From contig JAFZFF010000101.1 of NCBI GenBank assembly GCA_017556045.1, positions 1-32,709 of the forward strand: a stretch of DNA of 32,709 nucleotides. Reading direction: 5' to 3'. The position numbers and the translations under genes are program-made. Shown here piece by piece: positions 1 to 32,709 of the stretch. Each line of letters starts with the position of its first letter. Position 1 is the first letter of the stretch. This stretch comes from Bacteroidaceae bacterium. GTDB taxonomy: Bacteria; Bacteroidota; Bacteroidia; Bacteroidales; Bacteroidaceae. Below the pieces are notes generated by a model that made no database searches, was not told where the DNA came from, and worked only from the letters and a program-made list of their open reading frames with translations.

Positions 1-45
1 ATTAGATTAATGAGAGGTAATAGATAAACAACAAAATAAAGATTT

Positions 46-177
46 ATGATTAGACAGGACAACTACAATGTGAATTACGAAGCTCCCGTAGTGGAGGTTA
101 TCGAGGTCGAGGTAGAGCAAGGCTTTGCTGGAAGTATCGAACCTCTTGGAGACAGAAAAGAGGACATTGAATGGTAA
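46..177 (+). CDS. Small peptide, conserved EVIEVEVEQGFA family (43 aa)
   Basis: The 43-residue product begins MIRQDNYNVNYEAPVVEVIE and ends EDIEW. It shares the identical 16-residue block APVVEVIEVEVEQGFA with the 50-aa peptide at 5430-5582, and both end in an acidic stretch plus Ile and a terminal Trp. There is no signal peptide and no membrane segment; the conserved block alternates hydrophobic and acidic residues as a beta strand would. The gene ends 4 nt before the first ATG of the BspA-like lipoprotein, so the two are probably co-transcribed. The ATG at 46 is the only in-frame start that keeps the homologous block. I know of similar short Bacteroidales proteins ending in acidic residues and Trp, but no function is established to my knowledge. 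A structural, regulatory or precursor-peptide role is possible. The 45 bases upstream hold no recognisable feature. Confidence 0.7.
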   Translation: MIRQDNYNVNYEAPVVEVIEVEVEQGFAGSIEPLGDRKEDIEW

Positions 178-181
178 ACTA

Positions 182-3100
182 ATGAAACGACAAAGACGAA
201 TGATGAAGAAATTATTTTACGTAATTGCAGCTCTCTCCCTCTTTGCTTGCGAGAAGGCTGAAGATTTTGACCAGCCTACGCAGGGCGGTGCTGCGAGTGG
301 CACTGGCCTCCCCGAGGTGATCTATGCCTCTATGGCTGATGAGAACGACACTACTGCGACACGTACTTATGCGGATGGCAAGACTATCCTTTGGCACAGT
401 GGCGATGAGATTGCTTACTTTGGACCCAAAGCGTTCAGAGCAAGGTATATGTATGAAGGTGAGGATGGTGCAGCTTCAGCAAAGTTCAATTGCAAAGAAA
501 GCGGAACCAGCCTACCTGGTCTTGCCAAACCATCGTTACCCCTTGTGGTGTATCCTTATAGTGCTGGTACACATTATGAGGTGATGAATGAGGGAAAACA
601 CCTCGTGGTGTACTTCCCCACCGAGCAGACCTATGCCCCCAACTCATTTGGTCGTGGTGCTAACGTGATGGTGGCTGCTGGTGAGACTGCCGATGATACC
701 GACTTTTACTTCCGTAATGCCTGTGGTTACCTCGTCATCAAGCTCTATGGTGAAGAGGGGATTAAGATTAAGAACATTGCACTCACCGCACTGGGTGAAG
801 AGAATATTGCCGGTCAGGGCTACATCGTAGCGAGCCACGATGCCGAGCCTCGCGTATGGATGGCAAATTTTGAAAAGAAAAACACCGTTACCCTAAACTG
901 CGGTGACGAGGGTGTGGCCATTGGTGCCAGCCAGGCCAATGCTACAGAGTTTTGGTTTGCCTTGCCTCCTGTGACCTTTAATCAGGGCTTCAAGATTGTG
1001 GCTACTCCCACCCAGGGCGGAGCCTTCACCATACAGACCTCGAAGAAGGTAGCTATCACCCGCAACGACATTCAGCCCATGGCGGCGCTCCAGTTTGTAG
1101 CGAATACGGTGACCGACTATCAGCTCTTCTATACCAGAGCCAATAGCACCGAGCTCTTGAACTTTGGCACTGGCGACGCCAGCCCCTTCGATGCTAACAT
1201 TACGGCACACTACTATGACGCGAAGTATCAGCGCTTCTTCATTGAGTTTGACAAGCCGCTGACCACTATAAACAAGGATGCATTTAAGAATACCGACATC
1301 ACCTCAGTAACCTTCCCTGGACAGCTGACCACCATCGGCGAGAATGCTTTCCGTGGCACCTCCATCACGAGCCTCACCCTCCCCGGCAGTGTAACCTTCG
1401 CAGGTAAGGGTGCCTTCAGAGACTGTACAGCGCTGACGTCGGTAAGCTTGGAGGCAAACCCCGCTGGTGAAAATTTGAAGTTCGTATTGGAAAATCAACG
1501 CGGTCCTTTCTTTGAATCTAAGCTTACCAATATCTATCTCGATCGTGATGTTATAGAACAATTGGGAACGAACGAACTTGGTAGCTATGATTTTGTAGCT
1601 TACGAAGGACTGTTCTTCAATCAGATATACAATGAAAATGAAAGTTTGAAGAAGAGCACAACGACCACTGTCACCATAGGCAGCAAGGTAACAACCATCA
1701 ATCCATACACATTCTATCACCTTCCCGTTAAGGAAATCATTATTCCCAGCAATATCTCTTGCATCAAGAAATATGCATTTCATCTTTCATCACTTGAGCG
1801 CCTCACAATTTCTGAAGGAGATGCTGGTCTTGGGATTGAAGGTGTCACATCTGGTGCTGGTCCGTTCTACAACACCCCCCTCAGTGAAATCAACATCTAT
1901 AGAAGCATTGAATATCAAGATATTTATGGAAAACCTAATGCTAATGATGATACCAATGGTGGTGTGTTCTCTGTAAAGCCCGTCGAAGGCTTGGCTACCA
2001 GCGTAACTATTGGCCCAAAGGTGACAAAAATCCTTGACTTTATGTTTGGCGAAGCCCCCATTACGTCGATTACCATCCCTGGTACGGTGACGAGCATGGG
2101 TCGTAATGCGTTCTCTAAATGTGAAAAGATGCAGACGGTGACTTTTCAGCCCAGTGATACAGGTACACCGCTCACATTTTACGGAAATAATAAAGAAGAA
2201 GCACCATTCTACCAGGCAAAACTTCAGGCTCTCGTCCTCAATCGCAAGTTGGTGCGAGCGAACGAAAATACGTCATTCTTATTTTTTGCATATCATTCCG
2301 AACTTAGCAGCGTAACCCTTGGCGAGCAAGTAGATGCCATACACGACTGTATGTTCTCGAGTACAGGTATCTCCAGTATCGAGATCCCCAGCAGCGTTAC
2401 CAGTATCGGTAGTTACGCCATCTATAATTGTCAATCACTTACGTCTGTTACTATAAATGGTCTCGTCTACATCGATGATTATGCTTTTATGTACGATAAT
2501 AATCTTGAGTCTGTAAATATTATTGGCGGTGTGACTGGCATTGGCCTTGAAGCATTTTGCTCTTGTGATGCACTTCGTACATTCACCATGAACGAGACCC
2601 AATCGCGTGGAGAAATTAAGGAAATGGCGTTCCTTGCTTGCCCTGCCCTCACTGCTATCACTATCCCAGGAGGCATAACCTGCATAGCCGACTTTGCATT
2701 CCACGAATGTACCTCTCTTAGCACCATTACATTCAAAGCAGGTGCTGAGCCACTCACTATAGGATTCTACGATGGTAAACTTTTCGGAGCAGATGGTACA
2801 AAAGATCATGGCCCGTTCTATCACTCTCCTCTGACCACTATCAACTTGGATAGAAACATTCAGTTGTCAGCCGACTATGCTAACAAATGCGATGCGGGTG
2901 ATGAAGGTGTATTCTCATATCAGGGCTACACAAATGCGTCGCACCAAACAACGGTAAACATTGGCAGCAATGTAACGAGCATCCCGAAATATATGTTTGC
3001 AACCTCTGCTGCGACCTCGGTGACCATTCCCGCAACAGTAACCTCAGTGGGCGAGTATGCCTTCTATAACTGCGACAAGCTGCAATCTGCCATCCTTAAT

Positions 3101-4186
3101 TCCGATGTGGCGGGTAGCAATATGTTTGACGACTGCGATAATCTCACATCAGTGACCATCGGTGGTACCGTATCCTCTATTGACAGGGGCATGTTTGATG
3201 GCTGCGGCAAGTTGAGTACGCTGAACATCACTGGCTCGGTGAGCTCTATCGATAATGGTACATTCGATGGTTTCAACATCACCACTATAAACATTCCTGG
3301 TCACGTGAATACTATTGGCGCTAATGCTTTCGATGACTGCGATAAGCTTGTGACTCTGAACATCACGGGTACCGTTAATACTATTGGTGAGAGTGCCTTT
3401 GAGGATTGCGATAAGCTGGCAACAGTAAATATTACCAATACTGTAGACAAAGTAGGCGCCTATGCCTTCTCAGACTGCGATGCCGTAACTACACTCGCCA
3501 TTCGTGCCAATACGGTAGAAGACTATGCCTACGAGGATATGGACGGACTGAAGACCGCCACACTCTATGGTGCTACCGTGGGTAAGGGAGTGTTCTATGA
3601 TAGCAATAATCTCGAGACTATTATCATCGATGGCGGTGTGAACTCGATTGGTGACGATGCTTTCTATAATTGTGGCAAACTTAAGAATGTGACCTTCGAA
3701 TCGAGCGCTAATCCCCTCACAATGGGCTATCAGCCAAGCTCCACAGACGATGTAGGCGCATTCTACCAGTCTCCATTGGCTTATATCTACCTGGATCGCG
3801 AGATTGTGCCATCAGAGGAGTACAAGAAGCAGCTCGATGCTTGGGATATGGGCGTATTTACCAATAAGCACTACAAAGATAAATCTTTGACTACCACGGT
3901 AACCATTGGTTCTAACGTGACGAAAATCTTAGACTGGATGTTCTGTTGTGTACGCATGCAGTCGGTAGAAATCCCTGCAAGTGTGACTTCGATTGGTAAG
4001 CAGGCATTTGCTTGGGACTACATACTCGAAAAAGTAACCTGTAAGGGTAACACAGCTCCGACCTTGGGAGCCGACGTATTCGAGGATTGTGACGAATTGG
4101 GAAGCATTACCATTCCCGCAGGTGAAAGCGTCCTGAACGACTATAAGTCTAAGTGGAGCCAATACAAAGGCAAGCTACGTCAATAA
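182..4186 (+). CDS. BspA-like LRR_5 surface lipoprotein with fimbrillin-like N-terminus
   Basis: The protein has about 1334 aa from the ATG at 182; ATGs at 200 and 203 are also plausible. The N-terminus contains MKKLFYVIAALSLFAC, a lipoprotein signal with Cys near residue 23. Acidic residues follow (EKAEDFD), as in the Bacteroidetes surface-export signal. Residues ~40-310 look like a fimbrillin (Mfa-like) domain (ILWHSGDEIAYFG). From ~350 to the end there are BspA-type leucine-rich repeats (IGENAF, SITIP, SVTSIG). A larger unit recurs about five times: GPFY, LDR, GVF, TTVTIGSNVT, then a repeat pair. The end (ITIPAGESVLNDYKSKWSQY) is the usual BspA cap. The repeats at ~3060-3560 are unusually Asp/Cys rich (DDCDKL). 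The family is associated with adhesion; the ligand here cannot be told. The frame is also open further upstream to a TTG at 125, but that overlaps the peptide gene. Confidence 0.88.
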   Translation: MKRQRRMMKKLFYVIAALSLFACEKAEDFDQPTQGGAASGTGLPEVIYASMADENDTTATRTYADGKTILWHSGDEIAYFGPKAFRARYMYEGEDGAASAKFNCKESGTSLPGLAKPSLPLVVYPYSAGTHYEVMNEGKHLVVYFPTEQTYAPNSFGRGANVMVAAGETADDTDFYFRNACGYLVIKLYGEEGIKIKNIALTALGEENIAGQGYIVASHDAEPRVWMANFEKKNTVTLNCGDEGVAIGASQANATEFWFALPPVTFNQGFKIVATPTQGGAFTIQTSKKVAITRNDIQPMAALQFVANTVTDYQLFYTRANSTELLNFGTGDASPFDANITAHYYDAKYQRFFIEFDKPLTTINKDAFKNTDITSVTFPGQLTTIGENAFRGTSITSLTLPGSVTFAGKGAFRDCTALTSVSLEANPAGENLKFVLENQRGPFFESKLTNIYLDRDVIEQLGTNELGSYDFVAYEGLFFNQIYNENESLKKSTTTTVTIGSKVTTINPYTFYHLPVKEIIIPSNISCIKKYAFHLSSLERLTISEGDAGLGIEGVTSGAGPFYNTPLSEINIYRSIEYQDIYGKPNANDDTNGGVFSVKPVEGLATSVTIGPKVTKILDFMFGEAPITSITIPGTVTSMGRNAFSKCEKMQTVTFQPSDTGTPLTFYGNNKEEAPFYQAKLQALVLNRKLVRANENTSFLFFAYHSELSSVTLGEQVDAIHDCMFSSTGISSIEIPSSVTSIGSYAIYNCQSLTSVTINGLVYIDDYAFMYDNNLESVNIIGGVTGIGLEAFCSCDALRTFTMNETQSRGEIKEMAFLACPALTAITIPGGITCIADFAFHECTSLSTITFKAGAEPLTIGFYDGKLFGADGTKDHGPFYHSPLTTINLDRNIQLSADYANKCDAGDEGVFSYQGYTNASHQTTVNIGSNVTSIPKYMFATSAATSVTIPATVTSVGEYAFYNCDKLQSAILNSDVAGSNMFDDCDNLTSVTIGGTVSSIDRGMFDGCGKLSTLNITGSVSSIDNGTFDGFNITTINIPGHVNTIGANAFDDCDKLVTLNITGTVNTIGESAFEDCDKLATVNITNTVDKVGAYAFSDCDAVTTLAIRANTVEDYAYEDMDGLKTATLYGATVGKGVFYDSNNLETIIIDGGVNSIGDDAFYNCGKLKNVTFESSANPLTMGYQPSSTDDVGAFYQSPLAYIYLDREIVPSEEYKKQLDAWDMGVFTNKHYKDKSLTTTVTIGSNVTKILDWMFCCVRMQSVEIPASVTSIGKQAFAWDYILEKVTCKGNTAPTLGADVFEDCDELGSITIPAGESVLNDYKSKWSQYKGKLRQ

Positions 4187-4206
4187 TCCCTAACCAATAT
4201 ACACAT

Positions 4207-4232
4207 CAGAGCCGCCCTTTCGGGTGGCTCTG
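4207..4232 (+). terminator. Hairpin downstream of the BspA-like lipoprotein
   Basis: Eleven-bp arms (4207-4217 and 4222-4232, one G-T mismatch) with a 4-nt loop lie 20 nt after the stop codon. The following tract is only weakly T-rich, so termination is likely but not textbook. Confidence 0.6.
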
Positions 4233-4250
4233 ACTGTTTAAGTAAAGGGC

Positions 4251-4331
4251 TTACGGTGTACCGATACATTCGACGATGAGCCTTACTTGGTTGCGCGTGA
4301 GTATGCGCTCATTGCCTTTGTAGCCTACATT
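4251..4331 (-). pseudogene. C-terminal remnant of a DUF4248 gene
   Basis: The reverse strand reads NVGYKGNERILTRNQVRLIV followed by ECIGTP and a stop. This aligns almost residue for residue with the last 26 residues of the intact DUF4248 protein at 25280-25498 (NAGYKGTERILSRNQVRIIV, ECIGAP). An in-frame TAA lies directly upstream and no further similarity is visible, so only the 3' end survives. As at 25280, it faces the end of a + strand secreted-protein gene with a hairpin between them. Confidence 0.8.
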
Positions 4332-4638
4332 TTAGTGAAATCCGATGGATTCGTGGTTTTGGGACGAATGACCTGTTCGAAACTTGCATTTTTCAGGTGA
4401 TAAAAGTTTATTTTTGGGGTGGCATGGCAGTGTCGGAGGTATGTAAAAAATATATTGCAGGTGCATAAGGAAATTATTGCATGTGTGAAAATTTCTTACT
4501 CGAAGTATACACTTGACGGATTGAACAGCTGTAATTTTTGCAACGAAGGTCTGTGATTTTTCTCGAGGACAGCTCCGATAATTTTACCACACAGTTTTGA
4601 TGTAAAAAACGCAGGTTCGATCGCAAGAAAAGGCCTTT

Positions 4639-4704
4639 CCCTTTTCTAAAAATCTAACAGCCCTTTTCCCAAAAACGAATAGCCCTTTTTCTAAAAACGA
4701 ACCT
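4639..4704. repeat. Three tandem 22-bp units
   Basis: Units at 4639-4660, 4661-4682 and 4683-4704 each start CCCTTTT and continue with a C/T-rich step, then AAAA and CGAA or TCTAA. The second and third are nearly the same. The tract lies inside the inverted-repeat-bounded element. It has no coding potential. Confidence 0.7.
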
Positions 4705-4850
4705 ATGATTTTCCAGCGTAAAGCAAAACAGTATAAGACATTGTACTAAGTAAAAAATATTTTTCGCTTAGTGCGAGCAAAATAGTACTTTGTGTAATCG
4801 CAGAATTAGCAAACAGGCAATTCCCCAGGTGAAAAAAGTTCATAAATGAA

Positions 4851-4889
4851 GTGGCATGGCAGCGAGCTTCGCTCGCTCTGCCATGCCAC
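4851..4889. repeat. Strong hairpin with GTGGCATGGCAG arms
   Basis: GTGGCATGGC plus AGCGAGC pairs with GCTCGCT plus CTGCCATGCCAC around a TTC loop, leaving a two-base bulge. It is formed by the degenerate left-arm copy meeting the right arm of the 4396-4912 element. There is no T tract after it on either strand, so it is probably a repeat structure and not a terminator. Confidence 0.7.
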
Positions 4890-4954
4890 CCCAAAAATAA
4901 ACTTTTGCCACCCAGACATTAGGGTATTTTAATGTAGTTTACATGCGCTGTCTC

Positions 4955-5010
4955 CTACTTGACCACTACGCGGAGATTGTTGACGATATATACGTCTTGG
5001 TGGAGGCACG
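4955..5010 (-). pseudogene. Remnant of a secreted-protein C-terminal tail
   Basis: The reverse strand reads CLHQDVYIVNNLRVVVK then a TAG stop. It matches the final residues of the CotH-type protein at 22066-25203 (GLHPGVYIVNNHRVVVK). Only about 18 codons remain. At about 5010 the sequence switches to the end of an unrelated gene on the other strand. It is the tail of a lost protein that carried the same sorting-type C-terminus. Confidence 0.7.
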
Positions 5011-5223
5011 GAGAAGAATGACCTGACCAAGGGCTGGACCCCTATCCACCCCATGAAGCTACACTACTCGCCCTACGACGCCGTCGTGCCCCAGGAGAAC
5101 AGCCTCGCCATGCTCGAGGCCTTCGGTGCCGACATCGTCACTCTCGACAAGTCAATGCTTCCCGTCGACCACGCTACCACCTGCAGCCTGTGGATGGTAA
5201 ACCTCTTCAGCACCGGATTCTGA
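5011..5223 (+). pseudogene. C-terminal fragment of a secretory lipase-like alpha/beta hydrolase
   Basis: An open frame of about 70 codons ending at TGA 5221-5223 encodes PIHPMKLHYSPYDAVVPQEN, then a GADIVTLD segment and VDHATTCSLWMVNLFSTGF. This is the typical end of an alpha/beta hydrolase of the secretory-lipase type. The acid residue would be the Asp of SPYDAVVP and the catalytic His that of VDH. The nucleophile-bearing N-terminal part is missing and there is no start codon at the break. The GC-rich codon use (CTC, ACC, GCC) resembles the CotH gene more than the nearby BspA gene. A terminator follows. Confidence 0.65.
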
Positions 5224-5249
5224 GATATACATACAACGTAACACACGGC

Positions 5250-5274
5250 AGAGCCACCCACTGAGGGTGGCTCT
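5250..5274 (+). terminator. Intrinsic terminator after the lipase fragment
   Basis: A perfect 10-bp stem (AGAGCCACCC / GGGTGGCTCT) with a 5-nt loop is followed by CTTTGTTGT. It has outlived the gene it served. Confidence 0.75.
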
Positions 5275-5374
5275 CTTTGTTGTATCTGTTGTCATCACCG
5301 CATTCTTTTGTAAGTAACGCTTGTCCTCGGTCACAGCCAAGGAGTCATTCTATTGTTTAATGCATACTTTATAT

Positions 5375-5406
5375 AAAAAACGTAGGGAACCCTATGGCTC
5401 CCTACG
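5375..5406 (-). terminator. Intrinsic terminator of the minus-strand BspA/peptide operon
   Basis: Read on the minus strand, an 8-bp stem (CGTAGGGA / TCCCTACG; arms 5381-5388 and 5399-5406) is followed by six T. It lies about 25 nt beyond the stop codon of the 50-aa peptide gene. Confidence 0.8.
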
Positions 5407-5429
5407 CTCGTTGTTTAAGGTGTATGTGC

Positions 5430-5582
5430 TTACCAGATATCATCCCAGTCGCCACGGCCACCAGGAGCAGCTGAAGGCTTGGTGCCATTGCCTACTCCGA
5501 TATAGTCTGAAGATACGGCGAAGCCCTGCTCCACCTCTACCTCGATAACCTCCACTACGGGAGCGATATAATTCTGTTCCAT
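5430..5582 (-). CDS. Small peptide, conserved EVIEVEVEQGFA family (50 aa)
   Basis: The product begins MEQNYIAPVVEVIEVEVEQG and ends GGRGDWDDIW. The block APVVEVIEVEVEQGFA is identical to that of the 43-aa peptide at 46-177, and the DNA over the block is close to identical too. The middle (SSDYIGVGNGTKPSAAPGG) differs completely, so both ends are conserved and the middle varies. There is no signal sequence. The gene starts 20 nt after the stop of the 2325-aa BspA-like gene and is followed by a terminator, so it is the last gene of that transcript. A longer in-frame start would overlap the upstream gene and is unlikely. The function is unknown. The PGG motif invites a cleavage-site reading, but no maturation enzyme is nearby. 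Confidence 0.75.
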   Translation of the reverse strand: MEQNYIAPVVEVIEVEVEQGFAVSSDYIGVGNGTKPSAAPGGRGDWDDIW

Positions 5583-5601
5583 GATTTCTTTATTGTTTTG
5601 T

Positions 5602-8600
5602 TTAGAATGTAACTTTCTTACCATTCACAATATAGATAGCACCCTTCTGCGGAGCCATCACGCGGCGTCCCATGAGGTCGTAGATAGCCTCTGCATCCTC
5701 ATATCTGAACTCTGCATCCTCGATGTCGGTGGCATTGCCTTCGCCATAGACGCGGATGCGTACTCTTGAGAGAGCAGTCTTATCTACCTCTACTGGTGAT
5801 GATGTACGTTCCTTGATGGTCAAGTATATGCGGAAGGGGTTGAGTCCTTCGGTACCCCACCAACCGCCATCGATAGAGATAGCGTAGTGTTTTCCCGGGA
5901 TAGCAGTGAAGTCGTTAGCTCCCATACGATCGTAGATACCGGTGAGGGTATACTCCATCGTTGCCGATGAGGTAGTGATACTGGTGCGATTTGTAGTAGC
6001 AGTGCTATGGAGTATCGCATTGCTCATGACAAGTCTCATCTCTCGTGCTTCCTCGTTCTTGGCACGGATGAAATAGGGGTGATTGGCCTGGAGCTTACCC
6101 TGCTTGATCTTGAAGATCTCCATCACCATCTCGTCGATAGTGCCATTATTATCTTTATCGTAAGCGTGCATATTGTTATAGTACGCTACTTCATAGTTCT
6201 GTAGGAGCTCCTCGGTCACCTCGATCTCGAAGGGTACGAACAGTGAGTTCCACTCCAGGTTGGGCAAGGTGCGGGTGTATGTCAGAGTTTTGATGATCTC
6301 ATCCTTTTCTACCTCAAACTTGGTGTAGTTGCCGTCAACGATTTCCATTCTCTCCTCCATGTCCTCATACATCTGTACGATGCTGGGCATATTGGGATAG
6401 GTAGCCTGCAGGTAGGCGCGGTAGGGAAGCAGTGCTTCGCCGCTCTCCTTGTACCATTTGCTGTCGTCACCCAAGAGGTACATACTCTGGCTCTGTACCT
6501 TCTCTGCTGGGATGGTGGTCAGGGTACCTGTCATCACATATCTGTCTGCCGCAACTTGAGGCATTCTCTTCAGGGCAGTGGGTACCAGTGTCTCCTTCTC
6601 GGTGCAGAGGGTCATGGTCTCATCGGTCAAGACTACATAGGGAGTGTTGGCCTTCATGACGCCCTCTACTGGTGATACTATGATAGCCTCGTTCGTACTG
6701 CTTGTGAGCTCATACGCGATGACGCCCACAGGTATCTCCATGTCAAAGGGCAGACAGAGTGTCGCTCTCTCGTCCTTCACGAACTGACGATCATAGCTGA
6801 TAGCGCTGGCCTTGAATGCGCGGGGCACGGCATAGTCAGCTTCATCCGAGATGGTGAGGCGGTCGCACTTTAAGTTGCCCTCGCTGCCATATACCACATT
6901 GGTAAAGCCAGTAGCTGCGAAGCTCTCGGGAACGTAGATGAGTGCATGCTCATTTGTGCCCAGCTTATTGATGTTGCTCTCGGTGAGCACGCCTTCGGCA
7001 GCACACTGTGAGAAGTCGGCCCACTGCAGCTTAGTATTTGCTGCAAAGGCGCCATCCTCCACTACCTTGAGTGTAGCGGGAAGGGTAATCTTCTGCAGAT
7101 TTGCCATTTTCGCCAGTGTGGCAGTCTTGAGTGTATCAACGGAGCTGTTCTTCAGTGCAGTGAGGTCTTTCACCTGGTTGTGGTAGTCAAACCATCCGTC
7201 GATGTCGGTTATTGCCGGTAGCTGGTCGTTGCTCATCACGGCGCGAGCACCGAACGCGCGGAACAGCGCATCATCGTCATACTTGGCGCAGAACTCCTTG
7301 GTGTGTCTGTAGTACTCCTCGTCAGCTGTATACTGGTGTAGGAGGCTCGCGGGCACATACATCTTCTCTGTCTGGTAGGGCTGGTCAGATATGGGGTCAG
7401 TGAAGGCATCGCCATCGAGCACGGGCTTCTCGTTGCAGAGGAAGACAATGTTCTTCAGGTTCTTGCACTTGCCGAAGGCATCGTTTCCGATGGCTACGGT
7501 AGCATCACCCACCACGATGTTTTCAATGCCGAGATTGTCGTAGAAGGCATTGTCAGCAATCTTGGTCACATTCTTGGGCAGGATGACAGTGTTGAGCTTA
7601 TCGAGTCTCCAGAACATGTGCTCGGGAATCACGTTGTTTTCTTTCACATAGTCGTTCACACCGTCTCTGTTGAAACAGATGTTGTTGGGGTCGGTGCAGA
7701 TGGTAGCGTCGTAGAGGTCAAGATAGCCCATGCGTGCCAGTGTCACCTCGTCGCCATCCTCCTCTTCGCGTCCGCCGAGCATGCGCAGCACGGCAATATC
7801 CTTACCGTTGATGGGACCAATCACCTTCAACGCGGTGATGTTGATAAAGTCGCCACCGATGCGGCCTACATTGTTGGGCTCGTCCATGTTGACGGTAAAG
7901 CCGAGTGCCTCGCCCAGTGTGCCGGCTTCGGTTACGGTCACCACCTTCACCTCGTCTCGCTGCTGCATGAATCCCTGGATGTGGTCAGCATACTGCGGCC
8001 AAGCCTTGCGGTAGGCATCCTCCTCGCCACTCTGTACATAGATGACAAAGTTCTCGGGAAGGTCCTCCAATGCATCTGCAGCCAACTCGGGGATGCTCTC
8101 GCAGCCAGCGTAGAGTGCGGTGAGCGAGCTGCAGCCACGGAAGGCACCTACGCTGATTGACTCTACCCTGTAGGGCAGCATCACCTTTTTGAGGCTTGAG
8201 CATCCGCTGAGTGAGTTGTTGCCCAACTCCTTCACTTCAACTGCATATATCAGCTCCATGAAGTTCTCAATCTCAGTATTGCCGTTGACTACATTCTCAA
8301 AGCTCTTCTGTGCGCACAAGTCATCGATGGTGAAGATGCGCTTGTCAGCCAAAGCATGAATCACGGCATCCTCCTCGAAGGCCGAGGCGATAGAGTCGGT
8401 ACGAGTGTAGTACACATAGCTACCCGAGAGGTGTGCGCGGGTGGCGTTAGTGGTGTAGAGTATTCGTATGGGGGTATTCTTAGCCCATGCGTTGGCATCT
8501 GTAGCGGGTGCCTTGTCAGTGAGCATGATCACCTCCTTCAGGTTGGGGCTGTCGTGGGTCACCTTCTTTCCGATGCTCTGTACGTTTTCGCCGATTACCA

Positions 8601-11600
8601 AGCGGCTCAGTGCGTTACAGTGGTTGAAGGCATACTCCTTAATCTTCGTAGCGCTCTTGGGCAGGATGAGTGTCTCCAGCACATCGAGCTGCCAGAACAT
8701 GTAGGTGTCTACGCAGTTGTCCTCGGTGATGCGGTCGTTGGCGCCATCCTGGTTGTAGTCAGCACCGCCAGCTTTGATATCGGCATCGAAGAGGTCAAGG
8801 TACTTCAAGTTGCGTGCGCGGGTCACCTCGGCGTTGTTCACATCGCGGCCACCCATGAAGCGGATGACACCGATGTCGGTACCGTTGATGGGGCCCACTA
8901 CCTTCAAACTGTCATACTTGCCATAGTTGCCGCTGATGGTGAGCGGGTCGGTACCGGTGATAGTGAGGCCCAACTTCTCGGCCAAGGTGCCGGGCTCGGT
9001 GAGGGTCACCTCAAAGATGCCCGTGTGCTTGCTGCTGACGATCTGGATATGGCCAGCATATTGCGTCCAGGTAGCCTTGTAGGTCTCTACAGCAGCTTCG
9101 GGAACATAGATGACATAGTCAGCAGGCATGCCAGCAAACACATTGGCACCCAAAGCGGCCGGTGTGCTTGACTCGAAGGTGATGCTTCTCAATTCGCCGC
9201 AATTGTCGAACGCCGATTCTCCGATTGAGGTTACCCCTGCGGGGATTACCACATCGTCGAGCTGTTGGCAGTTATAGAACGCCTGCTTGCCGATGGTCTT
9301 TATCGTTGAGGGCAGGTCAATGGTCTGCAGCTTCTTACAATCCTTGAAGAATTCATCGGCCACAGACTCGAGGTTGATGCACTCGAATGCCTTGAACTCT
9401 CGGAATGCCTCGAAGCCCTTGCCCTTGAACTTGCCGTTCAGCTTGGCGTGATCGGTCACCTTTGTCACATCATAGATATCAAATTCTTCATCATCCCAGA
9501 CGGGCGAAGTGTATAGCATGCCGCAGTCCTCGAAGATATCCTTCAAGATCTCATCGTCAGTCTGGATAAAGCAGGGGAGGAATTGCTCTTCATACCTAGC
9601 CCAAGCCGTGTCGGCCTTGAACTCATCCACAGCGGTGGTCACCATCTTCACCTTGAACTTGGGACTCTTTGCAAACACGCCCTTACCCAGCATTACGCGT
9701 GCGGGGCTTATGGCTTCTACACTGTTGTCGCCATCGGTGCGGAAGTAGAGCATGTTGATGTACTCCAGGTTGGGACAGTTGGCAAAGGCCGAGTCTTGCA
9801 ACACGAGCTGCATCTCGGTATACGAGTCGCCGAAGCCTGCTACACCCTTGAGGTCAAACATGGAGATACCCTTGAGCTCCTGGCTGCCATAGAAGGCCTT
9901 CTTCTTCACATAGTCGATCTTGTAGTTGTGGTACTGGCCTGCGTCGTTGAAGAGGCATACCTCGCCATCAAAGTCGTTCAAACTGTTAGTGTCCTGACCT
10001 ATGATCCGCACATGTTCAATGGTGTGACCGTCTACATTGCTCACCTTCTTGAGTGAGTTCTGCTCGAAGGTGTAATCATACTTTGCACCGTGGCTGGAGA
10101 AGATAGGATTTATGCTTTCTTCTTTCAATACCTTGAAGTTGGCCTTATACTTACCCCATACAGGGTTCTCGGCAAACTCCTCATACTTCTCCTCCCCGAT
10201 GACAATCTTCAGCTTGGTCATGTCGCAACCAGGGAAGAGGTCTTCACCGCAGAGGATGAGGTTTTCGGGGCCGAGAGGCAGATTCGCTTGGCCCGCTGTG
10301 CTGCGCATAACCAAGTTCAACTCTTCCAGGCCGGTACATCCCATGAATACAGAGTCGGGGATCACGATATTGAGGGGAGCATACATCTCGCTGCCTGCGT
10401 AGAGGTCTTCGAACCTAATGGTCTTGATGCAATCCTTGTTATGGAAAGCCTTTTTGCCAATAGATACAGTCTTGTAGTTGTAGGCCGAACCTATATCGTT
10501 ATATAGGTAGATGGTCTCTCTGTTCTCCACCTCTTTCACATACATGTGGTAGATGGTGTGCTTGTTCTCGGTCATCAGCCACTGTCCGTTCATCAGCCAT
10601 GTCGGCTCGCGGACTGCCTTGTTGGCCAAGGTGGTAGACATGTAGCTCAAGCCGTTGATAGCACCTGCTGAGGCTGCAGTTATTTCGGCAGCCATCATGG
10701 GGTATATGGCAGCTTTCTCATAGGCCAAAAGCAATGCTCCTGATGCATTGTGCAAGTTCAATACAGCTGCATCCACTGCTTTGATCAACAGCTCTACTCC
10801 ATGCTTGCTCATTGTTTTGAAATTGCTCATCAAGATGCTGCTGGCAGTTGCATGTACGGATTCTGCAGCCGCCTTGGCAGCCTGTGCGGGAGCGATTAAA
10901 GACGAACTCGCTGCATTGGCCCAACCTAAAGTGGCGATGGCAACAGCTACCTCCACGCCGATGATGGCGGCGTTCCACCATGACGACTGCAGGCGGGTGA
11001 GCTCCGAAGTGGGCAGCGCGTTGAGCGAGTTGGCCGCATAGTCATAGGTAACACCCATGACGGTGATGGGGTCATGGACTGTGGGCAGGTACTCTGATGC
11101 TACGATCTTGTCGGCATACTGGCTCCAGTTGGGGTCGTTGAGGAATGCAAACAGCAGATGGGGAGCCACCACGATGCGGAAGTCTTCGTCGCAGCCGTCA
11201 AATACATTGCTGCCGATGTAGATGTCCGTAGGGGTCAGCGCCTGAATGCTGTTGGTTCCCTCCGTTACGAGGTAGAACATGTTGAACTCCTTCAAGTTCT
11301 TACAATCCTTGAAGGCACCGTTGTGGATGACCATATTGAGCATGGTATTGGCATTCTCGGAGGCCGAAGCACAGTCCTCAAACACCACCTTCTTGATGTG
11401 CTCGTTGCCGCGCAGCGCGGTACTGTCAATGGCGATGGTCTTGTAGTTGTAGCTGGTACCTATATCGTTGTAGATACGCATCTCACCTTCGTTGCTATCG
11501 ATTTCGTCATTGTTCACACCCACAATCTGCATATACCAGGTCTCCTTGCCTGGTGCGGGGGTGAGGATCTCCTCGATGTCGATGTTGCGGAACTCAGCCA

Positions 11601-12579
11601 CCCAAGGCTCGAGGTACATGGCCATATCATTAATTCTGTTGCTTGAGAGCTGGTAGCCGTAGTATCCGTACAGCACACCATCTTCCTCTTCAGTCTCGGG
11701 CAGTTTCTCCGATGCTACGATGTAGTCGGCATACTGGCTCCAGTTGGCGTCAGAGATAAACATCTTATACACCAAGGGGTCTACCACGATGCGGAAGTCC
11801 TCGTGGCAACCATCGAATACGTTGCTACCGATGTATACATCCGTAGGCTTCAACATCTCTTCGTGGTTGGTACCATCAGTAACGAGATAGTACATGTAGA
11901 GTTCCTTCAAGTTCTTACAGTTCTTGAAGGCTCCGTCGTGAATCACCATCTTGAGCATAGTGTTGGCATTGGCAGACGATGAAGCACAATCCTCAAATAC
12001 GATTCTTTTGATGTGCTCGTTGCCACGCAGTGCGGTACCATCTACGGCGATGGTCTTGTAGTTGTAGCTGGTGCCGATATCGTTATAGATACGCATTTCA
12101 CCATCGTTGTCATCTATATCGTCATTGTCCACACCTGTAATCTGCATATACCAGGTCTCCTTGCCCGGTGCCTGAGTGAGGATACCATCGATGTCGAGGT
12201 CCTTGAACTCGGCCTTCCAGGGCTCTAGCAACGCCTTCATTTCGTTCATGTTCTTACTTGAGAGCTGGTTGCCAAAGTAGCTATACGCTACACCATCTTC
12301 CCAATATCCCCAAGCAGCTCGGGTTACTATGGTTGAGGCTTCTCCAGAGCGGGTGAGTGGATTAACTCTCATGATGGTGTCGCGCACCACGAAGCACTCC
12401 GCTATAGAGTCATACTCCATGGCCGAAGCAGGAATGGGTTCGGTAGCAAGGGGGTAGGGCAGCGTCTTCACGTTGCTCACCTCCTGCGTCTCATTCGAGC
12501 CGTCGGCCCATGCCTTAGTAGGCAAAGCCAGCATCATGATCGATGCGATGGCAAACAATAACAAAGCTTTTCTTTTCAT
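5602..12579 (-). CDS. Giant modular BspA-like secreted protein (2325 aa)
   Basis: A Sec signal peptide (MKRKALLLFAIASIMMLALP, cleavage near AWA) starts the protein. Residues ~95-505 are two copies of a ~205-residue module (GKETWYMQI, GEMRIYNDIGTSYNYKTIA, VFEDCA, IGSNVFDGC, NWSQYADYIVASE). Two more divergent copies follow at ~670-1010. Between them, ~510-660, lies an Ala-rich helical insert unlike the rest. LRR_5 repeats appear at ~1060-1190. A second module type (GTLAEKLGLTITG, VVGPINGTDI, MFWQLD) occurs at ~1190-1345 and again at ~1540-1710. Residues ~1910-2240 contain two beta-rich domains (ERATLCLPFDMEIP; WNSLFVPFEIEVT). The C-terminus (AIYDLMGRRV...IYIVNGKKVTF) is a sorting-type tail expected to direct secretion or surface attachment. 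An adhesin role is inferred from the family. A peptide gene follows in the same transcript. Confidence 0.88.
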   Translation of the reverse strand: MKRKALLLFAIASIMMLALPTKAWADGSNETQEVSNVKTLPYPLATEPIPASAMEYDSIAECFVVRDTIMRVNPLTRSGEASTIVTRAAWGYWEDGVAYSYFGNQLSSKNMNEMKALLEPWKAEFKDLDIDGILTQAPGKETWYMQITGVDNDDIDDNDGEMRIYNDIGTSYNYKTIAVDGTALRGNEHIKRIVFEDCASSSANANTMLKMVIHDGAFKNCKNLKELYMYYLVTDGTNHEEMLKPTDVYIGSNVFDGCHEDFRIVVDPLVYKMFISDANWSQYADYIVASEKLPETEEEDGVLYGYYGYQLSSNRINDMAMYLEPWVAEFRNIDIEEILTPAPGKETWYMQIVGVNNDEIDSNEGEMRIYNDIGTSYNYKTIAIDSTALRGNEHIKKVVFEDCASASENANTMLNMVIHNGAFKDCKNLKEFNMFYLVTEGTNSIQALTPTDIYIGSNVFDGCDEDFRIVVAPHLLFAFLNDPNWSQYADKIVASEYLPTVHDPITVMGVTYDYAANSLNALPTSELTRLQSSWWNAAIIGVEVAVAIATLGWANAASSSLIAPAQAAKAAAESVHATASSILMSNFKTMSKHGVELLIKAVDAAVLNLHNASGALLLAYEKAAIYPMMAAEITAASAGAINGLSYMSTTLANKAVREPTWLMNGQWLMTENKHTIYHMYVKEVENRETIYLYNDIGSAYNYKTVSIGKKAFHNKDCIKTIRFEDLYAGSEMYAPLNIVIPDSVFMGCTGLEELNLVMRSTAGQANLPLGPENLILCGEDLFPGCDMTKLKIVIGEEKYEEFAENPVWGKYKANFKVLKEESINPIFSSHGAKYDYTFEQNSLKKVSNVDGHTIEHVRIIGQDTNSLNDFDGEVCLFNDAGQYHNYKIDYVKKKAFYGSQELKGISMFDLKGVAGFGDSYTEMQLVLQDSAFANCPNLEYINMLYFRTDGDNSVEAISPARVMLGKGVFAKSPKFKVKMVTTAVDEFKADTAWARYEEQFLPCFIQTDDEILKDIFEDCGMLYTSPVWDDEEFDIYDVTKVTDHAKLNGKFKGKGFEAFREFKAFECINLESVADEFFKDCKKLQTIDLPSTIKTIGKQAFYNCQQLDDVVIPAGVTSIGESAFDNCGELRSITFESSTPAALGANVFAGMPADYVIYVPEAAVETYKATWTQYAGHIQIVSSKHTGIFEVTLTEPGTLAEKLGLTITGTDPLTISGNYGKYDSLKVVGPINGTDIGVIRFMGGRDVNNAEVTRARNLKYLDLFDADIKAGGADYNQDGANDRITEDNCVDTYMFWQLDVLETLILPKSATKIKEYAFNHCNALSRLVIGENVQSIGKKVTHDSPNLKEVIMLTDKAPATDANAWAKNTPIRILYTTNATRAHLSGSYVYYTRTDSIASAFEEDAVIHALADKRIFTIDDLCAQKSFENVVNGNTEIENFMELIYAVEVKELGNNSLSGCSSLKKVMLPYRVESISVGAFRGCSSLTALYAGCESIPELAADALEDLPENFVIYVQSGEEDAYRKAWPQYADHIQGFMQQRDEVKVVTVTEAGTLGEALGFTVNMDEPNNVGRIGGDFINITALKVIGPINGKDIAVLRMLGGREEEDGDEVTLARMGYLDLYDATICTDPNNICFNRDGVNDYVKENNVIPEHMFWRLDKLNTVILPKNVTKIADNAFYDNLGIENIVVGDATVAIGNDAFGKCKNLKNIVFLCNEKPVLDGDAFTDPISDQPYQTEKMYVPASLLHQYTADEEYYRHTKEFCAKYDDDALFRAFGARAVMSNDQLPAITDIDGWFDYHNQVKDLTALKNSSVDTLKTATLAKMANLQKITLPATLKVVEDGAFAANTKLQWADFSQCAAEGVLTESNINKLGTNEHALIYVPESFAATGFTNVVYGSEGNLKCDRLTISDEADYAVPRAFKASAISYDRQFVKDERATLCLPFDMEIPVGVIAYELTSSTNEAIIVSPVEGVMKANTPYVVLTDETMTLCTEKETLVPTALKRMPQVAADRYVMTGTLTTIPAEKVQSQSMYLLGDDSKWYKESGEALLPYRAYLQATYPNMPSIVQMYEDMEERMEIVDGNYTKFEVEKDEIIKTLTYTRTLPNLEWNSLFVPFEIEVTEELLQNYEVAYYNNMHAYDKDNNGTIDEMVMEIFKIKQGKLQANHPYFIRAKNEEAREMRLVMSNAILHSTATTNRTSITTSSATMEYTLTGIYDRMGANDFTAIPGKHYAISIDGGWWGTEGLNPFRIYLTIKERTSSPVEVDKTALSRVRIRVYGEGNATDIEDAEFRYEDAEAIYDLMGRRVMAPQKGAIYIVNGKKVTF
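11065..12294 (-). repeat. Tandem 615-bp duplication inside the giant BspA-like gene
   Basis: Two adjacent in-frame copies (about 11680-12294 and 11065-11679) encode the 205-residue module. The anchor TCTGCATATA falls at 12141 and 11526, exactly 615 bp apart. Protein identity is high (GKETWYMQI, RIYNDIGTSYNYKTIA in both), so the duplication is fairly recent or kept similar by recombination. Confidence 0.85.
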
Positions 12580-12653
12580 TTAGTCAGTTTTTATTAGTGT
12601 TGATTTTTTTTCTTCGTAGTTATAGTGCCTTTTTAGGCATTGTAAAAACCCTA

Positions 12654-12686
12654 CAAAATTATACATTTCCTATGTAGTGACCTAAA
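12654..12686 (-). promoter_or_regulatory. Promoter of the giant BspA-like gene
   Basis: On the minus strand TAATTTTG (12654-12661) matches the Bacteroidetes -7 consensus TAnnTTTG. A weak -33 match (TTTA, 12683-12686) lies 21 nt upstream. The predicted leader is about 65 nt and contains a small 5-bp hairpin. Confidence 0.55.
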
Positions 12687-12813
12687 TTAGGTTGTTTACA
12701 TTTCGGTTTACATTTTGTGGTTTCTGTAGACAAATGCTTCGCGTAGGATAAGATGTAGGACATGAATCTTTGAAGATTTCTGCCTGTTAGATTATTTTTG
12801 CAGTAAAGAAAAT

Positions 12814-13005
12814 ATAAAACAACGTCGATTCTCATATCGAACTCACGTTAATGTAGGCAAGGAGAAGGCCTTTGCTGATAATGACTACATCAGAAGCTTT
12901 GCTAAAACGTCAGACTCGGGCACGCTATCAGACTTTGTCATCGCGCTGGAGAATAAAGGCTCTAAGACGATAATGTACATGGCTGGTGATATCAAAGTGG
13001 AGTGA
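12814..13005 (+). pseudogene. Unrecognised orphan coding remnant
   Basis: An open frame without a start codon ends at TGA 13003-13005. It reads VGKEKAFADNDYIRSFAKTS, then SDFVIALENKGSKTIMYMAG and DIKVE. Amino-acid composition and codon use look like real protein, probably the end of a lost gene. The upstream part becomes basic and non-protein-like near 12840. I cannot assign a family. It fills most of the otherwise gene-free 12580-13107 interval. The rest of that interval holds the two promoters listed. Confidence 0.45.
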
Positions 13006-13056
13006 GTGCGGTGGGGATTTATGAGGAGTAAAGGACTATGAATAGAAATAATTCTA

Positions 13057-13064
13057 TATCTTTG
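13057..13064 (+). promoter_or_regulatory. -7 element for the outer-membrane barrel gene
   Basis: TATCTTTG matches TAnnTTTG 44 nt before the ATG at 13108. I see no good -33 TTTG at the expected distance. Confidence 0.5.
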
Positions 13065-13107
13065 CATCATTAGAAAATACTAAAGTTTGATTAAGAAAAA
13101 TAAAACT

Positions 13108-13899
13108 ATGACACAGAAATTACGCGTTGTTCTCGTGGGACTCGTAGTGAGTCTCCTCTCACAAACAACCTTTGCGCAGTATGCTGCAAGCAGCCAGTTG
13201 TTGAATGATACCAAGCAGTCTGCCTCTCAGAACGATGGGCAGCGACTGACCAATGTGGGTAAGACAATCATGCTCTCGGGAGCATCGGTAGCTATGATGG
13301 GTCTCACGGTAGGTACGGTGAGCACTATCGCGGGTGTCAGTGGTGATGATATCGATGTGTTCGTGCTGTCGACCTTTATCGGTGGATACCTTGGTGGGGT
13401 GGTGGCATTGACCGGACTGCCCATATACCTGGCAGGAAAGGTCAAGATGAATAGGTGCGGCTCATCGCTGATGACCATCACGAGCGAGGGTCACGATGGC
13501 TATGTGACGAACGTGGAGGCGGGCTTCGGTCTGGCCAATACGGCGAGCCTCTATGCGACGAGGGGATATAACTTCAACGAGCACCTCTTCGTCGGTGGTG
13601 GTGTGGGCTGCTCGGCATACCTCTTCACAGAGCGCGATGAGACCTTCTCTGACTTCTTGGCACTGCCCGTATATGCTAACGTGCGCCTCACGGGTGGCTC
13701 AAAGCGAGTGACTCCCTACATGGGCGCTCGCCTGGGATGTGACATCAACGGAATGGACCTCTACTCGAGCATCGAGTTTGGTACGAACATACGCAGCGCC
13801 TCGGGCTCACACGCTGATTCGTGGTGGCTGGGCGTCAAGGCTGAAGCTTTGGGAATGGAACTCCACACCATGGGCCTCACCGTAGGTAAGTCGTTCTGA
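13108..13899 (+). CDS. Outer-membrane beta-barrel-like protein (263 aa)
   Basis: The ATG at 13108 gives a clean signal peptide ending TTFAQ; an upstream TTG at 13087 would add a charged extension and is less likely. After it come two hydrophobic segments (residues ~50-75 and ~85-110, GASVAMMGLTVGTVSTIAGV and GGYLGGVVALTGLPIYLAG). The second half alternates like outer-membrane strands: VTNVEAGFGL, FVGGGVGCSAYL, LPVYANVRL, TPYMGARLGCDI, YSSIEFGTNI, WWLGVKAEALGM. It ends in TVGKSF, with the terminal Phe typical of barrel proteins. This is a common Bacteroidetes hypothetical type. The substrate or partner is unknown. It has its own promoter and a strong terminator, so it is probably monocistronic. 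Confidence 0.75.
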   Translation: MTQKLRVVLVGLVVSLLSQTTFAQYAASSQLLNDTKQSASQNDGQRLTNVGKTIMLSGASVAMMGLTVGTVSTIAGVSGDDIDVFVLSTFIGGYLGGVVALTGLPIYLAGKVKMNRCGSSLMTITSEGHDGYVTNVEAGFGLANTASLYATRGYNFNEHLFVGGGVGCSAYLFTERDETFSDFLALPVYANVRLTGGSKRVTPYMGARLGCDINGMDLYSSIEFGTNIRSASGSHADSWWLGVKAEALGMELHTMGLTVGKSF

Positions 13900-13924
13900 T
13901 AGACCATACAGATATTGTAGGAGT

Positions 13925-13961
13925 AACCCCATCATCTGCGGAGGCCGCGGATGGTGGGGTT
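13925..13961 (+). terminator. Strong hairpin after the barrel gene
   Basis: Seventeen-bp arms with two mismatches (13925-13941 and 13945-13961; AACCCCATCATC...GATGGTGGGGTT) lie 25 nt after the stop. The T tract is poor (TATATCATT). Confidence 0.65.
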
Positions 13962-14033
13962 ATATCATTGGGGGCGGGTAGGGTGCTGGTATAAGAAAAA
14001 TCAAGTTCTTTCTTAATATTCATTCGTAGAGAT

Positions 14034-14064
14034 TTTGCTTTTCACTCGCCATGCAGTATCTTTG
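14034..14064 (+). promoter_or_regulatory. Promoter of the rlmB-type gene
   Basis: A -33 TTTG (14034-14037) and a -7 TATCTTTG (14057-14064) are separated by 19 nt, the normal Bacteroidetes spacing. The start codon lies 36 nt downstream. Confidence 0.65.
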
Positions 14065-14100
14065 TCGTTTGGAAACTCAACGCTCATAAACTCACAACAT

Positions 14101-14844
14101 ATGATTGACAAGAACGAACTCATCTTCGGCACCCGTGCCGTCATCGAAGCCATCGAGGCTGGTAAGGATATTGACAAGATACTCATCAAGCGTGGCTTGC
14201 AGAACGAGCTCTCGCGCGAACTCTTCGAGGCGCTCAAGGGGCAACTCATACCGGTGCAGCGCGTGCCCATAGAGAAGCTCAATCGCCTCACGACGAAAAA
14301 CCACCAGGGAGTGATTGCCTTCACCTCGGCGGTGACCTATCAGCGTGTAGAGGACCTCGTGCCCATGCTCTACGAGGAGGGTAAGAACCCACTCTTCGTG
14401 ATGCTCGATGGTGTGACCGACGTGCGCAACTTCGGCGCCATAGCTCGTACTTGTGAGTGTGCAGGTGTGGATGCTATCATCATCCCTACGCACGATAGCG
14501 TGAGCGTCAATGCCGATGCGATGAAGACCTCGGCAGGAGCGCTACATACGCTGCCCGTATGTCGCGAACCGAACATTGGCAATGCTATCAAATATCTCAA
14601 AAACTGCGGATTCCGCGTGGTGGCAGCTACGGAGAAGGCTAAGTATACATACACGAAGGCTAACCTCACTGACCCTACATGTATCGTGATGGGTGCCGAG
14701 GATAAGGGTATCCCCGCTGAGCACCTGGCGCTGTGTGATGAGTGGATCTCTATCCCTCAGTTTGGCCACATACAGTCGCTCAACGTGTCGGTGGCTGCTG
14801 GCGTGCTCATCTATGAGGCGGTGCGTCAGAGAACAGAGGAGTGA
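14101..14844 (+). CDS. rlmB: TrmH/SpoU-family 23S rRNA ribose 2'-O-methyltransferase (RlmB-type)
   Basis: The protein has 247 aa, the normal length for RlmB/TrmH-group-3 enzymes. The N-terminal substrate-binding domain begins NELIFGTRAVIEAIEAGKDI. The SPOUT catalytic domain shows all three SpoU motifs: DGVTDVRNFGAIARTCECAG (~103-122), with Asn and Arg; IVMGAEDKGIP (~195-205); and IPQFGHIQSLNVSVAAGVLI (~216-235), which forms the knot that binds S-adenosylmethionine. The family methylates a ribose in the peptidyl-transferase region of 23S rRNA (G2251 in E. coli). The ATG at 14101 places the start exactly at the family N-terminus; an upstream in-frame start at 14035 would precede the predicted promoter. 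The gene is monocistronic with its own promoter. Confidence 0.92.
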   Translation: MIDKNELIFGTRAVIEAIEAGKDIDKILIKRGLQNELSRELFEALKGQLIPVQRVPIEKLNRLTTKNHQGVIAFTSAVTYQRVEDLVPMLYEEGKNPLFVMLDGVTDVRNFGAIARTCECAGVDAIIIPTHDSVSVNADAMKTSAGALHTLPVCREPNIGNAIKYLKNCGFRVVAATEKAKYTYTKANLTDPTCIVMGAEDKGIPAEHLALCDEWISIPQFGHIQSLNVSVAAGVLIYEAVRQRTEE

Positions 14845-14906
14845 TAGTGTAATAATATAAGATGAGTTCGATATAAAGATTTCTTAAGAGATTGTCCACC
14901 TAAAAT

Positions 14907-15010
14907 AGGGGGACGAGCGTAACAAAGTGGAGCGGAGGGGGTATTCTCATGCGAATAATCGTACCACCTCCCCCTCTTCGAGGGTACTCCTCCTAACCCA
15001 GGAGGAGAAT
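14907..15010. repeat. GC-rich composite dispersed repeat, intergenic copy
   Basis: This ~105-bp sequence contains GGGGGACGAGCGT, GGAGCGGAGGGGGTATTCT, ACCACCTCCCCCTCTTCGAG and a CTCCTCC...GGAGGAG palindrome. Its reverse complement aligns over its whole length with 27166-27284 inside the VirE-like gene. No coding role is seen here. Confidence 0.8.
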
Positions 15011-15064
15011 TCTAAAAGTGCATTTTATATTGAACCTACGTTAATATAAGATGATGGGGGTTGA

Positions 15065-15517
15065 CTACCGAATGGAGTCGGCCCCCATCTTCATTTTATA
15101 TACGTTGGTCTCCTTGCGCTCGAAGTGGAGCGACTGGTAGAGGGCATTGGCGGCTATGCGCTTGGGGTTGGAGGTGAGCATGAGGGTGTCTATCCCTTGC
15201 TCCTTGCAGTAGGCGATGGCGTGCTCTACGAGCATTCTGCCGAGCCCTTGGCCGCGGTAGGCATCGTCGACCACTACGTCCTCTATCCATGCCTTGCTGC
15301 CTGTGGGGCTGAGGTATGTGCCCACGGTGAGCATGCCTATCACGATGTCAGTATCGAGCAGCAGGAAGAGGGGGCTATGGGGCGAGGCGAGCTGACTGCG
15401 GTAGTCGTCCTCGGTATAGCTGATGCTGCGTGTGGTGAGCTGGCTGAGCAGGCGCACGATGGCTTGGTGGTGGGCTGCTACGAAGGTGGTGGGGGTGATG
15501 ATGGTGTATTTCTCCAT
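15065..15517 (-). CDS. GNAT-family N-acetyltransferase (150 aa)
   Basis: The acetyl-CoA-binding motif A is complete: WIEDVVVDDAYRGQGLGRML (residues ~77-96), with the pyrophosphate loop RGQGLG. Then come EHAIAYCKEQGIDTLMLTSN and the motif-B-like NALYQSLHFERKE (~127-139). The N-terminal half carries LLLDTDIVIGMLTVGTY, the first core strands. Length is standard for a single-domain GNAT. The acceptor substrate cannot be deduced. It is convergent with the rRNA methyltransferase and is separated by a terminator from the 62-aa membrane protein upstream, so it is probably transcribed alone. Confidence 0.88.
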   Translation of the reverse strand: MEKYTIITPTTFVAAHHQAIVRLLSQLTTRSISYTEDDYRSQLASPHSPLFLLLDTDIVIGMLTVGTYLSPTGSKAWIEDVVVDDAYRGQGLGRMLVEHAIAYCKEQGIDTLMLTSNPKRIAANALYQSLHFERKETNVYKMKMGADSIR

Positions 15518-15540
15518 GCGATGATCTGTTGTGTATGTCG

Positions 15541-15576
15541 ATAAAACAAAGGGAGCGGGGCCTCAGGCTCCGCTCC
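15541..15576 (-). terminator. Intrinsic terminator after the 62-aa membrane-protein gene
   Basis: On the minus strand an 11-bp stem with one mismatch (GGAGCGGAGCC / GGCCCCGCTCC, 3-nt loop; 15552-15576) is followed by CTTTGTTTTAT. Confidence 0.75.
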
Positions 15577-15597
15577 TATGTGTTGGGTGTGGGCTGA

Positions 15598-15786
15598 TTA
15601 TTTGAACCAGCTAACCAACTTGTCCTTAGCGTAGAAGTAGTATACTGCCAAGCCTACCCATGAGGTGCAGAGTACTGCTATTGCGCTGATAACTTTGCCT
15701 GCTGTGCCCATGGGCATCTTGAGGATCTCTAATACAGCCTTGATAGCAAGTACGAGGCCGATGATGTAAATGATAGTTCCGATCAT
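15598..15786 (-). CDS. Small two-helix membrane protein (62 aa)
   Basis: Two hydrophobic stretches, IIYIIGLVLAIKAVLEIL (residues ~4-22) and VISAIAVLCTSWVGLAVYYF (~32-51), are joined by a short MPMGTAG loop; the tail is basic and aromatic (YAKDKLVSWFK). It is likely an inner-membrane protein. The second helix plus tail vaguely resembles the membrane segment of phospholipase-D N-terminal (PLDc_N) proteins, but that is too weak to name it. The gene lies downstream of the pyruvate:ferredoxin oxidoreductase from which an inverted repeat separates it, and it is closed by its own terminator. Its function is unknown. Confidence 0.7.
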   Translation of the reverse strand: MIGTIIYIIGLVLAIKAVLEILKMPMGTAGKVISAIAVLCTSWVGLAVYYFYAKDKLVSWFK

Positions 15787-15824
15787 AGTCTGATTCCTTT
15801 CTTTGTGTTAAGTGTTTCTAAATT

Positions 15825-15893
15825 GTCATCCTGAGCGTAGTGAAGAAACTTTGCTGTATGCATTGTGAGATTCTTCGCTCTGCTCAGAATGAC
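15825..15893. repeat. Imperfect 23-bp inverted repeat (REP-like)
   Basis: The arms 15825-15847 (GTCATCCTGAGCGTAGTGAA...) and 15871-15893 (...CTGCTCAGAATGAC) pair with a few mismatches around a 23-nt loop. It sits between the PFOR stop and the 62-aa gene. The core GTCATCCTGAGC resembles short palindromic repeats that I recall from many bacterial genomes. A terminator or mRNA-stabilising role for the PFOR transcript is possible, although no T tract follows. Confidence 0.6.
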
Positions 15894-15909
15894 ATCTAAT
15901 TATCAATTA

Positions 15910-18900
15910 TTAATATTCCATCTTGCTCATGCGAACGTATGAAGCGTAGCGCTTCTTGGCCATCTCCTCGGCAGCGTCGAAGAGCTCTTGTGCCTCAGCG
16001 GGGTATTGCTTCATCACTGATGCGTAGCGCACCTCGCCCTTGAGGAAGTCTTGGAACTCCTCCCACTTGGGCTCCTTAGAGTCGAGGGTGAAGGGGTTCT
16101 TGCCTTCTGCTTCAAGTGCGGGGTTGAAGCGCCAGAGGTGCCAGTAACCGCTCTGTACGGCAGCAGCCTCCTCGGCCTGTGCCTTACCCATACCCTTCTT
16201 CAAACCGTGGTTGATACAGGGTGCGTAAGCGATGATGAGTGAGGGACCGGGATATGCCTCTGCCTCGCGGATAGCCTTGAGGCACTGAGCCTGGTCGGCA
16301 CCCATAGCGATCTGAGCTACATATACATAGCCGTAGGTGGTAGCGATGAGACCGAGGTCTTTCTTACGAACGCGCTTACCTGAAGCTGCAAACTTAGCGA
16401 TAGCGCCGAGCGGAGTAGCCTTAGATGACTGACCACCGGTGTTAGAGTATACCTCAGTGTCGAGCACGAGGATGTTTACGTCTTCGCCTGATGCAATCAC
16501 GTGGTCGAGACCGCCGTAACCGATATCGTATGAAGCACCGTCACCACCGATGATCCACTGTGAACGCTTCACGAGGTAGTGGCTGAGCTCGAGCAACTTA
16601 GCGCATGTGGGACAACCCTTAGCTGCGCTTGCCTCGATGTGGGGCTTCAGTGCAGCTGCAGCAGCCTTAGATGCCTCAGCATCGTCCTTGCTGGCAATCC
16701 ATGCCTTAGCAGCCTCCTTGTACTCCTCAGATACCTTGTCGCTGGCAATCATCTCTTCCAAGAGTGCCTCGATGCGTGCCTTCATCTTCTTGTTGGCAAG
16801 TACCATACCGAGACCAAACTCGCAGAAGTCCTCGAAGAGTGAGTTAGCCCATGCGGGACCCTGACCCTTCTCGTTGGTAGTATAAGGTGTTGAGGGGATT
16901 GAGCCTGAGTAGATTGATGAGCAACCTGTAGCGTTAGCTACCATCTGGCGGTCACCATAGAGCTGAGAGATGAGCTTCACATAAGGTGTCTCACCACAAC
17001 CTGAACATGCACCTGAGAACTCGAAGAGCGGAGTAGCGAACTGTGAGTTCTTGGGGTTAGACTTGATGTCTACGAGGTCTTGCTTGCTCTTCACGTTCTT
17101 CACGCAGTAATCCCAGTTAGCAGCCTCCTTGAGTTCGCCTTCGAGGGGAACCATCTTGAGAGCAGGACCACCGAGCTTGGGATTGCCGGGACATACGTCA
17201 ACACAGTTGCCGCAACCGAGACAGTCCATCACACCTACCTGGATGCGGAACTTCATGCCCTTCATCGCAGCGGGAGCCTTCATCTCGATCATGTCACCGT
17301 TAACGCCTGCAGCCTCAGCATCGTCCATCACGAAGGGACGGATACAAGCGTGAGGACAAACGAATGCACACTTGTTACACTGGATACACTTCTCAGCATC
17401 CCATACAGGGACGAAGGGAGCTACACCGCGCTTCTCATAAGCCGATGTGCCCTGAGGCCATGTACCATCCTCGTAGCCCTTGAAGGCTGATACGGGGAGG
17501 AGGTCACCATTCTGTGCGTTGATGGGGCGTACTACCTCGTTGATGAATGCGGGGTCATCATTAGCCACCTTCTCATCTGCGGGGAGGCTGCTCCATGCAG
17601 CGTCTACTACCAACTCCTTGTACTCACCACCGCGGTCTACAGCAGCGTAGTTCTTGTTGACGATATCCTCGCCCTTCTTGCCATAAGACTTCACGATGAA
17701 CTTCTTCATCTGCTCGATAGCCAAGTCTACGGGGATAACCTCTGTGATGCGGAAGAAGGCACTCTGGAGGATGGTGTTGGTACGGTTGCCGAGGCCAATC
17801 TCCTGCGCGATCTTGGTAGCGTTGATATAGTATACCTTGATATTATTGTCAGCAAAGTATTTCTTGATGTTGTTGGGGAGGTTTGCAGCCAACTCATCAC
17901 CTTCCCAGATGGTGTTGAGCAGGAAGGTTCCATTCTTCTGCAAGCCGCGAGTCACATCGTACATCTTCAAGTAAGCCTGTACGTGGCAAGCTACGAAGTT
18001 AGGTGTATTTACCAAGTAGGTAGAGCGGATCTCGCTATCACCGAAGCGGAGGTGTGAGCAGGTGAAACCGCCTGACTTCTTAGAGTCGTATGAGAAGTAT
18101 GCCTGACAGTGCTTGTCGGTGTTGTCACCGATGATCTTCACTGAGTTCTTGTTAGCACCTACAGTACCATCAGCACCGAGACCGTAGAACTTAGCCTGGA
18201 ACATGCCGTCGCCACCCATAGCGATCTCCTCCTTCTGGGGGAGTGAGGTGAAGGTAACGTCATCTACGATACCCACGGTGAACTGGTTCTTGGGCTCTGC
18301 CATAGCGAGGTTCTCGTATACAGAGAGGATCTGTGCGGGTGTAGTATCGTTAGAGCCGAGACCATAGCGACCGCCCACGATAACGGGAGCATCGGGGTTG
18401 CCATAGTAGCAGTCCTTGACGTCGAGGTAGAGGGGCTCGCCATTAGCACCGGGCTCCTTAGTGCGGTCGAGCACAGCGATGCGCTTAGCTGTCTTAGGTA
18501 CAGCAGCGAGGAAGTGCTTAGCAGAGAAGGGACGATAGAGGTGTACGGCTACGAGACCTACCTTCTCGCCCTGTGCGGTGAGGTGGTCTACTACCTCGCG
18601 GATAGCCTCTGTCACTGAACCCATAGCGATGATGACGCGGTCAGCATCCTCAGCACCGTAGTAGTCAAAGAGACCATACTTGCGGCCAGTGATCTCAGAG
18701 ATCTTCTCCATATATTCCTCTACTACAGCGGGTACGTTAGCGTAGTAGTTGTTGCAGCTCTCGCGGTGAGCGAAGAAGGTATCGGGGTTCTCAGCCATAC
18801 CGCGTGCTACGGGGTTCTCGGGAGTGAGTGCACGGCTGCGGAACTCGGCGAGTGCCTGCTGGTCTACGAGCGGAGCGAGGTCTTCGTTCTCGAGCATCTC

Positions 18901-19455
18901 GATCTTCTGAATCTCGTGTGAGGTACGGAAGCCGTCGAAGAAGTTTACGAAGGGTACGCGGCTCTTGATGGTAGCGAGGTGAGCTACACCAGCGAGGTCC
19001 ATAACCTCCTGTACTGAGCCCTCGGCCAACATAGCGAAGCCTGTCTGACGGGTTGACATCACATCCTGATGGTCACCGAAGATACAGAGCGCGTGTGATG
19101 CCAAGGTACGTGCTGATACGTGGAATACGCAGGGGAGGAACTCACCAGCGATCTTATACATGTTGGGGATCATCAGCAAGAGACCCTGTGATGCAGTGTA
19201 GGTAGTGGTGAGCGCACCAGCTTGGAGCGAACCGTGTACGGCACCAGCAGCGCCGCCCTCAGACTGCATTTCCTGTACGAGTACTGTCTCGCCGAAGATA
19301 TTCTTACGGCCCTGAGCTGCCCACTCGTCGACATACTCAGCCATTGTAGATGACGGGGTGATAGGGTAGATAGCTGCTACCTCAGAGAACATATACGAGA
19401 TATGTGCAGCTGCCTGGTTACCGTCACAGGTGATAAACTTTTTTTGTTTAGCCAT
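15910..19455 (-). CDS. nifJ: Pyruvate:ferredoxin (flavodoxin) oxidoreductase, single-chain homodimeric type
   Basis: The 1181-aa chain has the full length of single-chain PFOR. It converts pyruvate and CoA to acetyl-CoA, CO2 and reduced ferredoxin, a core step of anaerobic energy metabolism in the cytoplasm. The pyruvate-binding N-terminal domain opens YPITPSSTMAEYVDEWAAQG, followed by EMQSEGGAAGAVHGSLQAGA. The ferredoxin domain has two 4Fe-4S sites: CIQCNKCAFVCP (~685-697) and CLGCGNCVDVCPGNP (~740-755). The proximal-cluster ligands start in FSGACSGCGETP (~815). The thiamine-diphosphate site is GDGASYDIGYGGLDHV (~970) with YSNTGGQSSKATPLG. No key residue is missing. Only 41 nt separate it from the upstream AAA ATPase gene, so read-through is possible; I could not identify its own -7 element in that AT-rich gap. 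Confidence 0.97.
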   Translation of the reverse strand: MAKQKKFITCDGNQAAAHISYMFSEVAAIYPITPSSTMAEYVDEWAAQGRKNIFGETVLVQEMQSEGGAAGAVHGSLQAGALTTTYTASQGLLLMIPNMYKIAGEFLPCVFHVSARTLASHALCIFGDHQDVMSTRQTGFAMLAEGSVQEVMDLAGVAHLATIKSRVPFVNFFDGFRTSHEIQKIEMLENEDLAPLVDQQALAEFRSRALTPENPVARGMAENPDTFFAHRESCNNYYANVPAVVEEYMEKISEITGRKYGLFDYYGAEDADRVIIAMGSVTEAIREVVDHLTAQGEKVGLVAVHLYRPFSAKHFLAAVPKTAKRIAVLDRTKEPGANGEPLYLDVKDCYYGNPDAPVIVGGRYGLGSNDTTPAQILSVYENLAMAEPKNQFTVGIVDDVTFTSLPQKEEIAMGGDGMFQAKFYGLGADGTVGANKNSVKIIGDNTDKHCQAYFSYDSKKSGGFTCSHLRFGDSEIRSTYLVNTPNFVACHVQAYLKMYDVTRGLQKNGTFLLNTIWEGDELAANLPNNIKKYFADNNIKVYYINATKIAQEIGLGNRTNTILQSAFFRITEVIPVDLAIEQMKKFIVKSYGKKGEDIVNKNYAAVDRGGEYKELVVDAAWSSLPADEKVANDDPAFINEVVRPINAQNGDLLPVSAFKGYEDGTWPQGTSAYEKRGVAPFVPVWDAEKCIQCNKCAFVCPHACIRPFVMDDAEAAGVNGDMIEMKAPAAMKGMKFRIQVGVMDCLGCGNCVDVCPGNPKLGGPALKMVPLEGELKEAANWDYCVKNVKSKQDLVDIKSNPKNSQFATPLFEFSGACSGCGETPYVKLISQLYGDRQMVANATGCSSIYSGSIPSTPYTTNEKGQGPAWANSLFEDFCEFGLGMVLANKKMKARIEALLEEMIASDKVSEEYKEAAKAWIASKDDAEASKAAAAALKPHIEASAAKGCPTCAKLLELSHYLVKRSQWIIGGDGASYDIGYGGLDHVIASGEDVNILVLDTEVYSNTGGQSSKATPLGAIAKFAASGKRVRKKDLGLIATTYGYVYVAQIAMGADQAQCLKAIREAEAYPGPSLIIAYAPCINHGLKKGMGKAQAEEAAAVQSGYWHLWRFNPALEAEGKNPFTLDSKEPKWEEFQDFLKGEVRYASVMKQYPAEAQELFDAAEEMAKKRYASYVRMSKMEY

Positions 19456-19496
19456 AGCTTTATTTATTTATGATTTATTAATTATACATATATATA

Positions 19497-20681
19497 TTAG
19501 TACAAGAAGCCAAAGAGCCAAAGTGGTATCTCATTGCCACGGCCCAATTCGCGTCTATGCATAACGTAATATACTTCGGGGTTGTTCTTGATACGGCCTC
19601 GTCCTGAGTCAGCACATACGCGGATCTGTATGTTGTCGTCTACCAGGAACGAAAGTCCCTTGCCGCCCTTGTCAATCTTGTGGTCTTTCCACAGAGAGTT
19701 GGCGATGAAGGTCTCCAGCACATCCTGGTCGCTTACCTTCACGGGGTAGATGCTGTATACGAGGTTGGTGTTGTGTAGCATGATCTTGGCTGGCTTCTTG
19801 GGTGTAGCGTCGCCAGGGTTGTAGAGCATGTTGATGAGGCGTGCGTCGGCCAGGTACTTGATATAGTTCATGACTGTAGCGCGCGAGGTCTGTATCTCTG
19901 CAGCGAGCTTGCTCACGTTGGGAGCGCCCGGACCATTCACGGCCAATAGGTAGAGCAGCTTCTTGATCTTTGACAGATACTTGAGCTCTATCTCTTGCAC
20001 GATGAGGATATCTACCTCGATCATGGCATTCATGGTCTTCAGCAGGTTTTCTGCGAAGTTGCGCTTCTCCAAGAAGAAGGGGTAGAATCCATGGTGCAGG
20101 TAGTTTTGGAAGAAGGCGTTGGGGCTCACTCTGGGCAAGATGGTGCGAGCTATCTGCTCGTGGTTGGTGAGTATCTCCTCCAGTGTGTAGCTGCGGAAGT
20201 TGTTGCCTGTCTTCAGGTTGAGGTATTCGCGGAACGAGAATCCACGCAGGTTATACGACTTGGCGATGCCGTTGAGCTCGGGGTTCTCCTCCTTGAGGCG
20301 CATCACCGAGGTACCGGTAAACACGATCTTCAGTGAGGGGAAGCGGTCGTAACACTCGCGCAGCTGGTGGCTCCATTCAGGTATCTTAAACACCTGGTCG
20401 ATGAGCAGCACCTTGCCACCGCGGCGGATAAACTCCTCGGCAAACTCGGCCAACCTCTTCTCCTGGAAGTAGAAGTTGTTCATATTCACATACAGACACG
20501 AGCGGTCGTTGCGGAATCGCTCCTGCGCGTATTGAATCAAGAAGGTAGTCTTACCCACACCACGAGTACCCTTGATACCAATCAAGCGGTCGCTCCAGTC
20601 AATCTCGTCCATCAAGTTGCGGCGCACCGGGGCATCCGTGTGAGCCAGCAGATATTCATGCGTTTTATAAAAAGCCTCCAT
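19497..20681 (-). CDS. AAA_14/DUF4143 ATPase with Walker-B Gln (394 aa)
   Basis: From the ATG at 20681 the protein has 394 aa; an upstream start at 20750 would run through the promoter. Walker A is IGIKGTRGVGKTTFLIQY (~34-51). Walker B is KVLLIDQVFKIPEWS (~90-104), where family members usually have DE; here the codon is CAG (Gln). Sensor 1 is IVFTGTSVM (~120). The C-terminal DUF4143 part includes a winged-helix-like segment (VSKLAAEIQTSRATVMNYIK) and ends with a nuclease-like fold region (FIANSLWKDHKIDKGGKG). Such ATPases are common in anaerobes and their role is unsettled; toxin-antitoxin or stress links have been proposed. It is the first gene of a minus-strand run leading into PFOR, with no obvious functional link. 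Confidence 0.85.
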   Translation of the reverse strand: MEAFYKTHEYLLAHTDAPVRRNLMDEIDWSDRLIGIKGTRGVGKTTFLIQYAQERFRNDRSCLYVNMNNFYFQEKRLAEFAEEFIRRGGKVLLIDQVFKIPEWSHQLRECYDRFPSLKIVFTGTSVMRLKEENPELNGIAKSYNLRGFSFREYLNLKTGNNFRSYTLEEILTNHEQIARTILPRVSPNAFFQNYLHHGFYPFFLEKRNFAENLLKTMNAMIEVDILIVQEIELKYLSKIKKLLYLLAVNGPGAPNVSKLAAEIQTSRATVMNYIKYLADARLINMLYNPGDATPKKPAKIMLHNTNLVYSIYPVKVSDQDVLETFIANSLWKDHKIDKGGKGLSFLVDDNIQIRVCADSGRGRIKNNPEVYYVMHRRELGRGNEIPLWLFGFLY

Positions 20682-20714
20682 ACTATATTTTATCGGCCAA
20701 AAGATATTTTGCGA

Positions 20715-20746
20715 CAAAGTTACAATTAATAAACGTATTTTGCAAT
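20715..20746 (-). promoter_or_regulatory. Promoter of the AAA/DUF4143 gene
   Basis: On the minus strand the -7 element is TAACTTTG (20715-20722), with ATTG (20743-20746) 20 nt upstream as a near -33 TTTG. The leader would be about 30 nt. It lies in a 118-bp divergent intergenic region. Confidence 0.6.
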
Positions 20747-20799
20747 CCAAACTTTACAAATTTCTGAAAGAAATGAAAGTTTTTTTATATCTTCGCGCC

Positions 20800-21954
20800 A
20801 TGAAACCTATTTTCGTCTTCAATCCCGAGCATGATTTGGCCCTTGCCAATGGCGACCGCCACTACATCCCGCCCAAGAATATCCGCGAGATGGCCCATGA
20901 CTTGGCACCACTGATGGAGGCGGCGCTTGCCTATGCTGAGGGTGACGAGACGCTCCCATTTGCTACGCCGGTGCCCCAGCCTTGGGGATGGGATATGGCT
21001 GTCAGTGAGCGGTTTGTGAAGATGGGTTTCCCCGCCGAACAGCTCCCCTCTGATGCGGCGCTCATGGCGCTCTGTCGGCGTTCTGAGCGAGGTACGGCAC
21101 ATCGCCTGCTCAGCGCTTTTCGTGCCGAGCACCCCGACGAGGCCTATGTCGGCGAGAGCCTCATGCTACGCGCTGCCGATGACATTGCTCCCTATGCCGA
21201 GCGCCACGGACACATCTTGCTCAAGGCTCCTCTCTCGGGGAGTGGCAAGGGGCTGAGGCATGTAAGTTTCAACGAAAACGAGGGCGAAGACTGCCGTCCG
21301 GATGAGAAGTTAGCGTCATCGCTGAAGAAGGTCGAGAGCTGGGCCAGCGCGCTCATCCGCCGCCATGGCTACCTCACGGCAGAGCCCTTCTATGATAAGG
21401 AGGCCGACTTTGCGATGGAGTTCTACGTCAGCGATGCCGCGTGTCATTTTATCGGATATTCGCTCTTCATTACCGATCATCATGGTCGCTATATCGAGAG
21501 TCGTCTGCTCAGCGATGAGGCTATCGAGGAGTCTCTCACTCAGTACGTTAGCTTAGAGTCTCTCCGCGAGGTACGCAGCTGGATTATAGCCCATTGGCGC
21601 GATATCGCTCCCGACGAGTGGGACACCGCTCGCCACCCCCTCTACTTCGGCATTGATATGATGATAGTCCGGGGCGACAGGTGCCATAAGCTACACCCCT
21701 GCATCGAGGTCAACCTGCGTCTCAATATGGGCATCATTGCCCACGAACTCTACCGCCACCGCCTCTCTCCCGAGGCTCGAGGGCTGTTTCGCCTCACCTT
21801 CTTCCCCGACAGCGCGGCGGTGCGTGCCTTCAGTGCCGAACAGGCTTGCTCACACCCTGCCACCTACCATGAGGGCAAGCTGCTGAGAGGCTATCTCCCC
21901 CTCACTCCCATCCACGACGACACGCGCCACCATGCCTATATCCTCTGCCAGTAG
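20800..21954 (+). CDS. Conserved Bacteroidales hypothetical, ATP-grasp-like (384 aa)
   Basis: I recognise the opening MKPIFVFNPEHDLALANGDR as a conserved Bacteroidales hypothetical of unknown function. The centre and end look ATP-grasp-like: HILLKAPLSGSGKGLRHVSF (~145-165) resembles the glycine-rich nucleotide loop. PLYFGIDMMIV and HPCIEVNLRLNMG (~290-320) resemble the Mg-binding acidic Glu-x-Asn strand. If so, it would ligate a carboxylate to an amine or thiol, but no substrate can be named. I chose the ATG at 20800 because the conserved start is there; in-frame starts at 20740 and 20773 give low-complexity extensions. A promoter-like TATCTTCG at 20788-20795 would put transcription almost at the ATG. 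It is divergent from the AAA ATPase and followed by the CotH gene. Confidence 0.7.
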   Translation: MKPIFVFNPEHDLALANGDRHYIPPKNIREMAHDLAPLMEAALAYAEGDETLPFATPVPQPWGWDMAVSERFVKMGFPAEQLPSDAALMALCRRSERGTAHRLLSAFRAEHPDEAYVGESLMLRAADDIAPYAERHGHILLKAPLSGSGKGLRHVSFNENEGEDCRPDEKLASSLKKVESWASALIRRHGYLTAEPFYDKEADFAMEFYVSDAACHFIGYSLFITDHHGRYIESRLLSDEAIEESLTQYVSLESLREVRSWIIAHWRDIAPDEWDTARHPLYFGIDMMIVRGDRCHKLHPCIEVNLRLNMGIIAHELYRHRLSPEARGLFRLTFFPDSAAVRAFSAEQACSHPATYHEGKLLRGYLPLTPIHDDTRHHAYILCQ

Positions 21955-21973
21955 CTGCGTGAGAAGACAAAAG

Positions 21974-21990
21974 TTCTAGATTATCTAGAA
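21974..21990. repeat. Short perfect palindrome upstream of the CotH gene
   Basis: TTCTAGA-TTA-TCTAGAA forms a 7-bp stem with a 3-nt loop, 39 nt before the -7 element. It has no T tract. It could be a protein-binding site or a weak terminator of the preceding gene. Confidence 0.4.
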
Positions 21991-22028
21991 TATATGGCCT
22001 TTAGTGCTGATTTTTCGCAACTTTTTCA

Positions 22029-22036
22029 TACCTTTG
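22029..22036 (+). promoter_or_regulatory. -7 element of the CotH gene
   Basis: TACCTTTG fits TAnnTTTG and lies 29 nt before the ATG at 22066. No clear -33 TTTG is seen at 19-21 nt. Confidence 0.5.
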
Positions 22037-22065
22037 CGAAGAATCTGATACAAAAGACTGATAAA

Positions 22066-25000
22066 ATGAGAAAACGTATAACCCTATTGTTCGCTCTGGC
22101 GACCCTGCAACTGACCTTAACAGTAGCCCAAAACGCTAATCCCTGTCACTACATATACTTTGCCAATGGCTCCGTCGAAGCATATCCCGTGGAGTATGTC
22201 AAGTCATTGGATGTGACCTCCAGTGAGTATAAGCTCACCCTCAGTGACGGCACTCAGAAGAAGTGGCCCACTGCGCAGGTCGACTCGGTGAGCAAGGTCT
22301 CTCCCGTATACCCCCAGTTTACCGACTTTAAGCTCGATGACAAGCTCAATGATCAGCTCTTCAGCGACGTAGATGGCACCATCTATACCGACTCAGTGCG
22401 CCTCGTCGTAGGTGCTATCGGCAAGTGGCTCACCCCCTCATACAAGACCGACAACAAGGCCGCCCTCGTCTATATCGGCAAGGATGAGCAGACGAGCGGC
22501 CAGTCGCGCCGCCGCTATGCCGATGATGTGGTCTACACCCTCTCACTCCCCGGACACACCCGTCTGGCCAGAGAGAAGGTGAGCGACGAGATATGGAGCG
22601 AGCCCACGAGCCCCGTCCAGGAGCTCAAGCTCACCGCCAGTCAGCTCACCACCAATGCTCCCTCGGGACGTAATCAGGGCCTCGATATGCTGCTCGACAA
22701 CGACCCTCAGACATTCTTCCACTCTACCTACTCGGGCGACCCCGTGTACGACGTGCTGCCCCTCGATCAGTGTCCCTATGTATCAGTGTCACTCACCAGA
22801 TCGGTCAGCAAGATGCAGTTCTACTACATGGGCCGTGTCGACTCTAAGGACCGCAATCCCCACGCCTTCCAGGTATATGCCTCTAAGGACAACAAGACCT
22901 GGAAGAAGGTAGCCTACTTTGACTCCAACGATGGCATCATTCCCACAGGCGCAGGTGTCGAGTTCACCTCACCCGTCATGACAGCCAGCGAGCCCTGCCG
23001 CTACTGGCGTTTCGAGGCTACGGCGTGCAACTACAAGAACTACCTCTGCATGTCAGAGTTCAGACTCTACGAGGTCGTTGGCGAAGCCGGCGAGCCCGAG
23101 CTCATACAGCCCGCCCAGTATGCCTATGCCATGCTCCCCATGGGCCGTGAGGTAGCCGTGCGCACCACCTGGCTCACCGACTATGCCGAGGTGCCCCGCG
23201 TAGATATCAACATCGAGGGAGGCAAGACCGTCACCAGCAAAGACTACTACCTCAATGCCGAGATCACCATCGATGGCCGAGGCGTATGGCCCGACCTCCA
23301 GGACGTGGTGCAGATCAAGGGACGAGGCAACTCCAGCTGGGGTGCAGCCAAGAAGCCCTACCGCCTCAAGTTTGCCAGCTCAGTCAAGCCCTTTGGCATG
23401 AAGAAGGGTAAGAACTGGAACCTCATCGCCCAGGCACAGACAGGCTCGCTCCTCACTAACCCCGTGGCCCATAAGATTGCCCGCATGACAGGCGCTGCCG
23501 CCGCTCACGACGTCGTCCCCTTCGACCTCTACATGAACGGTGCATACCGCGGTAGCTACATGTTTACCCAGAAGGTAGGCTTGGCCAACAACAGCGTAGA
23601 CCTCGACGATGAGACCCAAGCCGTGCTCATCGAGCTCGACTCATACAGCGAGACAGGTCAGTTCAGAACCACCAAGTACAACCTCCCTGTCAACATCAAG
23701 TCGCCCGACTTCGGTGAAGACGAGACCGTGCTCACCAGAGCTCAGATCATCAGCGACTTCAACCTCCTCACCAACGCCATCTACGACAACGCCAACTACG
23801 AGCGCTACATGGATATCGACATGCTCGCCCGCTTCATGCTTGTCAATGAGCTCGTGCTCAATGCCGAGCTTGGCCACCCCAAGAGCACCTTCCTCTACCG
23901 TGAGAATATGAATCACATGTCGAGCCTCTACACCTTCGGCCCCGCGTGGGACTTTGACTGGGGCTACGGCTACGAGGGCAGCAGCACCTACTGCCTCACC
24001 GACCCCACGGAGTACTACTTTGACCGTCATCCCAAGAACCCCGGACGCACCTTTTTTATGACCCTGTGGGAGACGAGCGACCTCATCAAGTACCACTACT
24101 ACTTCGTGTGGAAAGACTTCATGGAGAATCACCTCGAGGAGCTCATCGACTACGTCGACGACTACTACGCCTACGCCCGCAACTCATTTAAGAAGAACAG
24201 CTCAGTCTGGGGCGACGGATACAACTATACCACCAATGTGGCCAACATGAAGTCATGGCTCAACACCCGTGCCCACTACATCATGGAGAGCCTCAAGCCC
24301 TACGATGGTGTCAAGGCACCCTACCACTTCGGCGACTCTAACAATGATGGACATATCGACGAGAAAGACCTCGAGAATATGCTCTCATACCTCTACCGCT
24401 CATACGTCACCGAGGCCAAGCTCAAGAAGATAGACGTCGACCTCAATGGCGAGCTCACCGTGTGTGACATCGCCTGGATCTGTACCTTGATGGATGCCGT
24501 AGAGCCCGCCCAGGCACGCCGCCTCCGCGGCTTTGACGAGTGGAGCATCGACGTAGAGGACGAGCGCGAAGACAGCGATGACGACGAGCTCTACCAGGTG
24601 CTCGACAACTACGCCGCACAAGCCATGCGCAATCAGACCCGCGCCGAGGCCATCAACCTCTCCGTGGCAGCCAATGCCGAGAAGCAGGGCTGGGACATCA
24701 CCGTCGACATGGCCAACCAAGACACCTACGTAGCCTTCCAGATGGACTTCGTATTGCCCAACAACATCTCCGTGTATGACGACGTGGCCGACATCGTGCT
24801 CACCCCGCGCACCGAGTCTACCCACCAGGTCATGGGAGGCCTGTTGAAGGATGGCAGCTACCGTGTCATCGTATACTCTACCGCCAATGACCTGATAGCA
24901 GACACCCAGGGACCCCTCTTCACCCTCACCGCGAGCCTCGAGCAAGAGCTCGATGCAGGCGACTATCCCCTCACGGTGAAGAACATCCGCATGGTCAAGT

Positions 25001-25203
25001 CTACCGGTATCGAGACCATCCTCAATGACGCTTCGGCTACTATCTCCGTCAAGAGCGACGTCAGCGCTATCGAGTACACAGGTCAGTGGCCTGCCGACGT
25101 CTACGACCTCAGCGGTCGCCTCGTACGCCGCGATGCCACCTCACTCCGTGGCCTCCACCCAGGCGTATATATCGTCAACAATCACCGCGTAGTGGTCAAG
25201 TGA
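22066..25203 (+). CDS. Secreted CotH-family protein with F5/8-type, dockerin-like and cohesin-like regions (1045 aa)
   Basis: The ATG at 22066 begins a signal peptide (MRKRITLLFALATLQLTLTV, cleavage near AQ). Residues ~185-340 look like a discoidin (F5/8 type C) domain (LLDNDPQTFFHSTYSGD...YWRFEATACNYK...MSEFRLYEV). Residues ~370-740 are CotH: VVQIKGRGNSSWGAAKKPYR, MNGAYRGSYMFTQKVG and FGPAWDFDWGYGY hold the conserved Arg, Asn and Asp residues. CotH proteins have a kinase-like fold and some phosphorylate proteins. At ~760-820 two dockerin-like repeats occur: GDSNNDGHIDEKDL and DVDLNGELTVCDIAWI. Residues ~870-1000 (WDITVDMANQDTYVAFQMDF...) resemble a cohesin-like beta sandwich. The tail VYDLSGRLVRR...GVYIVNNHRVVVK is sorting-type. 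It is probably secreted or surface bound; the substrate is unknown. Confidence 0.88.
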   Translation: MRKRITLLFALATLQLTLTVAQNANPCHYIYFANGSVEAYPVEYVKSLDVTSSEYKLTLSDGTQKKWPTAQVDSVSKVSPVYPQFTDFKLDDKLNDQLFSDVDGTIYTDSVRLVVGAIGKWLTPSYKTDNKAALVYIGKDEQTSGQSRRRYADDVVYTLSLPGHTRLAREKVSDEIWSEPTSPVQELKLTASQLTTNAPSGRNQGLDMLLDNDPQTFFHSTYSGDPVYDVLPLDQCPYVSVSLTRSVSKMQFYYMGRVDSKDRNPHAFQVYASKDNKTWKKVAYFDSNDGIIPTGAGVEFTSPVMTASEPCRYWRFEATACNYKNYLCMSEFRLYEVVGEAGEPELIQPAQYAYAMLPMGREVAVRTTWLTDYAEVPRVDINIEGGKTVTSKDYYLNAEITIDGRGVWPDLQDVVQIKGRGNSSWGAAKKPYRLKFASSVKPFGMKKGKNWNLIAQAQTGSLLTNPVAHKIARMTGAAAAHDVVPFDLYMNGAYRGSYMFTQKVGLANNSVDLDDETQAVLIELDSYSETGQFRTTKYNLPVNIKSPDFGEDETVLTRAQIISDFNLLTNAIYDNANYERYMDIDMLARFMLVNELVLNAELGHPKSTFLYRENMNHMSSLYTFGPAWDFDWGYGYEGSSTYCLTDPTEYYFDRHPKNPGRTFFMTLWETSDLIKYHYYFVWKDFMENHLEELIDYVDDYYAYARNSFKKNSSVWGDGYNYTTNVANMKSWLNTRAHYIMESLKPYDGVKAPYHFGDSNNDGHIDEKDLENMLSYLYRSYVTEAKLKKIDVDLNGELTVCDIAWICTLMDAVEPAQARRLRGFDEWSIDVEDEREDSDDDELYQVLDNYAAQAMRNQTRAEAINLSVAANAEKQGWDITVDMANQDTYVAFQMDFVLPNNISVYDDVADIVLTPRTESTHQVMGGLLKDGSYRVIVYSTANDLIADTQGPLFTLTASLEQELDAGDYPLTVKNIRMVKSTGIETILNDASATISVKSDVSAIEYTGQWPADVYDLSGRLVRRDATSLRGLHPGVYIVNNHRVVVK

Positions 25204-25224
25204 CCCTACCTATGCGATACACAC

Positions 25225-25256
25225 AAGGGCAGCCGCAAGGCCGCCCTTGTTTTTTA
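25225..25256 (+). terminator. Intrinsic terminator of the CotH gene
   Basis: A 10-bp stem with one mismatch (AAGGGCAGCC / GGCCGCCCTT, GCAA loop) is followed by GTTTTTT. It lies 22 nt after the stop codon. Confidence 0.85.
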
Positions 25257-25279
25257 GAAGCAGGGGAGTTTTTTTTCGT

Positions 25280-25498
25280 TTATGGCGCACCTATACATTC
25301 CACGATAATCCTTACTTGGTTGCGCGATAAGATGCGCTCCGTGCCTTTGTACCCTGCGTTCTTCAGCATTTGGCTGAGGCGGGTGGTCTTGCTCAGCTCC
25401 TCGCGGAAGAGGCGCACAGCGGTGTGTGCCAACCTATCGGGGTAGTAGAGCTGGGCGAGCTCGCCAAACTTGTATTCTTTGATTTGAAATCGTTTCAT
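25280..25498 (-). CDS. DUF4248 domain protein (72 aa)
   Basis: The sequence MKRFQIKEYKFGELAQLYYP...ILSRNQVRIIVECIGAP matches my knowledge of DUF4248 along its whole length. The Leu-Ala-x-Leu-Tyr-x-Pro motif comes near the start and QVRxIVExxG near the end. The arrangement resembles a small helical DNA-binding fold, but this is inference. DUF4248 genes in Bacteroidales typically neighbour a VirE-N/primase-like gene and a peptidoglycan hydrolase gene, as here. It is downstream of the VirE-like gene, separated by 67 nt that contain the left 31-bp inverted repeat. A decayed second copy lies at 4251-4331. Confidence 0.85.
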   Translation of the reverse strand: MKRFQIKEYKFGELAQLYYPDRLAHTAVRLFREELSKTTRLSQMLKNAGYKGTERILSRNQVRIIVECIGAP

Positions 25499-25535
25499 AT
25501 TATTTTTAGTTTTTTAATGTTGATGGAGAGACAGT

Positions 25536-25566
25536 GCATATTAACTGTAATCGTAATTGTAATCAC
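25536..25566. repeat. 31-bp inverted repeat, left copy
   Basis: It starts GCATATTAACTG and runs through three hexamers of the form (T/C)GTAAT. It matches the reverse complement of 32572-32602 at 30 of 31 positions, including a perfect 27-bp run. It ends on the first base of the VirE-like stop codon. The two copies bracket the accessory block minus DUF4248. Confidence 0.9.
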
Positions 25567-27992
25567 TATACCTTAATGAATACATCCCTCTCTTCATCCT
25601 TCACGATATGTCCACGTGATACCCAGCTTGCAAGTTGATTCCGGGGATTAGGTCTTAATCCCTGCGCTATGCGGAGGTCTCGCACCTGTTCGCGGGTGAA
25701 TTCTTTAGGTAGCATCGAGAGCAGTCCTACGGGGCCGCGCTGGAGGGAGTTCTTCTCACCATCGAGGTCGCGGTGTAGCATGTCACGGAAGAATCGCATC
25801 TTGCACCACATATCATAGCGTACAGACCAGGCGGCGAAGGTGGCTATCTCATCGCTCCATCTCATGCCATTCATCACATAGAGGAGCATGGCGCGGTAGA
25901 AGCCCATGAGCAGGCTGCGGCGCGACATCTTGGCATAGGCGCGGTCATCGGCATCGCGGGCAAAGGCTACCTGTTCGCGATTGAGCGCCAAGGCCCACTC
26001 GATGGCTTCGGGGCAGTGGAGGGTGCCGCTACAGGAGGTGAGGCGGTCTATGTACCCCTTGAGCTCTTCGGCAAAGTGCTCCCCATACTGGGCGTAGTGG
26101 GGCACCTCTTCGCCCCAGTTGTCTTCGTCCTCGATGATGGTGGAGAAGGCCAGACGCGACAGGGTACCGTCGGCAATGCTTTTGGCAAAGTACTTGCGTA
26201 CGCGCTGCACGGTGGTAGAGGCATTCCAGTTCCATCTGACGCGCACCTTGGCATTCACGGCATTGGCTGCTACGCGCTCCTGTCCGTACTTGCCGCAGTC
26301 AAAGGCGAGGCGGAGTATGGCGCTCACGCTACCGCTCTGCGTGTTGGTCTTCAGGGCATTGAGCAGCTCTATCTCGTCCATCTGTGTGTAGAGAAATTTG
26401 TTTTCTGCCTCAGAGAGTCGCAATACAAAGGCGGCATTGGTCATGTCTGACGCCAAGATCTGCGTGCCCAGCCCATCGGGGCGCTTGGGCTTGTCGGCAG
26501 GATTGGCGATGCCCTCGCAGGTCTCGCGCCAGCGTCGCTCCTTCTCGCGTGCCACCTCGTCGCGCGCCTCGATGTCGGCGATGATGTAGTCGATGGGGGT
26601 GTTCACCGCACTCTTACCCGATGATAGCTCTGCCACGAGCACGCTCATGAAGGTGGGCTCGTAATCTCGTCCGTCGATGTAGGCAAACTGCAGATCCTTT
26701 ACATGTGCTCCCAGGGGAGGAAACACAGCCATGGCCACTGCCGCCTTCATACGCTCGGGCGTGCGTGAGGTGAGTAGCGCGATGGGTTCGGGGAGAATAG
26801 TCGGCATTGCTGGAGGTAATGCCTCGGGATGAGGGTTGAGCGTTGAGGGTTGAGAGTCCCCGTCCGCTACTTCGGAAGACTCCGACGCGACTTGTAAGGC
26901 ACGCTTCAAAGTCTCAGGCATATTGCGCGACATAGGCCTATTGATAGCGCTCTGTATCGTCTGACGATGCTTCTGAGGCTCTTCACCGTAGGTGGGGAGT
27001 ATGCTTGCTACCCATGCAGCATCATCGTTGCAGATGTAGCGGAGGTTACACGCCATGGTGAAGATGAAGGAATTTCTCGCGCCTTGGGCGGGACGGCCTC
27101 CGAGTTGCTCTTCGAGTCTTCTTATAATCTCGGAGTACTCAATACCATTGTAGTCGGTGGGGTAAGATTCTCCTCCTAAGATAGGAGGAGTACCCCGCAG
27201 GGGGGAGGTGGTATGATTGGCGTCCACAGATACCCCCTCCGCTACATTACGTTCCACTCCATTACGCTCGTCCCCCTTAAAGGGCGACAATTCTTTTTGA
27301 TTAGCCCCTTCCGCGGACTCTGCATTCTCCCTCTTTAAGGGGGAGTCCCCGCAGGGGGAGGGGGTAAGGGAGAGGGGACAATCAGGAGACGCTCCCCACA
27401 AACTTCCGTCGGGGTAGTCACTTGCATCGGGCAACTCTGCGAATAAAAGTGAAGGATTAAAGTACAGCACCTCACTCTTCATCGGCGCATACGACAATCG
27501 TGAGATATCTTTACACACATCATCGCACTGTACCCCCATCGCCTGGCAAAAGTCATGCTGCTCCTGCTGGATGCTCTTACCCTTAGCGCGCTGCATCACC
27601 AGGCGCAAGCCATCGCCACTCGGGGTGATGTGAGCAAGGGCGAGCCTACTCATGTCCATCTTGCCTGCAAGCTGCTCATAGAGCGCCTTAGCATCGCCCA
27701 CATGATCAAAGTCAAGCATCAAAAGTCCCGTAGGTCTCATAAACTCAGCGTGGCGTGGACTGAGGGGTTTCGTGCCCTGCGCCTCACACTTGGCCAGGTA
27801 CTTTCTATATTTATCTTTGTCAAACACGCCCATGTAGGTCAGCGCGGGCAGCTTGCTCTTCGCTTTGGGCTCTCCTGCACGGTGTGCAAGGATGAGCCTT
27901 TCGGTCTTCTCGCTCTGCGTGAGGGTGTAAAACTGCTGCGCATCGCAGGGCTTGAGAACATTGTCAAATGAGTTGTTTACGTAATTAATCAT
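25566..27992 (-). CDS. VirE-N (BT4734-like) / primase-like protein of an accessory element (808 aa)
   Basis: Residues ~40-185 are a VirE N-terminal/BT4734-like domain: LPALTYMGVFDK, GLLMLDFDHVGDA, ALAHITPSGDGLRLVMQ and CKDISRLSYAP, resembling an archaeo-eukaryotic primase fold with acidic and His/Gly residues. Residues ~206-276 are a low-complexity linker encoded by GC-rich repeats. Residues ~280-370 look like a primase C-terminal helical region (IIRRLEEQLGGRP...NLRYICNDDAAWVASILPTYG). The rest is a DUF3987-like helicase-type region with a degenerate loop (AELSSGKSAVNTPIDYI, ~455) and an acidic QMDEIELL (~550). Such proteins are found in Bacteroidales accessory modules beside DUF4248 and peptidoglycan hydrolases; DNA replication or priming is likely but unproven. 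The frame is open despite the repeat insertion. Confidence 0.85.
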   Translation of the reverse strand: MINYVNNSFDNVLKPCDAQQFYTLTQSEKTERLILAHRAGEPKAKSKLPALTYMGVFDKDKYRKYLAKCEAQGTKPLSPRHAEFMRPTGLLMLDFDHVGDAKALYEQLAGKMDMSRLALAHITPSGDGLRLVMQRAKGKSIQQEQHDFCQAMGVQCDDVCKDISRLSYAPMKSEVLYFNPSLLFAELPDASDYPDGSLWGASPDCPLSLTPSPCGDSPLKRENAESAEGANQKELSPFKGDERNGVERNVAEGVSVDANHTTSPLRGTPPILGGESYPTDYNGIEYSEIIRRLEEQLGGRPAQGARNSFIFTMACNLRYICNDDAAWVASILPTYGEEPQKHRQTIQSAINRPMSRNMPETLKRALQVASESSEVADGDSQPSTLNPHPEALPPAMPTILPEPIALLTSRTPERMKAAVAMAVFPPLGAHVKDLQFAYIDGRDYEPTFMSVLVAELSSGKSAVNTPIDYIIADIEARDEVAREKERRWRETCEGIANPADKPKRPDGLGTQILASDMTNAAFVLRLSEAENKFLYTQMDEIELLNALKTNTQSGSVSAILRLAFDCGKYGQERVAANAVNAKVRVRWNWNASTTVQRVRKYFAKSIADGTLSRLAFSTIIEDEDNWGEEVPHYAQYGEHFAEELKGYIDRLTSCSGTLHCPEAIEWALALNREQVAFARDADDRAYAKMSRRSLLMGFYRAMLLYVMNGMRWSDEIATFAAWSVRYDMWCKMRFFRDMLHRDLDGEKNSLQRGPVGLLSMLPKEFTREQVRDLRIAQGLRPNPRNQLASWVSRGHIVKDEERDVFIKV
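27166..27377. repeat. GC-rich dispersed repeats inside the VirE-like gene
   Basis: 27166-27284 aligns end to end with the reverse complement of the intergenic repeat at 14907-15010 (shared GGAGGAGTACCC, GGGGGAGGTGGTA, TACCCCCTCCGCT and TTACGCTCGTCCCCCT). A second unit (27327-27377) has CCCTCTTTAAGGGGGAGTCC. Together they encode residues ~206-276, rich in Pro, Gly, Ser and Glu. Confidence 0.85.
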
Positions 27993-27995
27993 ATA

Positions 27996-28060
27996 GACCC
28001 CTTCTGCCCTTCGGGCATCTCCCCCTCTATGGGGAGAGCCTTCGGGGTGCTGCTGGGGTA
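27996..28060. repeat. GC-rich palindromic repeat upstream of the VirE-like gene
   Basis: It contains GACCCCTTCTG, a GCCCTTCGGGC hairpin and CTCCCCCTCTATGGGGAGAG. It is the inverted partner of the repeat at 28104-28138. With it, the repeat occupies most of the 132-bp gap between two genes. Confidence 0.75.
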
Positions 28061-28103
28061 AGCAGTTTGTTAAATGTTATAAATAAAAATCAGCGAGGTT
28101 TGA

Positions 28104-28138
28104 GTCCTCCCCATAGAGGGGGAGTTAGAGGGGGTCTA
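28104..28138. repeat. GC-rich palindromic repeat supplying the M15 stop codon
   Basis: On the minus strand it reads GACCCCCTCTAACTCCCCCT then CTATGGGGAGGAC. The M15 gene runs into it and ends there: GAC CCC CTC TAA gives the last three residues Asp-Pro-Leu and the stop. Confidence 0.75.
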
Positions 28139-28604
28139 TGAACGGCCAAGTGTTAAAACCCTCGATGTCGTACGCGATATGTATATACCCACGCTTGCGG
28201 TCGATGTAGCACTCGGTGATGCCCAGCTGACCCGTACTGAAGAGATACACGATGAGTTCGTAGAGCTTATATACCAGTCCATTCTTGGGGCGAATATCTG
28301 CCGCCATACCCTTCATGTGGTAGCTGTATTGGGCACCGCCTACAGCCTTGTTCAGCTCGGGGCAACGGTAGCCACTGTTGACGATGATGGGTCCGTCCCA
28401 TGCCTCGCGTATCGGGTCGAGCACATTTTCGGTGAGCAGCTCGAGGTTTCTCACGGCCTCCGCCGAGGGCACGTTCTCGATGTAACGTGCCTGAGCGGTT
28501 GCGCTATAGGTGAATTCTTCAAGACTAAAGAAGACCCCCTCCCAGCCTCCCCCTCTATGGGGAGGAGTTGCTGGCATCGCGGTAGTTTTATTCGTTGTTG
28601 TCAT
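28125..28604 (-). CDS. M15-family D,D-carboxypeptidase-like peptidoglycan hydrolase (159 aa)
   Basis: Peptidase M15_3 features are complete: FSLEEFTYSATAQARYIENV (~25-45), PIIVNSGYRCPELNKAVGG (~72-90), the zinc-binding SYHMKGMAADI (~93-104, His and Asp) and YIHIAYD (~140, second His). The family cleaves peptidoglycan peptide cross-links. No signal peptide is visible, as for phage-type endolysin-like members. Residues ~12-24 (ATPPHRGGGWEGV) are encoded by a GC-rich repeat inserted just after the start, and the last three residues and stop come from another repeat. The gene's start overlaps the end of the upstream gene by 17 nt. It belongs to the DUF4248/VirE-like accessory module. Confidence 0.87.
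   Translation of the reverse strand: MTTTNKTTAMPATPPHRGGGWEGVFFSLEEFTYSATAQARYIENVPSAEAVRNLELLTENVLDPIREAWDGPIIVNSGYRCPELNKAVGGAQYSYHMKGMAADIRPKNGLVYKLYELIVYLFSTGQLGITECYIDRKRGYIHIAYDIEGFNTWPFIDPL
28533..28567. repeat. GC-rich palindromic repeat within the M15 gene
   Basis: GACCCCCTCCCAGCCTCC followed by CCCTCTATGGGGAGGAG is the same unit as at 28104-28138. It encodes about residues 13-24 of the M15 protein, ahead of the conserved domain. Confidence 0.8.
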
Positions 28605-28965
28605 TACTTCTTACTTTTTTGTTCGTTTTACGTTCTTTTTCTTCTCTGCTAGCTCCTCCATAGAGGGAGGGGTTGGGGAGGGTCTTCCTCTTTTCATAGT
28701 ACAGTCCATCGCCGATGTACTCTTTGGGTGCGAAGGGTAGCGGACTATCGCGGCGGATGATGCCCATGACACGACCATTCTTGACGCCTATGGCAAAGTG
28801 GATGATGCCACCAAATCTGCGGTCGTGATTGTCAAAGTACCCTTGCAAGCCATGCTGCAGATGCCCGAAGAAGGCCGAGCGGTTCTTGATAGGTTTCATG
28901 AGGCCCCCCTCAGTCCCCCCAAGGGGGGATGACTGGTTTTTCTTTTTATAGTTACTTGTTGTCAT
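28588..28965 (-). CDS. Unrecognised protein with repeat-derived ends (125 aa)
   Basis: I do not recognise the family. A plausible folded core spans residues ~24-93 (MKPIKNRSAFFGHLQHGLQG, FDNHDRRFGGIIHFAIGVKN, PFAPKEYIGDGLYYEKRK). It is flanked by a repeat-derived stretch at each side, NQSSPLGGTEGGL (~10-22) and LPNPSLYGGASREE (~96-109); the final part is highly charged. The Met at residue 23 could be the original start. The 3' end overlaps the M15 start by 17 nt, so translation may be coupled. No membrane segment or signal peptide is seen. Confidence 0.6.
   Translation of the reverse strand: MTTSNYKKKNQSSPLGGTEGGLMKPIKNRSAFFGHLQHGLQGYFDNHDRRFGGIIHFAIGVKNGRVMGIIRRDSPLPFAPKEYIGDGLYYEKRKTLPNPSLYGGASREEKERKTNKKVRSNDNNE
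28652..28684. repeat. GC-rich palindromic repeat near the 3' end of the 125-aa gene
   Basis: GCTCCTCCATAGAGGGAGG followed by GGTTGGGGAGGGTC is the same repeat family in reverse orientation. It encodes LPNPSLYGGA near the C-terminus. Confidence 0.75.
28901..28933. repeat. GC-rich palindromic repeat at the 5' end of the 125-aa gene
   Basis: AGGCCCCCCTCAGTCCCCCC followed by AAGGGGGGATGAC is a variant with a CCCCCC/GGGGGG palindrome. It encodes SSPLGGTEGG before an internal Met. Confidence 0.7.
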
Positions 28966-28984
28966 TGTTTTGAATTGTTATGTG

Positions 28985-29431
28985 TTAGGAATTAGTGCTT
29001 CTCGCGGTTGTCTGAGTCACCCCTCCTTGGGAGGGGCTGGGGGAGGCTACTACTGTGTCGTACACATCCGCTTCAAGGCGGCGCTTCACCTCATCTATCT
29101 CGCTCTGTATGTAGAGCACCATGAGGGGCTTGGTGAGGTGGCGCGGTACGAGGAACGACACCTTCACCTTGTCCTCAGTCACTGCCAGCGTAGTGCTTCC
29201 TACCACCACCTGCTTCTGATAGGTGGGCTTGCGCGAAGCCTCTGCGTAGGGCTCAAATACGAAGCTGGTGCCCTCCATCTTCACACGACCACGGATGGTC
29301 TTCTCGGGCTTGCCCAGGCGCTCCAGGGCACCACTGTGGTAGCTCTTGGTCATCACCTTCATCTTACCATTTTCACTCACGTGCATATCGCACATCTCAA
29401 GGGTCTCACTGCTGTTAAAATACTTTTTCAT
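28985..29431 (-). CDS. Unrecognised accessory-block protein (148 aa)
   Basis: The ATG at 29431 starts MKKYFNSSETLEMCDMHVSE; a longer frame to 29500 would begin beyond a hairpin and looks less protein-like. The core is a mixed alpha/beta sequence (MKVMTKSYHSGALERLGKPE, TTLAVTEDKVKVSFLVPRHL) ending in a helix (IQSEIDEVKRRLEADVY). The last ~20 residues (ASPSPSQGGVTQTTARSTNS) come from a GC-rich repeat. I recognise no family. It has its own predicted promoter with a leader hairpin and lies just upstream of the 125-aa gene on the same strand. Confidence 0.6.
   Translation of the reverse strand: MKKYFNSSETLEMCDMHVSENGKMKVMTKSYHSGALERLGKPEKTIRGRVKMEGTSFVFEPYAEASRKPTYQKQVVVGSTTLAVTEDKVKVSFLVPRHLTKPLMVLYIQSEIDEVKRRLEADVYDTVVASPSPSQGGVTQTTARSTNS
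29015..29049. repeat. GC-rich palindromic repeat at the 3' end of the 148-aa gene
   Basis: AGTCACCCCTCCTTGGGAGG followed by GGCTGGGGGAGGCT belongs to the same family. It encodes ASPSPSQGGVT close to the stop codon. Confidence 0.7.
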
Positions 29432-29524
29432 TGTTTTTTCGGTTTGTGGGCGAGGCTTCAGAAACGATGGCCATCTATCTCGAGAATCCCTTCGGCCCAC
29501 TGCCCGATGTTAATAAAAAATTTA

Positions 29525-29557
29525 CTCCCGCAACCACTTTCGTTGTGATTACGGGAG
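29525..29557 (-). terminator. Hairpin with T tract between minus-strand genes
   Basis: In minus-strand RNA, CUCCCGUAAUCAC pairs with GUGGUUGCGGGAG throughout (13 bp including two U-G pairs) around AACGAAA, then UAAAUUUUUU follows. The wobble pairs make it stable only as minus-strand RNA. It can end transcripts from 29626-30057. A -7 element directly upstream would make it the 5' leader of the 148-aa gene too. Confidence 0.7.
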
Positions 29558-29565
29558 CAAAGGTA
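29558..29565 (-). promoter_or_regulatory. -7 element for the 148-aa gene
   Basis: TACCTTTG on the minus strand matches TAnnTTTG. Transcription would begin at the base of the 29525-29557 hairpin, about 120 nt before the ATG at 29431. No good -33 is seen. Confidence 0.45.
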
Positions 29566-29584
29566 CGGCGATATTTTTCCGCCC

Positions 29585-29618
29585 ACTTGATACGTATATA
29601 ATACGCCGACTTGATACG
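29585..29618. repeat. Two direct repeats ACTTGATACG, operator candidate
   Basis: Exact 10-bp copies lie at 29585-29594 and 29609-29618, 24 bp apart, about 20 bp upstream of the -7 element at 29558-29565. The spacing of roughly two helical turns would suit a dimeric regulator. Confidence 0.5.
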
Positions 29619-29625
29619 GTCTATG

Positions 29626-30057
29626 CTACAACGCTTCTAATCGCGATCGAAACGCCCATGTCTTCTCTTGGTCCAGTCCGCGAGCCTTCGAGGTGCGCAG
29701 CGTCTCGGGGTTTATTCCCCACAGAGCGCCCCACATCTTCCATTTTGTAGATATATTAAGTCTCTCGGTGAGATATTCCGCCAAGGTACCCTTCTCTGCA
29801 TTGGACAACCCCACCGGCATCCACCCCTCATCCACCATGCCAGCATCCATAAGCTTGGCGTGTAGGGTGCGCGCCTCGTCAGAGAGCAACACCTCGGGCA
29901 GAGGGGCCACATCCATCACCTCGGCCTCGGCCTCCTCTACCACGGGCATGGCGTTCACCGTCATAGAGCCATCGGGGGAGATGGTCACTGACATCGAGTG
30001 CACCGTGTCGGCGATGACACCAAAGGTGCAATTATTAAAAATCTTATTCCCACTCAT
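29626..30057 (-). CDS. Unrecognised accessory-block protein (143 aa)
   Basis: The N-terminus MSGNKIFNNCTFGVIADTVH runs into a beta-rich piece, then an acidic Ala/Glu/Val linker (~40-58). The C-terminal part (~60-143) is helical with conserved-looking Trp residues: DAGMVDEGWMPVGLSNAEKG, ISTKWKMWGALWGINPETLR. I cannot name the family. The start codon overlaps the upstream gene's stop by 4 nt (ATGA), so the pair is an operon with likely translational coupling. A hairpin terminator follows. Confidence 0.65.
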   Translation of the reverse strand: MSGNKIFNNCTFGVIADTVHSMSVTISPDGSMTVNAMPVVEEAEAEVMDVAPLPEVLLSDEARTLHAKLMDAGMVDEGWMPVGLSNAEKGTLAEYLTERLNISTKWKMWGALWGINPETLRTSKARGLDQEKTWAFRSRLEAL

Positions 30058-30548
30058 TCAGCCCTCCTCTCTATCACGCGCAGTGATGGTGTAGCGGTGA
30101 GCGTATTGATGGTGCCAGTGGTAGCTATGGTGCAGCCATTATACACCTGCCTCATGCGCGCATTGTCACGACGCGTGTGGTGCGCCTTGATGTTCGTCGC
30201 CTTCTGCTTGATGTCGCGGTCGCCCTCGGCATAGTCCACCAGCAGGTCGTAGATAGGCTTCGCCTCAGCCCACGAGGTGCACTCCTTGGCAAAGCGCTCG
30301 ATGAAGTCGATGGGGATGGCCTTCGTGCGGCGCAGCACCTCCTCATCGGTAGCCTCTCTCGCGGCACTCAGCCTCTCCACCTCGCGCTGCAGGTCATCGC
30401 GCTCCTCCTCAGCCTCGCGCAACTGCTTGATAATCTCTGATACATACTCTTTTATCTCACTCAGAAAGTCCATTACACCTTCACAGATGACGCCGGACAA
30501 GCGCTCCCCGAATACCGTCGGGAAGTCCATTAATTCATTCACTTTCAT
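30054..30548 (-). CDS. Unrecognised coiled-coil protein (164 aa)
   Basis: I chose the ATG at 30548 (MKVNELMDFPTVFGERLSG); the upstream extension to 30599 would include most of the predicted leader. Residues ~30-75 form a clear coiled coil (EIIKQLREAEEERDDLQREV). Then comes a short helical region (IDFIERFAKECTSWAEAKPI) and a basic stretch (ATNIKAHHTRRDNARMRQVY). It has no signal peptide and no recognised domain. It is the first gene of a two-gene operon with the 143-aa protein. Confidence 0.65.
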   Translation of the reverse strand: MKVNELMDFPTVFGERLSGVICEGVMDFLSEIKEYVSEIIKQLREAEEERDDLQREVERLSAAREATDEEVLRRTKAIPIDFIERFAKECTSWAEAKPIYDLLVDYAEGDRDIKQKATNIKAHHTRRDNARMRQVYNGCTIATTGTINTLTATPSLRVIERRAE

Positions 30549-30608
30549 AATGTTAGATGATTTTTTAATGGGGTTAAACCTAATGTTATCCTCTCTCAAA
30601 AACGGTTA

Positions 30609-30640
30609 CAAATGTAGCACCGAAAATCCCATCCTCCAAA
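30609..30640 (-). promoter_or_regulatory. Promoter of the 164-aa/143-aa operon
   Basis: On the minus strand TTTG (30637-30640) and TACATTTG (30609-30616) are spaced by 20 nt. This is the best-formed Bacteroidetes-type promoter in the window. The leader is about 55 nt. The rest of the gap up to 30827 shows no gene. Confidence 0.7.
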
Positions 30641-30827
30641 CTTTCGAGCAAGAAGTTTTCCACCACTTTTCCACACCCACGGCCGTCGCCCCTTGCAAGC
30701 GATTGACGCTCAGTGAGTACCAGAAATTTAAAGAATTTCGTATGTTTTATAACATGTTTTGCAATTTTTTTACTCCTCCGAAACGGGGGTGTCAGATTGC
30801 AAAATCACTCCTTTTGTTGGATTGAGC

Positions 30828-31820
30828 TTAAAGGTCTAGAAATCTTCTGCTATAAGAAAACCAACTATAAGGTTTCTCTTTATACACACAGTCGAAGCAT
30901 TTGAAACCTAAATTCACTATTCGTGTCTCAGGTTCAAATAGTTGGTCGTAATTAAAAGATGCAAAGTTATAGGATTTACAGGCTTTACAAACTGTTTGAC
31001 ACTCCAGTGTGCCTCTTTTTGTTTTTACTTCGTGAATGTTAGCTCCATACTGATTGGCTAATGCAATCTCAGCACCATTAAAGCCTGTAGAGTTTACATA
31101 CATACCTTGAGGACTCCCAATTAGTGCCAATCTGACGCTGTTCCCACATTTCCAACAAGGTTTATCTATGAAGAACATCTCTGCACGATTCATTCTCCGA
31201 TGACATTTTGGACATAAGGGATTGGGACATATATTTACCTTGTCCACAGACAAAAGTCGTTTAGAAATATCCTCACAATCATCAAAGTCACTTATCATTA
31301 ACTGCAGACATGCAATCTTATGATTCTCATAGTAATTTAATGCATTTTCACTGGGTTCGTGAGTCACTACTACCTCGATAACTATGACAACATTATTATC
31401 CTTATCAAGCAAAGCTATATCAGGAATGCACTCCGCCAAATTGTATTCTTCGACAACTTTTGCAGCTTTCTTCAATAAGTTGCCCTCGTGATATTCTCCA
31501 CACTTATCACAATGCCAACGAAATTTCAATTCATTGACACCCTGATTCAATCTATCGTTGATTAGGTCTACAATCTTCTGTTTTGTTCGCTTATGAAGAT
31601 ACGATTCAGAACAAGTATTCGTATTGCCCGACTTATGAGCAAAATGATTCTTCCTATATCCCTTTTGTCCCTCAGGAATCTTACTGATTCGTAACACCAG
31701 CTCCTCCCCGCAGACAGGGCAAAAGTATTTCTCGCCTTTTACTGCATCAGAAATGTGTATTTCATCCCCCTTACTATCCTTCGCAAAAGGAAGAAGGATT
31801 TTACGTGATGTTCTATTCAT
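30828..31820 (-). CDS. CoiA-like competence/nuclease family protein with zinc-ribbon cysteines (330 aa)
   Basis: The N-terminal part shows CPVCGEELVLRISK (first Cys pair ~34/37) followed by NHFAHKSGN...CSESYLHKRTKQKI, the typical CoiA-like opening. The nuclease-like core has IPDIALLDKDNNVVIVIEVV (~130-150), matching a PD-(D/E)xK layout with Asp and Glu-x-Val, followed by THEPS. More Cys pairs follow: HCDKCG, CPKC, CWKCG, CKAC and CFDC. The start is the ATG at 31820; a TTG at 31835 overlaps the upstream gene. CoiA-like proteins are linked to DNA uptake or restriction-type functions in other bacteria; here the role is unknown. The gene is AT-rich relative to its neighbours, as is the one upstream 12 nt away. 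Confidence 0.75.
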   Translation of the reverse strand: MNRTSRKILLPFAKDSKGDEIHISDAVKGEKYFCPVCGEELVLRISKIPEGQKGYRKNHFAHKSGNTNTCSESYLHKRTKQKIVDLINDRLNQGVNELKFRWHCDKCGEYHEGNLLKKAAKVVEEYNLAECIPDIALLDKDNNVVIVIEVVVTHEPSENALNYYENHKIACLQLMISDFDDCEDISKRLLSVDKVNICPNPLCPKCHRRMNRAEMFFIDKPCWKCGNSVRLALIGSPQGMYVNSTGFNGAEIALANQYGANIHEVKTKRGTLECQTVCKACKSYNFASFNYDQLFEPETRIVNLGFKCFDCVYKEKPYSWFSYSRRFLDL

Positions 31821-31831
31821 GGGGGAAACTA

Positions 31832-32410
31832 TCAAATCTCTTCCAAATGCTTTTGAATCTTTGCCTCTTCATTTTGGGCATCACGGTAGCGGATAACTAC
31901 TGCAGTTTCGCTGTATCCTCCAGCCTTCTCTATCGTGATTTCTATTTCGCCACCAGTAACTTCCCATAGGCTTCCCCATGTTGCTCTTCCGCTAATAAGT
32001 TCAAGCATATATGCCGCATCAGAAGGGCTCACAGATTTCGTTGCATTATTCTTCTCTACCACAGTTGCCGGCTTACCATATTTGCGAGTATACAAATCCT
32101 TGTAGTAATTGTAGGTGTTCACCAACACCTTCCATTCATCAGAAGCATCAAAGAGTACCACTACCGAATAGACATTCTCACCCTCATCATCAGCAATTAC
32201 GCCCACCGTTGCGTTACGCCCAGTGAAGTCGCCGGTAAACAAAGTCGTATTATTATCATTGCCAATCGTCTTGAATCCTTTCGCACTCAACTGCTTGCAA
32301 AATGCGTCCATACTACCTTCGAGAGGGATACCCTTAAACGAAAGATGCTCTTGAGCCATACATGCAAATGAAACAAAAAGGACGATAAGTGAAAAAAGAT
32401 GTCTTTTCAT
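31832..32410 (-). CDS. Small secreted protein, Bacteroidales FKGIPLEG type (192 aa)
   Basis: From the ATG at 32410 a signal peptide is clear (MKRHLFSLIVLFVSFACMAQ). The mature start, EHLSFKGIPLEGSMDAFCKQL, resembles a common Bacteroidales secreted hypothetical of unknown function. The rest is alpha/beta, with GRNATVGVIADDEGENVYSV, YYKDLYTRKYGKPA and EIEITIEKAGGYSETAVVIR. The C-terminal helix is NEEAKIQKHLEEI. The Cys inside the signal peptide could instead be a lipobox, but Phe at -2 makes that weaker. It precedes the CoiA-like gene by 12 nt, so both are likely on one transcript from the promoter at 32456. Confidence 0.75.
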   Translation of the reverse strand: MKRHLFSLIVLFVSFACMAQEHLSFKGIPLEGSMDAFCKQLSAKGFKTIGNDNNTTLFTGDFTGRNATVGVIADDEGENVYSVVVLFDASDEWKVLVNTYNYYKDLYTRKYGKPATVVEKNNATKSVSPSDAAYMLELISGRATWGSLWEVTGGEIEITIEKAGGYSETAVVIRYRDAQNEEAKIQKHLEEI

Positions 32411-32455
32411 AGTGATTGTATTTATTACTGTTGTTTTAGTTCTTCTACTCTTCTG

Positions 32456-32487
32456 CAAAGTTACGAACTCCCCCTCACCTCTGCAAG
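32456..32487 (-). promoter_or_regulatory. Promoter of the secreted-protein/CoiA-like operon
   Basis: On the minus strand the -7 element is TAACTTTG (32456-32463); CTTG (32484-32487) 20 nt upstream is a near -33. The leader is about 40 nt. Confidence 0.55.
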
Positions 32488-32571
32488 TTTTCAGCGCAAA
32501 AGATTTTTTCGGAGCGGGTCCTTCACATTGTCATAAGACAATCAGAGTCAACAAATCCAGTACAACTGGGG

Positions 32572-32602
32572 GTGCTTACAATTACGATTACAGTTAATAT
32601 GC
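32572..32602. repeat. 31-bp inverted repeat, right copy
   Basis: It is the inverted partner of 25536-25566 (one mismatch in 31). It lies about 110 bp upstream of the predicted promoter at 32456. Beyond it to the window end (32603-32709) the DNA is very AT-rich, with no gene seen. Confidence 0.9.
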
Positions 32603-32709
32603 GCACTCACGATAGAGGCAAATATACTGTTGAGTAAAAACTCTTATTTTATATATTAGATATACATAGTATATATAATATAAAAATAAGCCATATTATT
32701 ATATACCCA

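Follow-up and report, generated by a model that had tools for sequence, protein, structure and literature searches.

Comparison of sequences indicates that, in the genomes analysed here, nearly all close homologues of a BT4734-type primase gene have a site of short tandem units at a fixed position 3′ of the gene, that the sequence of these units (the 'address') varies from locus to locus, and that the address is mostly matched at both ends of the primase block as well as in some unlinked hairpin elements. The best explanation that we can offer, and we offer it tentatively, is that the units are iterons of a PrimPol-like initiator and that the hairpin is its origin, a logic like that of PICIs, phage P4, and pRN1.

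The inverted repeat and its setting in the window

The window, the whole stretch of DNA analysed, is contig C90 in its entirety (32709 bp); C-labels denote contigs of the same genome and G-labels other genomes (G012:C36 is contig C36 of G012). The initial annotation described a 31-bp inverted repeat bracketing nine minus-strand genes. The repeat is real: positions 25536–25566 and 32572–32602 are reverse complements at 30 of 31 positions, and a random sequence of 32.7 kb should contain only ~3e-8 exact 27-bp inverted pairs. The genes between the arms do lie on the minus strand, but they comprise eight clear ORFs rather than nine, the next minus-strand gene being the DUF4248 gene outside the left arm (Table 1). 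Of the gene assignments made initially, the primase-like and M15 genes were borne out, whereas the match behind the CoiA-like gene, which is perhaps later cargo, falls slightly under the cut-off of its model. The AT-richness of the right end was likewise confirmed (GC 0.38–0.42 for 30500–32499 versus 0.49–0.59 for 25500–30499), as was the lack of a transposase or integrase gene, no such protein and no terminase being matched when the block proteins were searched against Pfam, PHROG, and NCBIfam; no attachment sites of the block were seen.

Table 1 Features of the block and of its two borders in the window
Feature	Positions	Strand	Basis or remark
DUF4248 gene	25280..25498	-	directly outside left arm; PF14053 E=1.3e-17
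Solitary arm, conserved outer half, TTAATATGCACTGTCTCT on minus strand	25527..25544	-	common to other arms of genome
Solitary arm, three tandem units, GTGATTACAATTACGATTACAG on minus strand	25545..25566	-	sequence
Primase-like gene	25566..27992	-	BT4734-like N domain, PF08800 E=3.2e-8
M15 peptidase, phage-endolysin-like	28125..28604	-	PF08291 E=8.5e-18; phrog_894 endolysin E=2.3e-32
Unnamed block gene	28588..28965	-	68% identical homologue in C23
Unnamed block gene	28985..29500	-	also in C23, G011:C2, G012:C36, G006:C28, and G004 blocks
Unrecognised block gene	29626..30057	-	no Pfam, PHROG, or NCBIfam match
Unrecognised gene	30054..30599	-	weak homologues in G006:C28 and G004 blocks
CoiA-like gene, AT-rich	30828..31835	-	PF25164 E=1.7e-5, slightly under cut-off; GC
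Gene of unrecognised family, AT-rich	31832..32458	-	signal-peptide-like start (by eye)
Hairpin proximal set, three tandem units, GTGCTTACAATTACGATTACAG	32572..32593	+	sequence, C20 copy
Conserved TTAATATGCGCACTC of hairpin arm	32594..32608	+	comparison of arms
AT-rich palindromic hairpin core, cut by contig end	32609..32709	+	C20 match, aligned cores, R1 match cut at 3′

The left copy of the repeat is a solitary arm abutting the primase stop codon, the first base of its unit set being the last base of that codon. The right copy belongs, as left arm, to a larger, ~182-bp palindromic element inside which the contig ends at 32709. Hairpin model R1 matches 32573–32709, the match being cut at its 3′ end, and the window hairpin is 98% identical over 147 bp to the copy at C20:10776–11196, which is complete. 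The distal arm of this hairpin is off the contig; the real structure at this place should have three arms rather than two. The 21-bp centre of the repeat occurs ten times in the genome, five times on each strand (0 for a reversed-pattern control), and eight of these copies make up four hairpins, on C20, C37, C80, and C82, beside which no primase-type block was seen in the stretches examined around each. Because the sequence is thus largely found scattered without such blocks, the initial reading, in which these inverted repeats are the ends of a mobile unit, loses force, and the conserved part of each arm, pointing away from the block, weakens it further. The (T/C)GTAAT hexamers noted in the repeat do represent a repeated unit, although this is in fact a degenerate tandem unit (TTACAA/TTACGA/TTACAG) with other units in sister elements. 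Their proposed likeness to a recombinase or iteron site is what endures of the initial reading, as tandem, sequence-variable, paired copies fit iterons best.

Keyed hairpins and the arm at the primase end

Ten aligned hairpins share an architecture of three 6–7-bp tandem units, an AT-rich core, and the units again in inverted orientation; their cores are similar but their addresses differ, and nine different addresses occur within one genome. Hairpins are present in the window's own genome and in 13 of 18 other genomes of the genus, with absences being weak where ten candidates per genome were scored (with 150 candidates, hairpins were found in all three further same-genus genomes). Both arms of one hairpin share an address: among 23 hairpins from seven genomes, with borders set by hand, the mean arm score was 19.2 within and 5.5 between hairpins, and for 17 of the 23 the score of the hairpin's own right arm was unmatched by the right arm of any other. 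Hairpin positions are lineage-specific, R1 finding none at orthologues of the C20 site (10/10 upstream loci in nine same-genus genomes), and this placement supports dispersal of the hairpin. There was no sign of excision, of a transposase in the window block, or of an empty site with defined ends, and the ends of the element at C20 could not be fixed because upstream synteny is lost in the orthologous loci. A cognate solitary arm outside the hairpin element occurs in only 3 of 28 loci, most of them 20 kb or shorter (excluding a 2-mismatch match at L113, an adjacent extra unit at L150, and a 2-mismatch second match at L144), the other hairpins being alone; at C58, C87, and C104 solitary arms adjoin hairpins of different address. 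On G012:C36 the hairpin has a divergent HU homologue on one side and a Peptidase_S24 (LexA/CI-like) gene on the other. No Rfam match to the hairpin was found in the four sources searched.

The primase family is recognisable by PF08800, which was found in all eight aligned homologues, and by P-loop-like and Walker-B-like motifs and a winged-helix-like C-terminal segment seen by eye in the homologue alignment (A2). The match to PrimPol_Db is weak and far below cut-off, and PDB sequence searches gave no convincing match (one weak, two to troponin). Among close homologues, defined by a C-terminal match of at least 50% identity (n = 11), an arm lies at or no more than ~20 bp from the primase stop codon in ten loci, and these ten arms carry eight different addresses; the exception, G007:C39 (54%), has a primase without an arm in a genome that does contain hairpins. 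Read by eye, nine of the ten arm-bearing loci have a DUF4248-like frame beyond the arm, the tenth being cut by a contig end, and blastp supports this frame in two of them. All nine loci with a readable 3′ flank have one orientation, primase end–arm–DUF4248. In these genomes, BT4734-type primases are repeatedly found near DUF4248, HU-type, and endolysin-like genes, and an arm lies just upstream in 4 of 12 DUF4248 matches, one of which (C63) has a different outer half.

Tandem repeats are enriched at primase 3′ ends more widely. They were found at 17 of 27 same-genus loci (kept from 30 where the match reached residue 780 and 80 bp of flank was left) compared with 72 of 618 control ends, which are those of ORFs of at least 150 codons and not of curated genes (p = 1.5e-9), and at 11 of 24 loci (kept from 30, six being cut) in seven other genera of the family (p = 5e-5). 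Heptamer repeats are common in intergenic DNA here, as the control count indicates, and several distant primases are without a 3′ tandem repeat. One distant homologue (23%), the single weak match among phages, lies in the 4.1-kb faecal phage record MT839699.1; immediately after its stop codon come tandem 9-bp units plus an inverted copy, a hairpin. This record showed no terminal direct repeat of 15–200 bp. Viral contigs yielded no relatives of the primase or the arm, and a plasmid search gave no match. In G014 hairpins are strong, yet no primase exceeds 44% identity. A co-occurrence of hairpins with close primases was dropped, three genomes counted as hairpin-less or omitted having hairpins after all.

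Where a hairpin and a primase arm lie on one contig, they have the same address in six of seven blocks or remnants (the window, G002:C14, G011:C2, G012:C36, G012:C33, and G004:C100); in the seventh, G012:C93, the hairpin and the primase end bear different addresses. The C23, G006:C28, and G006:C20 blocks, whose contigs start 2.4–6.2 kb before the primase, showed no hairpin on the upstream side. With hairpin borders set by hand, a primase-arm address recurred in unlinked hairpins of its own genome in 7 of 13 cases, leaving six with no match, versus 25 of 169 comparisons with other genomes at a threshold of 85% (p = 0.002), the latter passing because addresses are related short words. At a threshold of 95%, chosen afterwards, the counts are 7 of 13 and 4 of 169 (p = 4e-7). 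Primases that resemble each other in their last 32 residues also tend to have similar addresses (Mantel r = 0.38, p = 0.005, falling to r = 0.26, p = 0.035 when the near-duplicate G018 is omitted), this being one of three segments tried, uncorrected, with 13 sequences of which two are incomplete at the start; the first 30 residues of the C-terminal segment show no correlation (r = -0.11).

Candidate explanations for the paired sites

In the explanation that we favour, the tandem units would be putative iterons bound by the initiator that the primase-like gene of the same block encodes, and the AT-rich hairpin between two inverted three-iteron sets would be a candidate replication origin, with the solitary set behind the primase stop codon as a second putative initiator site. 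Since each block has its own iteron address, initiators would act on their own origins, and hairpins elsewhere that have a block's address may be orphan origins, either copied from such units or left over from them. Binding of the units by the primase, firing of the hairpin as an origin, and any departure of the block from the chromosome are inferred steps of this explanation.

It is possible, though we consider it doubtful, that the sites are instead transposon ends, with the conserved TTAATATGC and the tandem units bound by a transposase encoded elsewhere, the hairpins being MITE-like and the block a passenger moved in trans. The occurrence of hairpins at lineage-specific intergenic places (the C20 site and others) and in near-identical copies (98% over 147 bp) would suit such ends, as would the other cargo of some hairpin-to-arm segments, for example a GH2 gene or, by eye, leucine-rich-repeat-like secreted genes; three of eight primase homologues also match the putative-transposase model DUF4096, very weakly (best E = 0.15). 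However, the window block has no transposase or integrase family match at E 0.01, neither a target duplication nor a clean empty site was obtained, and in 10 of 11 loci the arm keeps its place at the end of the primase. Inverted arms are present, but the tandem sets of the block point inward and those of the hairpin outward, so the two cannot share one set of outer ends.

An unlikely alternative is that the sites are operators, a block-encoded regulator recognising a tandem site of its own both in the divergent promoter of HU and the block and in front of DUF4248. The setting of the G012:C36 hairpin and the arms just upstream of DUF4248 (4/12, with the different outer half at C63) are in keeping with this, and private operators would also be expected to diversify. 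Many hairpins, however, are without a block gene in the stretch examined, the window block has no S24 match, and a long AT-rich palindrome with inverted triple sets exceeds the needs of an operator. Less probable again is that the units have no function, slippage of heptamers and template switching at hairpins having matched the arms and recent copying having spread shared addresses: although heptamer repeats are common (72/618 control ends) and template switching could make the arms within a hairpin alike, matched arms kilobases apart (6/7) and the enrichment at primase ends would be left unexplained. We give least credence to recombination sites at which a trans-acting recombinase would flip or remove the DNA between two matching arms; matching solitary arms run opposite to the near hairpin arm and in the same direction as the far one (at the window, C13, which has two arms, G002:C14, G012:C36, G012:C33, and G011:C2), but the invertible segment entertained in the initial annotation is disfavoured by the single orientation in nine of nine readable close homologues, no recombinase was matched in the block, and nine addresses in one genome would need nine recombinases or a sequence-blind one.

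The initiator–iteron explanation links BT4734-type primases to paired sequence-specific sites and so makes their function directly testable. If it is true, the loci form a natural series of initiator–iteron pairs in which to study how DNA-binding specificity changes. A wider proposal, which we regard as speculative and rather doubtful, is that these are widespread, undescribed, integrase-less satellites of Bacteroidales, with a PrimPol-type initiator and two iteron sites whose private address switches rapidly, the cognate sites changing together and leaving behind scattered orphan keyed origins that a resident initiator could fire. Keyed hairpins also account for some contig ends in these assemblies.

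Comparison with known replication modules and repeats

The element was not found described in the parts covered of the SaPI/P4, MITE, heptamer, and iteron literature (including PMC4679880, PMC10434189, PMC4596501, PMC4234260, PMC6092414, and PMC7145576), and the covered parts of the literature on DUF4248, HU-HIG in Bacteroidetes, the smalltalk protein in Bacteroides, and DUF3987 gave no role for these BT4734-type primase loci. The BrickBuilt MITE of Porphyromonas gingivalis is likewise a dispersed repeat-containing element with inverted ends in a Bacteroidales genome, but the excerpt of PMC4596501 describes a tandem array of 23-nt units that is preceded by a leader and followed by a tail, the inverted ends being small, and in that excerpt neither variable paired arms nor a primase link. 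The excerpt of PMC4679880 concerns a single heptamer repeated in direct orientation, which differs from the variable, paired arms seen here.

A parallel in layout is pRN1, in which, according to the excerpt of PMC4234260, a stem-loop origin lies directly 3′ of the gene (ORF904) for a PrimPol–helicase–winged-helix protein and, as seems to hold here, structure is kept while sequence varies; that excerpt concerns an archaeal plasmid and mentions no tandem iterons in the stem. In the window it is an arm, not a hairpin, that lies 3′ of the primase, whereas the MT839699.1 homologue has a hairpin there.

Phage P4 has a two-site layout, ori1 and crr, with the same iterons at both and one primase-helicase, alpha. 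The window resembles it in having two distant sites with the same units and one putative primase-helicase, and differs in the number and arrangement of repeats; for P4, the excerpt of PMC6092414 gives alpha with one cognate ori site only.

The block is not filed as a PICI because no integrase is found among its proteins in the window, nor is there a terminase match or a visible att site. The iterons of PICIs and SaPIs are element-specific, as the putative iterons of the blocks would be here. In PICIs, the excerpt of PMC6092414 places the origin immediately 3′ of rep, with two iteron sets flanking an AT-rich region, whereas here the flanked AT-rich region is at the far end of the block and one set only lies 3′ of the primase; many orphan hairpins and an initiator of the BT4734 kind are further differences. 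The likeness to the PICI/SaPI replication module lies in a primase-type initiator gene (PF08800 in 8/8 homologues), in putative iterons immediately 3′ of that gene (10/11 close homologues), and in the S24-type and endolysin-like neighbours found in sister blocks.

A dispersed AT-rich hairpin

We find that the reverse complementarity of the two 31-bp copies described in the initial annotation, with one mismatch, is borne out and lies far above chance expectation. The copy on the right forms the left arm of a hairpin, a longer element whose far arm lies beyond the contig end, so that only the near arm is in the data (the window being the entire contig C90 of a 2.54-Mb assembly of 104 contigs, listed as 78% complete). 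A complete copy, on contig C20 of the same genome, measures 182 bp. It opens with three tandem 6-7-bp units followed by TTAATATGCGCACTC, continues with a palindromic, AT-rich core (74% AT) and closes with a second conserved arm and the same three units in inverted orientation; we call the units with the conserved outer part an arm, and the unit sequence its address. The 21-bp centre of the repeat is present in 10 copies: besides the two in the window, the other eight make up one pair of arms at each of C20, C37, C80 and C82. Other own-genome copies have the same core with different units (GTAGACA, GGGTACA, GTCCAC, GTTAACA, GTGTCA, ATATCA and ATGTCTC-like), and the core of a TACTCAG-type hairpin is more diverged than in the rest. 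Comparison of 23 hairpins indicated that the two arms of one hairpin match each other far better than they match the arms of other hairpins, and that left arms are periodic in 20 of the 23 (p < 0.05, shuffling).

Of 251 genomes in the family, 13 gave a match to a covariance model built from ten hairpin copies, with ten candidates scored per genome: the own genome, ten of the same genus and two of other genera, the last two weak and sharing the plan of the hairpin with quite different sequences. When 150 candidates per genome were scored instead, the hairpin was found in three of three additional same-genus genomes. The hairpin is present in 13 of 18 other same-genus genomes, the remaining five being covered only by the stricter ten-candidate search; the same-genus records named here are metagenome assemblies, in which hairpins frequently lie at contig ends. 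None of the four sources searched held an Rfam match for the hairpin. HU-HIG genes follow the hairpins at C58 and C92, a close HU-HIG homologue lies alongside that of C104, and a divergently placed HU homologue is found at G012:C36 (G-numbers denote other genomes). Four stretches near HU-HIG genes and hairpins (L100, L102, L108 and L110) contain long heptamer-like runs (CTCAACC, TTAACCC, GAGAATT) in untranslated regions, some forming inverted pairs of their own. Secreted genes, BspA-like leucine-rich-repeat by eye only, adjoin TAGTCAG/GTTGACA hairpins in G002 and G012 (L144, L145 and L214), as if they were carried cargo.

Coordinates of repeats, genes and related stretches (window positions unless a contig or L-numbered stretch is named)
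Location	Feature	Details
25536-25566	left 31-bp copy	
32572-32602	right 31-bp copy	
32563-32709	truncated hairpin	98% identical to complete copy at C20
28985-29500	block gene	also in blocks of C23, G011:C2, G012:C36, G006:C28 and G004
4394-4912	further inverted pair	copies of 35 nt separated by 447 nt, complementary at 94%, containing the word GGTGGCATGGCAG
4828-4862	third partial copy of the 4394-4912 repeat	
4251-4331	DUF4248 remnant	80% to DUF4248 gene
4957-5007 / 25151-25201	inverted match close to the remnant	51 bp, 94%
4251-5007, 25151-25360	related DUF4248-side segments	
G016:C137:24661-24841	hairpin with GCTACAGT units	a primase of 38% identity lies 2.6 kb downstream
G007:C94:1683-1861 (L283)	G007 hairpin	GATTACA-type address of G004 block; close G007 primase has no arm
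C13, L094:2723-10700	GTAGACA arms	bound gene cluster including GH2 gene
C84, L096:5984-6725	GTAGACA arm as in C13	with gene start 94% identical over 592 bp
L238:640-740	MT839699.1 repeat	

Solitary arms behind the primase gene

Arms also occur singly, outside hairpins. The left copy in the window is such a solitary arm, its tandem set starting on the final base of the primase stop codon, with a DUF4248 gene following. In the C23 block, a paralogue (72-89% identical in nucleotides over the five longest matching pieces), GGGTACA units occupy the corresponding position. Across the genus, primase C-terminal matches of at least 50% identity occur at 11 loci, ten of which have an arm overlapping the stop codon or within about 20 bp of it. 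These ten ends carry eight addresses: GATTACA/TTACAA (window and G004), GGGTACA, CAGTCAG (G006 and G018), GTAATCA, GTGACA, GTCCGAA, TAGTCAG and GTCAACA. A DUF4248-like frame follows the arm in nine of the ten, the tenth running off its contig; the one locus lacking an arm (G007:C39) has DUF4248 too. With primase homologues of any divergence, 3'-end tandem repeats were found at 17 of 27 same-genus loci and at 11 of 24 in seven other genera, compared with 72 of 618 control ORF ends, the primase counts including some generic heptamer repeats that are not clear arms. Elsewhere in the window, the DUF4248 remnant and the inverted match close to it indicate that two distant parts of the contig carry related DUF4248-side segments.

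The window primase has a BT4734-like N-terminal domain, and its alignment, read by eye, shows a P-loop with the sequence SSGKSAVN, a segment MDEIELL resembling a Walker B motif and an end resembling a winged helix. Across homologues, the last 32 residues of the primase vary with the address whereas the first 30 of the same segment do not, a weak and uncorrected signal. Within the block, the M15 product resembles phage endolysins, and the CoiA-like gene and that at 31832-32458, both AT-rich, look like later cargo. An S24 peptidase gene (LexA/CI-like) lies between hairpin and primase in G011 and G012, as does a Bro-N/KilAC antirepressor in G011.

Addresses shared between primases and hairpins

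Seven primase blocks or remnants have both a hairpin and a primase arm on one contig. Six of these have matching units (window, G002:C14, G011:C2, G012:C36, G012:C33 and G004:C100); at G012:C93, where about 160 bp is left between hairpin and arm, the units differ. C13 is a further unit-matched case, in which two genes whose MG2 matches fall below threshold and a GH2 gene take the place of a primase block. A wider comparison drew on 14 genomes, with 58 hairpins and 13 primase arms. Counting 85% or better as the same address, an unlinked same-address hairpin was found in the own genome for 7 of 13 arms versus 25 of 169 other-genome comparisons (p = 0.002); at 95%, a threshold picked afterwards, the counts were 7 of 13 and 4 of 169. 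G012 is an example: hairpins C73/C36 and C94/C93/C33 carry its two main primase addresses, GTAATCA and GTTGACA respectively, and hairpin C16 has a third. There are counter-cases: solitary arms of C58, C104 and C87 adjoin hairpins with a different address, and the unlinked hairpins of G004 and G005 gave no match to their own primase arms. Of 28 hairpin loci, only 3 have a cognate solitary arm nearby, which likewise counts against matching; for non-cognate addresses the figure was 14 of 708 (p = 0.02). The GCTACAGT unit of the G016 hairpin also lies behind two primases of G039, a member of another genus.

Candidate iterons and origin

The block has an initiator-type gene with short tandem units next to it, and the units recur as two sets with an AT-rich palindrome between them. 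Their sequences are specific to each block and reappear in some of the dispersed hairpins. Iterons and a replication origin would have this appearance, and we infer that the primase may bind the units and that replication may proceed from the hairpin. Of the options raised initially, the remark on an iteron site proved the most productive. The repeats may instead be transposon or MITE ends, which accounts for the dispersal of the hairpins but leaves unexplained both the fixed place behind the primase and the opposite arm polarity of block and hairpin. They may also be operators, as regulatory sites private to each block near divergent promoters would be, although orphan hairpins are then left unexplained. 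Inversion of the segment is disfavoured by its constant orientation in the nine close homologues that have an arm and whose 3' flank can be read.

The iteron-and-origin reading has parallels in known systems. Phage P4 has a two-site plan, with ori1 and crr. In MT839699.1, an unannotated 4.1-kb faecal phage record, a DUF3987 protein is a distant homologue of the primase, and tandem GGTCATTAA units with an inverted copy, forming a hairpin, lie directly 3' of that gene's stop codon. PICI origins, as described in an excerpt of PMC6092414, lie immediately 3' of rep and have an AT-rich region between two iteron sets, reminiscent of the tandem units by an initiator-type gene and the two sets around an AT-rich palindrome seen here. 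Similarly, an excerpt of PMC4234260 places the replication start of pRN1 at a stem-loop, conserved in structure and not in sequence, 3' of a PrimPol-helicase-winged-helix gene.
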